Part shown: piece by piece, positions 1 to 55,909 of the stretch | Position numbering within the stretch: the first letter of the stretch is position 1 | Layout: each line of letters opens with the position of its first letter | Source: a virus | Length of the DNA: 55,909 nucleotides | IMG/VR virus record: IMGVR_UViG_3300030380_000259 | Span: 1 to 55,909 of that record | Reading direction: 5' to 3' (one strand) | Translations under genes and position numbers: made by a program | Notes under the pieces: model-generated | Told to the model about the DNA's origin: nothing | The model's input: the letters and a program-made list of their open reading frames with translations, nothing else | Databases searched by the model: none

Positions 1-219
1 CAATGCACCTGTCATAGCCATAGCCGCCTTTGGTGCGTTACGTGCCATGTACATAGATGTAGCTTCTAGTATCTCATCTTTCAAACCTTTGACAATAGAA
101 GTTGTTGGTGTGTTATCTGCGTAACCAGCAATCTTTTTTGCCTGTACAACATCACCATTTGCTTCTTCAAAAAGAACTGCAAGAAACTTTTGTTGTCTAT
201 CGTTTAATTGTCGTGTCAT
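1..219 (-). CDS. terS: Terminase small subunit, 5' part (N-terminal 73 residues, cut by window start)
   Basis: This is the beginning of the same gene that is complete at 55472-55843; the rest lies beyond base 1 because the window is circularly permuted. The reading frame begins at ATG 217-219, overlapping the TGA of the lysozyme gene (ATGA). Over the shared codons the protein differs from the complete copy only at residue 7 (Asp here, Glu there), while the DNA differs at 17 positions, nearly all synonymous. It is therefore the same gene from a sister strain, not a second paralogue. Confidence 0.75.
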   Translation of the reverse strand, partial: MTRQLNDRQQKFLAVLFEEANGDVVQAKKIAGYADNTPTTSIVKGLKDEILEATSMYMARNAPKAAMAMTGAL

Positions 220-285
220 GCCATCTCTCCAGTAGCCATAGCGTGAGCCAAACGTGTGCTACGTCCTTTTACCTGCCTTGCCCAC
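1..285. repeat. Terminal overlap, left copy (94 percent identical to 55625-55909)
   Basis: Bases 1-285 align without gaps to 55625-55909 with 17 mismatches. The copy covers the 5' part of the terminase small subunit gene and the 3' end of the lysozyme gene. Sixteen differences are silent and one is Asp/Glu. A true packaged terminal repeat would be identical, so this is better read as an assembly overlap between co-occurring strains that closes the genome at about 55,624 bp. Confidence 0.9.
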
Positions 286-704
286 CTGCTGTCTAACATC
301 TCTTTTGCTGCGGTAGCAAAGTCATTGTTATGTACAGCTGCCCACATTTTTTTAAACTTCTTTAATCTTGGAACACCCATATTAAATGCCATGTCCATTA
401 GTACTAGTTGACGTACAGCGTCTAGGCTATCCACGCAAGAGTGCGCTTGACATAGTTCTCTTTCGACTATCTGCACGTCATTCGTTGCTAAGTAGACCGC
501 ATCTGCTTCTGTTATACCATGCTCATATATTGCATCCATATTTGGAATGTCCATATGGTCAAGTTCTTCTTTACTTATGCCACGGTCTTTTAGGTTTCTT
601 CCTATTCCAATGGTATCAATGCCTAATGTATCTTGATAGACTGTAAGTACAAGCCCTTCCCCTTGGATTAGTTTATCTATAAATTTCTTACGTTCATACT
701 TCAT
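216..704 (-). CDS. T4-type lysozyme (GH24 endolysin)
   Basis: A 162-residue muramidase that hydrolyses the glycan strands of peptidoglycan at the end of infection. The T4 lysozyme triad is recognisable: Glu16 (in GEG), Asp25 (in YQDT) and Thr31 (in DTIGIG), in the usual order near the N-terminus, followed by the conserved MAFNMG segment at about 104-109. Length is typical for the family. No signal peptide is visible, so release should depend on a holin, and two membrane proteins lie just upstream in the same operon. The start overlaps the stop of the 701-898 gene by 4 bases, and its stop overlaps the terminase small subunit start. Confidence 0.93.
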   Translation of the reverse strand: MKYERKKFIDKLIQGEGLVLTVYQDTLGIDTIGIGRNLKDRGISKEELDHMDIPNMDAIYEHGITEADAVYLATNDVQIVERELCQAHSCVDSLDAVRQLVLMDMAFNMGVPRLKKFKKMWAAVHNNDFATAAKEMLDSRWARQVKGRSTRLAHAMATGEMA

Positions 705-898
705 TTTTTCTCCGAACCTAGCCAGACTGCAAATGCACCCGTCATTGCACCACTGACTACACTAATCATTGCGCTTTGCTGTGTGCTAATATCATCTAAT
801 GAAATGCCCCACTCAATCACTCGTATATACATTATAGTCATTACAAGCATCATTAAGCGTGGTAGAATCTTGTACTCTAATATCTTCTTTGCAGCCAT
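701..898 (-). CDS. Small membrane protein, holin candidate
   Basis: A 65-residue protein with two hydrophobic stretches (about residues 14-30 and 42-60) separated by a short polar loop, and charged ends (MAAKK at the start, GSEKK at the end). Size, topology and position directly upstream of the lysozyme gene (ATGA overlap) fit a small holin that would release the lysozyme. No diagnostic holin motif was recognised, so the role is inferred from context. Confidence 0.6.
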   Translation of the reverse strand: MAAKKILEYKILPRLMMLVMTIMYIRVIEWGISLDDISTQQSAMISVVSGAMTGAFAVWLGSEKK

Positions 899-900
899 CT

Positions 901-1275
901 TTATTTCTTTCCGAAGAATTTAGTTGCGCTACGTACTCCAAAAGAAGCAGCCACAATAATACCAAGACTATACTGATACCATTGCGGCATCGCTTCCAAC
1001 TGGGCAAACCCATTTGCTACCACCTCTTCCATTCCCGGTATGAACGCTAGTATAAGTGGAATACTAAACAGTATGGTAAGCCATTCGTCTTTCCAAGAAG
1101 ACTGACTACCTTTAGCCATCTCCAAATCCCAGTCTATTTCCCCAGTAGCTTTCTTCTGCATTACTATAGCTTCGGCTTGCGCTCTAGCTACTTTGGTTGC
1201 TGACTGAGCTTTCTTTTCTTCTACCTTACCACTTAACCATGTACCAGCTAAATCTGCTACAGGTCCTATTAGCAT
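901..1275 (-). CDS. Membrane protein, holin-like, of the lysis cluster
   Basis: The start chosen is ATG 1275, 2 bases after the stop of the upstream gene; a longer open frame to 1383 would overlap that gene heavily. The 124-residue protein has an N-terminal helix (MLIGPVADLAGTWL), a charged, probably coiled-coil stretch rich in Lys/Ala/Glu (residues 15-55), then two hydrophobic segments (about 64-80 and 98-112) and a basic tail FFGKK. This architecture is common in marine phages next to lysis genes and is often annotated as holin or unknown. The function is not shown by sequence. Confidence 0.65.
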   Translation of the reverse strand: MLIGPVADLAGTWLSGKVEEKKAQSATKVARAQAEAIVMQKKATGEIDWDLEMAKGSQSSWKDEWLTILFSIPLILAFIPGMEEVVANGFAQLEAMPQWYQYSLGIIVAASFGVRSATKFFGKK

Positions 1276-1276
1276 A

Positions 1277-1522
1277 TTAAGCACGTCTAAACCTCGCTGT
1301 TTTCTTTGCAATACTCTTCGGTTGTTTGACGAACTGCTTTCCCTTCCTTGTTCCTTCTCTCTTCGCTCGTGATGTTGCCGCATATTCCGCAGATGTAAGG
1401 CTCTTTATCGCTGAAGTAGGAAGGTAACGCTCTCCAGTTTCGCTTGATTTTTTCCCAGACTTTGTTCGCCATTTTTGTTTCGTCCACGATTTTAAACTTT
1501 GTTGTGATTTTGCTAATGCCAT
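1277..1522 (-). CDS. Small basic conserved phage protein (DUF5872-like)
   Basis: An 81-residue, strongly basic protein with the pattern SLKSWTKQKWRTKSGKKS near the start, GERYLP in the middle and KQFVKQPKSIAKK at the end. I recall this pattern from a family of unknown function (DUF5872) found in marine phages and some bacteria; this was not searched. An AGGG sequence lies 8 bases upstream of the ATG. It is tightly packed between neighbours (TAATATG junctions). The high Lys/Arg content suggests nucleic-acid binding or capsid packaging, which is inference. Confidence 0.7.
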   Translation of the reverse strand: MALAKSQQSLKSWTKQKWRTKSGKKSSETGERYLPTSAIKSLTSAEYAATSRAKREGTRKGKQFVKQPKSIAKKTARFRRA

Positions 1523-1523
1523 A

Positions 1524-1973
1524 TTACATACCCTGTAAAAACATAATCCACCAGATTATACCACCAATACCACCTACAGCTACTAAAATTAGTACACCTA
1601 TTAAAATAGCATCTATTAATTCTTTTTTCTGTCTTTCAGCTAGTGCTATCTTACGTTGTCTTTCTTTCCTAGCTTTTGCTTGAAATGTTTGCCAGTCTTG
1701 CCACAATCCGGGACGACCAGCCCATATCATATATTCTTTAATCCACTCTTCTTCTTCACGAATCTTTTCAAGTGCCATAAACTCTTCTAGTTCTGACCCA
1801 CCTTTATCACCCCAAAAGCTATTCTTTTTCTTTTCACCTCTATGGCGTAAATCTTCTTTAGCTTCCACAAACTTAAAGATACTGTCTCCTGCATCAACAA
1901 TATCTTTTCCGTTCTGTAAAGTTTGTTTTATCACGGCAAACGCCGCATTTGCTGCGGCTAACTCTGCTAACAT
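1524..1973 (-). CDS. Conserved unknown protein with C-terminal membrane anchor
   Basis: 149 residues. The N-terminal 25 residues are Ala-rich and amphipathic (MLAELAAANAAFAVIK), the middle (40-115) is highly charged with predicted helices, and residues 119-145 form one clear transmembrane segment (ILIGVLILVAVGGIGGII). Similar proteins occur in many marine podoviruses and cyanophages with no assigned role. Its place in the lysis-side cluster with a single membrane anchor would allow a spanin-like or virion-membrane role, but neither is demonstrated. Confidence 0.7.
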   Translation of the reverse strand: MLAELAAANAAFAVIKQTLQNGKDIVDAGDSIFKFVEAKEDLRHRGEKKKNSFWGDKGGSELEEFMALEKIREEEEWIKEYMIWAGRPGLWQDWQTFQAKARKERQRKIALAERQKKELIDAILIGVLILVAVGGIGGIIWWIMFLQGM

Positions 1974-1999
1974 GTGTCTCTCCTTTCACGTGTAGCATT

Positions 2000-2284
2000 T
2001 TATTTGTAACCACCACCAGCTTTCTTATATGCTTGTGCAAGCATCTGTGCTTTACGAGCAGACCATTGACCTGCACCACCACCTTTTGTTCCAGCTTTGA
2101 TACGTTGGAACTGCCGTTTACGCATTGCAGGTTTTGTATAATTACCTGCTTTATTTACTGTACTACCACCTTTGTTTAATTTAAGGCTAGATAAAGTCTT
2201 AGCTTGTTTAGCATGTAAGTTAGATGCTTTTTTTAAACCTGCTACAACTTTTTTAACTTTCTTTTTATTTGTTGTTTTTGCCAT
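2000..2284 (-). CDS. Small basic conserved phage protein
   Basis: 94 residues, about one quarter Lys/Arg. The conserved C-terminal half reads NYTKPAMRKR, then KAGTKGGGAGQWSARKAQ, then AYKKAGGGYK, a pattern I recognise from many marine phage genomes with no known function. A GAGG ribosome-binding sequence lies 6-7 bases before the ATG. The charge suggests DNA or RNA contact, possibly a packaged internal protein; this is inference. Confidence 0.7.
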   Translation of the reverse strand: MAKTTNKKKVKKVVAGLKKASNLHAKQAKTLSSLKLNKGGSTVNKAGNYTKPAMRKRQFQRIKAGTKGGGAGQWSARKAQMLAQAYKKAGGGYK

Positions 2285-2287
2285 AGT

Positions 2288-2641
2288 TTACCTCGCTGGG
2301 TCAAAGTATTCCTCTGCTGCAAATAAAGCTATAATATCGTTAGCATTACTACCAGTTCCTTTTAGTACATCACCCTCACTCATAAAGAAAGGTTTACCGT
2401 CATCAAATATGTAAGCAATGTTTGCAGATTGAGTTACGCTAAATGCATCTATTATCTGTTGAGGAGAACCCCCACTTGCTGTATAGGTTATATCAAAAGT
2501 TCTATCAGCTACATTTGATATATTGGTAAACGCTAAAAGTTTTATAACAGCTACGTAATTTTCAGGAACAGTATATATTGTTGTATCAGTATCTAACGGC
2601 ACAACATCATTTTTAAATTTAACGGTATTTAAAGACGGCAT
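2288..2641 (-). CDS. Small beta-rich probable virion protein
   Basis: 117 residues without cysteines, membrane segments or signal. Alternating polar/hydrophobic stretches (TTIYTVPENYVAVIK, FDITYTA, NIAYIFDDG) suggest a beta-sandwich, similar in feel to small head or fibre-associated proteins. It begins with an AGGA ribosome-binding sequence 7 bases upstream and is co-directional with the late genes. No family was recognised. Confidence 0.6.
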   Translation of the reverse strand: MPSLNTVKFKNDVVPLDTDTTIYTVPENYVAVIKLLAFTNISNVADRTFDITYTASGGSPQQIIDAFSVTQSANIAYIFDDGKPFFMSEGDVLKGTGSNANDIIALFAAEEYFDPAR

Positions 2642-2653
2642 GATATTATCCTA

Positions 2654-2764
2654 TTAACCAAAAAAGTTTTTAGGCTTATTAGCTTTATTAACATTTTTAT
2701 TGTGTTTTCCCGGTCTACGTATACGTTTCTTTTTTATAAACTCGTTAGCAAATTGTTTTGCCAT
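2654..2764 (-). CDS. 36-residue basic protein (RPGKH type)
   Basis: A very small gene read directly from the sequence. It starts at ATG 2764, overlapping the stop of the SET-domain gene, and stops at TAA 2654-2656. The product has 36 residues with a Lys/Arg-rich core, KKKRIRRPGKHNKN, and ends NKPKNFFG. Short RPGKH/N-K-rich proteins of this kind are a recurrent but uncharacterised family in marine phages. The overlap with its neighbour and conserved style support it as real. Confidence 0.6.
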   Translation of the reverse strand: MAKQFANEFIKKKRIRRPGKHNKNVNKANKPKNFFG

Positions 2765-3120
2765 TATTCTAGTCTACTTTCCCAATAATCATGTCCATAA
2801 TCATGTACTATTTCTTCATCTTTTTTAATATCTTCAACTGCAAAAAATCTAACAAACCTATCATCTGTTTCAGATATTTCCCATTCAGCATTAGGTTTAG
2901 AACTATGATTATATATCATAGCGTAACCAAGAGGTATTAAAAAATCTGTATCATCTTCGTATGGTGAATAAAAAATATAATTATGTAATATGCAATCTTC
3001 TTTTATACTATCTTCATTAACTATCAGATAAGGACACATCTCAATAGTATCACCTTTGAAATAGTCCTTATCTGCAAATATACCATGACCATGTATACTA
3101 GAATCTGCTAGATACGGCAT
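2764..3120 (-). CDS. SET-domain protein (putative protein-lysine methyltransferase)
   Basis: 118 residues that are essentially a minimal SET domain. An N-terminal GHGIFA turn (11-16) matches the SAM-contacting GxG start, NHSSKPN (71-77) is the hallmark NHSxxPN motif, and DEEIVHDYG (101-109) is the C-terminal ExxxDYG motif whose Tyr is catalytic. The NHS/DYG pair forms the pseudoknot active site in known SET enzymes. The enzyme would transfer methyl groups from SAM to lysine side chains; the target cannot be deduced. It sits among small late genes, so the substrate could be a virion or host protein. Post-SET cysteines are absent. Confidence 0.85.
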   Translation of the reverse strand: MPYLADSSIHGHGIFADKDYFKGDTIEMCPYLIVNEDSIKEDCILHNYIFYSPYEDDTDFLIPLGYAMIYNHSSKPNAEWEISETDDRFVRFFAVEDIKKDEEIVHDYGHDYWESRLE

Positions 3121-3269
3121 TACTTCTTTTTCTTAGCCATACCACCACGCATCATTTTCTTTTTCTTAGCCATTTTAGCCATACCACCACCCATCATTTT
3201 AGGTTTCATAGTACCGCCACCGCGCATCATTTTTTTCTTTTTAGCCATTTTTGCTTTGCCCATTGCCAT
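3120..3269 (-). CDS. Low-complexity Lys/Met/Gly repeat protein (49 residues)
   Basis: Read from the sequence because it is short. It starts at ATG 3269 (an in-frame ATG at 3263 is possible) after an AAGGA ribosome-binding sequence, and its stop overlaps the SET gene start. The protein consists of repeats of (M)AKKKKMMRGG: residues 8-18, 33-43 and a partial copy at 44-49, with a GGGTMKPKMMGGG segment between. Composition is almost only Lys, Met, Gly, Ala and Arg. Related GGM/KMAxGG segments occur in 4056-4664, 31644-33560 and 49395-51098. Function unknown. Confidence 0.65.
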   Translation of the reverse strand: MAMGKAKMAKKKKMMRGGGTMKPKMMGGGMAKMAKKKKMMRGGMAKKKK

Positions 3270-3786
3270 TTCTTAGTTTCCTTCTTTCTAATACTAAAGA
3301 TTGATATACTTCTTCAGGGAAATGTTTATAGTACCCTGACTTTTCTAAACTTAGTGCCGCACTATCCAACACTGATAATAATTGTATGAAAACCATACAA
3401 TATTCTAACTCGTCACTAGTAATGCCGTTATCGTCTAAAAATTCTAAACCAGCTTCACCAGCATCGTAGTCAGGGTGAAACACCATCAAATGCATATCTA
3501 TACCTGCAATTGAAAATGCTTCGTTCATACCATCACAAAGCCCATCAAGATATTCTATGTGCGGTAATTCTTCAGATGCCCATACTACTATATCATAGTT
3601 ATGTTCATTAAACTTTTCTACTTCTTCACGTAAACCTTCAAATCCTGTATTGATACTAAACTTTACCTGATTATCTACCCATGCTTTTCTAGCATAAGGA
3701 CAAGGTGGTAAGCCGTTTAACTTATCATTAGGAACTTCAAGAAAGTCATGTGACCACTTACGTATGTCAGCTTCTACTGGATGCAC
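3241..3786 (-). CDS. Conserved marine phage protein of unknown function
   Basis: 181 residues, acidic overall. Distinct segments are IRKWSHDFLEVPN (9-21), LPPCPYARKAW (26-36) and HLMVFHPDYDAGE (99-111). I recognise the CPYA and VFHPDY pattern from cyanophage and other marine phage proteins with no assigned role. The start appears to be GTG at 3786, as no ATG precedes the conserved N-terminus. Its 3' end overlaps the 49-residue repeat protein by 29 bases. No membrane segment or known catalytic motif is seen. Confidence 0.7.
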   Translation of the reverse strand: MHPVEADIRKWSHDFLEVPNDKLNGLPPCPYARKAWVDNQVKFSINTGFEGLREEVEKFNEHNYDIVVWASEELPHIEYLDGLCDGMNEAFSIAGIDMHLMVFHPDYDAGEAGLEFLDDNGITSDELEYCMVFIQLLSVLDSAALSLEKSGYYKHFPEEVYQSLVLERRKLRNGNGQSKNG

Positions 3787-4063
3787 GTGTTTTATTCTTT
3801 TGTTGTTCTATAAATTTTCTATACACACCAGCCGCACCAGCTTTTCCAGCCGCTTTAGCTCGTTGCTCCATAGCGATAGCCGCTTGTGTTTTATGATTAT
3901 GGCTTCTGCTCGATGATTTTATTTTACGTACAGATGCCTGTGCATCTTTTACTGTAGCAAACTTTAAACCGTGAATTGTACCTTTTGGGTCTTCATCCGT
4001 ATACAGGTCACTGTGCTTTTTACTTTTAGCAGGTTGACCTTTTTTTCTTGGTATTCTACGCAT
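3767..4063 (-). CDS. Small basic conserved phage protein
   Basis: 98 residues. The central pattern HSDLYTDEDPKGTIHGLKF, then ASVRKIKSSSRSHNHK and AIAMEQRAKAAGK is a widely repeated arrangement in marine phages, usually annotated as unknown. It overlaps the next gene by about 20 bases and the preceding one by 8, consistent with translational coupling. The protein is strongly basic and helical. No function is suggested beyond a possible DNA-associated or virion role. Confidence 0.7.
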   Translation of the reverse strand: MRRIPRKKGQPAKSKKHSDLYTDEDPKGTIHGLKFATVKDAQASVRKIKSSSRSHNHKTQAAIAMEQRAKAAGKAGAAGVYRKFIEQQKNKTRASSRS

Positions 4064-4664
4064 TTTTTGTAATTTTATTAAATACCTCTGGGTTTGCTTT
4101 CTTTAATGCTTTCAGTCCCGGGTTCATTGTGACTGAACCACCTGCTGCATACATATGTGCTTTGCCATATGCCATACCACCATTAGCCATCTTTGTTTTA
4201 CCTTTAGGCATCATACCTACACTAACTGCAATAACAGGTACTTTCTTTTTCTTTGACATGCCACCGTCTTTCATTTTTGTTTTATCTTGCGGTTTTTTGT
4301 CACCCATACCTTTTGGTTCAGCCCTTTTCCTTGCAACTTCTCTAATTTTTTTTAAATTTTTTTCTTTAATTATTTCTGCTTTAGTTTTTTCACCAACGGG
4401 TTTACGTGGTTTAACATCTTTTAAAGGTTTTTTCTCAATCAAATGTGTTACAAACATATCTTTTAAAGATTTTTCTCTTTTTGCAATAGATTCAGCAGCA
4501 CCATCATTTTCTTTTAACCATTTAATTTCTGCTTGTATTCTATCATAAGATTTTTGTACATCTTTTGACCTAGTACGTGCCAGACCACGTTGACCTAGTT
4601 GTATGCGTTTTGCATCGGGTTTAGCTATAGTATCTGAAGCTGTTCTTAATACTTTACCTAACAT
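4056..4664 (-). CDS. Lys-rich protein with GGM repeats in the C-terminal part
   Basis: 202 residues. Residues 1-130 are charged and probably helical (many KK, RK, EK), with the sequence KKPLKDVKPRKPVGEKTK in the middle. Residues 131-185 carry the short motifs KMKDGGMSKKKK, KTKMANGGMAYGK and AAGGSV. The final segment is NPEVFNKITKNA. The KMxxGGM pattern links it to the other repeat proteins of the late block. No enzyme motif is visible; a structural or nucleic-acid-binding role is possible. Confidence 0.65.
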   Translation of the reverse strand: MLGKVLRTASDTIAKPDAKRIQLGQRGLARTRSKDVQKSYDRIQAEIKWLKENDGAAESIAKREKSLKDMFVTHLIEKKPLKDVKPRKPVGEKTKAEIIKEKNLKKIREVARKRAEPKGMGDKKPQDKTKMKDGGMSKKKKVPVIAVSVGMMPKGKTKMANGGMAYGKAHMYAAGGSVTMNPGLKALKKANPEVFNKITKNA

Positions 4665-4680
4665 AATAATCTCCTGTTAA

Positions 4681-4965
4681 TTAACATTTCCATCTTCTAC
4701 GTGCTTGTCTTAAACGACTGTTAGGGTCACGAGCCGCTTTTGGAAACTTTTTCATTTGTCCAGCAGACCTAGCACAAAAAGACTTGCGCCTCTTAGCATC
4801 TTTACTGCCTTTTTTAGGATTGCCTGTTACAGCAGTTTGTAATTTACTTCCGGGATTTTTTCTTCTATAAGCTTTTACCCCAGCTTCTGTCATACCTGCG
4901 CCCTGTTTTGTAGGGCGAAAGTTTTTCTTATTTCGTTTTGGCATGTTGTCGGGTTTACGTGGCAT
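4681..4965 (-). CDS. Small basic conserved phage protein ending in WKC
   Basis: The start is taken at ATG 4965, two bases after the upstream stop and 9 bases after an AAGG sequence; a frame open to 4992 exists. The 94-residue protein contains GAGMTEAGVKAYRRKNPGSK, then KRRKSFCARSAGQMKKFP and the end RLRQARRRWKC. This SFCAR...RRxWKC pattern is familiar from many marine phage genomes. Two conserved cysteines and more than 25 percent Lys/Arg suggest a small nucleic-acid-binding fold. The function is not known. Confidence 0.7.
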   Translation of the reverse strand: MPRKPDNMPKRNKKNFRPTKQGAGMTEAGVKAYRRKNPGSKLQTAVTGNPKKGSKDAKRRKSFCARSAGQMKKFPKAARDPNSRLRQARRRWKC

Positions 4966-4967
4966 AA

Positions 4968-5159
4968 TTATATACCTTTTTCTTCTTCGCATTTAAAAGA
5001 AAATGAATGTGGTGTGCCTAATAATTCTGATACATCTATAACCATCTGAGAGGCACGTTGTTCACACTGTACTTCTGTAAAATACGGACCCCAATCATCT
5101 TCGGCAATAATACATTGACCTGTTAACATAGAACAAGCCATTACAAATGTTGTAAACAT
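4968..5159 (-). CDS. Small protein with N-terminal signal-like segment
   Basis: The start is placed at ATG 5159, which overlaps the TAA of the upstream gene (TAATG). The 63-residue product begins with a hydrophobic stretch (MFTTFVMACSMLTGQCIIA) that could be a signal peptide, then WGPYFTEVQCEQRASQM and a C-terminal FSFKCEEEKGI. Cysteines at about 16, 31 and 56 could form disulfides if exported. A protein of similar design is encoded at 11725-11922 in the early block. Confidence 0.55.
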   Translation of the reverse strand: MFTTFVMACSMLTGQCIIAEDDWGPYFTEVQCEQRASQMVIDVSELLGTPHSFSFKCEEEKGI

Positions 5160-5362
5160 TAGTCTGTCCACCCTTCTGCTCTCATAGCATCTTCTACATG
5201 TTTCAATGAGAACTTTCTTCCATAGCGTGCTTCAACTGCCTGTCGTACATAGAACACATCACTATGGGGAATATGTAGGCGGTCAAGTTTATTAGTACGA
5301 ATAGCTTCATAGAAAGCTGAAAGTACGTCATCTGTATATAGTTTTACAGATTTTTTAGCCAT
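5159..5362 (-). CDS. Small protein of unknown function, start of late block
   Basis: The start is chosen at ATG 5362 (MAKKSVKLYTDD) with an AAAGAG sequence about 6 bases upstream; a TTG two codons earlier is also open. The 67-residue protein is charged and helical, ending HVEDAMRAEGWTD. Segments such as YVRQAVEARYGRKFSLKHVEDA resemble a small helix-turn-helix-like helical bundle, but no family is recognised. As the second gene after the strong minus-strand promoter it will be highly expressed late. Confidence 0.6.
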   Translation of the reverse strand: MAKKSVKLYTDDVLSAFYEAIRTNKLDRLHIPHSDVFYVRQAVEARYGRKFSLKHVEDAMRAEGWTD

Positions 5363-5510
5363 TGTCAACTCTTTTCTGTAATTCTTCTTTTCCTTTTTGC
5401 CACCAATGCACTCTTTCTGCTATAGCTTTAGCTTCACACAAGCCACAGAGCTGCACGAGAGTACCTTTTTTATTATAGATACAAGAAGAACACTTTAATT
5501 CTTTATTCAT
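5355..5510 (-). CDS. 51-residue zinc-ribbon-like protein (two CxxC pairs)
   Basis: Found by reading the sequence: ATG 5508-5510 to TAA 5355-5357. The product has CSSC at residues 7-10 and CGLC at 22-25, the arrangement of a small zinc ribbon, followed by a basic helix ending KRVDNG. It is the first gene after the consensus minus-strand promoter at 5589-5617, with a leader of roughly 70 bases, and overlaps the next gene by 8 bases. No clear ribosome-binding sequence is visible, which lowers confidence. It could regulate late transcription or bind nucleic acid. Confidence 0.55.
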   Translation of the reverse strand: MNKELKCSSCIYNKKGTLVQLCGLCEAKAIAERVHWWQKGKEELQKRVDNG

Positions 5511-5588
5511 TTAAATGATTACAGTTAAAATGTTATTGGCAAAGGAATTATTTAAGGAATAGTTAACTATTTCAGTTTAACTGTTATA

Positions 5589-5617
5589 ATTATACCAGTT
5601 TTTACAGGAAGTGTCAA
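5589..5617 (-). promoter_or_regulatory. Consensus sigma70 promoter of the late (minus-strand) block
   Basis: Reading the minus strand, TTGACA (5617-5612) is separated by exactly 17 bases from TATAAT (5594-5589). Both hexamers match consensus perfectly, and the spacer is optimal. Transcription would begin near 5582 and run into the zinc-ribbon gene at 5510 and the late genes beyond. With no phage RNA polymerase gene seen, host polymerase must read this. A weaker plus-strand TTAACT-N16-TATAAT overlaps it (5563-5590). Confidence 0.85.
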
Positions 5618-6003
5618 GCCCTCAAATAGGAAATAGGTAAAGTTTTTCTCTATCTATGTATAAAATAGGAAAATATTCTATAATAGTGAGTATAAAAGTA
5701 TCAGTTGTAGTTGTGGTTAACACTTAATTTACCTAATCTGTGTATTTATTCATGCACATATACGCACTACCCCCGTGTGGCGCATGCACGACCCCTTCAT
5801 CTGTCGATGAAGACTGCCCCAAAAGTCTGATTCAGCAACATTTTCCATAGAAAATGCTAGGAAAACCAAGTGTTTCAGTAGTTAAAACTACTGTTATGGT
5901 ATCAGTCGTCACTCTTCGAGTGGTTTGTAAAGTTGTAAACTAGGGATTTGTAAAGAATTTACAATGCCGATGCTTGGCTTCTTCATTCATTTATGAATGG
6001 TCA

Positions 6004-6022
6004 AAGTCCGCTGACGGACTAA
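6004..6022. repeat. 19-bp palindromic element, copy 1
   Basis: AAGTCCGCTGACGGACTAA. The core AGTCCG-ctga-CGGACT is a 6-bp stem with a 4-nt loop in RNA or an operator-like palindrome in DNA. Copies at 6714-6732 (last two bases differ), 7229-7247, 7432-7450 and 8710-8728 share the same 17-18 bases. This copy lies in the non-coding array between the divergent blocks. Confidence 0.9.
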
Positions 6023-6212
6023 CCCTAACACCTTTGGTGTTGTAGAAATACCACATCCCCTGTTGCAGTTGGGCAACACCTCACATGGGCGCAGTTTGGC
6101 GCAGGTACTTCGGAATAACAAGTTATTCCTGCAGTCACATGAAACGGCAGGGGCAGAGGATGGCGCATCACATCACGGAAAACCGACCACTTATTTCTCT
6201 CATATTTTCTAC

Positions 6213-6270
6213 GTGTTATATAAATATTAATCACAACTTGTTGTGAGTAATTAATATTTATTTATAACAC
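6213..6270. repeat. AT-rich inverted repeat upstream of the first early gene
   Basis: Outer arms GTGTTATA...AAATATTAAT (6213-6231) and ATTAATATTTA...TATAACAC (6249-6270) pair with a 2-base bulge, and an inner hairpin TCACAAC-tt-GTTGTGA sits at the tip. The right arm contains the -10-like TATAAC of the early promoter, so cruciform formation or protein binding would interfere with that promoter. A related arrangement occurs at 7166-7220. Confidence 0.75.
6241..6268 (+). promoter_or_regulatory. Putative early promoter (TTGTGA-N16-TATAAC)
   Basis: TTGTGA (6241-6246) and TATAAC (6263-6268) are 16 bases apart, followed by ACTTAA. The same design, TTATGA-N16-TATAAC-ACTTAA, occurs at 7193-7220. Transcription would start near 6275, leaving a short leader with GGAG 7 bases before the ATG at 6291. 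The duplication of element, spacing and downstream bases is the main support. Confidence 0.6.
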
Positions 6271-6290
6271 TTAAAATATGGAGATAAAAA

Positions 6291-6896
6291 ATGACAACAT
6301 CAAACTTCAAAAACTTCGCCACTCAGCTTGCTGAAGCTCCTAATACTTTAGAAGCCAAAGGCTTAGTGTTATCCCGTTGGGATAAATCTATTGTTTCTTC
6401 GGAGAAGAAAACATGGAAGTCTTTGACTTCTAGAGGTGGATTTTGGTTCTCCCTTGGAGAAGTTCTGTCTGAGATTCTAAAAGAATCTGGTGGTAGCAGA
6501 ATGGACTCAGCAAAGCTGAAAGACGCTAATCTTCATACCGTTGCAAAGCAACGTAGAAACGAAGCTATCAAGTTCTTTCAGAACTTTGACTTGATTGAAA
6601 ATCAAAAGCTGACTACCAAGTTTCAATCTATGACTAGATTGATTAGTGGTGTCAATGCTATTGTCAATCCAAAGGATGACAAGCCAACTGAACCAGAGGT
6701 TCAAAATGATGGTAAGTCCGCTGACGGACTAGATGAACCAAAGGTTCAAGAGGTCAAAGCCTTTACACAACTGAACGCTGAAGAAATCGCTTTTGAAGCG
6801 TTGCTTCAATGTGAAGTAAACAATATTCCTGTTAAGGAATTTATGTTAGCTCTCAAAGACCAACTACAGTTGGTTGACCAAAAGGCAGTAGCATAA
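6291..6896 (+). CDS. First early gene, unknown protein encoded by hairpin-saturated DNA
   Basis: 201 residues, no recognised family. The N-terminal half is mixed charged with WKSLTSRGGFWFSLGE at about 42-57 and a basic patch (KQRRNEAIKFF). A linker at 123-150 is Pro/Glu/Asp-rich (KPTEPEV, DEPKVQEV), and a helical tail follows. GGAG precedes the ATG. The nucleotide sequence is extraordinary: 15 perfect hairpins with stems of 6 or more occur in 606 bases, including 6369-6385, 6394-6410, 6472-6488, 6539-6553, 6570-6586, 6793-6809 and one spanning the stop codon (6886-6903). The palindromic element at 6714-6731 is translated in frame as KSADGL. The product may be a takeover protein, but that rests only on position. 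Confidence 0.8.
   Translation: MTTSNFKNFATQLAEAPNTLEAKGLVLSRWDKSIVSSEKKTWKSLTSRGGFWFSLGEVLSEILKESGGSRMDSAKLKDANLHTVAKQRRNEAIKFFQNFDLIENQKLTTKFQSMTRLISGVNAIVNPKDDKPTEPEVQNDGKSADGLDEPKVQEVKAFTQLNAEEIAFEALLQCEVNNIPVKEFMLALKDQLQLVDQKAVA
6714..6732. repeat. 19-bp palindromic element, copy 2 (inside a gene)
   Basis: AAGTCCGCTGACGGACTAG, in frame in the first early gene and read as KSADGL. It is flanked symmetrically by two further hairpins of the form TGAACC-nnn-GGTTCA (6689-6703 and 6734-6748), which encode the near-repeats EPEVQ and EPKVQ. The protein region is a low-complexity acidic linker where insertions would be tolerated. Confidence 0.85.
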
Positions 6897-6930
6897 GCTA
6901 CTGTCTAACTTTTTTATTGGAGATAAAACT

Positions 6931-7164
6931 ATGCGTAATCCACAAGCTACGTCATTCATTCGTAATTTCAACGCAAAGCGTATCACTTCATCATGGAACG
7001 CTACAGACGAAGCCTATGGCTTTGCCGTCTTTCCTGATAGAGATAACACTAAGCCATTCTGTTTTCGGAGTGGGCAAGCAAAAGCTATGGCTGATGAATA
7101 CAAGCGCAAACAAGCTATGCTTGACAAAGCTGAAGCAATGGCTATACTGGATTCACTACTTTAG
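6931..7164 (+). CDS. Small early protein of unknown function
   Basis: 77 residues, starting at ATG 6931 with GGAG 8 bases upstream; an overlapping 86-residue frame starting at 6917 lacks a ribosome-binding site. The product is charged and helical in the C-terminal half (QAKAMADEYKRKQAMLDKAEAMAILDSLL), with an N-terminal part containing FGFAVF-like hydrophobic residues. No family recognised. It is cotranscribed with the first early gene and is followed by an AT-rich inverted repeat. Confidence 0.65.
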   Translation: MRNPQATSFIRNFNAKRITSSWNATDEAYGFAVFPDRDNTKPFCFRSGQAKAMADEYKRKQAMLDKAEAMAILDSLL

Positions 7165-7165
7165 A

Positions 7166-7220
7166 GTTATAACATAAAATAAATAAGAATGTTTATGATT
7201 ATTTATTTTATTTATATAAC
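7166..7220. repeat. AT-rich inverted repeat with promoter-like core
   Basis: GTTATA (7166-7171) pairs with TATAAC (7215-7220), and TAAAATAAATA (7175-7185) pairs perfectly with TATTTATTTTA (7200-7210). It starts 2 bases after the stop of the preceding gene, so the RNA hairpin could terminate that transcript. The right arm carries TTATGA-N16-TATAAC (7193-7220), matching the promoter at 6241-6268, so the element may both end one transcript and start the next. Confidence 0.7.
7193..7220 (+). promoter_or_regulatory. Putative second early promoter (TTATGA-N16-TATAAC)
   Basis: It has the same spacing and -10 hexamer as the element at 6241-6268 and the same following bases, ACTTAA. It would drive the non-coding segment 7229-7450 and the gene at 7462. 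The -35 is a weak match to consensus, so activation by a factor or use of the palindromic element next to it is possible. Confidence 0.5.
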
Positions 7221-7228
7221 ACTTAACT

Positions 7229-7247
7229 AAGTCCGCTGACGGACTAA
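7229..7247. repeat. 19-bp palindromic element, copy 3
   Basis: AAGTCCGCTGACGGACTAA directly after the putative promoter at 7193-7220, in a position to be the first hairpin of the transcript or an operator. Identical to copies 1, 4 and 5. Confidence 0.9.
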
Positions 7248-7431
7248 CAAATTGAAAGGTTTTAAAATGTAGCGAAAATCTAATGGCAAAAAAAGTGTGA
7301 GTAGGTTCGCCCCATGTGAATTGAAAGCTATGCCAAGCAAGGTGACATGGGGGCATACCGTAAAAGTCTAGGCGGTATGTAGGCAGTGATGCGACCACGT
7401 AAAAAGCCTAGCATCCTTTAACTTCGTTACC

Positions 7432-7450
7432 AAGTCCGCTGACGGACTAA
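7432..7450. repeat. 19-bp palindromic element, copy 4
   Basis: AAGTCCGCTGACGGACTAA, immediately followed by the GAGAGGA ribosome-binding region of the 7462 gene. In RNA the hairpin would sit just upstream of the ribosome-binding site and could influence translation or processing. Confidence 0.9.
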
Positions 7451-7461
7451 GAGAGGACATT

Positions 7462-8088
7462 ATGAAAAAAGAATTTGAAATGGAAATTGCTATCAAGAAT
7501 ATTATCGCTATCAGACGCAAGGCAAAGCCTGAAGACGTAGCAGACGGTATCGCATGGTATGCAAAAGCATACGAGGAGTGCCGTATCATTGCTGAGAGAT
7601 TCGACTTGCCATTGCATATGGTAGTGGGTGTAGTTTCTGCTTTGTCACCCAACAATCGTTGGGCAACTAACATAATCAATGCGAGAGATGTTATCGAGAC
7701 ATGGGATTGTGGCTATGCCCCTGATACAGTTTCCGTATGTACTTACAATGCCATGAAGCTAAAAGCCTTTGCCATCTTAGATGGTGGTAGCAAAACCATT
7801 GATGAAGTAAAAGCTATCTTGAATGGCAAGAAAATTGTATGTTTCTTTGAGAATATACTAGGTGAGGACACTTGCACGATTGATGGTCATGCTCGTAACA
7901 TTGCATACAATCAACGTGTCAATCTTACAGATGCTAAAACTAGCATAGGCAAGCTAGAGTATGCCAATCTACAAGAAGCATATTTGCAAGCGTCAAAGCG
8001 TTGTAGCGTCAATGGCAGACGCTTGAAAACATACGAATTGCAAGCAATTACATGGGTCACATGGAGAAAGATGCACAATATTGCATAG
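7462..8088 (+). CDS. Conserved phage protein, possible DNA glycosylase-like fold
   Basis: 208 residues. The segments VVSALSPNNRWATNIINA (about 57-74), KIVCFFENILG (124-134) and CTIDGHARNIAY (138-149) form a pattern I recognise from unannotated phage proteins. The LSPN...W..N and TIDGHA arrangement is reminiscent of helix-hairpin-helix DNA glycosylases, but I cannot confirm this and no catalytic residue is certain. GAGAGGA precedes the ATG. Several 6-bp-stem hairpins are also present in this coding region, for example 7558-7573, though fewer than in the first early gene. Confidence 0.7.
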   Translation: MKKEFEMEIAIKNIIAIRRKAKPEDVADGIAWYAKAYEECRIIAERFDLPLHMVVGVVSALSPNNRWATNIINARDVIETWDCGYAPDTVSVCTYNAMKLKAFAILDGGSKTIDEVKAILNGKKIVCFFENILGEDTCTIDGHARNIAYNQRVNLTDAKTSIGKLEYANLQEAYLQASKRCSVNGRRLKTYELQAITWVTWRKMHNIA

Positions 8089-8099
8089 GAGATTTGACA

Positions 8100-8249
8100 A
8101 TGGTGATAAGACCTGTTAATCCTGTTGCTAAAGCAATGGCACTAAGTCGTAGACGGCAACAGGTTGTTCCTAACAAGAAAAAGTATAATCGAAAAAAGGA
8201 TAAGAATTATGCAGATACGATTAGAGAAAATGAAGTCTTTAAAGACTAA
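8100..8249 (+). CDS. Small basic early protein (49 residues)
   Basis: The start is taken at ATG 8100 (MVIRPVNPVAKAM), 8 bases after AGGAG; the frame is open further upstream but overlaps the previous gene. The product contains RRRQQVVPNKKKYNRKKDK, a basic pattern seen in other marine phage small proteins (NPVAK...VVPxKKxYxRK). Function unknown; the charge suggests RNA or DNA contact. Confidence 0.65.
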   Translation: MVIRPVNPVAKAMALSRRRQQVVPNKKKYNRKKDKNYADTIRENEVFKD

Positions 8250-8340
8250 GCCACGCAAGTCAAAGCGTGATGAATGGAAGCGTGCGCGTCAAGCAATGCG
8301 TAAGGCAAAGAGAAATTTACAGGAGAAAATCTATGCTTAA
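8209..8340 (+). CDS. 43-residue basic early protein
   Basis: Read from the sequence: ATG 8209-8211, preceded by AAGGA at 8-base spacing, to TAA 8338-8340. It overlaps both neighbours (41 bases with the gene before, 8 with the gene after). The product is very basic and helical, with KTKPRKSKRDEWKRARQ and KAKRNLQEKIYA. Nothing indicates a specific function. Confidence 0.55.
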   Translation: MQIRLEKMKSLKTKPRKSKRDEWKRARQAMRKAKRNLQEKIYA

Positions 8341-8707
8341 AAATGGAATGAGAGTTCGCGTATATTGGAATTTACACAAGAATAAATATTCAGTACAAGA
8401 TGCTAAGACTAACCGAGTTGTAGCTCATGTAGGTGCTATCGCATTGCAAAACTGTAAGCTTACTATTCGTAAATCAGGACAAGAACGTGCTAGACGTGAG
8501 GGCAGGAAAAATGTGCATGCTTTTGTCACAGGTATGTTCTATACTGATGGGCGTTACAAAAACGCATGGTGGAGTGATGGAGCTAGACAAGTTTCATATA
8601 ATCCGTACAAGAATGACACGTTTATGCGTGAGAACAAACCAATTCACACGTCACCCACAATTACTATGGGTACGCATGAAGACCGTCCAAGTGTTTGGGC
8701 AATATAA
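8333..8707 (+). CDS. Conserved phage protein of unknown function
   Basis: The start is at ATG 8333 (MLKNGMRVRVYWNLHK), 7 bases after AGGAG; an upstream extension to 8267 would overlap the 43-residue gene completely. The 124-residue product carries RVYWNLHKNKYSVQ (8-21), VVAHVGAIAL (30-39) and a basic GQERARREGRKNVHAFV segment (51-67). This VYWNLHKxxYSV...GRxNVHAFV arrangement is familiar from myovirus and podovirus genomes without known role. The palindromic element follows immediately after the stop. Confidence 0.7.
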   Translation: MLKNGMRVRVYWNLHKNKYSVQDAKTNRVVAHVGAIALQNCKLTIRKSGQERARREGRKNVHAFVTGMFYTDGRYKNAWWSDGARQVSYNPYKNDTFMRENKPIHTSPTITMGTHEDRPSVWAI

Positions 8708-8709
8708 CT

Positions 8710-8728
8710 AAGTCCGCTGACGGACTAA
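8710..8728. repeat. 19-bp palindromic element, copy 5
   Basis: AAGTCCGCTGACGGACTAA in the gap between the genes ending at 8707 and starting at 8757, followed by a strong AAAGGAG ribosome-binding site. This is the last copy seen; none was noticed in the replication or late regions. Confidence 0.9.
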
Positions 8729-8756
8729 CAACTAATCTCTTGAAAGGAGAATTATT

Positions 8757-9167
8757 ATGACTATACAAACTATTACTTTTCACAAGCGTTCAACAGGTAA
8801 AACAGGTCAGGTGCTTGCATCGCCACAGGTAGAAGCTAAATTAGCTAAAGTCGAAAGACTATATGCTGAGTATCATGGTGTTAAGCTAGGACGTGGCAAG
8901 CTATATGACATCGTATTGGACGCATCACGTCAAGCTAAAGAAGAGGTTGGCGGTTATTTGCAGTACACTACACAAGCCGTTGTAGGTATTGTGCTAGAAC
9001 ATATGCACAGAGAGCTTGGCAAAGCCGTAAGACGTAAGAACAGAGATACCATAGGTATTGAAGTTGGTGAATTTACTATTGTTAATCTGCGTAGTCTTGC
9101 ACGTAATACCAAAGGTAAGGTGTACGATGCCAACGGCAAGCGCGTATTGAAAGGAAAGGTGGCTTAA
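8757..9167 (+). CDS. Early protein of unknown function
   Basis: 136 residues, basic, with a helical central region (KLYDIVLDASRQAKEEVGG) and a C-terminal beta-like part (DTIGIEVGEFTIVNLRSLARN). It is preceded by AAAGGAG at ideal spacing. The stop TAA shares its last base with the next start (TAATG), indicating translational coupling. No family recognised. Confidence 0.65.
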   Translation: MTIQTITFHKRSTGKTGQVLASPQVEAKLAKVERLYAEYHGVKLGRGKLYDIVLDASRQAKEEVGGYLQYTTQAVVGIVLEHMHRELGKAVRRKNRDTIGIEVGEFTIVNLRSLARNTKGKVYDANGKRVLKGKVA

Positions 9168-9352
9168 TGATAATATACGAAGTAGGATTATCCGTTGATA
9201 ATCAAAAGGGAGTGGTGTCTGTTCAGGACACCTCTCTTGAAACATCATCATGGGAAGATGCCGTTCAGTTTGCTATAGACTTAGCACAACAAGAACATCC
9301 TAATTCCCAAGTAGAATTTGAATTTTGTAAGGAGTATGACAATGTTGCTTGA
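9167..9352 (+). CDS. Small acidic early protein
   Basis: 61 residues, acidic, beginning MIIYEVGLSVDNQKGVVSV and ending EFCKEYDNVA. The start overlaps the previous stop and the end overlaps the SleB gene by 11 bases, so it belongs to the same operon. No motif recognised. A 6-bp hairpin GGTGTC...GACACC lies within the gene. Confidence 0.6.
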   Translation: MIIYEVGLSVDNQKGVVSVQDTSLETSSWEDAVQFAIDLAQQEHPNSQVEFEFCKEYDNVA

Positions 9353-9767
9353 AACTGCATTTGTATGCCTTGCCATGAACGTGTATCACGAAGCACGTAA
9401 CCAATCTTTTATTGGGCAAGTGGCAGTAGCACAAGTGGTTATGAACAGAGTATATGATAATCGCTTTCCAGATAGTGTATGTGAGGTAGTCACACAAGGA
9501 CAGACATACTCATGGAAGCCAGATATTCCTATCAGGAATAGATGCCACTTCTCATGGTATTGTGACGGCAAGAGTGACAAGCCACGTGATGCGGAAGCAT
9601 GGGAGATGTCTAAACTAGTGGCATCAGGTGTGTTGTTTGGACACCTAGACGATTTCGTTGAGGGTTCAACACACTACCATGCGACATACATAGTGCCTGA
9701 GTGGGCAGAAACTAAACAGTACATTGTACGAATAGATGACCACGTATTTTACAGATGGGAGTATTAA
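9342..9767 (+). CDS. SleB-type cell wall hydrolase
   Basis: The start is set at ATG 9342, 7 bases after AAGGAG. The 141-residue protein matches the Hydrolase_2/SleB catalytic domain: NVYHEAR with the presumed catalytic Glu17, VAQVVMNRV, FPDSVCEVV, CHFSWYCDGK and THYHATYIVPEWA. Enzymes of this family cleave the glycan strand of peptidoglycan (lytic transglycosylase-like). No signal peptide of classical length is obvious, although the first 12 residues are hydrophobic. It is encoded in the early block, far from the T4-type lysozyme, so it may serve a different step. Confidence 0.88.
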   Translation: MLLETAFVCLAMNVYHEARNQSFIGQVAVAQVVMNRVYDNRFPDSVCEVVTQGQTYSWKPDIPIRNRCHFSWYCDGKSDKPRDAEAWEMSKLVASGVLFGHLDDFVEGSTHYHATYIVPEWAETKQYIVRIDDHVFYRWEY

Positions 9768-9769
9768 TT

Positions 9770-10012
9770 ATGCAACATCCAATATCACGTTACATGATGG
9801 CATCCTACGCATACTACGTAGAGGATGACCCGATACTAAGTGACGCAATGTTTGACCAATGTGCTAAGAATATCTTAGAGCATTGGGATACACTTGACCA
9901 TCCACACAAACATCTGCTATCAAAGGATATGCTAGAAGCAGGTACTTATCTAGGTAAGTATCCAGAGATAGTTAAAAATGCAGTAGCACATTACAGGAGA
10001 GAGAACACATGA
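9770..10012 (+). CDS. DNA ligase LigA-related small protein
   Basis: The start is ATG 9770 with GGGAG 8 bases upstream. The 80-residue protein contains ISRYMMASYAYYVEDDPILS followed by DAMFDQ, which resembles the N-terminal Y..YY..D.P..SD..YD signature that precedes the adenylation domain in NAD-dependent ligases. The adenylation domain itself is missing, so it is not a ligase on its own. Such stand-alone relatives are common in phages. Its stop overlaps the methyltransferase start. Confidence 0.65.
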   Translation: MQHPISRYMMASYAYYVEDDPILSDAMFDQCAKNILEHWDTLDHPHKHLLSKDMLEAGTYLGKYPEIVKNAVAHYRRENT

Positions 10013-11106
10013 ATGTATTAAGTTTATTTGATGGGAGTGCTTGCACTCGTGTTGCCTTAGACAAACTAGGTATACCAGTTACCAAGTACTATGCGTCAGA
10101 GGTAGACAAGTATGCTATCAAGGTAGCGATGGCAAACTATCCTGACATAGCACAGTTAGGTGACGTTAAGGATGTAGGCATAGCTTTCAAGGAAGGTGAT
10201 ATTGACTTGCTTGTAGGTGGTTCACCATGTCAAGGCTTTAGCTTTGCAGGTAAGCAGTTAAACTTTGATGACCCACGCAGTAAGCTATTCTGGGAATATG
10301 TCAGAGTCTTACGCAAACTCAAGCCCAAGTATTTCTTGCTTGAGAATGTACGCATGAAGCAAGAGTATCAGGACGTTATCTCTGATGCGCTAGGTGTACA
10401 ACCTATCGCTATCAACAGTAGGCTAATGTCTGCACAGAACAGATACAGATTGTATTGGACAAACATACCCAATGTCACACAACCAGAGGACAAAGGCATT
10501 GTGCTACAAGATGTCCTTGAGGATGGGTTTGCTGACAGAGAGAAGTCACATTGCCTTGATGCCAACTACTTCAAGGGTGGCAATCTCAAGACATACTTTA
10601 CCAAGCATCGTAGACAGTTAGTATTTAGTAGCGATGGCTTGTGTCATGTTGCTGACGCTGACCTCAATGGCAACGATAGCATCAAGCGTGTCTATCACCC
10701 ACTAGGTAAAGCACCTACGCTTACTACAGGTACAGGTGGCAACCATGAACCCAAGGTATTGTGTGGTGCATGGCGAGGTAGGTACACAGTCGATGGCGTA
10801 CGTCAAGACCACAAGCATAGTGTCAGAGGTATGACAGAGCAACGTCTAGAGGTACGGCTTGACGGCAAGACTAACAGTCTGACTACAGTACAGAAAGACA
10901 ATGTGGCAGTTCACTTTGACCACGATTGGAATGATACGAGTGTGTTTGACTTACAATGGCGCAAGCTGACACCGATTGAGTGCGAGAGATTACAGACATT
11001 GCCAGACAACTACACCAACCATGTGTCCAACACGCAACGATACAAGATGCTAGGCAATGGCTTTACAGTTGACGTGATAGCACATATACTGAAAGGAATT
11101 AAGTGA
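10009..11106 (+). CDS. DNA (cytosine-5) methyltransferase
   Basis: 365 residues with the ordered motifs of C5 methyltransferases: motif I LSLFDGSACTRVAL (4-17, SAM binding), motif IV GGSPCQGFS (70-78) with catalytic Cys74, motif VI ENV (112-114), motif VIII QNRYR (143-147) and motif X GNGFTVDVIAHIL near the end. The target-recognition region lies between about 160 and 310. It would transfer a methyl group from SAM to cytosine in DNA, probably masking phage DNA from host restriction. No cognate nuclease is adjacent, so it is an orphan enzyme. The start overlaps the upstream gene by 4 bases. Confidence 0.93.
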   Translation: MNVLSLFDGSACTRVALDKLGIPVTKYYASEVDKYAIKVAMANYPDIAQLGDVKDVGIAFKEGDIDLLVGGSPCQGFSFAGKQLNFDDPRSKLFWEYVRVLRKLKPKYFLLENVRMKQEYQDVISDALGVQPIAINSRLMSAQNRYRLYWTNIPNVTQPEDKGIVLQDVLEDGFADREKSHCLDANYFKGGNLKTYFTKHRRQLVFSSDGLCHVADADLNGNDSIKRVYHPLGKAPTLTTGTGGNHEPKVLCGAWRGRYTVDGVRQDHKHSVRGMTEQRLEVRLDGKTNSLTTVQKDNVAVHFDHDWNDTSVFDLQWRKLTPIECERLQTLPDNYTNHVSNTQRYKMLGNGFTVDVIAHILKGIK

Positions 11107-11294
11107 TGTATTCAAAAACACTACCATCAGAAAAGCATGAAACAAAAGTATGTAGTCTAACTGTGAGTGATTTACTTCAGATGAGTAATGATGGTTTAAT
11201 AAACTGTCCCGATGTTGACGAAGTATATTATCATTTGTTAGACTCTGTAAGAGTACGAGAGTATCTAAAGACAAAGGAGTTAAACCATGAATAG
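11106..11294 (+). CDS. Small early protein of unknown function
   Basis: 62 residues from ATG 11106, which shares its first base with the methyltransferase stop; AAAGGA lies 9 bases upstream. Acidic and helical in the second half (DEVYYHLLDSVRVREYLKTK). No recognised family. First of a run of short genes between 11.1 and 12.4 kb, each with a strong ribosome-binding site. Confidence 0.6.
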   Translation: MYSKTLPSEKHETKVCSLTVSDLLQMSNDGLINCPDVDEVYYHLLDSVRVREYLKTKELNHE

Positions 11295-11538
11295 AAAACT
11301 AAATTTAAGTCGCTACCAGTTTGCGGAGATTCCTAATGACGAAGAGGGTCTAGCATTTGTAAAGCAACTCAAAACGTATCTTAACAAAGACCGATATAAA
11401 ATAGTGGTTAAGGGTCAACACATGAATGATGAAGCAAAAGCTAACTGGCGAAAGTATGTACGTGGGCAACCTATCTCTCTCTCTACTCATTTGAGGGTAT
11501 ACGTTAATGAAAAAAAGGAGTTAAATTATGGAACATAA
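11287..11538 (+). CDS. Small basic early protein
   Basis: 83 residues with a good AAAGGAG site. A helical N-terminal part (FAEIPNDEEGLAFVKQLKTYL) is followed by a basic strand-rich part (YKIVVKGQHMND, RKYVRGQPISLSTHLRVYV). No family recognised. Overlaps the following gene by 11 bases. Confidence 0.6.
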   Translation: MNRKLNLSRYQFAEIPNDEEGLAFVKQLKTYLNKDRYKIVVKGQHMNDEAKANWRKYVRGQPISLSTHLRVYVNEKKELNYGT

Positions 11539-11728
11539 AAACATACCGACTAATATACTTGATGAACATATAAAGAAACACAAAGTATTAGAAGCATTTA
11601 AAGATGGGGTAGCAGATGCTTGCTTGCGAGGCATAAGAGATGATGAACAATCACACGCTTACTATAAGCAAGGCTACGACTTTGGCATGACACTATACGC
11701 AGACATGATAGAGAAGACAATAGTATGA
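11528..11728 (+). CDS. Small early protein of unknown function
   Basis: 66 residues, ribosome-binding site AAGGAG. The C-terminal segment SHAYYKQGYDFGMTLYADM resembles short phage proteins with a YKQGYDFG core seen elsewhere in marine phages. Probably an all-helical domain. The stop overlaps the next start (ATGA). Confidence 0.6.
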   Translation: MEHKNIPTNILDEHIKKHKVLEAFKDGVADACLRGIRDDEQSHAYYKQGYDFGMTLYADMIEKTIV

Positions 11729-11922
11729 CGGAGTTGTTTGTATTAGTAATAACTATGTGGGGAAATGATGGTTCACAATGGTTGTACATAGGTAATCAAA
11801 TAGTATTACAACAACCCATGTCACAAGAGGCATGTGAGTATATGGCAAACATGTGGGAATCATTTTATGATAATGAGTATTATAAGATGGTTATAAAATG
11901 CCACTTAGCAGGAGATATCTAA
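11725..11922 (+). CDS. Small protein with N-terminal hydrophobic segment
   Basis: 65 residues. Residues 1-13 (MTELFVLVITMWG) are hydrophobic and may act as a short signal or anchor; the rest has two cysteines (about 37 and 59) and an aromatic pattern (WLYIGNQIV, MWESFYDNEYYKM). It resembles the late-block protein at 4968-5159 in size and layout. Function unknown. Confidence 0.55.
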   Translation: MTELFVLVITMWGNDGSQWLYIGNQIVLQQPMSQEACEYMANMWESFYDNEYYKMVIKCHLAGDI

Positions 11923-12089
11923 TGAACAGATTAGAAGAATGGATAAAAAAATTACTAACATTTTGGATGAATAAAGACGAGATGACAGACCCATCTATGG
12001 ACAACGTACTTAGGTTTGTTATCATGTCGGTGTTTGCCATTGGATTTTACATGACTGTAGTAGCATTTTGGGAGAAGTTTTTATGGTAA
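11922..12089 (+). CDS. Small membrane protein
   Basis: The start is ATG 11922, 7 bases after AGGAG, sharing a base with the preceding stop. The 55-residue protein has a charged N-terminal helix and one transmembrane segment (VLRFVIMSVFAIGFYMTVVAF), then ends WEKFLW. Probably inserted in the inner membrane early in infection; role unknown. Confidence 0.55.
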   Translation: MNRLEEWIKKLLTFWMNKDEMTDPSMDNVLRFVIMSVFAIGFYMTVVAFWEKFLW

Positions 12090-12364
12090 AAGTATATAAT
12101 TTAATTATGGATAGTGCAAAGAACCCACTATCTAACATACCTGATATAAATACTAGGCACATGATAATGCAAATATTAGCTTGGATGTGGTGTATTATAT
12201 TCAGTATGTATCTAGGTTCTATTGTTGCCTTTGGTATTAGTGCAATCATACACACACTATTACTAGCAGGTATCTTTATAACTATGGCTATGTTTGAAAC
12301 TGCCAAGCGTAGACCACAATACTTTGGTGGACTTGGCAGAGGTAATGGAGGTGAGCATGAATAG
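12083..12364 (+). CDS. Membrane protein with two transmembrane segments
   Basis: The start is ATG 12083 after GGGAGA. The 93-residue product has two long hydrophobic stretches (about 31-50, MIMQILAWMWCIIFSMYLGS, and 52-75, SIVAFGISAIIHTLLLAGIF) and a positively charged, Gly-rich tail (KRRPQYFGGLGRGNGG). It overlaps both neighbours. It could be an early membrane effector such as a superinfection or host-takeover protein, but no family is recognised. Confidence 0.6.
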   Translation: MVKVYNLIMDSAKNPLSNIPDINTRHMIMQILAWMWCIIFSMYLGSIVAFGISAIIHTLLLAGIFITMAMFETAKRRPQYFGGLGRGNGGEHE

Positions 12365-12866
12365 ATTTCTTATAGAACAAGATGTAGAAGCCATATCTAA
12401 ATCACTATGTGACCAACATATTGTGAAGATGCCATTGGAAGAAGCACAGATGCTATGCACTAGCCTATGGCATCATGCACCAGAGTATGCAGAGGAGCAT
12501 GATTTGTACAAGCCTGTACATCAGAAGCATCCATGTACCTTGTGGGCGATGGAGAACAAAGCTAACTATGCTTTTGCTTGGTTGCTCTATCGTAGTATGC
12601 TGAACGAATACACATACAGGTATGGCAAAGTTCATGGTGCGAGTAAGCATAGCTTTGCTTTGTTCAAAGGTATTAGTCTAATACCACAGGGTGACATGAC
12701 ACCTCACCCACAATGCTTTAGTGGACACGATGACTGTAAGACAGACGAAGACTACCCGATAGAAGCCTATCGTGCCTTCTATAGGATTGACAAGTTGAGC
12801 TTTGCACGATATAATCGAGGACGTAATATGCCACAATGGATGAAAGGAGATATAACATGCCATTAG
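12357..12866 (+). CDS. Conserved phage protein (KxxVKM...HPCTLW type), function unknown
   Basis: The start is ATG 12357, 5 bases after GGAGG; an open frame reaches back to 12294 but overlaps the membrane gene. The 169-residue product has CDQHIVKMPLEEAQMLCTSL (18-37), HPCTLWAMENKANYAFAWL (58-76), an EYTYRYGK segment, TPHPQCF, and an end with AYRAFYRIDKLSFARYNRGR. This pattern is widely distributed in phages and some bacteria. I have seen such proteins labelled as pyrimidine-dimer glycosylase, but I cannot support that from residues seen here. Confidence 0.75.
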   Translation: MNRFLIEQDVEAISKSLCDQHIVKMPLEEAQMLCTSLWHHAPEYAEEHDLYKPVHQKHPCTLWAMENKANYAFAWLLYRSMLNEYTYRYGKVHGASKHSFALFKGISLIPQGDMTPHPQCFSGHDDCKTDEDYPIEAYRAFYRIDKLSFARYNRGRNMPQWMKGDITCH

Positions 12867-13690
12867 ATATGATACCAGAAAACCTAGACTTTGATGTAAT
12901 CTTTGAACCTACAAAGGTTGATGACAAGAAGTATGTCATTGACGGCAACACAGGCAAGTACATTGCCGTAGTTGGTAAAGACTTTAACTGTGCATCACAT
13001 GGAAACTTCTTCCGTGATGTAAGCAATGCCGTTACGAATCACTTGACAGATGAGGAGTACGAAGGTGCGAAAGTCAGTTGGAAAGACGCACACCATAATG
13101 GGTGGGCTATGATGGACATGGTGTTGCCCAATGTGACGGCTAAGATACACACCGACAAGCATCAGACAGAGATAGCACAACGTATCATTGCTCTGCATGG
13201 TGTGGATGGCACGTGTTCTAACACAGTTCTGTTCGGTGCTATCGATTTCTTCTGCACCAATGGACAGATACGTGGTGAGCATGACAAGGTAAGGCGCAAG
13301 AATACCAGTGGTTTCAGCCTTGACAGATTCATTACACAGTTAGAGCGTAGCAAGCAAGACTTTTACGCACAGTCTGCTACCTTACAGAGTTGGGCAAACA
13401 AATCTCTTGAATATAATAATGTTAGAGATATGTTACACTCACTCTTAAAGTCTGAGAAGACAGGTGACAAGATGCTAGGACTGTATGCAGAGGAAGCAAG
13501 TGTAAGAGGACACAACGCTTGGGCTTTGTACTCTGCCTTCACTAACTATGCAAGCTATGCAGACGAGCGCAACGGATTCAAGCTACGCAACACAGGCTAC
13601 GATACGAAAGCAGTATCGATGTTTGCTCGTGAGCAAGAGGTGTCCAAGTGGATTGATAGCAAGCAGTTTAAAGAATTACTAGTAGCATAA
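12857..13690 (+). CDS. DUF932-like phage/plasmid protein
   Basis: The start is ATG 12857, 8 bases after AAAGGAG. The 277-residue protein resembles the DUF932 family of phage/plasmid proteins. It has an N-terminal beta-rich part (VIFEPTKVDDKKYVID), FFRDVSNAVTNHL, a core CSNTVLFGAIDFFCTNGQIRG and a helical C-terminal third. The family often sits with replication genes, but its biochemical role is unsettled. The assignment is from general resemblance and is moderately certain. Confidence 0.65.
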   Translation: MPLDMIPENLDFDVIFEPTKVDDKKYVIDGNTGKYIAVVGKDFNCASHGNFFRDVSNAVTNHLTDEEYEGAKVSWKDAHHNGWAMMDMVLPNVTAKIHTDKHQTEIAQRIIALHGVDGTCSNTVLFGAIDFFCTNGQIRGEHDKVRRKNTSGFSLDRFITQLERSKQDFYAQSATLQSWANKSLEYNNVRDMLHSLLKSEKTGDKMLGLYAEEASVRGHNAWALYSAFTNYASYADERNGFKLRNTGYDTKAVSMFAREQEVSKWIDSKQFKELLVA

Positions 13691-13701
13691 GGAATTATAC
13701 A

Positions 13702-14019
13702 ATGAAAAATCAAAACGCATATAAAATGGCTAGAACGACAGACCCAGAGACAAGTCACAAGGCAGCCAAAAATATAGAACCAACACGTTTAGAGAGTGTT
13801 GTATTGGATGCCATACGACACTTTGGAGAATCAGGAGCTACTATGGATGAAGTAGATGAAGCACTGCCTAACATCAGAAGTGCTAGTATATCTCCAAGAT
13901 TTAAACCTTTGCTAGATAAAGGTTATGTCATAGGAGATGGTAGGACACGTAAAGCTCTCTATTCTAATAAACAACAGAGGATACTTTGGGCGGTAGAATT
14001 TTACAATGAAAACAGTTAA
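13702..14019 (+). CDS. Winged-helix DNA-binding protein
   Basis: 105 residues. The ARTTDPETSHKAAKNI start (about 10-25) and the following helix-turn-helix (VVLDAIRHFGESGATMDEVDEALP) with a SPRFKPLLDKGYVIGDGRTRK wing are typical of small winged-helix proteins common in phages. It overlaps the recombinase gene by 14 bases, so the two are translated together. It could act as an excisionase-like or repressor-like partner of the recombinase; that is inference. Confidence 0.75.
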   Translation: MKNQNAYKMARTTDPETSHKAAKNIEPTRLESVVLDAIRHFGESGATMDEVDEALPNIRSASISPRFKPLLDKGYVIGDGRTRKALYSNKQQRILWAVEFYNENS

Positions 14020-14884
14020 CCACTTAGTTGACAGATACTATTCATCTAATGATTTCAGTATGTTAAGAGACAAGTCTAAAGCAGACTATAAATATTTCTT
14101 AGGCATAATGACTGACAAATTTGGTGATATAAAGTATGATAAGCTGACGAGTAAGGAAGCTAAACACGCATACGAAGAGTGGGTTGAGCGAGGCATTAGC
14201 TTCGCCAACCACATCTGTACTGTGTCATCCATCGTGTATCGCTATGCTATTGACATGGAGTATGCGACAATAAATCCTTTCTCTAATGTCAAGCGTAAGA
14301 CACCTATTCAACGTAAGGTTGTATGGACAGAGACAGATGTTACCAACTTTCTTGACACCGCTTATTCACAGTTTGAGTGGCGTAGCCTTGGGTTAATTGT
14401 ACATATGGCATACGAATGGTGTCAGAGATTGGGTGACATGAGGCTATTGACGTGGGATAATCTTGACTTGCCAGACAAAAAGCTATATCTGGAGCAGTCA
14501 AAGCGTAGAGCAGAGGTAACTTTGCCTATCGAAGATGACTTACACTCCATGTTGATACAACAACAGGAAGACTTCGGCTTTCAACAGTACGTTGCTCCTC
14601 GTATAAAGCCCGTACAGGGCGAGTACCAACCATATAGCATAGATAGACTAGGAAAAGCCGCACGTGTCGTTATGCGTGAAGCAGGACTGTCTGATGAGCT
14701 ACGTCTTATGGACTTACGAAGGACAGGAACAACACAAATGGTGGAAGCTGGTGTCGGTATGGCACAAATAATGTCGGTTACAGGACACAGTAACCCACAG
14801 TCAGTCAAACCATACATGAAAAATACTTACGAGAGTGCAAATTATGCCTTGACCGCACGTAAATCTCGTGGTAAAAGCAGTTAA
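14006..14884 (+). CDS. int: Tyrosine recombinase (phage integrase family)
   Basis: 292 residues: an N-terminal SAM-like core-binding domain (1-100) and a catalytic domain. Recognisable active-site residues are Arg141 (CQRLGDMRLL), Lys166 (EQSKRR), Arg238 in LMDLRRTG, His261 (VTGHS) and nucleophile Tyr270 (9 residues after the His). In the usual HxxR box the His is replaced by Met235, which is unusual but tolerated in some members. No attachment site was recognised next to the gene and no CI-type repressor gene was seen in the window. It could integrate the genome or resolve dimers. Confidence 0.88.
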   Translation: MKTVNHLVDRYYSSNDFSMLRDKSKADYKYFLGIMTDKFGDIKYDKLTSKEAKHAYEEWVERGISFANHICTVSSIVYRYAIDMEYATINPFSNVKRKTPIQRKVVWTETDVTNFLDTAYSQFEWRSLGLIVHMAYEWCQRLGDMRLLTWDNLDLPDKKLYLEQSKRRAEVTLPIEDDLHSMLIQQQEDFGFQQYVAPRIKPVQGEYQPYSIDRLGKAARVVMREAGLSDELRLMDLRRTGTTQMVEAGVGMAQIMSVTGHSNPQSVKPYMKNTYESANYALTARKSRGKSS

Positions 14885-14910
14885 CTGCCCAACAGAAAGG
14901 TGATATATAC

Positions 14911-15684
14911 ATGAATAATATATATAACATTATAAGTGAATTAGATTTAAGTGCAGGAAGTACAAAGAGAATGGATTGCCCTATCTGTAGAGGTTATAAA
15001 ACCTTTACTGTGACCAACAACATGGGCAGTCTTGTATGGAACTGTTACAAAGCCTCTTGTAGTGTTTCGGGTGGAAAGCGTGTGCATTTATCAGCAGACG
15101 ATATACGTACACAATTTTACGGTGCTGAACAGATGGCAGAGCAAACAGATTTTAGATTGCCTGAATGTGTAGTGCGAGTAAATGATAAGAAGGAAGTCTT
15201 AGACTATTTACACAGGTGGTCTTTGGCATTTCTTCATTACGAACTTTTATATGATGTGAAGGAAGAGAGAATTGTTTTTCCTGTCAGGTATGAGAATAAG
15301 ATAGTGGACGCAACAGGTCGCTCTCTTGGAAAAAGATTACCTAAATGGAAAAAGTACGGCAATAGTGGCTTGCCTTTCACCTATGGGTGTGGTAAAGTCG
15401 CAGTAGTTGTTGAGGACTGTGTGAGTGCTAGTGTTGTTGGTTCACTAGGTAATTTTGTCGGGGTCGCTTTGATGGGTACTTCTCTCCTTTCAACCCATCG
15501 GGTGTTTCTTACACAGTTCTCAACGGCAGTAATCGCATTAGACCCAGATGCACTGCCAAAGACTTTGCGTATGGCAAAGGAGTTAAGAGGACACGTAAAT
15601 GATGTTCGTGTTCTACGCTTGACAGACGATATAAAGTATCGTAATCCTGAAGACATCAACAACCTAACCAACATAGGAGTATAA
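14911..15684 (+). CDS. DNA primase (zinc-binding plus TOPRIM)
   Basis: 257 residues. An N-terminal zinc-binding site (Cys23, Cys26, Cys45, Cys50) is followed by a TOPRIM fold with the acidic Glu168 in VVVEDCVSAS and the DxD pair Asp211/Asp213 in VIALDPDAL. It makes short RNA primers on single-stranded DNA. In T7 the primase is fused to the helicase; here the helicase is the next, separate gene (2-base gap), a split form of the T7 gp4 arrangement. AAAGG precedes the start. Confidence 0.88.
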   Translation: MNNIYNIISELDLSAGSTKRMDCPICRGYKTFTVTNNMGSLVWNCYKASCSVSGGKRVHLSADDIRTQFYGAEQMAEQTDFRLPECVVRVNDKKEVLDYLHRWSLAFLHYELLYDVKEERIVFPVRYENKIVDATGRSLGKRLPKWKKYGNSGLPFTYGCGKVAVVVEDCVSASVVGSLGNFVGVALMGTSLLSTHRVFLTQFSTAVIALDPDALPKTLRMAKELRGHVNDVRVLRLTDDIKYRNPEDINNLTNIGV

Positions 15685-15686
15685 GA

Positions 15687-16913
15687 ATGGAGTTATCTTT
15701 AGTACGCAGTCTTATGGACAAAGGTTTCTACGATGACCATCGTGGTTCTAGATGTCCTGACCGCTTGTTCAGTCAAGACGTGCGTAAAATTAAACAAGCA
15801 ATCGATACAGCTATGGATAGATACAATAGGACTTTGTTACCTGATGAGGTACAAGCTATGTTCCTATCGAATAATCCTACGCTTACTACTGCACAGAAAC
15901 AGGCATACGATTCTCTGTTCTTGCAGATAAAAAGAGAGACACCGTTAGGCTCAGATGTATCACAGGAAGTATTGTCTAAGCTATTTCAACAAGTGGTAGG
16001 CGAAGATGTAGCCAACATAGGATTTGATATGGTCAATGGCGATGCGGATACTTTGCAAAAGCTACGTGATGTATTAGAGAAGTATGGTGATGACTTCATA
16101 CCTAACTTAAACATTGAGTGGGATGACATTACTATCGAAACCTTACTTGCTAAAGCAGAGCTAGAAGCTAGGTGGACTTTCAATATACCACCTTTGACAC
16201 GTAAGCTAGAGGGTGTGAGTGGTGGTCAGCTTATTGAGATAGGTGCTAGACCTAACACAGGTAAGACTTCCTTTCATGCTAGTCTGATAGCATCACCCAA
16301 TGGCTTTGCCCATCAGGGTGCAAACTGCATTATCTTATGTAACGAAGAACCCACACATAGAGTAGGTGCTAGATACCTTACGGCTGCATCAGGCATGTCA
16401 GCACGTGAAGTAAAAGATAACCTATCTAAAGCAAAGGCTTTGTACGAACCTGTAATGAAGAACATTAAGATTAAAGAAGCAGGTGGACGCGACATGGCAT
16501 GGGTAGAATCGGTATGTAAGGCATACAAACCAGACATATTAGTGCTTGACATGGGCGACAAATTTGGTATAACTGGGTCATTCGCTAGACCAGATGAAGC
16601 ACTCAAGGCTTGTGCTATCTACGCTAGACAGATTGCTAAGACGTATGACTGTGCTGTATTCTACATGTCACAGTTATCTGCCGAAGCAGAGGGTAGACAG
16701 AGACTGAACCAATCCATGATGGAAGGTTCTCGTACAGGCAAGGCGGCTGAAGCTGATTTAATGATATTGATTGGTAAAACTAATGCAGAGATTGAGGGTG
16801 AGGAAGAGGATAGTCCTTTGAGACACCTGAATATAGTTAAGAACAAGTTAAATGGTTGGCATGGCATGGTGAATGTAAACCTAAACTATTTAACAGCGAG
16901 GTACGAAGGATGA
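15687..16913 (+). CDS. Replicative DNA helicase (DnaB/gp4-like RecA fold)
   Basis: 408 residues. The N-terminal 160 residues are helical and match no clear family. The C-terminal RecA-type ATPase has Walker A GARPNTGKT (186-194), an acidic CNEEP segment (218-222), Walker B DILVLD (283-288) and the sensor SQLSAEAEG region (328-336) typical of hexameric DnaB-type helicases. It would unwind DNA ahead of the polymerase and work with the adjacent primase. Its stop overlaps the polymerase start (ATGA at 16910-16913). Confidence 0.9.
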   Translation: MELSLVRSLMDKGFYDDHRGSRCPDRLFSQDVRKIKQAIDTAMDRYNRTLLPDEVQAMFLSNNPTLTTAQKQAYDSLFLQIKRETPLGSDVSQEVLSKLFQQVVGEDVANIGFDMVNGDADTLQKLRDVLEKYGDDFIPNLNIEWDDITIETLLAKAELEARWTFNIPPLTRKLEGVSGGQLIEIGARPNTGKTSFHASLIASPNGFAHQGANCIILCNEEPTHRVGARYLTAASGMSAREVKDNLSKAKALYEPVMKNIKIKEAGGRDMAWVESVCKAYKPDILVLDMGDKFGITGSFARPDEALKACAIYARQIAKTYDCAVFYMSQLSAEAEGRQRLNQSMMEGSRTGKAAEADLMILIGKTNAEIEGEEEDSPLRHLNIVKNKLNGWHGMVNVNLNYLTARYEG

Positions 16914-18955
16914 AGTTAACATTAGATGTAGAAAACGTAGGGCAAGTTAGAGATGGCAAGAAATACCTAGACCCTTTTGAACCAGACAACTCACTGACGA
17001 TGGTAGGTATGCTGACAGACACAGGGTTAGAAAGACGTATTACCTTTGACCATCAGGATGTATCACCTACACCTAATGGACGTGAACAAGTACAGGAGTG
17101 GCTTGATAAGGCTACTATACTTATTATGCACAACGCATCGCATGACTTATTGTGGCTTTGGGAATCAGGATTTCAGTATACTGGACCTGTGTTTGATACC
17201 ATGCTTGTTGAGTATGTACTACAACGTGGTCAGAAGAACGCTTCTCTTGGACTTGAGAAATGTGCGGAGAGGTATTCTTGTGATACACAAAAGCAGGATA
17301 GTTTGAAAGAACATCTTCGCAAGGGTGGCACAGCATACAACATGGAGCATGGTTTATTGGATAAGTATTTGTCTGCAGATTTACATGCAACGCAACAGCT
17401 TGCCGATAAACTGTGGGCTAGATTGAACACACCCGAAGATGCAGGTCTTATGGGTACGGTAGACATAACAAATGAACTATGTGTCTGTCTTGCTCGTATA
17501 TATCAACGAGGTTTCAAAGTTGATAGAACAGCTTTAGAAGAAGTTAAGAAGCAGTATGAGACAGAGAGAGATGAGCTAGTGGCTAGTCTACAAGAGCATG
17601 TTCAAAAGCTGATGGGTGATACACCTATAAATTTAAATAGCCCAGAACAATTATCTTGGGTTATCTTTAGCCGTAAGGTTATGGACAAACAGTATTGGGC
17701 AAATGCTATACACCCATACATGGATGACGAAGACTTTAGAAGCATCATTCAGGGTGGTACAAAGAGAGTATACAAAACAAAAGCAGAGCAATGCAAAGAG
17801 TGCAAAGGCTTTGGGAAGGTAAGAAAGGTAAAGAAAGATGGAACACCTTATGCTAGAGACAACGGTTGTAAAACATGTAATAGTCTTGGTTTTACTCTTG
17901 TTAATTTACAAGATGTGGCAGGGTTAAAGTTTAAGCCACCTACTCCCAAGTGGGCAAGTGCTAATGGTTTCTCTACGTCTAAGGACAACCTTACTTTCCT
18001 AGAGTCCGTAGCCAAGTCAAAAGGTTTGACAGATGCAGTAGATTTCCTATCTAAAGTAAGAAGACTAAGTGCTGTCGATACCTATCTATCTTCTTTCATA
18101 GAAGGAATAACAAATCATACAAAGCCAGATGGTATGCTTCATGTGCGTTTAATACAACAGAACACAGCCACTGGTAGATTGAGTGGGGCTGAACCTAACA
18201 TGCAGAATATGCCACGTGGTAGTACGTTTCCTGTAAAGAAGGTGTTCGTGTCTCGTTTCGATGGTGGTAAGATACTTGAAGCTGATATGGCACAGTTAGA
18301 GTTTCGCACTGCCGCATATTTATCACAAGATGGAGTAGCAATTGAAGAAGTTAAAACAGGTTTTGATGTTCACAGTTACACTGCCAAAGTTATTAGTGAT
18401 GCAGGTGAGCCTACGAGTAGGCAGGATGCGAAGGCTCATACGTTTGCTCCGCTATATGGAGCGACAGGATTTGGACGTACTAGAGCGCAAGCTAGATACT
18501 ACGAACACTTCACAGAAAAGTACCAAGGCATCAAGCTATGGCACACCCGATTGGCTAAAGAAGCTGTGAATACTAACAAGATTAAGACACCATCAGGTCG
18601 TGAGTTTTCATTCCCTGATGTTACAAGACGTAGCAATGGCACAGTCACACACTTTACACAGATAAAGAACTACCCTGTGCAGTCGTTTGCTACAGCAGAT
18701 ATAGTTCCTTTGTGTTTATTACATATAGAAAAGTCGCTTGACAATATGAAGTCTTGTGTGGTAAATTCAGTTCACGATAGTATTGTTATTGATGTACATC
18801 CAGATGAAGAAAAACAAGTTATCTGGCTTATACATTCTGTTAACAAGGAGCTACCTAATTTGATGTCTCTTAGGTGGGGAATAGATTTTAATGTACCACT
18901 ATTATTAGAGTCAAAAATAGGTAATAACTGGCTTGACACTAAGGATGTTATCTGA
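16910..18955 (+). CDS. polA: DNA polymerase A with DnaJ-type zinc insertion (HMO-2011 type)
   Basis: The start is ATG 16910 (GAGG 8 bases upstream), overlapping the helicase stop; an 18-codon extension upstream has no such support. 681 residues. The 3'-5' exonuclease motifs are DVE (6-8), HNASHD (74-79) and YLSAD (153-157). Between exonuclease and polymerase there are two zinc-finger CxxC pairs, CKECKGFG (295-302) and CKTCNSLG (320-327), as in DnaJ. Polymerase motif A is DMAQLEFR (459-466), motif B RQDAKAHTFAPLYG (504-517) and motif C HDS (622-624). The DnaJ-like insertion in PolA is the hallmark reported for phage HMO-2011. Confidence 0.95.
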   Translation: MKLTLDVENVGQVRDGKKYLDPFEPDNSLTMVGMLTDTGLERRITFDHQDVSPTPNGREQVQEWLDKATILIMHNASHDLLWLWESGFQYTGPVFDTMLVEYVLQRGQKNASLGLEKCAERYSCDTQKQDSLKEHLRKGGTAYNMEHGLLDKYLSADLHATQQLADKLWARLNTPEDAGLMGTVDITNELCVCLARIYQRGFKVDRTALEEVKKQYETERDELVASLQEHVQKLMGDTPINLNSPEQLSWVIFSRKVMDKQYWANAIHPYMDDEDFRSIIQGGTKRVYKTKAEQCKECKGFGKVRKVKKDGTPYARDNGCKTCNSLGFTLVNLQDVAGLKFKPPTPKWASANGFSTSKDNLTFLESVAKSKGLTDAVDFLSKVRRLSAVDTYLSSFIEGITNHTKPDGMLHVRLIQQNTATGRLSGAEPNMQNMPRGSTFPVKKVFVSRFDGGKILEADMAQLEFRTAAYLSQDGVAIEEVKTGFDVHSYTAKVISDAGEPTSRQDAKAHTFAPLYGATGFGRTRAQARYYEHFTEKYQGIKLWHTRLAKEAVNTNKIKTPSGREFSFPDVTRRSNGTVTHFTQIKNYPVQSFATADIVPLCLLHIEKSLDNMKSCVVNSVHDSIVIDVHPDEEKQVIWLIHSVNKELPNLMSLRWGIDFNVPLLLESKIGNNWLDTKDVI

Positions 18956-18993
18956 TATAACTATAAAACTTTTAAACATAAGGAGTAAAATAT

Positions 18994-19896
18994 ATGGAGT
19001 TAACAACAATCAATACGAATAACTATTCCGCTATGGCTAAAGCTATGGGAATGGCTAACGAAGGGGTGAAAGAGAAGAAACAAACAAGTACTCTTGCACG
19101 TCTTCGTATATCTCACTCTCCTATCATGGGAGAGGGCGAGGTAAAAGGTAAGAAGGTAAATATGGAAATAGTTTCTGGCGGTACATACAAGCTAGAGATT
19201 CCAGATGGTGCTACTTACTATGCTCAATCCGCAGAGATACGTCCTTTCTTGCAGAGGTTTATGTATAAGAAGTTCGTTAAGGGTTCGGGCAATGTGCCTA
19301 ACCGTTATATTAAAACGGTGATGGCTGATAATCTTAATATGGATTTGAAAGATAACAATGGTGGCTTTAACTGTGGTAAACCTGCAGGTTGGATTAAAGA
19401 CTATAGTTCTTTACCTGATGCTACCAAAGAACTTCTCAAGTCTATAAAAAGAGTGCGTGTGGTTCTAGGAACTGTCGATTTAAAAGAAGCAGTTGACGCA
19501 GAGGGAAATGCAATTAACCTAGAACCCACACCTTTTATCTGGGAAGTAGAGAATAGAGATGCCTTTAAAACTGTGGGCGGTGTGTTCTCTAAGCTAGGTA
19601 AGATGAAGAGACTGCCAGTTCAGCATACTGTTAGTCTAAATACTGAGGAGCAAAAGTTACCAAACGGTAATAGCTTTTATCTTCCTGTTGTATCTTTAGA
19701 CCTGTCGAAGACAGTAGAGATAACCAAAGAAGATGAAGAACGCTTTGTTGATTACATGACGTGGGTTGAAAACTACAATGAATATATTATATCTATGTAT
19801 AACACTAAGGTAGAGGAGAAATCTGATGCTGAGTTAGACGAGATAGACCTTAATGATATTGTAGAGATTGATACAGACGAAATGGAAGTAGCCTAA
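18994..19896 (+). CDS. Putative single-stranded DNA-binding protein
   Basis: 300 residues, no catalytic motif. The body is mixed alpha/beta with many Lys and aromatic residues (TYYAQSAEIRPFLQRFMYKK). The last 25 residues are strongly acidic (SDAELDEIDLNDIVEIDTDE), as in phage ssDNA-binding proteins such as T7 gp2.5, whose acidic tail contacts replication partners. Position directly after the polymerase and before the nuclease supports this, but no fold signature was confirmed. AAGGAG precedes the ATG. Confidence 0.5.
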   Translation: MELTTINTNNYSAMAKAMGMANEGVKEKKQTSTLARLRISHSPIMGEGEVKGKKVNMEIVSGGTYKLEIPDGATYYAQSAEIRPFLQRFMYKKFVKGSGNVPNRYIKTVMADNLNMDLKDNNGGFNCGKPAGWIKDYSSLPDATKELLKSIKRVRVVLGTVDLKEAVDAEGNAINLEPTPFIWEVENRDAFKTVGGVFSKLGKMKRLPVQHTVSLNTEEQKLPNGNSFYLPVVSLDLSKTVEITKEDEERFVDYMTWVENYNEYIISMYNTKVEEKSDAELDEIDLNDIVEIDTDEMEVA

Positions 19897-20753
19897 TGAA
19901 GCATCCTGCTGAGTTGGCGGTACATCAGTACATGACTAGTGCTGTAAACGGTGCATCTACTATGTCAGAAGATACCATTAATCAGGTAGCTAATGATATT
20001 AAAGATGCGTTATATCGCCAGTTTGGTGGGGGAAAGAAAAGAAATGACTTTAGGTTACGTATGTCAAATGTTGGTAGACCTACATGCCAGTTGTGGTATG
20101 AGAAAAACAAACCTGAAGTTGGTATTCCCCTACCTACAACATTTGTAATGAACATGATGCTTGGAGACATCGTTGAAGCTGTCTTCAAAGGACTTCTAAC
20201 AGAATCTGGAGTGAAGTATGAGGATAATGATAAGGTTCAGTTAGACTTAGGACATACGGTTATTGATGGTACATATGATATAATCATAGCAGATGCCGTA
20301 GATGATATTAAGTCTGCGTCTAACTGGTCTTATACTAATAAGTTTGAATCATACGATACTCTAAAACAAGGAGATGCATTTGGGTATGTTGCACAACTAG
20401 CAGGGTATGCAAAAGCATCAGGTAAACGTGCAGGTGGTTGGTGGGTTGTTAACAAAGCCACAGGAGACTTTAAATATGTACCTGCTGATGGTATTAATGT
20501 TGATGCAGAAGTAGCTAAGATAGATGAGACTTGTAAAATAGTCGAAGAAAATGTATTCAAGCGTTGCTTTGAAGCTGAACCTGAGATGTTTAGGGGTAAG
20601 CCCACAGGTAACAAAGTATTGAACACACATTGCGGATTCTGTTCTTATCGTTACGACTGTTGGTCTACACTAGAAGAAAGACCTGCTATTAAATCACAGG
20701 CACGTGTACCAAAGATTACTAACTACGTTGAAATTGCAGAGGAGTATAGATAA
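19896..20753 (+). CDS. Cas4/RecB-type PD-(D/E)XK exonuclease with Fe-S cysteines
   Basis: 285 residues. The nuclease core shows Asp128 (IDGTYD) and Asp137-x-Lys139 (DDIKS), the PD-(D/E)XK pattern, then Gln167 in a QLAGYAKA helix. Cys64 together with Cys246, Cys249 and Cys255 (HCGFCSYRYDCW) forms the four-cysteine arrangement that binds an iron-sulphur cluster in Cas4 and AddB nucleases. It probably degrades or resects DNA during phage recombination or host DNA breakdown, like the exonuclease of T7-type phages. Starts one base into the preceding stop. Confidence 0.88.
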   Translation: MKHPAELAVHQYMTSAVNGASTMSEDTINQVANDIKDALYRQFGGGKKRNDFRLRMSNVGRPTCQLWYEKNKPEVGIPLPTTFVMNMMLGDIVEAVFKGLLTESGVKYEDNDKVQLDLGHTVIDGTYDIIIADAVDDIKSASNWSYTNKFESYDTLKQGDAFGYVAQLAGYAKASGKRAGGWWVVNKATGDFKYVPADGINVDAEVAKIDETCKIVEENVFKRCFEAEPEMFRGKPTGNKVLNTHCGFCSYRYDCWSTLEERPAIKSQARVPKITNYVEIAEEYR

Positions 20754-20971
20754 TGGAAGAGTTAGAACAATTAGCGGAAGAAATAAAACTTAAAGAAGAA
20801 GAGCTAAGAAACCTACGTAAAGAGTATCAAGATAAAAGAATGTCAGGTTTACGTTCTGCGTTACAAGCAAGACAAGAAGCTGATAAACTTATTCAAGAAG
20901 AACTTCGGTCGATGGGTTACAAACAGTTTAATCCTATTCCGCTAGGAAACTGGCGAAACTTTGCCTCCTAA
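20753..20971 (+). CDS. Small coiled-coil protein
   Basis: 72 residues, the first 50 a continuous charged coiled coil (EELEQLAEEIKLKEEELRNL, then RKEYQDKRMS), ending with GYKQFNPIPLGNWRNFAS. Its start overlaps the Cas4-like gene and its end overlaps the endonuclease I gene by 11 bases. Possibly a subunit or linker for one of these nucleases; no family recognised. Confidence 0.65.
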   Translation: MEELEQLAEEIKLKEEELRNLRKEYQDKRMSGLRSALQARQEADKLIQEELRSMGYKQFNPIPLGNWRNFAS

Positions 20972-21425
20972 TTATAAACAGTACAAAGCCGCACGTAAGT
21001 ATGGATATAGGAGTGGTTTAGAGCATAAGATATCACTCTATCTTGATGAACTCAAAGTTAAATACGAGTACGAAAAACTCAAGATAGAGTGGGAAGACTT
21101 AGCATATCGCACCTATACACCAGACTTCGTGTTAGCTAATGGTATCATTATTGAGACTAAAGGAATGTTTACTGCGTCAGATAGACGCAAGCATCTTGCA
21201 ATTAAGAAGCAACATCCTAAACTTGATATACGATTTGTGTTTGAAAACAGTAGACGTAAGCTCAGAAAGGGTGCAAAGTCTACGTATGAAGAATGGTGTA
21301 TACGATATGGATTTAGATATTACAACAGAATAATACCAGAAGATTGGCTTAAAGAAAAAGGCAAGAATAAACATGCTAAGTTTATAAAGTTCTCTGGTAC
21401 TAAAGTTAAAAGGAGATATAAATGA
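20961..21425 (+). CDS. Endonuclease I (T7 gp3-like Holliday junction resolvase)
   Basis: 154 residues similar along the whole length to T7 endonuclease I: RSGLEHKISLYL, YEYEKLKIEW, YTPDFVLANGIIIETKG, then DRRKHLAIKKQHPKLDIRFV. The catalytic residues Asp55, Glu65 and Lys67 fall at the same numbers as in T7 if translation begins at TTG 20961; no in-frame ATG precedes the conserved part. The enzyme cuts branched DNA and helps degrade host DNA. It overlaps the previous gene by 11 bases and the next by 4. Confidence 0.92.
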   Translation: MPPNYKQYKAARKYGYRSGLEHKISLYLDELKVKYEYEKLKIEWEDLAYRTYTPDFVLANGIIIETKGMFTASDRRKHLAIKKQHPKLDIRFVFENSRRKLRKGAKSTYEEWCIRYGFRYYNRIIPEDWLKEKGKNKHAKFIKFSGTKVKRRYK

Positions 21426-21793
21426 TAGATGAAAAATTAGTAGAAGCCTTAGAAGCAGAAGACTTTATAGTAAACATAAGACCTACCATATTAAAAAGCG
21501 GTAAATGGTCTGGAGATGTGAACGTATCAATAATGATTGGTAGAGATAACCCACTGGATGATGAGGACTATAGTAACCTTCTGCATTTTGCAAAGATGAT
21601 ATGCTCTACTGTTCCCATGATGGAATATTCAGAAGAACTAAGAGAGATGGTTAATGATTATGTGTTGAAGAACGTAGATAACGACAAAGGCACAGATTTA
21701 GTTTTTAAACCAGACAATAGAGGAAAAATTCTTGACAGAAAAGATAATGTTGTTACAGTATCATTTGGAACAGAAACTAAAGGGAGCGCTTGA
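21422..21793 (+). CDS. Acidic protein of unknown function
   Basis: 123 residues with an AAAGGAG site 6 bases upstream. Acidic N-terminal half (EKLVEALEAEDFIVNIRPTI), a central SGDVNVSIMIGRDNPLDDEDY segment and a basic C-terminal strand part. No motif recognised. It sits between endonuclease I and the DUF3310 gene in a tightly overlapping operon. Confidence 0.6.
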   Translation: MIDEKLVEALEAEDFIVNIRPTILKSGKWSGDVNVSIMIGRDNPLDDEDYSNLLHFAKMICSTVPMMEYSEELREMVNDYVLKNVDNDKGTDLVFKPDNRGKILDRKDNVVTVSFGTETKGSA

Positions 21794-22077
21794 TGCCACA
21801 AGATTTTCATCAACTTAGACATGAGGAATATATGAAACAAGCTATGGAACAATCAGACGTAATCACTAATCCAAAACACTACGAGCGTTACGCTATAGAA
21901 CCTGTATCATTCATAATGAATAATGAGTTACCTTTTTGGATGGGTAATGTAATTAAATATGTAATGAGAGCAGGATACAAAACAGATACAAATGAATTAA
22001 CAGATTTAAACAAAGCTAAAAGATACATTGATATGCGTATCAACCAATTAGAGGGGCGAGAGCCAAATGAAAGTTAA
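21793..22077 (+). CDS. DUF3310 protein (nucleotide-metabolism associated)
   Basis: The start is ATG 21793; a TTG lies one codon earlier. The 94-residue protein contains ITNPKHYERYAIEPVSFI (28-45), then FWMGNVIKYVMRAGYK and DLNKAKRYIDMRI. This NPxHYxxxxIEPxxxI...GNxIKYxxRxxxK pattern is DUF3310, found in T7 gp1.7-like nucleotide kinases and many phages. It probably takes part in nucleotide supply, in keeping with the adjacent ribonucleotide reductase and the distal MazG. Confidence 0.85.
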   Translation: MPQDFHQLRHEEYMKQAMEQSDVITNPKHYERYAIEPVSFIMNNELPFWMGNVIKYVMRAGYKTDTNELTDLNKAKRYIDMRINQLEGREPNES

Positions 22078-22225
22078 AATATACCTCACTATAGAAGTAG
22101 ACCCAGATGAATATCCTGTACCTGCAGACGGTAATGTATCGGAAGAGATTGCAGAGGGCATAGAGGAATACTTCTATGATGTAGGTGGCACAACTATCAA
22201 ACACATTAAGACAGTTCAGGAGTAA
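22067..22225 (+). CDS. 52-residue acidic conserved small protein
   Basis: Read from the sequence: ATG 22067 to TAA 22223-22225, overlapping the DUF3310 gene by 11 bases, with GAGGGGCGAGAG upstream. The product begins MKVKIYLTIEVDPDEYPVPA and contains EEIAEGIEEYFYDVGG. I recognise the VDPDEYPVPADG pattern from other marine phages. Beta-strand then helix; function unknown. Confidence 0.7.
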   Translation: MKVKIYLTIEVDPDEYPVPADGNVSEEIAEGIEEYFYDVGGTTIKHIKTVQE

Positions 22226-22228
22226 GAA

Positions 22229-24172
22229 ATGATTAATAACTATTTACCGACAGACTACCAAAACTTTATAGCTCTATCTCGCTATGCAAGATGGAAGGAA
22301 GATGAACAAAGACGGGAGACATGGGGAGAGACAGTCGCACGTTACTTTGATTACATGACAAAGCATTTAAAAGATACGTGTAATTTTACATTAGAAGATT
22401 CACTACGCAGTGAACTAGAGGAAGCAGTGCTTGAGCAACGTGTAATGCCTAGCATGAGAGCATTGATGACATCAGGACCAGCCTTAGATAGATGTCATGT
22501 AGGTGGTTATAACTGCTCTTACGTGCCTGTAGACAACCCTAGAGCATTTGATGAGACTATGTACATCTTAATGTGTGGAACAGGTGTAGGTTTCTCTGTA
22601 GAGCGTAGCAATATAGATAAACTACCCATAGTAAATGAACACTTTGAGAAGAGTGACACAGTTATTAAAGTTGGTGACAGCAGACCCGGGTGGGCAAGAG
22701 CGTTACGTGAGTTGATTGCTATGTTGTATGCAGGTCAGATACCAAAATGGGATGTATCAGAGGTGCGTCCTGCAGGTGCAAGACTGAAGACATTTGGTGG
22801 TAGAGCATCAGGACCACAACCTTTAGTAGAGTTATTTAACTTCTGTATTGAGAAGTTTAGGGGTGCATCTGGTCGTAGACTTTGGCCTATTGAATGTCAC
22901 GATATAATGTGTAAGATAGGAGAGGTTGTTGTTGTAGGTGGTGTCAGACGTAGTGCATTGATTTCATTATCAAATCTTGGAGATGACCAGATGGCACATG
23001 CTAAGTCAGGTCAATGGTGGGAGAATGAAGGGCAACGTGCGTTGGCTAACAATAGTGTAGCATATAAATTTAAGCCAGAGATAGGCACATTCATGCGTGA
23101 GTGGGTGTCTTTGTACGAGAGTAAGTCAGGTGAGCGTGGTATATTTAATCGTGCATCTGCAATCAAACAAGCAGATAAGAATGGAAGACGGGATATTGAC
23201 TATGCTTTCGGATGTAATCCGTGTAGTGAAATCATTCTACGCCCATATCAGTTCTGTAATTTATCCGAAGTGGTGGCACGTGCATCGGATGACATGGAAT
23301 CATTACGTAAGAAAGTACGTATTGCTACAATACTTGGCACATTTCAAGCTACTATGACAGACTTTAAATATTTACGTACAGTATGGAAAAAGAATACAGA
23401 AGAAGAAAGATTATTAGGTGTGTCTCTTACTGGTATTATGGACAATCAGATACTAGCAGGTCAGAGTAAAACATACGGCTTGAATATATCTTCATTGCTT
23501 GAAGAGTTAAAAGCAGTAGCAGTAGAGACAAATAAAATCTTTGCCGAACAGCTAGGCATTAATCAGTCTACTGCTATCACATGTGTTAAGCCAAGTGGTA
23601 CAGTCAGTCAATTAGTTGACAGTGCCTCTGGTATTCATGCTAGACATAACCCATATTATGTTCGCACTGTGCGTGGTGATAACAAAGACCCACTGACACA
23701 GTTCTTAGTAGCACAAGGCATACCATCAGAGCCTGACGTAATGAAGCCAGATAGCACAACTGTCTTTAGTTTTCCTATGAAGTCACCCTCTGGTGCTGTA
23801 ACACGTACAGGTATGACAGCTATTGAACAGCTTAACTTGTGGCTGATATATCAACGTCATTGGTGTGAGCATAAACCATCTGTTACTATCTCTGTCAAAG
23901 AGCATGAGTGGATGGAAGTGGGTGCGTGGGTGTATGAAAACTTTGATGAGGTGTCGGGCATTAGCTTTTTACCTTTTAGTGAGCATACATATCAGCAAGC
24001 ACCCTATCAGGACATAGACAAAGACATGTACACTGAGTTGTATACACGTATGCCAGACACAGTTGATTGGTCTTTACTGCCTGAGTTTGAGAAAGAAGAT
24101 AACACATCGGGTGGACGTGAGTTAGCGTGTTCAGCAGGAGTATGTGAAGTAGTGGATTTGACTGCGGCATGA
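22229..24172 (+). CDS. Class II (B12-dependent) ribonucleotide reductase
   Basis: 647 residues of the monomeric ribonucleoside-triphosphate reductase type. Key cysteines are Cys96 (GGYNCSYV), Cys332 in NPCSE with Glu334 (active-site thiyl radical and proton relay region), and the C-terminal pair Cys634/Cys639 (ACSAGVCE) that regenerates the active-site disulfide. It converts ribonucleotides to deoxynucleotides using adenosylcobalamin without a second subunit or oxygen, so the host must supply or make B12. Such enzymes are frequent in marine phages. Starts 3 bases after the preceding stop. Confidence 0.94.
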   Translation: MINNYLPTDYQNFIALSRYARWKEDEQRRETWGETVARYFDYMTKHLKDTCNFTLEDSLRSELEEAVLEQRVMPSMRALMTSGPALDRCHVGGYNCSYVPVDNPRAFDETMYILMCGTGVGFSVERSNIDKLPIVNEHFEKSDTVIKVGDSRPGWARALRELIAMLYAGQIPKWDVSEVRPAGARLKTFGGRASGPQPLVELFNFCIEKFRGASGRRLWPIECHDIMCKIGEVVVVGGVRRSALISLSNLGDDQMAHAKSGQWWENEGQRALANNSVAYKFKPEIGTFMREWVSLYESKSGERGIFNRASAIKQADKNGRRDIDYAFGCNPCSEIILRPYQFCNLSEVVARASDDMESLRKKVRIATILGTFQATMTDFKYLRTVWKKNTEEERLLGVSLTGIMDNQILAGQSKTYGLNISSLLEELKAVAVETNKIFAEQLGINQSTAITCVKPSGTVSQLVDSASGIHARHNPYYVRTVRGDNKDPLTQFLVAQGIPSEPDVMKPDSTTVFSFPMKSPSGAVTRTGMTAIEQLNLWLIYQRHWCEHKPSVTISVKEHEWMEVGAWVYENFDEVSGISFLPFSEHTYQQAPYQDIDKDMYTELYTRMPDTVDWSLLPEFEKEDNTSGGRELACSAGVCEVVDLTAA

Positions 24173-24231
24173 AGTACGTTCCCGGGTATTTAGGAAACAA
24201 AAGAGAATATATAAACACAATAGGAGATACA

Positions 24232-24423
24232 ATGAAAAAATTAGCACTAGAAAATTACTTGACAAGATTTATGAGATATGTTATAGACTGGCGTAAGACA
24301 CGAAAGATAATAAGAACACTACAAGATTTACCTGACCATACGTTAGAAGATATGGGTATAAGAAGACATGACATAGAAAAACTAGCGTATACAGAGTTAC
24401 AAAGAAAGAACTATGAGAAGTAA
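24232..24423 (+). CDS. DUF1127-type small protein
   Basis: The start is taken at ATG 24232 with AGGAG 5-6 bases upstream; the frame is open from ATG 24169, which overlaps the reductase stop and cannot be excluded. The 63-residue protein ends its core with RTLQDLPDHTLEDMGIRRHD, matching the LxxLxDxxLxDIGLxRxxI signature of DUF1127 (YjiS-like) proteins, which are abundant in alphaproteobacteria and linked there to RNA turnover and nutrient regulation. A phage copy may mimic the host protein. Confidence 0.75.
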   Translation: MKKLALENYLTRFMRYVIDWRKTRKIIRTLQDLPDHTLEDMGIRRHDIEKLAYTELQRKNYEK

Positions 24424-24583
24424 AGCATGGAGAGTATGGGCAAAAACAATTGGGAGCAAGATATCAGATGATGAAAGTGAAAGCGATATTGCCGCTATGC
24501 TACGTACCTTTTGGGTACTCACTCATCTGGTTGCTTGCTTTTTCATTATTATACATAATGGGGTCAAGCTAGGATGGTTTTAA
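24413..24583 (+). CDS. Small membrane protein (56 residues)
   Basis: Read from the sequence: ATG 24413 to TAA 24581-24583. N-terminal RSKAWRVWAKTIGSKISDDE is followed by a transmembrane helix (TFWVLTHLVACFFIIIHNGV) and KLGWF. Similar short RAWRLWAK...TM proteins occur in other marine phages. It overlaps the genes on both sides by about 10 bases. Function unknown. Confidence 0.65.
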   Translation: MRSKAWRVWAKTIGSKISDDESESDIAAMLRTFWVLTHLVACFFIIIHNGVKLGWF

Positions 24584-24696
24584 ACTATGTAGCAAACTGG
24601 TGGGAAGTAGCCATGTTGACAGCCATATCTATTAATACTATAATAAACATAGTTGTATTCTTTAGGCATAGATTTAGACAGAGGAGTAAAGATTGA
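24574..24696 (+). CDS. Small membrane protein (40 residues)
   Basis: Read from the sequence: ATG 24574 to TGA 24694-24696, with GGGG about 10 bases upstream. Contains WWEVAMLTAISINTIINIVV, one transmembrane helix, and a basic end FFRHRFRQRSKD. The overlap with both neighbours (10 bases and 4 bases) fits the operon style. Its shortness keeps confidence moderate. Confidence 0.5.
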   Translation: MVLNYVANWWEVAMLTAISINTIINIVVFFRHRFRQRSKD

Positions 24697-24926
24697 AACC
24701 ATACGAGAAAATATTGCAAGCACTGACGCATCATGCACAGGCAAATATAGAATTGCATGTTACTAACATAAGCATTTATCTTACTAATCCTTCGGGTATT
24801 GGTGAACATTCTGATATACTAGAAACAATTCAAAGTGAGATGGATAAGATAGCTGTCCACAAAGATAGGCTAGAAATACTTGAGTTGTTAGAACCAGTCG
24901 AATCAAAAGAGGAGCTAAAAGAATGA
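24693..24926 (+). CDS. Small helical conserved protein, TTG start
   Basis: 77 residues starting at TTG 24693, 6 bases after AGAGGAG; there is no ATG in the region. Segments ALTHHAQANIELHVTNISIYL and NPSGIGEHSDILETIQSEMD are shared with small proteins of other marine phages. Helical and acidic; function unknown. Overlaps the following gene by 4 bases. Confidence 0.65.
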   Translation: MKPYEKILQALTHHAQANIELHVTNISIYLTNPSGIGEHSDILETIQSEMDKIAVHKDRLEILELLEPVESKEELKE

Positions 24927-25147
24927 CAGAAGAAAAGATAACGGTAGAAGGTAAGGAGCATGATGTCTCTGATTTAGATGACAAAGAGATATATGTGCTT
25001 AAACAAGTAAAAATTTTAAGACAAAGAATAGAAGACGCACGAATTAATTTAGACCAATTAGTTATGGCAGAACGTGCCTTTGCTAATACACTAGTATCAT
25101 CCTTACAGAAAGGAGAAACAAATGAAGAATCTAAAACCAAAAACTAA
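24923..25147 (+). CDS. Small protein, DUF6447-like
   Basis: 74 residues. The start EKITVEGKEHDVSDLDDKE followed by a long coiled-coil helix (VLKQVKILRQRIEDARINLD) resembles a family of small proteins I know as DUF6447; not searched. AGGAG precedes the ATG. Function unknown. Confidence 0.65.
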   Translation: MTEEKITVEGKEHDVSDLDDKEIYVLKQVKILRQRIEDARINLDQLVMAERAFANTLVSSLQKGETNEESKTKN

Positions 25148-25550
25148 AGATAGAAAGAAATTTGATATTGACTTAGCATATGGTGAAGTCAGAGAACAAC
25201 AGATAGCAGATATGCTAACTAATAAAAAGATAGAGGTAAAAAGTGAAAGAGATGTCTGGCAAAGAACTGGAAACATTGCTATTGAATACGAATGTTATGG
25301 TAAGCCAAGTGGAATCAACGCTACGGAATCAGATTACTGGTTTCATAATTTATGTATTGGCGAAGATACATTTGCTACGATTGTATTTGACACCAAGAGT
25401 TTAAGAAAGATAATTAGTAACCTAGATTATAAGAAGTCAGTATCTGGTGGAGATAACAATGCATCACGTTTGTATCTATTAAATCTACAGAAGCTATTTT
25501 CTTCTGATGTAATCAAAGCATTTAAAGGAAAAGAAAGTGACGTGGCTTGA
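25122..25550 (+). CDS. PD-(D/E)XK-like nuclease domain protein
   Basis: 142 residues. Glu22 in GEVREQQI, the Glu38-Val-Lys40 pair in KKIEVKSE and Glu55 in IAIEYECYG are spaced as in restriction-endonuclease-like or resolvase folds (E...ExK...E). Similar proteins in cyanophages are listed as endonucleases. Activity and substrate are not established. A good AAAGGAG precedes the ATG, which lies inside the previous gene. Confidence 0.6.
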   Translation: MKNLKPKTKDRKKFDIDLAYGEVREQQIADMLTNKKIEVKSERDVWQRTGNIAIEYECYGKPSGINATESDYWFHNLCIGEDTFATIVFDTKSLRKIISNLDYKKSVSGGDNNASRLYLLNLQKLFSSDVIKAFKGKESDVA

Positions 25551-25920
25551 ATATGAAATGCACAAATGGCAAGAGGAAAGGTATCCTAATATGCAACTAA
25601 ATGAATATCAAGATAAAGCTAGAGTATATGCTATCTATCCTGAAGACTACAGAATTACCTATCCAGCTTTAGGGCTGGTAGGTGAAGCAGGAGAGGTAGC
25701 AAATAAAGTTAAGAAAATTATGCGTGGTGATGTTAAACCTGAAGATATGGAACAAAAGAAACTAGAGGTTGCATCTGAGATAGGAGATGTATTGTGGTAT
25801 TGTGCCGCACTTGCACAAGACATAGGCATATCTTTATCTGTCATAGCTACACAAAACTTAGATAAACTTGAGAACAGGAAACAACGAGATGCTATTCACG
25901 GTGATGGGGATAATAGGTAA
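25537..25920 (+). CDS. mazG: MazG-like nucleotide pyrophosphohydrolase
   Basis: 127 residues. GLVGEAGEVANKVKK (46-60) and EIGDVLWYCAALA (81-93) give the ExxE...ExxD metal-binding arrangement of MazG enzymes, which hydrolyse NTPs (or alarmones) to monophosphates. Phage MazG is thought to adjust nucleotide pools or stress signalling. GTG 25537 is chosen with AAAGGA upstream; ATG 25558 is an alternative. Last gene of the early block, directly before the convergent terminator. Confidence 0.88.
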   Translation: MTWLEYEMHKWQEERYPNMQLNEYQDKARVYAIYPEDYRITYPALGLVGEAGEVANKVKKIMRGDVKPEDMEQKKLEVASEIGDVLWYCAALAQDIGISLSVIATQNLDKLENRKQRDAIHGDGDNR

Positions 25921-25925
25921 AAAAG

Positions 25926-25945
25926 AAGGGGCTTAATTGCCCCTT
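25926..25945. terminator. Bidirectional rho-independent terminator between converging blocks
   Basis: AAGGGGC-ttaatt-GCCCCTT (stem 7 bp, loop 6) lies in the 24-base gap between the MazG stop and the stop of the large minus-strand gene. The plus strand is followed by TTATTC and the minus strand by a better T-run (CTTTTTA), so it can end both transcripts. Confidence 0.85.
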
Positions 25946-28900
25946 TATTCCGTATATACGTCTTCTAATACCTTACCTATATCAACTAGTATTGATAAGT
26001 CTTTGAAGTCCATACTATCAGGAACTTTATTATATCTCTTAAAAAATTCTAGTTGTGACTCTTCTCTTATACCGCTTGGTAAACGTCTATACTTTAACAT
26101 CGCATCAGCGTAGGCTGGAGCATCTGCAAAAAATACCTTTTCATCTGATACTTGGCTTCGTACTGTTTTAATTTGTTTGTCTAAAAAGTTTCTAATTTTC
26201 ATAGATACATAGGCTTCTTCACTATATTCTTGTTTTAATTCATCACTAGATATTTGATACTGTGACCTGAGTGCGTCTTCATAATCTTGTGCTTCTTCCA
26301 CTATCATAGGTAATGCATCTCTAACAACTTTATTTTCAAATGTTTTTATTCCCGGAACCCTAGATTTACTACTTAATTCATACTCAGTAAAACCAAAACT
26401 AGCTATGTATTCACCAAAAGGTTCATCACGAGTAGTAATATTAAGACCACCAAGCACACGAAGTATAGGAGCAACACGTTCTTTTCTTTCAGCAAATAAA
26501 AATTCTTTAGAGGGTCTTTGAAACTCTCTACTAGGTGATTCAAATCTTCCAAATGACTTACCCAGTTCACCAAAAAAAGCAGATTGAAAATCTAAGGTAG
26601 GGTCTTTACCTCTTTCTTTAAAATCTGTAGGACGCATACCGAAAGACCGTTCAGCTTCTATAACTTGACCATAAGGAACAGCCCAAGTAGATAGATAGTT
26701 TCCTAGAAGTCTACCAGTTCTTCTTCCTAAAACCTCATCACCAACTAAATCTTTAGTAGATGCTATATCAACTACCTCGTCTATGAGAGTATTACCTACT
26801 CCTGTTCTAACATTAGTGCCTAAAAAAGTTTCTCTCATCTCTCTGTCATCGTACCAATCTCCGTAAGTACCATTTATAAGACGCTTCATTGCTTCTCCCA
26901 TCCATAAAAACTGTCTTACTGGAAATTGTGGTGTGGTATCTATTTCTGAATTATCCCCAGTTACTAGCATTTTGTAATCGCTGGGAGCATCATCCATTGT
27001 TCTATATTGATATGCAGCACCCACTGTAGCTAGACCTATAAGGTTACGAGATATTCTCTGTCTATCTTTGAATGTATATTTTTTAATTTCTCCCCTACCA
27101 AGTAAACTTATGAGTCTTTTAGTCAACGGTATAGATGCACCTGCCGCATATTGACCCATAAGTTCCATACTATTAAACATAAAACGTGGAAAAGGTAAGG
27201 CAACTGTTAAGCCATTACGAACAATAAATTGAGATGTAGCCCTAAAAATCTCTACATCAGGTGCTTTAGCGTATGTCACATCTAATGCTTTTGTTGTTGC
27301 CTCTGCTATAATGTCATTAAATGACCTAGCATCTTTAGGTTTTACAGTACCTGCATCATTTAAAAGGTCACGTATTTTTCCTTTATTTATTGTGTCTATT
27401 AAATCAATTTTATATTCACGTTTTACTAATCTTTCTAACTCACCTAAAAACGCACCTCTACGTATTAGATGTTCTTGCCATCTGTTAGGTGTATTAAGAA
27501 CATCCATAGCATCTTCAAGTTCAGTAAGAACTTTATCTGTTCTACTACCAGTGCCACGTCCTGTCATCTTCTGTATTTCATTTATGTTATTAAACATAAG
27601 GTCATACTGTTTTTCTAACCCATCTTGCTTCAATATAAAATCTACATATTCTTTTACATCCATAGATGTTTCAGGACCGAACATATATTTCATATGTCTA
27701 AAACTGTCTTTCCAATTACTACCTGAAAATAAAGATTTACCTGCGGCTCTATAACCCTCTTCTGATAAATTGTATAAGGCAGTATCCATAACATTACCTA
27801 AACCTTCAAGTGGCGCACGGATACCACCTGATGTAAGGTTACGTGCGGCAGTAGCCACCTGAGATACTAGTCCTGCTCTTCTTACATTTTCTGTTCTCAT
27901 TATAAATTTACGTATAGCACCCTGTGCTTCTTTTGTAGCCGCTTCTTGTAGTGCAATCATCTCATTAGCAGGACGCATACGTTTTATTTGAGACAACTTC
28001 TGTAATGTTTTACCTGCCTCTGAACCAGAACCTACCACAGTAAGTATATAGTCTTCAAAAGATAGATTATATTTATTAAGAAGGTCTATTAGTTCTTCAC
28101 CTTTAACAAGCTCTTTATTAAGTGTTAATTCAAATAGATTATCTATAACTGTTTTATTATTGTCAAAGGCTGTAGGTTTTAACTCTTTTAAATCTGCAAC
28201 TGCCGCTACTAAAGCATCAAACTTTTCAGGTTTAAGTAATGGTTGTGTTAGTGTATCTCCTTGCCCTGCTAACAAAGCGGCATCCGCATCTATATCTGCA
28301 CTACCTAGTAGAAAATTTTTAACACCCTTTCGACTTGCTGTAACTATTTCTTCAGCAGTTTCTACTCCTGCCTCTCTGGTTTTTGATTCATTAATAACTT
28401 TTAAACCATCTTCCCCTGTATCAGATATAATCTTACCTGTTTTATTTTCAAAGGAATCTATTAAATCACTAGCAATATCACGGTTTTCAGAGGCTACTTT
28501 AGATGCTAACTCAGCTTTTGCATCGATATCTGCATCTGTATTTATCATAGCTTGTTTTGCGTTTAACTTTCTATTTAAATATTTTTGTAGTGCTTGTTCT
28601 GATTTTATCTCTTTCTTTAACTCTTTAAGAGTTCTTTTTGATGTGTTACCTGCTAAACCAAAGGTAGAACCAACGGCAGGAACAGCCTCTGCCATTTCTA
28701 ATAATGCTCCTAAATCACCAGCAAACTTTTTACCTGCTGTCTTAGGGTCAAACGGCAACATCTCTTTGCCTGTCATACCAAAGAGTTTATTATCTTCCGT
28801 AAATGTTTCGTGAATAGCACGAGTGATAGCTTCTCCTGAATCTTTCGCAGTTTCTTCTATCCCAGCAACAGCAGATATTAAAGTTTCTAAACCTGCATTA

Positions 28901-29409
28901 CCAGTAGCGGCTATTACTTTTGCTATTGTTTTTAATCCTGTCGGTGCTTTGTCAACAAAATCTTGAGCATCAATTATATCTGCTTCTGATAATAATTTAT
29001 CTATTTCTTTTTTATCTTCATATCCAAACAGTTTATCCGTCTGCTCTTCTACAGTAGGTTGGTCAAAGTCAAGAACAAGTTTAACATTAGCAGGGTCATT
29101 GGGGTCATCACTTACAGGTACACTAGGAACATACTTATAACCAACAGGAACTTTCCCTGTGCGTATATAAAATGCTTCTGGTGATTCGTCTATTTCGGGT
29201 ACATCTGTTACCACTATCTCATCTACTGCTGTAGCAGGAGTGTTGTCAGGGGTAGCATCATTTAAAAAAGTAGTATTACTTTCTATCTCATCTAGTTGTT
29301 TAGATAAATTATTAGTATCTACTCTATCTAAATTAGAAGAAGATACAGAAGATGTCTCCTCTTCTTCTAAAGCAGAAAGTTGTCTTAAATAATTATTGCT
29401 ATCTGTCAT
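25945..29409 (-). CDS. Large internal virion (ejection-type) protein
   Basis: 1154 residues, last gene of the late block. The acidic, Ser/Thr-rich N-terminal 130 residues are followed by an Ala-rich segment (about 150-200), coiled-coil stretches (about 255-330) and a long helical body with ARNLTSGGIRAPLEGLGNVM near 520-540. No enzyme motif was recognised. Size, position after the fibre genes and helical Ala-rich segments match internal core or ejection proteins of podoviruses (T7 gp15/gp16-like in role). The assignment is by architecture and context. Confidence 0.6.
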   Translation of the reverse strand: MTDSNNYLRQLSALEEEETSSVSSSNLDRVDTNNLSKQLDEIESNTTFLNDATPDNTPATAVDEIVVTDVPEIDESPEAFYIRTGKVPVGYKYVPSVPVSDDPNDPANVKLVLDFDQPTVEEQTDKLFGYEDKKEIDKLLSEADIIDAQDFVDKAPTGLKTIAKVIAATGNAGLETLISAVAGIEETAKDSGEAITRAIHETFTEDNKLFGMTGKEMLPFDPKTAGKKFAGDLGALLEMAEAVPAVGSTFGLAGNTSKRTLKELKKEIKSEQALQKYLNRKLNAKQAMINTDADIDAKAELASKVASENRDIASDLIDSFENKTGKIISDTGEDGLKVINESKTREAGVETAEEIVTASRKGVKNFLLGSADIDADAALLAGQGDTLTQPLLKPEKFDALVAAVADLKELKPTAFDNNKTVIDNLFELTLNKELVKGEELIDLLNKYNLSFEDYILTVVGSGSEAGKTLQKLSQIKRMRPANEMIALQEAATKEAQGAIRKFIMRTENVRRAGLVSQVATAARNLTSGGIRAPLEGLGNVMDTALYNLSEEGYRAAGKSLFSGSNWKDSFRHMKYMFGPETSMDVKEYVDFILKQDGLEKQYDLMFNNINEIQKMTGRGTGSRTDKVLTELEDAMDVLNTPNRWQEHLIRRGAFLGELERLVKREYKIDLIDTINKGKIRDLLNDAGTVKPKDARSFNDIIAEATTKALDVTYAKAPDVEIFRATSQFIVRNGLTVALPFPRFMFNSMELMGQYAAGASIPLTKRLISLLGRGEIKKYTFKDRQRISRNLIGLATVGAAYQYRTMDDAPSDYKMLVTGDNSEIDTTPQFPVRQFLWMGEAMKRLINGTYGDWYDDREMRETFLGTNVRTGVGNTLIDEVVDIASTKDLVGDEVLGRRTGRLLGNYLSTWAVPYGQVIEAERSFGMRPTDFKERGKDPTLDFQSAFFGELGKSFGRFESPSREFQRPSKEFLFAERKERVAPILRVLGGLNITTRDEPFGEYIASFGFTEYELSSKSRVPGIKTFENKVVRDALPMIVEEAQDYEDALRSQYQISSDELKQEYSEEAYVSMKIRNFLDKQIKTVRSQVSDEKVFFADAPAYADAMLKYRRLPSGIREESQLEFFKRYNKVPDSMDFKDLSILVDIGKVLEDVYTE

Positions 29410-30959
29410 TACTGATACCTAGTACCTGTCCATAAAGTTGTTATAGTTGCACCATTAGCATTTTTATATTGAACTATATCACCTGCTTTTAAATTATTTA
29501 CAAATGCATCACTAACAGCTTCTTCTTTATTAGCTACTTGTTTTAGTTTACCAGAAAATGCTTGGTCACGTGAGCTTCGATAAATTTCAAGTAAAGATTT
29601 TTTATAATTTTTTACATCTAAAGCAAGATTTTTTTCTCTTTCTTTTAAAGCTGCTTCCATCCTTTCATCGTCATAAGCGGCTGTAGAAACTCGCACTTGG
29701 TCAAAAGCACGTGCCATTCGGTCATAAAATTCTGTTTCATTACCTTTTATTTGATACTCTATTTTATCTCCAATCTCTTTTACTAAACCAACAGGTTGTA
29801 ACAAGGACTTAATATTCTTTTCAAATATGACTTCAATAGTGCTATCACCAAAAGCTGATTTATATCCTGTATCTCCTGTAGTTGTTTTAGCAACTTCAAG
29901 CCTTTTTAAAGCATTTAAAGCATATGCTTGTGTTGCTTGAGCTTCAGCAAGTTTTTGTTCATCTGCAGGAGTCAATGTTTGTCCTATATATTTAGCTTCT
30001 TGTTGAACAGCATTAGCGAACATTAGTTCTAACGTGGCAAATTCTGGGTCATTGATACGTTTATCTCTTTGATACTCCGCTTCCTCAATACTTAATCCTT
30101 GAAGTTTTAATACTCCTGCTTGTTTTTCTGCCTCTCTTTTGTTAGCGGCTACTGCTAAAGCAAGTCTTTGGTCTTCTCTAGCTTGCGCTAAATCAGCACG
30201 AGCATTTTCTATTTCTTGTTGACTTGCGTTTTCGGCATCTAAGCGTTTAAGTCTTTCCTGCTGAAAAGTAACATTATCCATAGACTGTCTAATTTGTTTT
30301 TGAGATAAGTCAAATGCTTCCCCTTCTCTGTCAAATCTAGTATCGTCTTGTTCTCTTTCTTTAAGTATTCTTTCTCTTTCAACGGCTGTGAACATTTTAC
30401 CTCTATCAATACTAGCACCAGAAACATCAAATGCTTCCTTAGTTTGGTCGCCTATAGGTGCGGCTTCTTCAACTTGAGCCATTACTTTTTTAGAGGTATC
30501 AGGTCTAAATAAAGCACCGTATAAACCAGAGGCTTGTGCCTCATCTTTAGCTATAGGAAGAGTACTAATAGGTGTTACAAACTTAGAAATATAATCAGTC
30601 ATACTTCCCGGCTCTGTTCTTGTGCTTGCAAAATCTACTATTGTATTAATATCTATCTTATTATCCGCACTGAGTTTTAATTCATTGTAGAGTGCATTTG
30701 CACCCTCTACAGTTTGCCCACCTGAAACATATAATTGTGCGCCTTTGTCTATATCACCACCCACTAAAGTAGCAAGTTTATTGATACTATCTTGTATTTC
30801 TTTCTTTTCTTTTTCTTGTGCTTCTAAGGAGGCACGTCTACGTGTAACTCTATATTGAGCCATGCCATCTATACGTTCTTGTGTACGTTGCATATCTTTT
30901 TTAAGTTGGTCATCAACTGAACTGGCTAAACCTGTTACTAATCCTGTTAAAAATGCCAT
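29409..30959 (-). CDS. Coiled-coil virion protein (probable internal protein)
   Basis: 516 residues. Starts with a hydrophobic MAFLTGLVTGLASSV, then basic/charged helices. Residues about 195-275 form a long Gln/Glu/Arg-rich coiled coil (RILKEREQDDTRFDREGE and following), and the C-terminal 30 residues are strand-like (AGDIVQYKNANGATITTLW). Start and stop each overlap neighbours by one base, so it is tightly coupled to the 1154-residue gene. Probably part of the internal core; not proven. Confidence 0.55.
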   Translation of the reverse strand: MAFLTGLVTGLASSVDDQLKKDMQRTQERIDGMAQYRVTRRRASLEAQEKEKKEIQDSINKLATLVGGDIDKGAQLYVSGGQTVEGANALYNELKLSADNKIDINTIVDFASTRTEPGSMTDYISKFVTPISTLPIAKDEAQASGLYGALFRPDTSKKVMAQVEEAAPIGDQTKEAFDVSGASIDRGKMFTAVERERILKEREQDDTRFDREGEAFDLSQKQIRQSMDNVTFQQERLKRLDAENASQQEIENARADLAQAREDQRLALAVAANKREAEKQAGVLKLQGLSIEEAEYQRDKRINDPEFATLELMFANAVQQEAKYIGQTLTPADEQKLAEAQATQAYALNALKRLEVAKTTTGDTGYKSAFGDSTIEVIFEKNIKSLLQPVGLVKEIGDKIEYQIKGNETEFYDRMARAFDQVRVSTAAYDDERMEAALKEREKNLALDVKNYKKSLLEIYRSSRDQAFSGKLKQVANKEEAVSDAFVNNLKAGDIVQYKNANGATITTLWTGTRYQ

Positions 30960-31441
30960 TATGCTCTCCGTGCCATTAATCCTGTAGGCTCTTCTGGTGT
31001 CTCTTCTACTACAGGTTCTTCTTCTACAGGCTTACCTGCTTTTTCTTTCATCTGTGTACGTATATTCTCTAATATAGCTTCGTTTGTTTTATTATCTTTT
31101 ACATCTGTTAGACCATCATCGTAGTCTATACCTTCTTGTTCAGCTATAAACATTATAACCTCAACGATTAAAGGTAACACAAGCATCCCTACATCAATGC
31201 TGTGTTTACCATCCATGATACTACCCATCTGAATAGTATTTGCTAGAGATGTAACAGGTATACCCATCTTGAGTATCTCTACTATCTGTTCTGTAGCTTC
31301 AGGAGTAGATAGACGTGAGCTATAATAGTCAACTGCTTCATCTACAGTACTATATTGAGGTGGACTTTGCCAAGGTCTAGCCCCTAGCTCATGTGTTAAA
31401 GCCTGACCCGGAATAGGTGCATCAAGTAAAGGTTCATCCAT
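30959..31441 (-). CDS. Conserved virion-region protein with hydrophobic helix
   Basis: 160 residues. The N-terminal pattern ALTHELGARPWQSPPQYSTV (14-33) is one I recognise from cyanophage and other marine phage structural clusters. One hydrophobic stretch (VGMLVLPLIVEVIMFIA, about 83-99) could be a membrane-interacting helix. The C-terminal 30 residues are acidic and Pro-rich (PVEEEPVVEETPEEP), ending LMARRA. Probably a minor virion protein. Confidence 0.6.
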   Translation of the reverse strand: MDEPLLDAPIPGQALTHELGARPWQSPPQYSTVDEAVDYYSSRLSTPEATEQIVEILKMGIPVTSLANTIQMGSIMDGKHSIDVGMLVLPLIVEVIMFIAEQEGIDYDDGLTDVKDNKTNEAILENIRTQMKEKAGKPVEEEPVVEETPEEPTGLMARRA

Positions 31442-31634
31442 TTTTCAACATCTCTCTTTGTTTTCTATAAATTAACATGTGTTGGGCTACCCTAAAAGCA
31501 GGTTCTGAAGAAGCACCGCTAGGCATAGACATAGAGTTTCTTTTAGATAACAAACCTTTTGTTTCTTCTTGTACAGGTTTTAGTTTATCTATATCCATGT
31601 TACTATATAATTCTCTTGCTGGATTATTAATCAT
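31434..31634 (-). CDS. Small late protein of unknown function
   Basis: 66 residues, overlapping the next gene by 8 bases. It has KGLLSKRNSMSMPSGASS in the middle and a basic helical end (HMLIYRKQREMLKNG). The GLLSKR/GLMARR-type short motif is shared in style with other proteins of this cluster. No function recognised. Confidence 0.55.
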   Translation of the reverse strand: MINNPARELYSNMDIDKLKPVQEETKGLLSKRNSMSMPSGASSEPAFRVAQHMLIYRKQREMLKNG

Positions 31635-31643
31635 ATCTACCTC

Positions 31644-33560
31644 TTAAAATTTTGCACCTATCCAAGCAGAACCAAGTGTACCTATAAGGCTACCAATAGC
31701 TGACCCTGCCGCAGTTTGACCTGCTTGTTTTGCAGTCTTAGCACGTTGGTCTGCATTTAATTGCGCTATTGCCATATCTGCATATCTATTTAATTCATTC
31801 TCTGCAGATGTCCAAGCCCATTCCATAGTGTCTGCATAATAACCCCACAAATTATTATAGGCTTGATTAGATATATCAAGTATAGCTTTAGCATTTAATT
31901 CATTAGCACGATTGATTGCGGCAGTATCTGCGGTAGCTATTTCTCTTCTCCACTGTGCGTTGCTCTGTGCTATAACAAGTTGGTTCTGTGCATTAAACTG
32001 GTCACGTTGATTTGCAATCTCTTGATTAAATCTTTCTACTGTATTAATCTGACCTGCATTAAACTGTGCTTGTGCATTTGCTTGTGATGCATTGAACTGA
32101 GAAGTCTGTGATTGCAAGTTAGCAAAGAACTGGTCTGTTTGATTTTGAGAAGAAGCATTAAACTGATTAGCCGCATTTACTGCCGCTTGGTCTGTAAATA
32201 AAGATTGAATACGAGACTGTGCTTTAAACATCTCTGTTTGCTGTCTATTAGATAGATTAGCCATGTCCATCTGCATGAAGTTTTGTGCGTTCATTACAGA
32301 CGCTTGCTGTCTATTAGATAAGTTTGCCATGTCTAACTGCGATAAAGCCGCAGCTTCAGCCATTACTAAGGCTTGCTGATTGCTCAGGTTTTGTAAGTTC
32401 ATTGTGTTAGCAATACGGCTATTCTCTAATGCAACCTGTTGTTCAGCAGTAAAGTTCATATTAGCTACATCAGCAATACGTCCTGCATTTTGCACACGTG
32501 CTTGAAACTCTTGGTCAAACTCCATGCCCATAAATGTAGCACGTTGCTGTGCGGCAAGCATGTTACGTTGCTGTCTGTTTGATAAGTTTTGTGATTCAAA
32601 TTGTGCTACTGTAGATGCATCAGCTTGTGCTATAGGTATAGCTGATTCCATAGCCGCTTGAATAACAGCTTGACCTGCTATGGAAGATGCTCCTAAACCA
32701 CGAGATGCTAACATACTATTTGCTTTACGCATAGCACCTGCCGCCCATGCTGGTGTATTACCGCCTTCAAAATCCTGCATTAAACTATCTAGCTGTCCTT
32801 GCACCGTAGCTTTTTGTGTAGGTGTAGCTTGAGCCGCTTGTATTTCTTCTGTAAACTTAGCCGCTTTCTGTGCATCTGCCGCACCTGTGATAAGTTCACC
32901 TTCTTCTATCTCACGTTGTACAGGATTATCCATAAGTATTCCTGCACCTTGTGCCGCACTTAAATCACCTACAGAACTTTTTGCTTGTTGTGATGCTACT
33001 ACCTCTGCACGTGGGTCAACTGTTCCTTGTGCGGCTTGTGTTGCTTGTAATGCTGTATCCACATCTTCTTTAGATGTCTCTGCTTCTACAGTTTGTGGTG
33101 CTTTCTCTTTTACTGTATCTGCCTGAGTAACACCTGCTACAGCAGTATCAATAGGGTTAATTGTACCAAGCTGACCTGTGCCAGTAGTTAATTCTGTGCC
33201 TGTTGGAACTGCACCTGATGGGTTCATTATCTGTGCGGCATCTACTTTACCACCTGTAGGCACACCGGGCTGTGTCATTCTTTGTACAGTTATATCACCT
33301 ATGTTTGGTGATGGTGGTGTAGTTTCTTCTGCTGGTTGTTCTGTAGTTTCTGTAGGTGTGGTTGTACCGCCCTCTTGTAGTTTAACAACAACACCACCTT
33401 TTGCCATCTGTTGTGCCTGTTTAACAAAGTTATTCATTTGCATTTGTTTAGCAGGATTTGCTCCAAGAAACTTATCAAAATTTTCCATGTCTCCTTGATA
33501 ACCCATAGCACGTGCTATCTTTGCCATACCACTAGGTTTAAATGCTTTGAACATAGCCAT
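31644..33560 (-). CDS. Gln/Ala-rich repetitive virion protein
   Basis: 638 residues. The N-terminal part has a MAKGGVVVKLQEGG motif (52-65), then a Pro/Thr linker. The body (about 270-560) is Gln/Asn/Ala-rich, with several near-copies of DMANLSNRQQ (about 325-445) followed by FNASQANAQAQFNAGQ-type repeats. The last 25 residues are Gly/Ala-rich and hydrophobic (GSAIGSLIGTLGSAWIGAKF), a possible membrane-inserting helix. No cysteines. This looks like an ejection or tail-associated protein with heptad-like helices; function inferred only. Confidence 0.6.
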   Translation of the reverse strand: MAMFKAFKPSGMAKIARAMGYQGDMENFDKFLGANPAKQMQMNNFVKQAQQMAKGGVVVKLQEGGTTTPTETTEQPAEETTPPSPNIGDITVQRMTQPGVPTGGKVDAAQIMNPSGAVPTGTELTTGTGQLGTINPIDTAVAGVTQADTVKEKAPQTVEAETSKEDVDTALQATQAAQGTVDPRAEVVASQQAKSSVGDLSAAQGAGILMDNPVQREIEEGELITGAADAQKAAKFTEEIQAAQATPTQKATVQGQLDSLMQDFEGGNTPAWAAGAMRKANSMLASRGLGASSIAGQAVIQAAMESAIPIAQADASTVAQFESQNLSNRQQRNMLAAQQRATFMGMEFDQEFQARVQNAGRIADVANMNFTAEQQVALENSRIANTMNLQNLSNQQALVMAEAAALSQLDMANLSNRQQASVMNAQNFMQMDMANLSNRQQTEMFKAQSRIQSLFTDQAAVNAANQFNASSQNQTDQFFANLQSQTSQFNASQANAQAQFNAGQINTVERFNQEIANQRDQFNAQNQLVIAQSNAQWRREIATADTAAINRANELNAKAILDISNQAYNNLWGYYADTMEWAWTSAENELNRYADMAIAQLNADQRAKTAKQAGQTAAGSAIGSLIGTLGSAWIGAKF

Positions 33561-33562
33561 AA

Positions 33563-33793
33563 TTATTTCCTATCTAATGCTCTATCTAATTTATCTTCTA
33601 CTCTGTGTAATGCTTCCATAACTCTATCCATATCATCACGAACTTCCATCTTAGTTGCGTAGTCTTCACGAGTTTTATTTAATAATATCTGTAATCGTTT
33701 TACTTCTGCAAACATCTGACGAAATGCCCAGAACACAGGGGCAATAACCATTGTTAGAACTACATTCCAAAATAACATAGGGTCTATTGTCAT
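33563..33793 (-). CDS. Small protein with one membrane helix and coiled coil
   Basis: The start is ATG 33793 with GGAG 8 bases upstream; the frame is open to 33823. The 76-residue protein has a transmembrane segment (MLFWNVVLTMVIAPVFWAF) and a charged coiled coil (EVKRLQILLNKTRED...ALHRVEDKLDRALDRK). Layout resembles XhlA-type or spanin-like accessory lysis proteins, or a holin-associated protein, but it lies among fibre and internal virion genes. Confidence 0.6.
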   Translation of the reverse strand: MTIDPMLFWNVVLTMVIAPVFWAFRQMFAEVKRLQILLNKTREDYATKMEVRDDMDRVMEALHRVEDKLDRALDRK

Positions 33794-34263
33794 GTTGATA
33801 TCTCCACAGCTATAAGAGAACAATTTCTTATGTCAAAAACAATCGGGGATACATCTAAATCATTAGAGGTAACAGTATAAGTTACAGAAGAAGTAGTATT
33901 TGGTTGGTCTACATATTGAGTAGATAAATGATAATACCAAGGGTCTGCTGAACCTGAATTAACAAAACCTCCAGAACGCAACTCTCTTAGACTTCCTGAT
34001 AATTCTGTTCCATCTCTTTTTAATGCAATTTGTCCTCTATTAGTTCTTTCTTGTTCATCAGGAATACTACCAGAAGTGCTAGGTGTTACATGCGATATTT
34101 CCATACTAGTAAGTAATAAAATTTTTGCGCTAGTTGTTGAGGGTGTAATTGTTACAGTTGCTCTAGTAACATGTGAACCATATGTAGTTGTTGATGTAGA
34201 ACTACCTACTTGGTTAAAACCTGTTGTATTATTTACACCTCTGCTACTTAATGATATTGGCAT
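33790..34263 (-). CDS. Beta-rich fibre-associated protein
   Basis: 157 residues, Ser/Thr-rich, without helices or membrane segments: TTTYGSHVTRATVTITPSTT, then ILLLTSMEISH and SVTYTVTSNDLDVSPIVFD. Such sequences are typical of small domains accompanying tail fibres. It overlaps the next gene by 4 bases. No specific family recognised. Confidence 0.6.
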   Translation of the reverse strand: MPISLSSRGVNNTTGFNQVGSSTSTTTYGSHVTRATVTITPSTTSAKILLLTSMEISHVTPSTSGSIPDEQERTNRGQIALKRDGTELSGSLRELRSGGFVNSGSADPWYYHLSTQYVDQPNTTSSVTYTVTSNDLDVSPIVFDIRNCSLIAVEIST

Positions 34264-34264
34264 A

Positions 34265-34954
34265 CTATGTCTTTCTTCCGTTATAAAAATTAGTTAATGC
34301 TAATTTACCACTAGTAGGAACATTAGTATTTACAGGAATAGTATAAGATATATTAAAATCTCCTGTAGGAGAAACTGCCTGACTTGAAGTGTTTCCTATA
34401 GTAGTGCTTTCTATTGTTGCATCATATCCTGTGTTATTTGTAAAAGTATAAACTAAACTTGATTGAGTGTAAAAATATCTCAACCTTACACTAACATTTT
34501 GACCTGCATTTGTAATAGTGTAAGGACCAATACCAATAGGTAGAGATGATTGACTGTTTTGTACAGAAAAGCTACTAGAACCACTTGAACCTGTAACATT
34601 AACATATATGCCAGAGCTTTGTGAATCATCATCTAAATTGTAAAGATTATTAGCAACAAAAGTATTACTGCTCGAATTACCAACACTTACACTTTGTCCT
34701 TGACTTAGACCACTAGTATTAGTAGGACCAACTTGACTAGTGGAAGTAGACCTAACATTTGTTAAACCCGTAACACCCCCAAAATCATTATATGTTCCAT
34801 TACTAGATGGAGCAGTTTGCGTTGCAGAACTTGTAAGTGTTGCTGGAACATTATCTCCACCTTTTAAATATTCTGACATAGAATGAGGAGCAGTGCCACC
34901 AAACTCTGTGGCTATTTGATTAAGAGATATTGCACCTGAACTTTGTAATGCCAT
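34265..34954 (-). CDS. Putative tail fibre / structural protein (ISLNQI type)
   Basis: 229 residues. The N-terminus ALQSSGAISLNQIATEFGG matches a short module repeated in many marine phage fibre-region proteins (SGAISLNQI...GG). The remainder is Ser/Thr/Asn-rich beta structure (QSVSVGNSSSNTFVANNLYN, IGPYTITNAGQNVSVRLRYF). Probably part of the host-binding apparatus. Confidence 0.7.
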   Translation of the reverse strand: MALQSSGAISLNQIATEFGGTAPHSMSEYLKGGDNVPATLTSSATQTAPSSNGTYNDFGGVTGLTNVRSTSTSQVGPTNTSGLSQGQSVSVGNSSSNTFVANNLYNLDDDSQSSGIYVNVTGSSGSSSFSVQNSQSSLPIGIGPYTITNAGQNVSVRLRYFYTQSSLVYTFTNNTGYDATIESTTIGNTSSQAVSPTGDFNISYTIPVNTNVPTSGKLALTNFYNGRKT

Positions 34955-36981
34955 TATGATATAGTTCCTGAAGCTGTTACATCACCTACAGCAGTAAAGT
35001 TTCCACTTGTGTCGATAGCAAATTTAGCGGTGCCATTGTATTTAAATACAAGTGCATCTGTTTTTGCTGAACTGTTGATTGTAAAGTCACCTACTTCTAC
35101 AGTCCAATCATCGCTTGCACCTATTTGTATAGATGTTGTTCCTGACGATGCATTAGTTGCTTTGAGAACAGGAGAATCAACACTATCTGCGTATACATTA
35201 GCATATCGATTAGACGTAGTTCCTATGTTATATGTGCTATCAGTGGTAGATACTATATTACCTGTAGTTACAGAACCTGTGCCTGCATCTAAACTAGTAA
35301 ATGTACCACCACCAAATACTACATCACCTGCATTACCGCTAAATACTTCACTACTATTCGTTGCATCAGCTATAAAGGTAAATTTACTTGCACTATCATC
35401 GTATCCAAAGAAACCAACTTTAGCAGTAGTACCTGTGTGATATCTAAACTCTATACCTCTATCTTTATTATCATCTGAACTAGGAGCAGTATCTCCACCT
35501 AATGTAAATATAGGGTCATCAATAGTTACTGTAGTACTATTTACTGTAGTTGTTGTTCCATTTACAGTTAAGTTACCACTAATAGTAATACCACCTGTTA
35601 TGTTAATATTACCTGTTCCTGTTATATTAGAACTATTTAAATCTAAGTTGCCACCCAATTGAGGACTACTATCTGCTGATAAATCTGTATTTATAGCTGT
35701 AAAAGAAAGTTGACCACTACCATTTGTTTGTAATACTTCATTAGCATTTCCATCTGCTATAGGAAAATTTAAACCATCTAATACTATTTTACCATTACCA
35801 TTAGGTGTAATTGTTATATCACCATTTGTATTTGTGCTAGTTAAAGAATTAGTATCTAATAATAGATTACCAACAGCTACATTTCCAGCAAAAGTAGCAT
35901 TAGCACCTGCAAAAGTTAAAGCTGTTGTAGTTCCTGATTTAATAATTAAGTTACCAGAAGTATTTGTTAATGAACCGTATGTAGAACCTGCATCTTTAAG
36001 AAAGACATCTCCACCATCTGCATCCAATATAATATCTGTTGTAGCATCTAAAGTAATTGTACCACTGCTATCTATTTCTTCTATAATAGGAGTAGTTAAA
36101 GTTTTATTAGTAAGAGTTTGTGAACCTGTTAAAGTAGCTACTGTGCTATCTATAGCAAATGTAACAGCATTTCCAGAACCACTAGTATCAATACCTGTTC
36201 CTCCAGTAAAGGTTAATGTCTCACTATCTAAGTCTATAGATAATGCACCACCACTGTCAGCTTGAAAGTCTAAATCTTGTGCAGTTACTTGTGAATCAAC
36301 GTATGCTTTTACAGATTGTTGTGTTGGAACATGCGTGTTAGAATCAGAGGACATGTCATCTTCATCTTTAAACCCAGCAATATCTGTTGTACCATCTGAT
36401 AATGTTCCAAAGGTAATAGTATTAGTTGTTGTAATAGCACCAAACCCAGACGCTATAGAACCAGAAGCTAATGCACCAACAGTTGTAACATTTGATAGAG
36501 TATCTAAAGCTGATTCAAAGTACGTTTCAAAATCAGTTAAAGCTACTTGAACCATAGTGCCATTATCATTTACAATTAATCTATCAGCATCAGCTAATGT
36601 TGTTGAAGTAGCAGATGTACCACCATCTATAATATTTAATTCTGCACCTGTAGATGTAATAGCTGTGCCATTTAAATTTAATGTATCTATGAAAGCTATA
36701 CCATCTAAATAAAAATCTTTAAACTTAGCAGATGATGCTCCTAAATCTACAGTGTTATTTGAGTTTGGTTTAATAACATTAGCACTTGTACCTAATAGTT
36801 CTCCTGCCTGTCCAAAAACAGTAATGCGTCCACCTTCTTGTGCATTACCACTATGTGTGTGTCCAGCACTAGCACTAAATGCATCTACTAATTTATTAAA
36901 TTCTGCATTGAAATCTGCAGCATTAATTACCAGACCAGTGGCAATATTACTAGTAGATTGTCTTGTATACGAGTTTGCCAT
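34954..36981 (-). CDS. Tail fibre protein
   Basis: 675 residues, with N-terminal module ADFNAEFNKLVDAFSASAGH and THSGNAQEGGRI (23-54), then many short beta repeats of the type seen in phage fibres: TSTGAELNIIDGGTSATS, SQTLTNKTLTTPIIE, TNGDITITPNGNGKIVLDG, ISGNLTVNGTTTTVNSTT. Low in Lys/Arg/Cys and rich in Thr, Ser, Asn, Gly. A trimeric beta-structured fibre is likely. It ends VGDVTASGTIS without an obvious chaperone domain. Confidence 0.85.
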   Translation of the reverse strand: MANSYTRQSTSNIATGLVINAADFNAEFNKLVDAFSASAGHTHSGNAQEGGRITVFGQAGELLGTSANVIKPNSNNTVDLGASSAKFKDFYLDGIAFIDTLNLNGTAITSTGAELNIIDGGTSATSTTLADADRLIVNDNGTMVQVALTDFETYFESALDTLSNVTTVGALASGSIASGFGAITTTNTITFGTLSDGTTDIAGFKDEDDMSSDSNTHVPTQQSVKAYVDSQVTAQDLDFQADSGGALSIDLDSETLTFTGGTGIDTSGSGNAVTFAIDSTVATLTGSQTLTNKTLTTPIIEEIDSSGTITLDATTDIILDADGGDVFLKDAGSTYGSLTNTSGNLIIKSGTTTALTFAGANATFAGNVAVGNLLLDTNSLTSTNTNGDITITPNGNGKIVLDGLNFPIADGNANEVLQTNGSGQLSFTAINTDLSADSSPQLGGNLDLNSSNITGTGNINITGGITISGNLTVNGTTTTVNSTTVTIDDPIFTLGGDTAPSSDDNKDRGIEFRYHTGTTAKVGFFGYDDSASKFTFIADATNSSEVFSGNAGDVVFGGGTFTSLDAGTGSVTTGNIVSTTDSTYNIGTTSNRYANVYADSVDSPVLKATNASSGTTSIQIGASDDWTVEVGDFTINSSAKTDALVFKYNGTAKFAIDTSGNFTAVGDVTASGTIS

Positions 36982-38531
36982 TATCTTCTCCCGTTAAGGC
37001 TATATTCTAATACTATTGTATCTAAACTAAAAGGTGGATTTGTATCGTCTGTAGTTATTTGTAATTGAAATGCTTTAGCAGAACCTATCAAAGGTTGAAC
37101 AAGACTGCTATCAAAATTATCCGAACTATATTTAACTGTTGCACCACCATAAATAGATGTTAAAGAATCAAATACAGAAAACTCAGTTAAATCATTTGCA
37201 TATGTTATACATATAGGTTGAGGGTCAACTTTACCAAAATCTAAAATTGGACATACCTGCATACTGACTGCACCTGATGGGTCTGTATATACTGTACCTT
37301 TATAAAATGTTTTTCTTAACTGAGGGTCATCTAAAGTTAAATGAGGTGTATGAAAGATAGCTTTTATATTTGCTCCATCAAAACTGTTACCACTTTCCAT
37401 TCTATAAATATAGCCATCATCATTTCCAAAATATATAAACTCTTCATCATTTTCATATTCACTAAATATAGCTCTAGCTTTTATACCTGCTGTTTCAGAC
37501 CAAGAAAAATTACCTTGTATTCCTTGTGTTCCTAATATTCCTTGTGAAGAAGCATCATTTATGGCTGTGTTATATGCAAAAATTCTATACTGACTTTTAG
37601 TTCTTATCGTAGTAGATGCAAACACAGAAGAAAAACTAGCAAGGTTTGTTATTTCTTTTTGTATTGGATTTGATAAATTTTGAAGACTAAAATCTCCTAT
37701 CTTATCTGTTGCACCTAAAGATTTTAAACCATCAGGTCCTAAGAAAATAACATCTCCTGCAACTTCTTGTACTGTATCAGGTGCTATTGCTCCTAAATCA
37801 TTTGTTACAGGTTCTATTCTGTAATCTTCAGCACTACTTCCTACAATTCTATTTATACTATTTTTTGTAAATACAATTAATTGTTCACGAAAAACTATTA
37901 AGTCTGTTATTGTATCATTAAATCTAAATATACCACCACCAGATGCTGATGTGAAATCTGTATCACTTAAATAAGCAGAATATGCTAAAGTAGAACCGTT
38001 TGCTACAAAGATATGTCCTTTTAATAAAGCAACAAAGTCAGCACCTGTAAGAGAAGAAGAACTAACTGATGTTATTGTATTTGCAACTTGGTCGTATATT
38101 CTTGGATTACTTGTACCATCAACTATAAATAAATTTTCGTTACCATCAAAGTTATATTTTAAAAATCTAACTCGTCCTGAACCAGATAAAGATACTCCTG
38201 TGCTACCAAAACTACCATTATCAGTTATCTGTGTCCAACCACTTCCTGATGAGCGATATAGGTGTGTTGTTCTAGCCGCAATCACAAAACCTGCATAACG
38301 AACTACACCTCTAATTATATCTGGGCTACCACCTGTATTTGTTCCTGCAATTGTATTACTATCAAACTTAGAATATCCTTGTATTCTTCTATAACCACCT
38401 TCAATAGAGGGTTCAAAGTTACGTAGAAGTGTAGCAGTTCCTATGGCATTTATACCTTGCTGTAAAGGACTAAGATTGGTTATTAACCCACCTGCTAACT
38501 CTATTGGATATGTTCTCCATGCGTCTGCCAT
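36981..38531 (-). CDS. Tail tube/nozzle-like virion protein
   Basis: 516 residues, start MADAWRTYPIELAGGLITNL. The body reads as repeated beta blades (IIRGVVRYAGFVIAARTTHLYR, RFLKYNFDGNENLFIVDG, HIFVANGSTLAYSAYLSD, LIVFREQLIVFTKNSINRIV), as in beta-propeller tail proteins such as T7 gp12 or P22 gp10 in role. A promoter lies in the 45-base gap upstream. Identification rests on fold impression and gene order after the adaptor gene. Confidence 0.6.
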   Translation of the reverse strand: MADAWRTYPIELAGGLITNLSPLQQGINAIGTATLLRNFEPSIEGGYRRIQGYSKFDSNTIAGTNTGGSPDIIRGVVRYAGFVIAARTTHLYRSSGSGWTQITDNGSFGSTGVSLSGSGRVRFLKYNFDGNENLFIVDGTSNPRIYDQVANTITSVSSSSLTGADFVALLKGHIFVANGSTLAYSAYLSDTDFTSASGGGIFRFNDTITDLIVFREQLIVFTKNSINRIVGSSAEDYRIEPVTNDLGAIAPDTVQEVAGDVIFLGPDGLKSLGATDKIGDFSLQNLSNPIQKEITNLASFSSVFASTTIRTKSQYRIFAYNTAINDASSQGILGTQGIQGNFSWSETAGIKARAIFSEYENDEEFIYFGNDDGYIYRMESGNSFDGANIKAIFHTPHLTLDDPQLRKTFYKGTVYTDPSGAVSMQVCPILDFGKVDPQPICITYANDLTEFSVFDSLTSIYGGATVKYSSDNFDSSLVQPLIGSAKAFQLQITTDDTNPPFSLDTIVLEYSLNGRR

Positions 38532-38546
38532 AATGTACCTTATATA

Positions 38547-38574
38547 GTTATATGTAAATTATTGATTTTGTCAA
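38547..38574 (-). promoter_or_regulatory. Internal late promoter (TTGACA-N16-TATAAC)
   Basis: On the minus strand TTGACA (38574-38569) and TATAAC (38552-38547) are separated by 16 bases, in the gap between the adaptor and tail-tube genes. The leader to the ATG at 38531 would be only about 9 bases, with an AAGG before the start. It has the same hexamers and spacing as the promoter at 48422-48449. Confidence 0.7.
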
Positions 38575-38576
38575 GT

Positions 38577-39317
38577 CTAATCAAACGCAGCACCGTCAGT
38601 GGTTCTTGCATTACCTAAACTAGTATTACCTGTATTATTTATAATCATACCAGAACGAACATATTCAAATCTATTTACTAATAAACTTCTCATATTCTCT
38701 ATACCTTCATTAAATTTTTCTTTAGCTACCATTGCATCTTGTGTATTTTCTCTAAATAAATATGCATAAAACATTGCTCCATCTAAAATAACGTGAGCAA
38801 ATCTTTCAGGTATTGTTGGCACATCATCATGCAGTTCTAAATCTGTAGGAAATTGATAATATTCATATATTATAGTATATGCTTTATCAGGAGCAGGTAT
38901 TAAACCATATCTAAAATCAGGTGTTCTAAATACATATTGTGGTTTAGCTGATTTTGAATTATCATATTCATATTCTATATATTTATTAAGGTATTCTTCA
39001 TAATCTATTACTTTTAATTTTCTTGTTTCAATATCAAGCGTTGTATCCTTTTTAATTCTAAATGTATCCATAGCCACTGTTTTTAACGTATCAGGAAAAT
39101 CATAACGCATTACATTTGCAGTTACTGTTTCTTCTTCTTCTACGTGATTAAAAGGATAATTATATTGTTGTTGATTTATATCTCTTACTGAATGATTAAC
39201 TGCATCTTTTGCTTGTGCATAAAAACCTGATGCAGTAGCAAAATTAGAAGAAGTTAATTCTACTTCATTTAATCTTCTGTTTATTTGATTAACTAATCCT
39301 AAAAAATCATATGCCAT
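38577..39317 (-). CDS. Head-tail adaptor protein
   Basis: 246 residues. The N-terminal helices (FLGLVNQINRRLNEVELTSS, then FYAQAKDAVNHSVRDINQQQ) and the following beta strand segments (YDFPDTLKTVAMDTFRI, YTIIYEYYQFPTDLE) match the general design of podovirus adaptor proteins (T7 gp11-like; SU10 adaptor type), which form the ring between portal and tail. Gene order, just before the tail tube-like gene, supports this. Confidence 0.65.
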   Translation of the reverse strand: MAYDFLGLVNQINRRLNEVELTSSNFATASGFYAQAKDAVNHSVRDINQQQYNYPFNHVEEEETVTANVMRYDFPDTLKTVAMDTFRIKKDTTLDIETRKLKVIDYEEYLNKYIEYEYDNSKSAKPQYVFRTPDFRYGLIPAPDKAYTIIYEYYQFPTDLELHDDVPTIPERFAHVILDGAMFYAYLFRENTQDAMVAKEKFNEGIENMRSLLVNRFEYVRSGMIINNTGNTSLGNARTTDGAAFD

Positions 39318-39318
39318 T

Positions 39319-39648
39319 TTATTGCTCTTTTATCATAAGTTTTATTACTCGTTCTGCTGAAATTGCTCTAGTATCTGTCATACTACAAAATAATTTGTAT
39401 TGAGTATGTACAGTTCCTGCAGATAAAAATATAGTTGCAACTGTACCATCTGAAGAAATATTTTGTGCTGTGGTTGTTAATCCATTAACGGTATCTCCTG
39501 CATCAAAACGTGTTTTAACACCGTTTTCATTAATAATAAACCAAATGACTTGAGATATACTTGTACCCTGTCGTAAAAACCTACTCCAATCTACACTGTA
39601 GTCTAATGTTTCATCTGGGTCTTTATTAGGAAACCTAAAAGACGACAT
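39319..39648 (-). CDS. Small structural protein (fibre-tail adaptor type)
   Basis: 109 residues. FPNKDPDETLDYSVDWSRFL (6-25) followed by ISQVIWFIINENG and a beta domain with VHTQYKLFCSMTDTRAISAERVIKL is a pattern I recognise from phage proteins labelled fibre-tail adaptor or unknown structural. It probably bridges tail and fibre. It lies directly upstream of the adaptor-like gene. Confidence 0.65.
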   Translation of the reverse strand: MSSFRFPNKDPDETLDYSVDWSRFLRQGTSISQVIWFIINENGVKTRFDAGDTVNGLTTTAQNISSDGTVATIFLSAGTVHTQYKLFCSMTDTRAISAERVIKLMIKEQ

Positions 39649-39662
39649 TTCTATCTCCTTAT

Positions 39663-41033
39663 TTATCTAATACGCACACGTCTTTGTGCGCTAAGTCTAT
39701 CAAATGTTGGTGGTATTCTAACAACTCTATTCTGTGAAAGTATAAATACTCTTCTATCTTCAGGTCTTGCATCAAGTCTCGCTTGTACATATACAACTCT
39801 ATCTCTAGTAAATAAATCGCGTAATGATAGATAATTTATTTTTATAGTATCATCACTAGAAGTAGAAGCATTTCCTGTAGCTGAAACAGATACTATTTTA
39901 ACTACACGAGATTCAGTTGTTGCATTAGCATCACCTGATATAGAACCACTAGCTAATACTCTTATAGAAGGTATTGCTATAACTGATGCTGAACCTGATA
40001 TACTGCTATCGACAGCATTTATATGTGCAGGTGTATTAGCTACTGCGCTTGAACCTGAACTAGTAATATCAGCATTAAAAACTTTAACTGCAGAACTAGA
40101 GGTAGCACTTTGACCTGTTATTGAACTACTAACATCTTTTAACTTATCTGCTACTGCTGATACAGTTGTTGCACCACTAACAGAAGCACTAGCAATTTCA
40201 ATATCAGATGTACTAACACTAATAGATGCTGAACCAGATGCACTAGCTGAAGAATCAAATGTCTGATTAGCTGTACCTGATGCAGTACCGTCACCTAAAA
40301 TGCTTCCTGCACCTAAAGTACGTCTACCAGCTATACTAGATGCACTTGCTGACCCTGAAACAGAAGCATCTGCCTCTTGTCCAACTAAACCTTGAGCAGT
40401 AGCACTACCTGTTACTGAAGCCTCACCTAACAACACTTTTACAGCAGTGCTTGATGCTGTGCTTTGACCTGTTACATTTGCTTCAGCTTTAAATCTTTGA
40501 TTAGCAGAACCTGATGTAGTTGCCTCACCTGATACACTTGCTTCTGCAGGTCTTACTTTTATAGCAGTAGAACTTACACTACCATCACCTGCTATACTTG
40601 CTTCTGCAGGTTGTACTCTTACAGCCGTAGAACTTACGCTACTATCACCTGATACGGATGCATCTGTTGTTATTCTTACACCAGCAATAGCAGATACACT
40701 AGCTGAACCAGATATTGCAGACTCACCCGGTCTTAAACCTGTAGCTGTAGAAGACGATGAACCATTTGCAGATATTGAAGTTCTAGCATCTAATGTAGCA
40801 ACCGCAGTGCTTGCCTCTGTACCAACACCCGATACACTAGCACTTGCAGGTTGTATTTTTACAGCACTTGAGGATACTGCACCTTGACCTGAAACTGATG
40901 CAGAAGAAGTTTGTATTCTTATAGCACTTGAGGATACTGCACTTGCGCCTGATACGGATGCATCTGCTGTTAATATTCTACCTGCTTCAGCAGAAAACGG
41001 AGCAGTAGAAAAAGGAGCAATAGAAAACGTCAT
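39663..41033 (-). CDS. Ser/Ala-rich repeat protein (about 19 repeats of 20 residues)
   Basis: 456 residues. After MTFSIAPFSTAPFSAEA the protein is built from about 19 consecutive repeats of 20 residues (roughly 22-395) with consensus xASVSGxxxxSSxAxxxxxx, for example ADASVSGASAVSSSAIRIQT and AEASIAGDGSVSSTAIKVRP. The last 60 residues form a different, basic beta domain (RDRVVYVQARLDARPEDRRV, FILSQNRVVRIP) like short end domains of phage fibre-region proteins. No cysteines. The regular repeat suggests a beta-solenoid rod or flexible fibre. Confidence 0.75.
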   Translation of the reverse strand: MTFSIAPFSTAPFSAEAGRILTADASVSGASAVSSSAIRIQTSSASVSGQGAVSSSAVKIQPASASVSGVGTEASTAVATLDARTSISANGSSSSTATGLRPGESAISGSASVSAIAGVRITTDASVSGDSSVSSTAVRVQPAEASIAGDGSVSSTAIKVRPAEASVSGEATTSGSANQRFKAEANVTGQSTASSTAVKVLLGEASVTGSATAQGLVGQEADASVSGSASASSIAGRRTLGAGSILGDGTASGTANQTFDSSASASGSASISVSTSDIEIASASVSGATTVSAVADKLKDVSSSITGQSATSSSAVKVFNADITSSGSSAVANTPAHINAVDSSISGSASVIAIPSIRVLASGSISGDANATTESRVVKIVSVSATGNASTSSDDTIKINYLSLRDLFTRDRVVYVQARLDARPEDRRVFILSQNRVVRIPPTFDRLSAQRRVRIR

Positions 41034-41260
41034 ACTGCATCACCTATAGCAATACCATACCATGCACCTCGCCAGAAGAATAATTTATTTGTGCTAGTTA
41101 CGTATGCCATATCACCTACACTAGCTGATGCTGGTATATCTGAAGCATTGGTATAAGCAGTTACCACACCACCTGTTAATGTACCATCACTAGCTATAAT
41201 ATCGTTAGCAACAGCTTGACCAGCACTTGTTGCTATGTCTCTGTTTCTACTTTCTGTCAT
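41030..41260 (-). CDS. Stand-alone copy of the fibre N-terminal module
   Basis: 76 residues, MTESRNRDIATSAGQAVAND and VVTAYTNASDIPASASVGDM, then FFWRGAWYGIAIGDA. It is clearly paralogous to residues 1-75 of the next upstream gene (41265-44501), which starts MTESRNRDLATSIGAAVASD. The two genes are 4 bases apart. It probably forms part of the same assembly, or is a remnant of module duplication. Confidence 0.7.
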   Translation of the reverse strand: MTESRNRDIATSAGQAVANDIIASDGTLTGGVVTAYTNASDIPASASVGDMAYVTSTNKLFFWRGAWYGIAIGDAV

Positions 41261-41264
41261 TATT

Positions 41265-44200
41265 CTAGCCTAATAGTTCTGAAGTTGGGGGTGTAAATTT
41301 ATTTCCTGCAATTGCATGAGCAACCGTACCTCTTTGTATTCTAAAGTTAGAGATGTAACCACTAAAAGGATAACTATTATCCCAACGTCCACCTAAACCA
41401 AATTCTTGTAAATCATACCCAGTTGAACTACTAAGAGTACCATTACCCATAATTTTACCATCGATATAAGAACTATAATTAAAAGTATTTCCACCTTGGT
41501 ATTCCTCTGAATAATAAAGATGATGCCATGTTCTAGGATGCACATGATTTGATATAGCTATATCATAAGTACTACCACTTGTTGAGTGTCCTCTAATTCT
41601 TAGATTATTAGATTGAAAACCTATTTGAAAATTTGCAGCACTAGAGGAGGCGTTATAAGTACTCATTATATGTGTGTTAGCACTAAAATCATCTTCGTCT
41701 AACCAGAACCAAAATTCTATAGACATGTTATCAGCCGCACCACCAGTTGTACTACCCATTGTGTAAACTGAAGAAGCACCTGTATGCGTTAGTTTGAGTA
41801 CTTGGTCTGAGTTTTGTGGAAAATAAACTGACTTCATACCATCTGCAGGTCCGAAGTCATATACAGTAGGTGCTGTACCATTAGTAGCTACTGACCAACT
41901 TCCACTTACAGTTGTAGAAGATGCGGCATGACAGGCAAGTAAAAAGGTATTACTATCTGCAGTTAATGTTTTTGCTACAGTATCTAGTGGTAATCTAACA
42001 TGGTCTAAACTTACTCTAAAATCTTCTATGTAAACATCCGCACCATTAGAATATCCACCAGCAATTACAAAAGTACCTGTGGTATTAATATCTTGAGTTC
42101 CTGAAGTGCTTTTTGTAGCTACTAAAGTACCATTTAAATATAAATATATTTTATCATAAACACGAGTAAGGGCAACATGTGTCCAAGCTGTGCTTAACAT
42201 ATTATTATTAGCTGAACCCATAGTAGAACTATCAAATCCAGATATTGAAGAATTGATATTTCCACCAGTAATATATACAAATAATCCAAAACCTGACCGA
42301 AGTTGGCACGTAATATTGTTGTTAAAACCGCCCGGACTAACTTCAAATAAAGTTTTTTCACTACTATTTATAGTGCTATCTAACCAATACCAAAATTCAA
42401 TAGTAAAATTTTTTCGTCCAAAATACAATCTTTCCGCATCATCTCCCTTGTCATCAAAATAAACACCATGACCCGAAGCTGAAGCATTTGGACGTATTGA
42501 TGCAGAAGCATGTTTTGTTCTAGTTGTAGATGATGTAGTAGAAGCCAATCTTACTCTATGATTTTTACTAACATCAAATATTTTTGAAGCAGATGGATTT
42601 ATTAAAAACTTAGTATTTGTTATAGCAGTTAATGGTGCTGAAGGTGGATTAAATGCGCCTGTATATACAGCAGTTCCTTTTACAACTCTCAAATCTGCTA
42701 TATAACCCTTAAAAGGAGATGAAGTAGCATTTCCATCTATACCTATATAAAAATTACCTGCCTGATAATTAGTACTATTAGTTGCAGTTCCAACAGAAAC
42801 ACCATTTACATAATAGGTAAGAGTAGTACCGTTTCTAACAAGAGCTAAATGATGCCAAGTATTTACATAAGGATTATAGGCAGAAGTAAAAGTGTGGTCA
42901 ATATCAGTTCCCGGACGACTAACCGTAATCTCTCCATTGCTTCGTAGATGTGAGCCAATTCCAGTTGTTCCATAACCTACAGCAAAAAGTATAGCATAGC
43001 TTGAAGCTACTGTTTGATATGCCCAACATTCAATTGTAAAATCACCTGTGCCAAATGCAAAATCACTGTTACTTCCTGCCGAAAGGTAATCACCTGAACC
43101 ATCTAAAAATACTGAACCTTTGTGTTTACTAGCATTGTAAGTTACTGTATCAAAAGGACTGAATGTATTTTTTTCAATAGTGCCATTATATGTGAAAGTT
43201 TGATTTTGACCTGACTCATCTTTTAAATAAGGTAGTGCGCCTAATAACAATTTAGTATTTGTTATAGCAGTTACATTTTCATAAGGAACATCTATAGTTG
43301 TATTTGACGCATTATTAGGATGAGAACCATTAATAAATCTAACTCCTCGTACAAATCCTTCAAATCCTTCTGAACTATTTCCAGTTGCACCAATGTATGC
43401 ATAGGTATTACCTGTACTAATTGAGGCACTATAACTACCATTATGAGCAATTCTACTGCCATCATAAAATATTGCTATATTTGTACCTGTTCTAGAAACA
43501 CACAGATGATGCCATTCACCTTTTCTAAAAGATTGTGTAGATGTTAATTGTCTATCTATAGAACCATCATGCCAATAAGCAGTAATCTTGTTACTATTTG
43601 AATTATCATAGAGCATAAGACCAAAAGATTTACTATCACTGTAATACGGTCCTAAACCAAATCCACGAGTTTCGTTTTGGAAACTGTAAGATGGAGCAAC
43701 ATAGAACCACCCTTCATATGACCAATCACCTGTTCCACCTATATCAAAATCAGCGGATGAACCAGTTCTAATATATGATTGATTCGTATTTAAAAGTGTG
43801 CTATATCCCCCATTTTTATAAGGAGTAAAAGTAGTAGTATGAGCATCATTAAATAAACTTATTGTATGATTACTAGTAGAGGAATCGGTAACTGTATTAT
43901 TAGTTCCAGCATTACCACTAGCTTTAATTAAAAATGTAGTTTTTTTACTATTTTCAGTAGGTATACTAAATACTAAAGTAAATGTAGAAACAACATCTGT
44001 ATTATTAACACTATCAGATGCTCTAAAAGTTAATGTACCGCTTTCAGTTGTAGCAACACCATCTGCTTTAGGTGTAACTGTAAATACATTTGTATTGTTA
44101 CCTGTACCTTGTGCTACAGTAGCAAGCCCATTAAAATTATTATCTGCTATAGCACTATATGTGATAGTAAAACCTTCAGGGTCAGTAGCTACTACTGTGA

Positions 44201-44501
44201 TTGTAGTTGCTGTGCTACCATCTGTGGCTAAACTATAAGATGAATTAGGAGATGTAGTATATGTAGGTGATGTATTGATAAGTGCTATTACATACCAACC
44301 TGATGAACCCCTAATGTACAAACCATTGTTTGCTGTAACAAATCCTAAGTCACCTGCACTAACACCTGAACTTGGTAGGTCAGATAGATTAGTATATGTA
44401 GTAACACCACTGATAGCAAGCGAACCATCTGTTGCAATGTTGTCAGACGCAACTGCCGCACCTATACTTGTAGCTAAATCTCTATTACGTGATTCGGTCA
44501 T
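41265..44501 (-). CDS. Large adhesin with LamG-like lectin domains
   Basis: 1078 residues. Residues 1-75 form the MTESRNRD module; about 77-185 is a cadherin/Ig-like domain (TITVVATDPEGFTITYSA). Then come about four concanavalin-A/LamG-like jelly rolls: near 240-400 (WSYEGWFYV...WHHLCVSRTG), 465-655 (FTIECWAYQ...WHHLALVRNG), 695-860 (FTIEFWYWL...WTHVALTRVY) and 895-1075 (MSIEFWFWL...WHHLYYSEEY). These bind glycans in other proteins, so this is a receptor-binding fibre or decoration directed at host surface sugars. No secretion signal, as expected for a virion protein. Confidence 0.85.
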   Translation of the reverse strand: MTESRNRDLATSIGAAVASDNIATDGSLAISGVTTYTNLSDLPSSGVSAGDLGFVTANNGLYIRGSSGWYVIALINTSPTYTTSPNSSYSLATDGSTATTITVVATDPEGFTITYSAIADNNFNGLATVAQGTGNNTNVFTVTPKADGVATTESGTLTFRASDSVNNTDVVSTFTLVFSIPTENSKKTTFLIKASGNAGTNNTVTDSSTSNHTISLFNDAHTTTFTPYKNGGYSTLLNTNQSYIRTGSSADFDIGGTGDWSYEGWFYVAPSYSFQNETRGFGLGPYYSDSKSFGLMLYDNSNSNKITAYWHDGSIDRQLTSTQSFRKGEWHHLCVSRTGTNIAIFYDGSRIAHNGSYSASISTGNTYAYIGATGNSSEGFEGFVRGVRFINGSHPNNASNTTIDVPYENVTAITNTKLLLGALPYLKDESGQNQTFTYNGTIEKNTFSPFDTVTYNASKHKGSVFLDGSGDYLSAGSNSDFAFGTGDFTIECWAYQTVASSYAILFAVGYGTTGIGSHLRSNGEITVSRPGTDIDHTFTSAYNPYVNTWHHLALVRNGTTLTYYVNGVSVGTATNSTNYQAGNFYIGIDGNATSSPFKGYIADLRVVKGTAVYTGAFNPPSAPLTAITNTKFLINPSASKIFDVSKNHRVRLASTTSSTTRTKHASASIRPNASASGHGVYFDDKGDDAERLYFGRKNFTIEFWYWLDSTINSSEKTLFEVSPGGFNNNITCQLRSGFGLFVYITGGNINSSISGFDSSTMGSANNNMLSTAWTHVALTRVYDKIYLYLNGTLVATKSTSGTQDINTTGTFVIAGGYSNGADVYIEDFRVSLDHVRLPLDTVAKTLTADSNTFLLACHAASSTTVSGSWSVATNGTAPTVYDFGPADGMKSVYFPQNSDQVLKLTHTGASSVYTMGSTTGGAADNMSIEFWFWLDEDDFSANTHIMSTYNASSSAANFQIGFQSNNLRIRGHSTSGSTYDIAISNHVHPRTWHHLYYSEEYQGGNTFNYSSYIDGKIMGNGTLSSSTGYDLQEFGLGGRWDNSYPFSGYISNFRIQRGTVAHAIAGNKFTPPTSELLG

Positions 44502-44519
44502 TCTATTAATTTATCTCCA

Positions 44520-46157
44520 TTAGCTTGCTGCTAAATCTCCAAATAACTGCCATGTATCTGATGCAATTTTAATACAACTTGCTTGACTGTGTTGTGTACG
44601 AAGTTTTAATGTTGGTGTCGAATTAACGGTAACACCAGAACCACCTGCCACTGTTACTTGCCCAGCCCCTATTTGAATAAATTCTAATTGTGTACCAACA
44701 GGATACGTTACACTAGAATTTGGCGGTATTGTAAGTGTAATTGCTGAACCATTATTTAAAGTTATTAACTTAGCATCATCGGTTAAAACTGGGGTATATG
44801 TTGTTCCTGTCTGTGTATTAATACTTTTAACTGCACTACCAAAAAATGAAGCAATCTGTACTTTATCATTAACAGCCGCACCAGATGCTAAAACTACAGA
44901 TGTACCATTAGTAGCTGTATAGTCATCTGTATCTACTAATAGCACCCCATTTAAATATACAAATATATTTCCTACTGTATAAGATAGTGTAGCTGAATTA
45001 GCATCACTACCACTAAAGGTTGTTTGATTAGCTGTAGCTGTGTATTCATATGTATTTATAGTAATAGGTGTTCCACTACCGCCACCGCTAACTGTAATAG
45101 TTTTTGTTGCACCTGTGCCTGACGCTGTTATATTACTACCTACAAAATTAAGTGTAGTAGCAGTAGTAGATAGTGAGCTACCTTCTTCTTGAACTGTTAC
45201 ACCGCCACCACCTGAACCTGTGCTTGCGGCAGTAAGTCTGCCTTGTGCATCTACAGTAATACTAGCATTAGTATAACTACCTGCACTAACAGAAGTATTA
45301 GCAAGTTTATCAGCATTAACAGCATCATCAGCTATCATACCAGTGGCAACTGTGCCTGTATCTCCTGTACCTATAAGTGTACCAGAAGTTGTAGGAAATG
45401 TCAAGAGTGCTTCTGAGTGATTTATTTTATTAGAACCAATAATAATAGCATGATTACCCATATAACCATGAGCAGAACATTGATAATATAATATGTTTGG
45501 AGTATCTTCAGTTACTGCTATTTGTAAATATGTGCTTGTTGTTGTAACACCTGTTGTATATGCTGTTGTTTTATCTGCATCTAAGTAAAGTCTAAATGGG
45601 TGACTTGACATATCGCTTGAACTAAGAGTAAATCTATAATGATACTCTGAATTAGATGTTACGTTATCAACACCATATAATGTTAAAGCAGGTGATTCTA
45701 TTCCATTTATAGCATAACCTAGACTGCTTCCATCTCCGTAGTATGGATGTGCAGATGTTTTTGTTACTACAGCTACGCTAAATTCTACAGGATTAGAAGA
45801 ACTTCCATAACTGCTAGATAACAAAAATGCATCTACGTATTCACTTGCTTCTTTATATACTGCTTTTTCTGCAGGTTGTGTTACAAAAATATCTCGTGTG
45901 CCAGAAGTCCAGTTAACGGCACTATCAGAATTACTGGACTGTAAAATAGTTGTACGGGCGAGAGTAGTTCCTGAAGAGGTATATGTTCCTATACCTACCT
46001 CAAAATCACTCCCGTCCGTACAACAGTAATAAGTTGTATTTCCATTTCCTATGGATGCAAATGATTCAAAACCAGTAACCGCACCTGCAAGAGTATATGT
46101 ACCCGTACCAGTTGTAGTAGTGGTTTCTTTCACTCTGTCAGCGACTACTAAAGCCAT
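44520..46157 (-). CDS. Tail fibre protein with cupredoxin-like segment
   Basis: 545 residues. N-terminal attachment-type module (DRVKETTTTTGTGTYTLAGA; VTQPAEKAVY at 92-101). Residues about 120-240 resemble a cupredoxin: SSHPFRLYLD with His186 and YYQCSAHGYMGN with Cys227, His230 and Met233, the set of ligands used by type 1 copper sites. The remainder has fibre-like repeats (DDAVNADKLANTSVSAGSYT; ITVDAQGRLTAA) and a C-terminal beta domain. It is a fibre by composition and context; copper binding is inference. Confidence 0.8.
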   Translation of the reverse strand: MALVVADRVKETTTTTGTGTYTLAGAVTGFESFASIGNGNTTYYCCTDGSDFEVGIGTYTSSGTTLARTTILQSSNSDSAVNWTSGTRDIFVTQPAEKAVYKEASEYVDAFLLSSSYGSSSNPVEFSVAVVTKTSAHPYYGDGSSLGYAINGIESPALTLYGVDNVTSNSEYHYRFTLSSSDMSSHPFRLYLDADKTTAYTTGVTTTSTYLQIAVTEDTPNILYYQCSAHGYMGNHAIIIGSNKINHSEALLTFPTTSGTLIGTGDTGTVATGMIADDAVNADKLANTSVSAGSYTNASITVDAQGRLTAASTGSGGGGVTVQEEGSSLSTTATTLNFVGSNITASGTGATKTITVSGGGSGTPITINTYEYTATANQTTFSGSDANSATLSYTVGNIFVYLNGVLLVDTDDYTATNGTSVVLASGAAVNDKVQIASFFGSAVKSINTQTGTTYTPVLTDDAKLITLNNGSAITLTIPPNSSVTYPVGTQLEFIQIGAGQVTVAGGSGVTVNSTPTLKLRTQHSQASCIKIASDTWQLFGDLAAS

Positions 46158-46183
46158 ATTACTAAGCCCCTGCTATTGCTATA

Positions 46184-46585
46184 TTAGGTTTCTGATATGG
46201 TTATATTTGTATCTGCAAATCTTAATGTATCATTTGCCGCTATAGTTTTTGAAGCAGTAAGCTGACCATAGTATATTAAGTTACCTGCTCCATGAGTGCC
46301 ACTATCCCATATACCAAAATGTGTTACTGTTCCAAAACCACCACTACTGTTAGCAGTAAATTCTACTGCACCATTACTAGTGGCAGAACCACTTGATGCG
46401 GCATTAAAATTTATAGCTTGCCTAGAATAGTTGTTAGAGTTTGCTACCTCTGCTCCACTACCTGCATCTGTAGGGTCAGCAGTATGCAAAGCAAGATACT
46501 TCTGTGTTACAAAACTAGATTCAGTAGTTCCTAAGAAATGGTCTAATACTTTATTTTCTAAGTAATTAGATTTTGCGTCTGACAT
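46184..46585 (-). CDS. Small virion/fibre protein
   Basis: 133 residues. The pattern NYLENKVLDHFLGT, YLALHTADPTDAGSGAEV, YSRQAINFNAA, FGTVTHFGIWDSG, then LTASKTIAANDTLRFA is very common among tailed phages and metagenomic phage genomes, encoded near tail fibre or capsid genes. Function not defined; usually called structural or tail fibre protein. Preceded on the transcript by the terminator at 46611-46630. Confidence 0.75.
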   Translation of the reverse strand: MSDAKSNYLENKVLDHFLGTTESSFVTQKYLALHTADPTDAGSGAEVANSNNYSRQAINFNAASSGSATSNGAVEFTANSSGGFGTVTHFGIWDSGTHGAGNLIYYGQLTASKTIAANDTLRFADTNITISET

Positions 46586-46610
46586 TCTTTTCTCCTATGT
46601 CGTTAAGAAA

Positions 46611-46630
46611 GGGGCAAGTTGCCCTGCCCC
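46611..46630 (-). terminator. Terminator or attenuator after the capsid genes
   Basis: Reading the minus strand, GGGGCA-gggcaact-TGCCCC (46630-46611) is followed by TTTCTTAA. It lies 9 bases beyond the stop of the decoration-like gene and upstream of the fibre genes, so it can limit read-through from the strong capsid promoter. The stem can be drawn as 6 bp with an 8-base loop or as a nested shorter one. Confidence 0.7.
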
Positions 46631-46639
46631 CTAGTTAAG

Positions 46640-47134
46640 TTAAGCAAGAGTGTCTCTATCAACCTCTTGAGCAGTCATATCACTACCTTGGTCAGTACAA
46701 TCCATCAAAACTGCCCAGACTCTGATTTTACCAGTAGTCAAAGCTGTGCTTGATTGTGTGGCTAGAGTGACATCGATGTTGTCATTCGCTACACACATAA
46801 TGGGTTGATAAGCGGCAGGGTTCTGTGAAACAGTACCTGCGGCTGTACCAGATGCGTTGTTGTAACCATCTACAAAACAGTCAGGGTCAACGCCTGTACC
46901 TACATCGATTGTGGATGTTCCTGCTGAAGTAGCAGTAACAGTCTCAACACCTACGTTCAAAATCATTGTGCCTTTTTTGACAGCAATAACTGGAATTACA
47001 TCTCCTGCGGCAAGAGCAGTTTCCTTGTCTGATAATGCAGTAGCAAAATCTAATTCCGTTTGAACAAAGTAAGGATTGCGACCACGTTGCGAATTGCCAC
47101 GTGCTGCTTGGAGAGTATTATCGCCTAATGCCAT
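46640..47134 (-). CDS. Putative capsid decoration/head protein
   Basis: 164 residues, start MALGDNTLQAARGNSQRGRN. Beta-rich body (TALAAGDVIPVIAVKKGTMI, LNVGVETVTATSAGTSTIDV, DNIDVTLATQSSTALTTGKI) and acidic overall. It is the gene immediately downstream of the major capsid gene (13-base gap) and upstream of a terminator, as expected for an abundant head protein. No specific family recognised. Confidence 0.6.
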   Translation of the reverse strand: MALGDNTLQAARGNSQRGRNPYFVQTELDFATALSDKETALAAGDVIPVIAVKKGTMILNVGVETVTATSAGTSTIDVGTGVDPDCFVDGYNNASGTAAGTVSQNPAAYQPIMCVANDNIDVTLATQSSTALTTGKIRVWAVLMDCTDQGSDMTAQEVDRDTLA

Positions 47135-47147
47135 TTTTCAATCCTCC

Positions 47148-48245
47148 TTACGCTAAGTTGTATGCGGCAGTTACGATTGCTTCAGGACGAAGTATCTTTC
47201 TACCGTATAGGTGCATACCACGAACAATGTCAGCAAAGCTGTCAGGGTCACGGTAGGTTTCAGTCTTATTAATCTGCTCTGCAGTAGCAATAGCAGAAGT
47301 ATGACCAGCCACGATTATGCCCATGTTACTAGCATTAGAACCACCTGTTGTCGAAGGACCTGTGCCTAGTGACGGTAGGTTGTTAGACTGATAGATTTGG
47401 AAACCGTGAAGGTTATTTAAAACAAGACCATTCTGAAGTCCAGAACCACCGAAGTCTGAATTTAGAAGACGTGAATCTTCGTCTTTCAAGATTTCAATAA
47501 ATACTGGGTCAAGAACAAGCCAACGTCCTTGAGTGTCCACGTTTTGTTGGTCAAGTAAACGTGCCATACGCGCAATAACTTGCAATGGAAACGCATTACC
47601 TGTTGTACCACTCTTAGCCGCAGTTGCTCCACCAGCACGAGGCTCAAGACCAATTGACTGATTTGCAGTACCTGCAGTGCCATCGGTTTGTGTGAAGTCA
47701 GATGCGTCCAAAGACATGGAAGCTAAAAGTTCTGCACCAACTAAGTTTGCACCGCTAGATGCAGACGTGACAGCCTTTGAACCATTAACGCTTGTGTTAA
47801 CAGCATTAGGTGTACCGTGAATTGCAGACTGTTTAAAACCTGACAAGTAACCAAGAACCTCTTGGTCAAACTGGTCAGCCAAACGATATGCCGCACGGTC
47901 TGATGCTAGTTGTTGGAAGTTCACATGTGAATGTGCTTCTTCGATATCATCAACCTTAAATGCAAAGTAGTTAGCTTTGTCGATGGTTAATGAAAAGTCT
48001 TCATCGTCAAGGTCTTGTGGTGTTATTGTTGTACCACGAGCGTATTCCTTAACGGAGATTTCGGGTTCTTTGATAATCTTAACAGAATCACCCATTTGTG
48101 CAATCTCTCCAAAGTAATCGGAGTTAGTGATTGCTTCAGCAACGGCAGACTTGCGGAAGGCAAGTTGTACCTGTTTGCTGTAAATAATAGGGCTAAAATT
48201 GCCGTTAGGAAGATTACCATAACCACTAGCAGTAGTAAATGCCAT
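47148..48245 (-). CDS. Major capsid protein
   Basis: 365 residues. The segments YSKQVQLAFRKSAVAEAITN (22-41), GDSVKIIKEPEISVKEYARG (52-71), FKVDDIEEAHSHVN and GRWLVLDPVFIEILKD, with a C-terminal MHLYGRKILRPEAIVTAAYN, fit the HK97-fold coat proteins of podoviruses and many marine phages. Its own promoter with a leader of about 170 bases and a good AGGAG site indicate high expression. Scaffold gene upstream and decoration-like gene downstream complete the head module. Confidence 0.88.
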   Translation of the reverse strand: MAFTTASGYGNLPNGNFSPIIYSKQVQLAFRKSAVAEAITNSDYFGEIAQMGDSVKIIKEPEISVKEYARGTTITPQDLDDEDFSLTIDKANYFAFKVDDIEEAHSHVNFQQLASDRAAYRLADQFDQEVLGYLSGFKQSAIHGTPNAVNTSVNGSKAVTSASSGANLVGAELLASMSLDASDFTQTDGTAGTANQSIGLEPRAGGATAAKSGTTGNAFPLQVIARMARLLDQQNVDTQGRWLVLDPVFIEILKDEDSRLLNSDFGGSGLQNGLVLNNLHGFQIYQSNNLPSLGTGPSTTGGSNASNMGIIVAGHTSAIATAEQINKTETYRDPDSFADIVRGMHLYGRKILRPEAIVTAAYNLA

Positions 48246-48453
48246 GATTATTCTCCTATGTTATAGCATTGTTACAGATACAAACTCACAAAATTTAGAG
48301 GCTGATTAGGTTAGGTGTGACTGTACGGGTCAGGCTAACTGCTTCAGGTAATCCGAAGATTTGTTCGTTTGCTGATTAATTGTGCAAGTAGTTAGCTAGA
48401 CAACTTACACTGTTGACTATAGTTATATTCATAAATATCTATTTGTCAACTGA
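48246..48453 (-). promoter_or_regulatory. Capsid gene leader with TTGACA-N16-TATAAC promoter
   Basis: This is the longest gap within the late block. On the minus strand TTGACA (48449-48444) and TATAAC (48427-48422) are 16 bases apart, giving a start near 48415 and a leader of about 170 bases. The leader can fold, for example GTGTAAGT with ACTTGCAC (8 pairs with one G-U, about 48382-48412). The ribosome-binding site AGGAG is 8 bases before the capsid ATG. A structured long leader may stabilise the capsid mRNA. Confidence 0.75.
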
Positions 48454-49323
48454 TTATCTGGCAGAACCAGATATATCATATATGAATTTGCCAGAACGGA
48501 TTGCTTCCATTATTTCATCTGACTTCTTTTCATATTCTTGTGCCGACATTCTTTGAACCTCGGATTCTTTTAAATAAGAACTAGCCTCATTCTCTTGGGG
48601 CTTTGTCCTTGTATTTTTCGTATTAACCGCTTCAGCAACACTTTTATCATTTTTGCTCTTTTTTTCTTTGCCAATATTTCTATCTGATTTGTATAAATCA
48701 ATAGCTCGTGCCGCTGACCTTGCATCATTATCATTCTCGTATAGTGCCTCCTGAACCCATTTAGGTTGTTCGTCTGCCCATTCGTGAAAATCATCACTAT
48801 CTCTAATCTCACCAAAGTCAGGATGTAGTCTCATTAATTCAACCTCTGCTTTTTCTTTTGTAGCAGAAAGTTGCATTTCATTAATTACTTTAACTTGGTC
48901 TTCTAGCTGTTGAGATTGTTCTCTAGCTTTTTTTAGAGCAATAGTTTCTATGATTGCGGCAACATCTGGATAATCTGCCGCCCACTTTTCTATATCATCA
49001 TCTGACTTAGGCAGTTTTATTTCTTTTCTTGTAGCTTCAGATAGCTGTGCTTTTAACTTATCTATCTCTACTTTAAATTCTTCTGCTTGTTTTTGCTGAT
49101 GTCTACGTAAGTCAGAATATCTTTTCTTAAAAGTTTTTTCTTCTGCACTAGCAGGTTCAGGCTCTTCAGGTTTAGTTTCTTCTACTTCACCCTTTTGTTC
49201 TTTAATTAATTGTTCTAATTCTTCCTCATCCTTTTTTATTTTTTCTTCTCTTGAATAAGGTTTAGTTACAAATGCTTTCTTTTCTTGTGGCTTCATTTCT
49301 TCTGCCATGATTGTGTCTGACAT
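48454..49323 (-). CDS. Scaffolding (head assembly) protein
   Basis: 289 residues, highly charged and helical: Glu/Lys-rich N-terminal 120 residues (KKDEEELEQLIKEQKGEVEE), a central coiled coil (ALKKAREQSQQLEDQVKVIN) and a C-terminal part with DDFHEWADEQPKWVQEALYE. It has the composition, size and position (between portal-side genes and the capsid gene) of phage scaffolds, which guide coat assembly and are then lost. No protease gene was found nearby. Confidence 0.8.
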   Translation of the reverse strand: MSDTIMAEEMKPQEKKAFVTKPYSREEKIKKDEEELEQLIKEQKGEVEETKPEEPEPASAEEKTFKKRYSDLRRHQQKQAEEFKVEIDKLKAQLSEATRKEIKLPKSDDDIEKWAADYPDVAAIIETIALKKAREQSQQLEDQVKVINEMQLSATKEKAEVELMRLHPDFGEIRDSDDFHEWADEQPKWVQEALYENDNDARSAARAIDLYKSDRNIGKEKKSKNDKSVAEAVNTKNTRTKPQENEASSYLKESEVQRMSAQEYEKKSDEIMEAIRSGKFIYDISGSAR

Positions 49324-49394
49324 ATTATGTCTCCTATGCTGGGGCTAACCGTAGCCACTGTCGGGTGGGGAGTTAGGTAGCCAGTTAATGTGGA

Positions 49395-51098
49395 TTAATT
49401 TTTAGAGGCTAATCCACCTGACCTCATCTGTTTAGGTTTAGCTTTTTGTTTAGAAAGCAAACCACCTTTTGCAATACCTGCACCATAAGCACCTGTTGGG
49501 TCTACTTTAGTTTTTGCTCGTTCTCTTGCTCTTTCTTGTGCGGCTTTTAATCTTTCTCGTTGTCGCTCTCTTGCATCTGCTCTTTTTTCTTGTTCTCTTT
49601 TTCTCTGCTCTGCAGTTAATTTGTTAGAGATAGGTTTTTTATTTACATTTTTCATTTCTTTTAAAACATCACTTTGTATAGATGACGCAAATGCTTTTTC
49701 TGCTGTATCCTTTTCCCTTGCTCTTTGTTCAGGTGTAATCTTAGAAAATCTTTCTACACCCTCTCGTTGCATTGTTGCTAATAAAAATCTTCTATTAACA
49801 CCGCCTTCTTTAGAAGTATCTAACGGTGGTTTATCTTTAGGATTAACAGCAAACTTTATACCATCTGTACCAAAAAACTCTTGTTGTCCTGTCTCTGGAT
49901 TTAACAATTCACCATTATCACCAACAAGATAACCACCTGTTGTAACTGTTCCCGGCTCTAAGTTGCCTGTTATATCACTAAAAGGTTTAGCACTACGACC
50001 TGTTAGATAATCTTCTCCAAACATTTCAGCTATTATATCTTTTCTATTCTTAGCTTCTTCAAATTGTTTTCTTTGTTCTTCATCTTTTCTACGTTCACTT
50101 GTAGTATCTTGTCTTACTTGTGCTTGACCAACAGTAGGTACAACAGATACTTTATCTTTATCAGGTGCAGTATATTCACTTGCTAACACAAAACCTTCTG
50201 GTAATTGAGTTACACCCGGAATATAATTTATTGTTCTACGCTCACCTGTTTCTGGATTAATTATTTCTTCTAAACGTGGAGCTTGAGGTGCAGTCATAAC
50301 TTGTTCAAAACTTAAATTAGAATAGTCAGGTTGTGTTGGAGTAGTTGTTTGTTGCGGTCTAACATACTCAACAGGTGATGCTATAGGTTGTGGTACTGTA
50401 GCAGGTTGTGGTGTTGTAACTGCAGATGGTACAAAACTTTGTTGTGGTGGTACATAACCACCTACATTATACTCCATATCATCTTCTATGTCAAGGTCTG
50501 ATAATTCAAAAGGTATATCATCTGGTATAACAGCTTCATCACCATTACCCATTTGACCCATCTTATCCATCATAGACAAACCTGTTTTAGCTTCTTGTCT
50601 CATCTGCATAAGTTTTTCAAGACCAATGTATCGCACTACATCAGCAGGAAATACAAACTCACCTTCACTTAACTGTGCTGGTATATCATCACGAACTTCT
50701 TCTTGTGTAGAACCTACTGGCACATCATTACCTGATACAGGGTCTGTTGTGCCACCTTCTTCCATTAAACCACCATCGTCAAATAGTTCCATTTGTTTTT
50801 TCATGGGTACTCCACCTTCTGCCATTAACGTAGAACTTCTTTTTTCTGCCTCTTGAACCGCTTCTTCTAATGTATCATGTCTGCTCGTAGGTTTAACTTT
50901 ACCATCAAGTAACATCTGACGAATTTCATCTTCAGTATATTTTATACCATTATGTATTGAAGGAGCATTTACATAAGCATTTTCTCCAAATTTAATAGTA
51001 ACAGATTTTTCAGAAACCATTTCACCTTTAGGAGTTTTATATATAGTTTTTCCTGCATTAGATTTTTTATTAGTTTTCTGACCTACTTTTTCAGCCAT
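49395..51098 (-). CDS. Conserved marine phage head-region protein with GG motifs
   Basis: 567 residues. Hallmarks are STLMAEGGVPMKK (about 89-101), DDGGLMEEGGTTDPVSGNDV, LSEGEFVFPADVVRYIGLEK (142-161) and MGQMGNGDEAVIPDDIPFEL. Then come Pro/Gln-rich linkers and a Lys/Arg-rich C-terminus with KKPISNKLTAEQRKREQEK ending MRSGGLASKN. The LSEGEFVFPADVVRYIG block is one of the most recurrent sequences in marine phage virion clusters, always without known function. It lies between portal and scaffold. Confidence 0.75.
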   Translation of the reverse strand: MAEKVGQKTNKKSNAGKTIYKTPKGEMVSEKSVTIKFGENAYVNAPSIHNGIKYTEDEIRQMLLDGKVKPTSRHDTLEEAVQEAEKRSSTLMAEGGVPMKKQMELFDDGGLMEEGGTTDPVSGNDVPVGSTQEEVRDDIPAQLSEGEFVFPADVVRYIGLEKLMQMRQEAKTGLSMMDKMGQMGNGDEAVIPDDIPFELSDLDIEDDMEYNVGGYVPPQQSFVPSAVTTPQPATVPQPIASPVEYVRPQQTTTPTQPDYSNLSFEQVMTAPQAPRLEEIINPETGERRTINYIPGVTQLPEGFVLASEYTAPDKDKVSVVPTVGQAQVRQDTTSERRKDEEQRKQFEEAKNRKDIIAEMFGEDYLTGRSAKPFSDITGNLEPGTVTTGGYLVGDNGELLNPETGQQEFFGTDGIKFAVNPKDKPPLDTSKEGGVNRRFLLATMQREGVERFSKITPEQRAREKDTAEKAFASSIQSDVLKEMKNVNKKPISNKLTAEQRKREQEKRADARERQRERLKAAQERARERAKTKVDPTGAYGAGIAKGGLLSKQKAKPKQMRSGGLASKN

Positions 51099-51300
51099 TT
51101 ACTTCATCCCTAAGATATTTAAGTTTTCTTAATGCTGATATTGCGCCTTGTTGTCTGTGTACTAAAACTGTGTCAGAAGTTTGTTCTAGTACATTTTGAT
51201 GTACTTCTATAGTAGCATCTATATAATTACTGAACGCTTCCCACTGGTTGTTGTTGTTGACCAACGGCTTGAGCTTGCTGAGTATTTGCCCCTTGTTCAT
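51091..51300 (-). CDS. Small protein overlapping the portal gene 3' end
   Basis: The start is placed at ATG 51300 (MNKGQILSKLKPLV), 8-9 bases after AAGGA; the frame is open to 51345. The 69-residue protein is helical (NYIDATIEVHQNVLEQTSDT, ALRKLKYLRDEV) and shares 74 bases with the portal gene in another frame, then overlaps the following gene by 8 bases. Size and shape recall small head-completion or portal-associated proteins. No family recognised. Confidence 0.65.
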   Translation of the reverse strand: MNKGQILSKLKPLVNNNNQWEAFSNYIDATIEVHQNVLEQTSDTVLVHRQQGAISALRKLKYLRDEVNG

Positions 51301-53365
51301 TTCCTGTAAATCCTTGTTCTCCCGGCACTGGTGCTTGTCCAACACCTATGTTACCGCCACCTGCTCCACTGGTATCCATTGCATCTGCTCCTGCAGGTGC
51401 GCCCTCTGGTTCTTGTGGTTGTTCTTGTTGAAAGCCTTTCATCAACTCTGCTTGAATAGCGGCTTCATTCATATTGTTGGTAACTTTGTCGGGGTCTAAC
51501 TCCATAGACTTTGCAATCTCACGAATAATATATTGGAACTTCGCAAATGGTGCAAGTGCTGGATTACTTGCTACCTGTAGGAATTGCATAAGTCTTTGAC
51601 TACGTACTTCATTAGCCATGAGACTTTCTGTACCTCTAGCTCGTACTTCTAAGTCTCCTTTAATATCTGGGTCAAAATCAAACTGCATGTTAAATCTAAA
51701 CAACCCTTCTCCTAACGGTCGTAATAGATAATCATCTACATTCTTAATAACAGTCTTAGTGCTTCCTTGAGCCGCACCCATTAGCATAGAAATACCAGAA
51801 GCAGTTCTACCTACTCCTGATACACCTGTTTGCCCATGAGCAAATGATGGGAAGCCTGTGCTTTCATCTGCAAGTACACGTGCTTTATCAAATAGCATCA
51901 TGTTCTCACTAGACACATTCGGGAACTTTGTACCAAATATCGCTTGTCCCGGTGCGCCACCTTGTCTGCGGAACACCTTTCCCGGATATAAGGATAAGTC
52001 TTGACCCGGCACTAGGTTTGTTTCATCTACCTCTACAATTAAATTACCAGATAATACAGCATTATCAACAGCCATACGCATAAAGCCATTCATCAAAGTC
52101 TGTGTATCATCCATGTTTTCAGCAATACCTACACCAAAGAATGAGTATGGGTTTAACTCATAGGGTGCAGAATGATAAGGTATCTTTGCAGGTTTAAATG
52201 GATTAAGAACCATTCGTATGAGTTTACCATTACATACCCATACGTTTGCCTGTAATTCATCAAAAGTTTTTAGTTCATCTGGAATATTAATCTCTGCTTC
52301 TTCGAGCATTTCTGTATCTACCATACCCCAGTATTCTAATACATCAAAGCGTTCTACTCCGTGTTCTGGTGCATAATCAGATAAGTCATCTTCCCAATAT
52401 TCTTTAGTATAGTTTTCTCCTAGCTGTATGACTTCATCTATAACTGTGTCTCTGAACATCGGTCTTTTCTTGAGATTCCGAAGTTGCGACCTTGACATCT
52501 TATGTCGTTCAATGACATACTGTGCTTCATCCATATTATTGGCATCAGGGTCAGGGTAAAAATTCCAGACAGAAACGTGTGAAACTTGGGGCATTGTTTT
52601 AAACTGTGGGTCATATTCACCATCCTCATCCCAATTAGGATATTCTTTATCTACAGCAAAAGGTCCTTTCATTACACCTGTTCCAAATAAAGCCATCTCA
52701 AATGCTGTGCTACGAAGATGTTTACTAGCACTTGATTCTTCTAGCTGGTCGTGTATTTTCTTCTGCATCTTCTTTGCGGCTATCATGGCTGGGCTAAAGG
52801 TAACAGAGGTAGGTGTAGCACCTGCTCCTTCTTTAAGCCCCTCTATACCCTCTAATTTCTCCGTTAAAGGACCTAACATTTCTTGAAGAGACTTTTCTGT
52901 AGCACCTGCAGGTAAATCCTTACCATCTCCTGAAAAACCATATGGACTACTTAGGGAAGTATCACCACGCAACTGTTCTGGTTCTTTGGGGTCAAAGTGT
53001 ACGTCTGCGACAACTCCTTCTGGTAACTCAGTAGGTTCAACAGAAACAGGAAACTTATTATTAGCAAACAGTACATCAACAATTTGCCCATATGCCGCAA
53101 GAGTTTTTGTTTTTGTAACTTTAATAAAAACACGTGACTTCTCCGATTCAGTAAACTGAACATCTGGTCCGTATAGTCCTCTATAGTTTCTATAGGCTTT
53201 TAACCAGCGTTGTTCATCTTGATAACGATAGTCTTCTGCTCTTTTAAATCTTTCGTGAATAAATGGTATTATGGAAGATACATCAGCATCTTCAGTTGTG
53301 CTATCCTCTACATCTTCTAAAGATATAGAATCTGCTTCAATCATTACATTTTCATCTTCAGCCAT
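51227..53365 (-). CDS. Portal protein
   Basis: 712 residues. The N-terminal region has FIHERFKRAEDYRYQDEQRW and LKAYRNYRGLYGPD (33-66); a central segment DRDPDAN-like FYPDPDANNMDEAQYVIERH (about 270-290) and the downstream GVGIAENMDDTQTLMNGFMR (about 415-435) are typical of podovirus portals. The C-terminal 70 residues are Gln/Gly/Pro-rich (QEQPQEPEGAPAGADAMD). The portal forms the dodecameric DNA gate. It follows the large terminase gene by 10 bases, the usual order. Confidence 0.85.
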   Translation of the reverse strand: MAEDENVMIEADSISLEDVEDSTTEDADVSSIIPFIHERFKRAEDYRYQDEQRWLKAYRNYRGLYGPDVQFTESEKSRVFIKVTKTKTLAAYGQIVDVLFANNKFPVSVEPTELPEGVVADVHFDPKEPEQLRGDTSLSSPYGFSGDGKDLPAGATEKSLQEMLGPLTEKLEGIEGLKEGAGATPTSVTFSPAMIAAKKMQKKIHDQLEESSASKHLRSTAFEMALFGTGVMKGPFAVDKEYPNWDEDGEYDPQFKTMPQVSHVSVWNFYPDPDANNMDEAQYVIERHKMSRSQLRNLKKRPMFRDTVIDEVIQLGENYTKEYWEDDLSDYAPEHGVERFDVLEYWGMVDTEMLEEAEINIPDELKTFDELQANVWVCNGKLIRMVLNPFKPAKIPYHSAPYELNPYSFFGVGIAENMDDTQTLMNGFMRMAVDNAVLSGNLIVEVDETNLVPGQDLSLYPGKVFRRQGGAPGQAIFGTKFPNVSSENMMLFDKARVLADESTGFPSFAHGQTGVSGVGRTASGISMLMGAAQGSTKTVIKNVDDYLLRPLGEGLFRFNMQFDFDPDIKGDLEVRARGTESLMANEVRSQRLMQFLQVASNPALAPFAKFQYIIREIAKSMELDPDKVTNNMNEAAIQAELMKGFQQEQPQEPEGAPAGADAMDTSGAGGGNIGVGQAPVPGEQGFTGNEQGANTQQAQAVGQQQQPVGSVQ

Positions 53366-53375
53366 TTTTTAATCC

Positions 53376-54932
53376 TTAATATCCAAAGGTTGAATCTGCT
53401 ACTGGCATACCACCGTTAGGTCTACCCATTGGGTCGTAGTCAAATATACTAAATCTAGGTCGTGACATTATTCCGTATCGCAACGCATCATACAAATGGT
53501 CTTCTGCTTTCGTGTCAATATCCTCTGGATTTTTCTTATCCAACGGCAATGAAGGCAATTGTGAGATAATGTCTGTGCAACTACTAAAGAAAACAAGTCT
53601 AGGCTCTTCTGTAAATTCATCAATCTGTAGTCGTCTATGTATTTCATTCTTACCAGAAACACGGCTACCTCTGCTTCTGTCTGATGGTCGCCATCTGCAA
53701 CCCTTCTGTATCATTTGCTCTGCAAGGCTAGGACCAGTATCGCCACGCTTATGCCAAAGAGAACTATCAAGCACACCATACTTAATATTGCCATCTTCAG
53801 CCTCTAACTCTAGTATCATATCAGCTAAGTCTGTAGCTAAGACTTTTGACACGTACAGTTCCCTGTACACAATGAGTTGTTCAGACGGACTGACAGCAAA
53901 CCATACAACAGCACTGTAAGACCCATACCCATAGTCACATGCTCTGAACTTAACCCAATTGTTAGGAATATTAAAAGGTTCAACAACATGAACATCACGA
54001 TTAAACTCAGTAAATGCCGCACCTTCTTTAATGTCCCAATCCCCATCCAAGAGTTGTCTTCGTTGTTGCTCTGGCAACGACAGGAGCATGGCTTCGTAGT
54101 CTCCAGCATCTGAGAGATAGGGGTTATCAGATAACCTAGCAGGTATAAACCGCCTCTTGAAAAGCGGTCGCCCAGCCCTGCTATGCCCTGCTGGATACTT
54201 GAGAATTTCACCTGTTTCAATATCTGTCGCATCAAATGCCTTTCCGTATGGTGCTGGGTCTATGAACATTTTCTTAACCCAATGATGACCTCTTCCACCC
54301 GGGTTTGTTGTTGCCCTCATAAAGATAGGCAAATCAGGGGCAGTGGACCTAAGACGAGAGCGCATATAGTTCCATGCGTATGGAGATTGCCATTGTGTTA
54401 ACTCGTCAAAGCCAATCCAGCTAAATGCTAGACCCTGATAACGCAGGACATCTTCATCTCTGTCAAGGTATGACATCCACAATCTCGCTCCAGATGGTGC
54501 TGTCCACTGCATTTTTCGTTCAGACCATTTTATGCCTGACCATATTTGTGGATACAACTCTTGTGATTTAAAAATAAGTTCACGAAGTTCTTCTGTTGTA
54601 TGTCGTAACAGCAATCCACTAAATGCTGGATGCCCCATGTATCGCAGTGGGTCAGCTAACATGGCATAGGATTTACCACCCCCTGCCGAACCACCATATA
54701 ATACTTCACGCTCACTAGCCGCTAGAAAATCTGTTTGAGGACCTTCATTTGGCTTAAATAACACATTAGCGTGTTCTTCTTCAAACTCTGTTTCATATGA
54801 AACATCTTCAATTATTTTAGGCTTTTGCGCCTGTTCTTTCTTCTTCAAGGGCTTTCGCTTTGGCGATTGCCGTTTCCGCATATTCTGCCCATTTGCGGAT
54901 GCTTGCAACTTTGTTCTTACGCTGTCGCTCAT
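53376..54932 (-). CDS. terL: Terminase large subunit
   Basis: 518 residues from ATG 54932. The ATPase has Walker A GGSAGGGKS (80-88) and Walker B IGFDE with Asp176-Glu177. The C-terminal RNase H-like nuclease shows Asp333 (ACDYGYGS), Asp389 (VLDSS) and a DALRYG near residue 490. It pumps DNA into proheads and cuts concatemers. The first 38 codons overlap the preceding gene by 116 bases; a later ATG at 54881 also overlaps, so the start is uncertain. The N-terminal extension is Lys/Arg-rich. Confidence 0.93.
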   Translation of the reverse strand: MSDSVRTKLQASANGQNMRKRQSPKRKPLKKKEQAQKPKIIEDVSYETEFEEEHANVLFKPNEGPQTDFLAASEREVLYGGSAGGGKSYAMLADPLRYMGHPAFSGLLLRHTTEELRELIFKSQELYPQIWSGIKWSERKMQWTAPSGARLWMSYLDRDEDVLRYQGLAFSWIGFDELTQWQSPYAWNYMRSRLRSTAPDLPIFMRATTNPGGRGHHWVKKMFIDPAPYGKAFDATDIETGEILKYPAGHSRAGRPLFKRRFIPARLSDNPYLSDAGDYEAMLLSLPEQQRRQLLDGDWDIKEGAAFTEFNRDVHVVEPFNIPNNWVKFRACDYGYGSYSAVVWFAVSPSEQLIVYRELYVSKVLATDLADMILELEAEDGNIKYGVLDSSLWHKRGDTGPSLAEQMIQKGCRWRPSDRSRGSRVSGKNEIHRRLQIDEFTEEPRLVFFSSCTDIISQLPSLPLDKKNPEDIDTKAEDHLYDALRYGIMSRPRFSIFDYDPMGRPNGGMPVADSTFGY

Positions 54933-55212
54933 TCTGTAACCGTTTCCTTAATCCTACGTGTGATATGTATCTATCGCTATTTGTACTCAACCAGTTAGCT
55001 ACCTCACGATAGCTGTATTGATTTACGTGCTGTCTAGCCTTTTCTAACAAATCTAACTCTGTCGGTATGGGGTCAAGAATATCAGGGTCTTCTTCGTTTT
55101 GTTTATATCCGAATGGTACAGTACGTGCTATGCGTGGTATCTGTACCCATTCGTTCTGTTCTTTAATATCTGTTGGTTGTGGAAGTTTCCACTTGCCTAT
55201 ACTACGTGTCAT
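54817..55212 (-). CDS. Conserved protein between the terminase subunits, HTH-like
   Basis: 131 residues. The start TRSIGKWKLPQPTDIKEQNE, then WVQIPRIARTVPFGYK and ILDPIPTELDLLEKARQHV are strongly conserved in marine phages in my memory. Residues about 66-92 (YSYREVANWLSTNSDRYISH) look like a helix-turn-helix, followed by a long basic helix. Position and DNA-binding look suggest an accessory packaging protein; no direct evidence. Overlaps the gene upstream by 4 bases. Confidence 0.7.
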   Translation of the reverse strand: MTRSIGKWKLPQPTDIKEQNEWVQIPRIARTVPFGYKQNEEDPDILDPIPTELDLLEKARQHVNQYSYREVANWLSTNSDRYISHVGLRKRLQNERQRKNKVASIRKWAEYAETAIAKAKALEEERTGAKA

Positions 55213-55472
55213 CTTGCTTTATTTTTTGGTTTTAAATCTATTATAATTGTATCTTCTTCAGTGCTATTACTTTGTGCTTTTGGTGCTACACGATATTGTC
55301 CTATACTTTTACTTTCACCATAAGGTGAATTAGCTTTTAAACCTAAAATATTTAATTGCTTTTCAACTTCTCTAGCAGTTAACTTACCATTTTTATGTTT
55401 ATTAAATAGTGTTTTTGCTTTTTGTAAGTTTGTTTTTGAAATAAGACTTTTTAATATTTTTGATGTAGCCAT
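55209..55472 (-). CDS. Small basic protein in the terminase cluster
   Basis: 87 residues, Lys-rich N-terminal helices (SKILKSLISKTNLQKAKTLF), then KLTAREVEKQLNILGLKANS and a disordered end (ESKSIGQYRVAPKAQSNSTE). Start and stop overlap the neighbouring genes by one and four bases. No family recognised. Confidence 0.6.
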   Translation of the reverse strand: MATSKILKSLISKTNLQKAKTLFNKHKNGKLTAREVEKQLNILGLKANSPYGESKSIGQYRVAPKAQSNSTEEDTIIIDLKPKNKAR

Positions 55473-55843
55473 TAATCATCCTCACTTACTGCTTTAGGTG
55501 GCATAAGCATAACACCACCGCTTGCTTCTACCTGCATTTTTTCTGTCTTCACCAAACCTGAACGGTCTAATAGTTCTTTAGCCGCTGACATCTTGTCACG
55601 TATGCCTAGTTCTGTTGGGTCATACAATGCACCTGTCATAGCCATAGCCGCCTTTGGTGCGTTACGTGCCATGTACATAGATGTAGCTTCTAGTATTTCA
55701 TCCTTTAGTCCTTTGACAATAGAGGTAGTTGGTGTATTGTCTGCATACCCAGCAATCTTCTTTGCCTGTACAACATCACCATTTGCTTCTTCAAAAAGAA
55801 CCGCAAGAAACTTTTGCTGTCTTTCATTTAACTGTCGTGTCAT
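55472..55843 (-). CDS. terS: Terminase small subunit (complete copy)
   Basis: 123 residues. RQLNERQQKFLAVLFEEANG (3-22) followed by DVVQAKKIAGYADNTPTTSI is the helix-turn-helix N-terminus typical of small terminase subunits (ARQKFVDxxxxxGNxxxAAxxAGY pattern). The central helices MARNAPKAAMAMTGALYDPT resemble the oligomerisation region, and a short tail ends KAVSEDD. It recognises the packaging site and presents DNA to the large subunit. It lies first in the terminase cluster, right after the lysozyme gene in the permuted genome. Confidence 0.78.
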   Translation of the reverse strand: MTRQLNERQQKFLAVLFEEANGDVVQAKKIAGYADNTPTTSIVKGLKDEILEATSMYMARNAPKAAMAMTGALYDPTELGIRDKMSAAKELLDRSGLVKTEKMQVEASGGVMLMPPKAVSEDD

Positions 55844-55909
55844 GCCATCTCTCCAGTAGCCATAGCGTGAGCCAAACGTGTGCTACGTCCTTTTACCTGC
55901 CTTGCCCAC
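55625..55909. repeat. Terminal overlap, right copy (94 percent identical to 1-285)
   Basis: Same segment as bases 1-285, 17 substitutions and no gaps. It contains the 5' portion of the complete terminase small subunit gene and the 3' end of the lysozyme gene. It marks where the genome closes on itself. Confidence 0.9.
55840..55909 (-). CDS. T4-type lysozyme, 3' end only (cut by window end)
   Basis: Only about the last 22 codons are present, identical in DNA to 216-285, ending TGA at 55840-55842 over the terminase small subunit start (ATGA). The complete gene is at 216-704. Confidence 0.85.
   Translation of the reverse strand, partial: WARQVKGRSTRLAHAMATGEMA

Follow-up and report, generated by a model that had tools for sequence, protein, structure and literature searches.

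The window analysed here is a stretch of 55,909 nucleotides, positions 1 to 55,909 of the IMG/VR virus record IMGVR_UViG_3300030380_000259. Judged by its PolA and its syntenic replication module, the window belongs to a marine phage of HMO-2011 type. Its PolA shares 69.6% identity (over 100%) with the polymerase of Puniceispirillum phage HMO-2011 and 64-65% with those of roseophages CRP-345 and CRP-1, and the matches to its primase, polymerase and RNR follow the gene order annotated in HMO-2011. The locus of interest lies at the divergence point between leftward and rightward genes, at which the GC skew also changes sign. Two divergent candidate promoters overlap at 5563-5617, the leftward one with a TG before its second hexamer. 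Downstream of them, a non-coding leader, a 201-codon gene that we designate hapA, and the ribosome-binding site of the following gene are filled with small perfect hairpins, among which are set two long hairpins and the first copies of an 18-bp dyad (Table 1).

Table 1. Features of the hapA locus and the evidence on which each is placed
Feature	Coordinates	Strand	Evidence
Candidate rightward promoter of sigma-70 type (TTAACT-16-TATAAT), ahead of the array	5563..5590	+	consensus match only
Candidate divergent leftward promoter, TTGACA-17-TATAAT (12/12)	5589..5617	-	consensus match only
Mini-hairpin array core, 27 perfect stems of 6-8 bp, from leader through 201-codon gene to RBS of next gene	5795..6928	+	scan, shuffles; pooled profile of 37 loci
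Non-coding leader, 9 perfect hairpins	5795..6200	+	scan; stem conservation in relatives' leaders
Individual leader hairpins	5795-5812, 5839-5856, 5876-5893, 5948-5964, 5984-5999, 6005-6020, 6027-6041, 6061-6078, 6112-6129	+	scan
Dyad copy 1, leader	6004..6021	+	repeat search, relatives
Long imperfect hairpin directly upstream of hapA Shine-Dalgarno	6201..6280	+	folding; also folds in most relatives examined
Tenth non-coding hairpin, tip of the preceding long hairpin	6231-6246	+	scan
hapA, 201-aa all-helical protein, 15 hairpins inside	6291..6896	+	codon shuffles; homology and fold searches; structure model
Dyad copy 2, inside hapA, encoding near-invariant S-x-x-G of a disordered linker	6714..6731	+	repeat search, relatives, disorder prediction
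RBS hairpin, Shine-Dalgarno GGAG in loop, upstream of start at 6931	6912..6928	+	scan; loop and Shine-Dalgarno analyses
Second long hairpin, A/U-rich, in gap after gene ending at 7164, directly before dyad	7163-7222		folding
Dyad copy 3, after the long A/U-rich hairpin	7229..7246	+	repeat search, folding
Dyad copy 4, just upstream of start at 7462	7432..7449	+	repeat search
Dyad copy 5, upstream of start at 8757	8710..8727	+	repeat search

An earlier reading of the sequence had counted about 25 perfect hairpins between 5795 and 6903, and every one that it named is present at its stated position. When a hairpin is defined as a perfect inverted repeat with a stem of at least 6 bp and a loop of 2-6 nt, a scan finds 26 that start in this interval. 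Dinucleotide shuffles of the same interval contain 1.57 ± 1.23 (maximum 7, n = 500) and the rest of the window genome has 1.86 per kb, values close to the chance rate of about one per kb that had been estimated, and the array lies far above both. Fifteen hairpins lie inside hapA, as originally counted, compared with 2.24 ± 1.38 (maximum 8) in 1000 codon-preserving shuffles, and in this comparison none of the 38 other ORFs of the window is similar. The ten hairpins assigned to non-coding DNA correspond to nine in the leader and one at the tip of the long hairpin before hapA. The array crosses the coding boundary without regard to it, and the stop codon, which had been placed within a hairpin, is a TAA (6894-6896) in the loop of the hairpin at 6886-6903. 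Only the proposed extent needs revision: the enrichment at 5795-6903 is real, but in the pooled relatives described below it fades only by about +4 kb. The original prediction is confirmed, and the effect is stronger than it stated. Chance, low complexity or an assembly artefact, in favour of which we can count nothing, is refuted by the shuffle tests and by the independent recurrence of the array in isolates and metagenomes, and its probability is negligible. An Rfam search of 5795-6903 assigned the array to no known RNA family, returning a single weak CRISPR-repeat match at chance level (E 0.32). Farther downstream, in the gap ahead of the gene at 7462, a weak Rfam match to GP20-b RNA (7351-7410, + strand; 31.7 bits, gathering threshold 36.2; E 3e-4) spans the full length of the model.

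HMO-2011, CRP-1 and CRP-345 each possess a hapA homologue with hairpins in both the gene and its leader, and IMG/VR scans added homologues with protein identities as low as about 25%, giving several dozen loci. All hapA-carrying relatives examined show the array, weakly in a few cases (e.g. L036-L038, L043), and thus homologues keep the stems together with the protein, where their loss would have spoken against the array. In a pooled profile of 37 loci, hairpin density is about 1-3 per kb far upstream, jumps to 10-15 per kb at -500 relative to hapA, is 10-18 per kb over most of the leader and gene, dips at -200..0, where the long hairpin stands, and reaches background near +4 kb. Between genomes, GC content is correlated with neither hairpin density nor stem length and was rejected as a driver of either. 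The densest gene was seen in an A-T-rich relative (L088, 5020-5640), with 21 hairpins in 558 bp and stems of up to 10 bp. Eight HMO-2011-type genomes without hapA contain no such hairpin region in the parts examined, and a search of genome contigs found no host or prophage copies. All array genomes checked belong to one polymerase clade, their polymerases being 59-71% identical to that of the window, compared with at most 54.6% for phages lacking the array. Because the polymerase identities split in this way, the co-occurrence of array and hapA may reflect shared descent from one gain in one clade.

The hairpins are uniform in shape rather than in sequence. Relative to a control in which the same arms are tested at a spacing of 20-59 nt, the over-representation is 5-12 times for maximal stems of 6-7 bp that enclose 2-4 nt and only 1.8-3.3 times for 5 bp stems, and loops of 6 nt or more are near background. 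The GC fraction of triloop stems falls as the stem lengthens, from 0.45 at 5 bp through 0.41 and 0.33 to 0.26 at 8 bp, a trend that selection for a threshold stability would produce; enrichment climbs steeply at about -10 kcal/mol of RNA stacking, beyond which it plateaus. Stem sequences differ among hairpins, a common sequence occurring only in the GTCC-N6-GGAC dyad.

Comparison of stem and non-stem sites in 16 close pairs revealed that stems evolve slowly. Divergence in the leader is 4.6% at stem sites and 9.3% outside stems (p = 1.7e-11), and at third codon positions of hapA it is 8.4% in stems compared with 14.6% elsewhere (p = 4e-8), both p values being optimistic in that sites were treated as independent. 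The arms of distant pseudo-pairs, which served as a control, are not conserved. Paired changes that keep Watson-Crick complementarity, such as CACTCTTTAGAGTG/CAGTCTTTAGACTG and ACAAGCAAAGCTTGT/ACCAACAAAGTTGGT, occur among relatives, and one-sided changes outnumber them, with 75 yielding G-U and 61 A-C in near symmetry. The claim that the array answers to nucleic acid structure rather than protein is borne out by these compensatory changes, by the slower evolution of stems and by the homologues that keep both.

These data bear on the proposal that the hairpins have no function and are made and repaired by a mutational process, in which template switching, promoted by transcription or RNA-DNA hybrids, perfects quasi-palindromes. 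Template switching is described as able to create and maintain RNA hairpins (PMC8794818), and in DNA with high transcription, RNA-DNA hybrids are described as promoters of quasi-palindrome mutation (PMC3820800); both perfect stems and compensatory changes would follow from such a process. Neutral, unbiased arm-to-arm copying would yield compensation, however, and not a lower substitution rate; since the rate in stem bases is about half that in loops and neighbouring sites, neutral template switching alone is insufficient, and this speaks against the purely mutational origin offered by the original prediction. A functionless hot spot would have stems no more conserved than their neighbours, which is not what we find. 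The excess of one-sided over compensated changes and the placement of Shine-Dalgarno sequences and start codons relative to hairpins, described below, also argue against this origin, which we regard as very unlikely. Computation instead shows an array that is real, conserved, selected, directional and uniform in geometry, in which perfect stems of 6-7 bp closed by loops of 2-4 nt are maintained by selection at a density of 10-18 per kb in both coding and non-coding sequence.

A perfect stem is identical on both strands, and therefore only loops, wobbles and surroundings inform on the strand in which the structures act. After normalisation for triplet frequency, loops of GNA type on the + strand are commoner than those of TNC type (84/5962 vs 25/4598, p = 9e-6), and loops of purines are commoner than loops of pyrimidines (p = 3e-7 overall, 1.4e-4 within the leader). 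Hairpins containing G-U pairs, at -4 kcal or lower, reach about 1.9 times control on the + strand and 1.3 times on the - strand. The Shine-Dalgarno core lies wholly in a loop at 25 of 180 starts and wholly in a stem at two. Many of the former are hairpins of C(GGA)G form whose stems differ. Between the start codon and about +18, stems are under-represented. RNA stacks account for stem choice better than DNA stacks, by a log-likelihood of +6.2 for 5 bp and +2.5 for 6 bp stems, with no difference at 7 bp. Base pairing exceeds the shuffled expectation across coding and non-coding sequence alike, the pattern associated with genome-scale ordered RNA structure (GORS). From the strand asymmetries we infer that it is the sense strand that folds into these structures, most likely as mRNA, and that the array probably acts in the sense transcript. 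Other observations point the opposite way: Watson-Crick pairs are much preferred over G-U pairs of equal RNA energy, and this poor acceptance of G-U, with the near-equal numbers of one-sided G-U and A-C changes, is unusual for selected RNA and argues against it. UUCG loops are absent, and RNA folding z-scores do not differ between the strands.

The structures might alternatively act in single-stranded sense-strand DNA, for example a non-template strand displaced in an R-loop, or in a D-loop at an origin near -500, in which case hairpin density would follow how far the strand is opened. The strictness of Watson-Crick pairing, the compact 2-4 nt loops, the directional decay of density from a fixed start and the location of a composition switch point at the array onset are all consistent with this, as are the GNA triloops, which are very stable in DNA. 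The better fit of RNA stacks, and the Shine-Dalgarno sequences in loops and open start codons, which are features of mRNA, weigh against it, and the origin near -500 is putative. We consider action in DNA quite unlikely; RNA is the more likely form.

The long hairpins form a separate element. Nearly every relative folded has one between about -110 and the hapA Shine-Dalgarno sequence, and the -150..0 window of hapA has a mean folding z-score of -4.6 (35 loci). The sequences of these hairpins are too diverged between relatives to align, and the folds are those of single sequences. A/U-rich stretches similar to the second long hairpin of the window precede dyads in relatives. RNase III processing, one of the roles originally suggested, is plausible for the two long hairpins of the window, which could be RNase III sites, but not for the array, in which stems are only 6-7 bp; stems of that length are too short for RNase III.

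The predicted structure of HapA is all-helical (pLDDT 79) with a basic N-domain. Sequence searches of Pfam, PHROGs and PDB and fold searches of PDB and BFVD returned a single credible match, a viral entry at 50% identity taken to be HMO-2011's own orthologue; thus no known protein family or fold was assigned, and no relatives outside this phage group were detected in these databases. HapA seems to be mosaic, its C-terminal 45 residues being nearly identical between the window and L009 (5950-6549) and its N-terminal domain diverged.

Superimposed on the generic hairpins, and sharing their geometry, is the dyad AAGTCCGCTGACGGACTA, present in five copies in a single orientation over 6004-8727. 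Most array genomes contain some 2-8 matches to GTCC-N6-GGAC; one usually lies in the leader and another in the hapA linker, with the others spread to about +4 kb, and copies beyond array territory are almost absent from the loci and flanks analysed. No match was found in L009 or L102; the latter seems to carry a changed dyad. Outside the leader and hapA, 81 of 101 dyads are followed by a Shine-Dalgarno sequence and start within 60 nt, compared with 24% at random positions, most often at a dyad-to-start distance of 19-22 nt. The middle six bases of the dyad change in concert within genomes, and HapA residues 115 and 122 co-vary with its fifth base. On a tree from which helix 114-125 was left out, this co-variation spans about five label changes, two of which are forced by well-supported branches. 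Residue 115 is T in all 22 A-class proteins (A..T fifth pair) and S in the five GATGTC genomes, and residue 122 is R, K or H in the A-class as opposed to mostly N in the G-class (G..C fifth pair). Because these residues change with the dyad, the sequences suggest that helix 114-125 reads it, most naturally as a double-stranded DNA operator. HapA is thus probably a sequence-specific binder of GTCC-N6-GGAC dyads and a regulator of that operon.

We favour a reading in which the array structures and shields the early transcript near its 5' end. The mini-hairpins would divide the early transcript, as it is made, into small units that each fold on themselves, and so may shield it from single-strand-dependent events such as RNase E/J attack, Rho loading or re-annealing as R-loops. 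Ribosome-binding sites would be left in loops or open, and HapA, the first gene product, would bind the dyads of the same territory and regulate the operon. The main rival is that HapA itself uses the hairpins, binding small hairpins of RNA or single-stranded DNA with no sequence preference and nucleating at GTCC-N6-GGAC, the array being a multivalent scaffold comparable in principle to the dispersed packaging signals of RNA phages. Array and hapA always co-occur over the same interval, the dyad is shaped like a generic hairpin, the N-domain is basic and the helix residues co-vary with the dyad, all of which speak for the scaffold. Against it, the co-occurrence may be one-clade descent, co-variation between an alpha-helix and a palindrome resembles operator binding that would be unable to read generic hairpins, and no fold match to an RNA binder was obtained; we think the scaffold unlikely.

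None of the known systems compared fits the array. GORS and MS2-type RNA phage genomes share pervasive selected pairing in coding and non-coding RNA, whereas the array is found in a double-stranded DNA phage, is limited to some 4.5 kb within a single early operon, where it sets in and decays sharply, and consists of uniform, strictly Watson-Crick hairpins of 6-7 bp and 2-4 nt. The stoperators of mycobacteriophage L5 resemble the dyads in that a specific site is repeated many times across the early region, often a short way before a start; unlike the dyads, L5 sites are asymmetric, HapA has no detected repressor homology, and the generic hairpins have no counterpart there. The virion RNA polymerase of phage N4 uses hairpin promoters with a 5-7 bp stem and a GNA-type triloop, a similar geometry, but array hairpins occur in dozens of copies inside genes and lack a common stem sequence, and such promoters were rejected. 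T7 early mRNA carries RNase III processing hairpins; the long hairpins before genes may be sites of this kind, and the array stems are only 6-7 bp. CsrB-type sponge RNAs also have serial hairpins in a leader. A corresponding CsrA-type decoy role for the array is not supported: its loops share no binding motif, and GGA is found in only 20 of 233 triloops, mostly as Shine-Dalgarno sites. We found no description of such hairpins in the literature examined on this phage group, and the main survey of HMO-2011-type phages mentions no hairpins, palindromes or inverted repeats.

We put at about even odds the overall interpretation that the stretch in the window is the densest part of a selected mini-hairpin field on the immediate-early rightward transcript of one HMO-2011-type clade, with HapA as regulator. 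More tentatively, and with some doubt, a double-stranded DNA phage clade may mark its early mRNA with a dense structural code that is free of sequence, is concentrated toward the 5' end and is read or exploited with HapA, the dyads pacing the same interval; if true, early transcripts would here be controlled or protected through structure in a way that is new. At this locus, selection for a uniform texture of secondary structure is strong and can be quantified over kilobases of a double-stranded DNA phage operon. The trait belongs to a dominant marine virus group, abundant among ocean viruses of bacteria, and the locus points to an unstudied protein, HapA, with a co-evolving putative binding site. 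Cultured phages with the trait (CRP-1, CRP-345, HMO-2011) and without it (CRP-2, CRP-603, HTVC033P) form a natural test system for the role of local mRNA hairpins in stability, R-loops, Rho action and translation.

Follow-up and report, generated by a model that had tools for sequence, protein, structure and literature searches.

The gene-poor segment at positions 7229-7450 of the window (the whole stretch of 55,909 nucleotides analysed here) raises the question of whether a structured RNA is maintained between two phage genes and, if so, whether this RNA governs the gene that follows or acts in its own right. The preliminary description of the locus had proposed a structured non-coding RNA with competing helices, resembling a regulatory leader, a riboswitch or an independent phage small RNA.

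Genomic setting

The window record is an uncultured virus. By terminase identity it is close to Puniceispirillum phage HMO-2011 (85%) and to Roseobacter phages CRP-1 and CRP-345 (83%), and its gene order is similar to that of HMO-2011. Phages of this type are common across seawater; a literature search returned no RNA reported for them. Two genes border the segment, which is part of the rightward early region (about 6.2-25.9 kb):

6931-7164, plus strand: upstream gene, 77 aa, no assigned function; in L006 and L094, too, the RNA is preceded by a similar gene
7462-8088, plus strand: downstream gene of the DUF7178 family (Pfam PF23802, E 5e-36)

No plus-strand ORF of at least 60 aa is found from 7177 to 7462, in agreement with the gene-free character earlier attributed to the stretch. 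A tRNA/tmRNA search detected none, and comparison of the segment with annotated phages by BLAST gave no genuine match. Homologues of the DUF7178 gene (window 7462-8088; SIO1 9486-10076) occur in roseophages, cyanophages and mycobacteriophages, one of them being annotated as N-glycosylase/DNA lyase.

Conservation of the RNA module

Two further phages, both uncultured, carry the segment: L006, a sister phage found with a pattern from the 3' hairpin, and L094, found with a pattern from the loop of hairpin P3 (see below). The module can be described as follows:

7264-7415, plus strand: structured RNA module of about 152 nt, 97% identical in L006 and 91% in L094

In both comparisons the module is better conserved than the neighbouring genes, which share 61-87% identity between the window and L006 and 61-88% between the window and L094. 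In L006, similarity covers 7261-7422 at 95% identity. Covariance models R1 and R2 detect the module in the window, L006 and L094 only, and gave nothing convincing in 15 records of related cultured phages (HMO-2011-type and cobavirus), a result that counts against a self-standing RNA. A weak match in CRP-603 (E 0.09) was rejected, being mostly within a gene and disappearing with R2, and an unfiltered search of the HMO-2011 early region produced chance-level scores only.

Six-frame comparison of the three phages showed that their open frames differ, through stops and a frameshift; the frame after a short AUG-UAG element at the start of the module contains an extra stop in L094, where the loop of hairpin P4 also features a one-base deletion. 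No reading frame is conserved in the window, L006 and L094, which rules out a protein-coding segment, the alternative against which the preliminary description had weighed its own proposal.

Secondary structure

Compared with dinucleotide shuffles, the predicted folding energy of the module is modestly low in all three phages (z -2.0 for window 7264-7422, -2.2 for L006, -2.4 for L094), and the minus strand folds more weakly (z -1.3). The figure for the whole 222 nt, z -3.7, is inflated because two flanking palindromes pair with each other. The two larger hairpins are:

7310-7352, plus strand: hairpin P3, CCCCAUGU (7310-7317) paired with ACAUGGGG (7345-7352), enclosing a 27-nt loop which is almost entirely invariant
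7353-7380, plus strand: hairpin P4, GCAUACCG (7353-7360) paired with CGGUAUGU (7373-7380)

The helices previously pointed out in the DNA were all recovered, namely one of 8 bp (CCCCATGT 7310-7317 with ACATGGGG 7345-7352), one of 7 bp (CATACCG 7354-7360 with CGGTATG 7373-7379) and one of 6 bp (CTAGGC 7368-7373 with GCCTAG 7406-7411).

The eight pairs of P3 are unchanged in the three phages, as are those of a smaller hairpin within the core discussed below. The P3 loop, TTGAAAGCTATGCCAAGCAAGGTG, is also the same in all three, the identical stretch running from TTGAAAGC to GGTG; on the sequences compared, such conservation exceeds the needs of a simple spacer. In P4, the C7359-G7374 pair is replaced by U-A in L006, a compensatory change, and C7358-G7375 becomes a U-G wobble in L094. 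Two of the five differences between the window and L006 make up the compensatory pair, the simulated chance of at least one such event among five changes being 0.015. Across P3, P4 and the hairpin of the core, every pair stays intact in both L006 and L094 (chance 0.04). The covariation check suggested for homologues thus gave a mixed outcome: one compensated pair was found, along with a few wobble-type changes, but column-shuffle controls on the three sequences were not significant. The structural case, as read from three homologues, is the sum of conserved helices, compensation and loop conservation.

Retained in three phages, with changes sparing the main helices and no frame kept, the segment lives up to its earlier designation as structured non-coding RNA: the most likely reading of 7264-7415 is a non-coding RNA with a function in this HMO-2011-type phage. 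A nested model including helices P1, P2 and P5 was discarded, since it fits the window and L006 and loses three pairs in L094.

Competing partners of the 3' strand

Three UAGG stretches are able to pair with a single GCCUA:

7302-7307, plus strand: 5' strand of P0, a candidate closing helix, UAGGUU with AGCCUA 7405-7410
7368-7373, plus strand: CUAGGC, candidate pseudoknot strand, with GCCUAG 7406-7411; both strands are invariant in the three phages
7381-7384, plus strand: 5' strand of P5, AGGC with GCCU 7406-7409, in the predicted fold of the window and L006

P5 has a predicted pairing probability of 0.9-0.99 in the window, and is broken in L094 by a G to A change. P0 is compatible with all three phages, one U-G pair becoming C-G in L094, and is part of the preferred predicted fold of that phage; we hypothesise, having examined this helix after L094 was seen, that UAGGUU would be the best-fitting partner of GCCUA over the three phages. 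The competition between helices earlier read from the sequence holds for the three UAGG stretches facing one GCCUA, but for the most part not for the 6-bp and 7-bp helices said to exclude each other: only base 7373 is common to both, so that the 6-bp helix may coexist with the other P4 pairs, and the two could be compatible as an H-type pseudoknot. What the 6-bp helix genuinely excludes is P5.

A core shared with GP20-b

The 3' part of the module resembles the GP20-b motif (Rfam RF03003):

7386-7407, plus strand: GP20-b-like core, hairpin GUG-AUGCGAC-CAC followed by GUAAAAAGC

In cmscan searches RF03003 scored 31.7 bits in the window (E 6.8e-5), 31.3 in L006 and 21.8 in L094, all below its gathering cut-off of 36.2 bits. 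A search of the whole window against Rfam, proposed as a check on the RNA, yielded nothing at gathering level; the matches below that level include RF03003 and no riboswitch. The 22-nt core, GUGANGCNACCAC-GUAAAAAGC, is exact in the window, and L094 has GUUAAAAGC. The pattern GTGANGCRACCACNTAAAAAGC was found in 48 viral contig stretches of IMG/VR. A scan of a genome collection for the core followed by GCC gave one match, which falls within a Chloroflexi MAG gene and was taken as chance.

Elsewhere the core is typically placed ahead of one kind of gene: 41 of the 44 genes directly behind core sites in other phages are Phage_scaffold. At these GP20-b-type sites the core is surrounded by an outer helix of 4-5 bp, lying beside the Shine-Dalgarno of the scaffold gene. 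This helix is longer than with swapped flanks (3.95 vs 3.38; 0/500) and, in its fixed register, shows more covariation than shuffles do (0.30 vs 0.12; 0/500), a control that related sequences may inflate; slid registers reach 0.11 at most. Sites with this helix include L018:8127-8163, L048:4930-4966(-) and L059:2713-2750(-). It is absent from the Rfam structure line, and the structure so refined makes a role of the motif in translation control directly testable.

The window RNA has in common with GP20-b a hairpin of the form GUG-ANGCNAC-CAC followed by GUAAAAAGC, an upstream GUAAAA and a phage origin, and certain GP20-b-type sites, L023 among them, have the identical 22 nt. It differs in that the core is embedded in an RNA of about 150 nt with two larger hairpins, and in that it comes from a marine HMO-2011-type phage, before a DUF7178 and not a scaffold gene. 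Moreover, the outer helix is missing from the window in the GP20-b register (GUAGG/GCAUC, two of five pairs non-standard); the core is possibly enclosed by helices in other registers (UAGG/GCCUA). Because register, score and gene context do not fit, we do not file the window RNA as a GP20-b member, and regard the core only as common. A core model built from 40 sites, the window's own row included, assigns 41.3 bits to the window and 23 bits to L094, which is outside the model, and also finds L006, L025, L004, L012 and L027.

We tentatively suggest that GUGANGCNACCAC-GUAAAAAGC might be a portable RNA module of unrelated phages, used in different settings: in the leaders of scaffold genes in one large phage group, and in an RNA of the early operon in marine phages of the HMO-2011 type. 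Bacteria would then be expected to have a widely conserved protein, or a component of the ribosome, that recognises the element. If one factor does recognise the core, an unexplained Rfam motif would be linked to another phage group unrelated to the first, and the core would provide a compact bait for that factor.

Two other arrangements of the core were observed. In L004:5622-5643(-) and L012:391-412 it forms a short leader right behind a sigma-70-like promoter, the next genes not being recognised as scaffold; in L027:3361-3382(-), on a 123-kb viral contig, it features an 8-bp enclosing helix and lies in a region of over 1 kb with few genes.

Neighbouring genes and possible function

The RNA and the DUF7178 gene are separable both ways, since in L006 the module precedes a DUF7227 gene, while two other phages, L055 and L056 (identity around the site 89%), have the same leader as well as DUF7178 but lack the RNA. 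The window and L094 share the downstream gene type. In L055/L056 the leader and its ATG open an unrelated 96-aa ORF where the RNA would be, and a gene similar to 6931-7164 is present at this site too.

As the L055 ORF begins at the equivalent ATG, the segment might be viewed as a functionless intergenic remnant, for instance of the gene that L055 retains here. We consider this the least probable reading, disfavoured because of the conservation of the module, which exceeds that of the flanking genes; in addition, the RNA is dissimilar to the L055 ORF, and its exact 22-nt core is common to GP20-b-type sites.

The riboswitch proposed for the locus was not supported by the comparison. No Rfam riboswitch matches it, even among weak matches, and a dedicated riboswitch is unlikely because the RNA is retained ahead of a different gene in L006 and DUF7178 persists without the RNA in sister phages.

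A generic mRNA leader, governing in cis the translation or stability of whatever gene comes next, is the main rival and deserves a substantial, though minor, share of belief. Rfam classes GP20-b as Cis-reg, the core is a leader at the scaffold genes, and the RNA lies in sense, 47 nt ahead of the start codon; the module is, indeed, always sense-oriented before a gene, as expected of a leader, which speaks against a self-standing RNA. On the other hand, the next gene varies between DUF7178 and DUF7227, the former existing without the RNA, and RNA and gene are set apart by a palindrome that is accompanied by a ribosome-binding site of its own, while the outer helix of GP20-b-type sites abuts the Shine-Dalgarno.

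An RNA acting in its own right is favoured because the next gene is exchangeable, the palindrome and a fresh ribosome-binding site intervene, and the whole module is gained or lost together. An independent small RNA of the phage is the leading, if unproven, option. In its full form, to which we give about an even chance, this reading takes the structured RNA of about 150 nt (7264-7415) as a self-standing early-operon module of HMO-2011-type phages, working via its core. The RNA would be transcribed together with the early genes and would fold into the P3, P4 and GUG/CAC hairpins, held by the 3' GCCUA paired with one of the three UAGG stretches; the GUGANGCNACCAC-GUAAAAAGC core would then be offered to a protein of the host or the phage, and would not serve to control one given next gene.

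A candidate antisense target, 14 nt of complementarity between 7321-7334 and 10177-10190 in a methyltransferase gene, was rejected as near chance level, being equalled by 6 of 150 shuffled RNAs; the site is also found in a sister phage devoid of the RNA.

Flanking signals

The RNA is flanked by several short elements:

7174-7211, no strand assigned: AT-rich 13-bp inverted repeat, ATAAAATAAATAA / TTATTTATTTTAT, upstream of the RNA; both stem sides are changed in L094
7230-7245, no strand assigned: palindrome AGTCCGCTGACGGACT before the RNA; in L006 and L094 this position is taken by other palindromes
7267-7272, plus strand: AUG directly followed by UAG, with Shine-Dalgarno-like GAAAGG at 7254-7259, kept in the three phages
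7433-7448, no strand assigned: palindrome AGTCCGCTGACGGACT after the RNA, between it and the downstream gene

The one-codon start-stop (7254-7272, with a good Shine-Dalgarno) could itself be the active element, capturing ribosomes, with the remaining RNA shaping the capture. Its presence in three phages under two different leaders, that of L006 being the differing one, would fit. Yet local gene cassettes start at such a leader, so that the AUG may just mark a recombination joint, and conservation spans 150 nt; we regard this reading as very unlikely.

Like phage small regulatory RNAs, the module is a short structured non-coding RNA in the early region; unlike them, it has no recognised promoter or terminator of its own. 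The promoter-like element reported upstream does exist, as TTGACA-16-TATACT (7121-7148), the best such site, but is located inside the upstream gene. Near the module start promoter-like matches are weak only, none being convincing, and no terminator-like site is found on the plus strand of 7264-7450.

By analogy with the put RNAs of phage HK022, the module might be a transcription antitermination or RNA-polymerase-binding element. It is placed in an early operon, right behind the AT-rich inverted repeat, and is independent of the next gene; L055/L056, however, share the operon and lack the RNA, and this reading, too, seems improbable, if slightly less so than ribosome capture.

AT-rich inverted repeats recur upstream of gene modules, at 7174-7211 and about 6216-6265, followed by TTTATATAACACTTAA or TTTATAACACTTAA; they are a possible phage promoter or terminator element.

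The palindromes noticed on both sides of the RNA were confirmed as AGTCCGCTGACGGACT, of which the window contains five 16-nt copies (6005, 6715, 7230, 7433 and 8711) vs 0.1 expected by chance. They lie at gene borders, one being in frame inside gene 6291-6896. At equivalent sites the sister phages bear different palindromes, GTCCAAnnTTGGAC in L006 (6 copies) and AACCCCAAnnTTGGGG in L094; HMO-2011 contains AGTCCGCTGTCGGACT (3 copies), and CRP-1 and CRP-345 contain GTCCAACGTTGGAC (4-5). They look like a phage-specific operator set, swapped in concert. The first early gene (window 6291-6896; L094 10287-10889; L006 6086-6592) is near-identical between the window and L094 in its C-terminal part and strongly diverged in its N-terminal part, with the palindrome at the border; it is a candidate regulator, whose putative DNA-binding part would change along with the palindrome.
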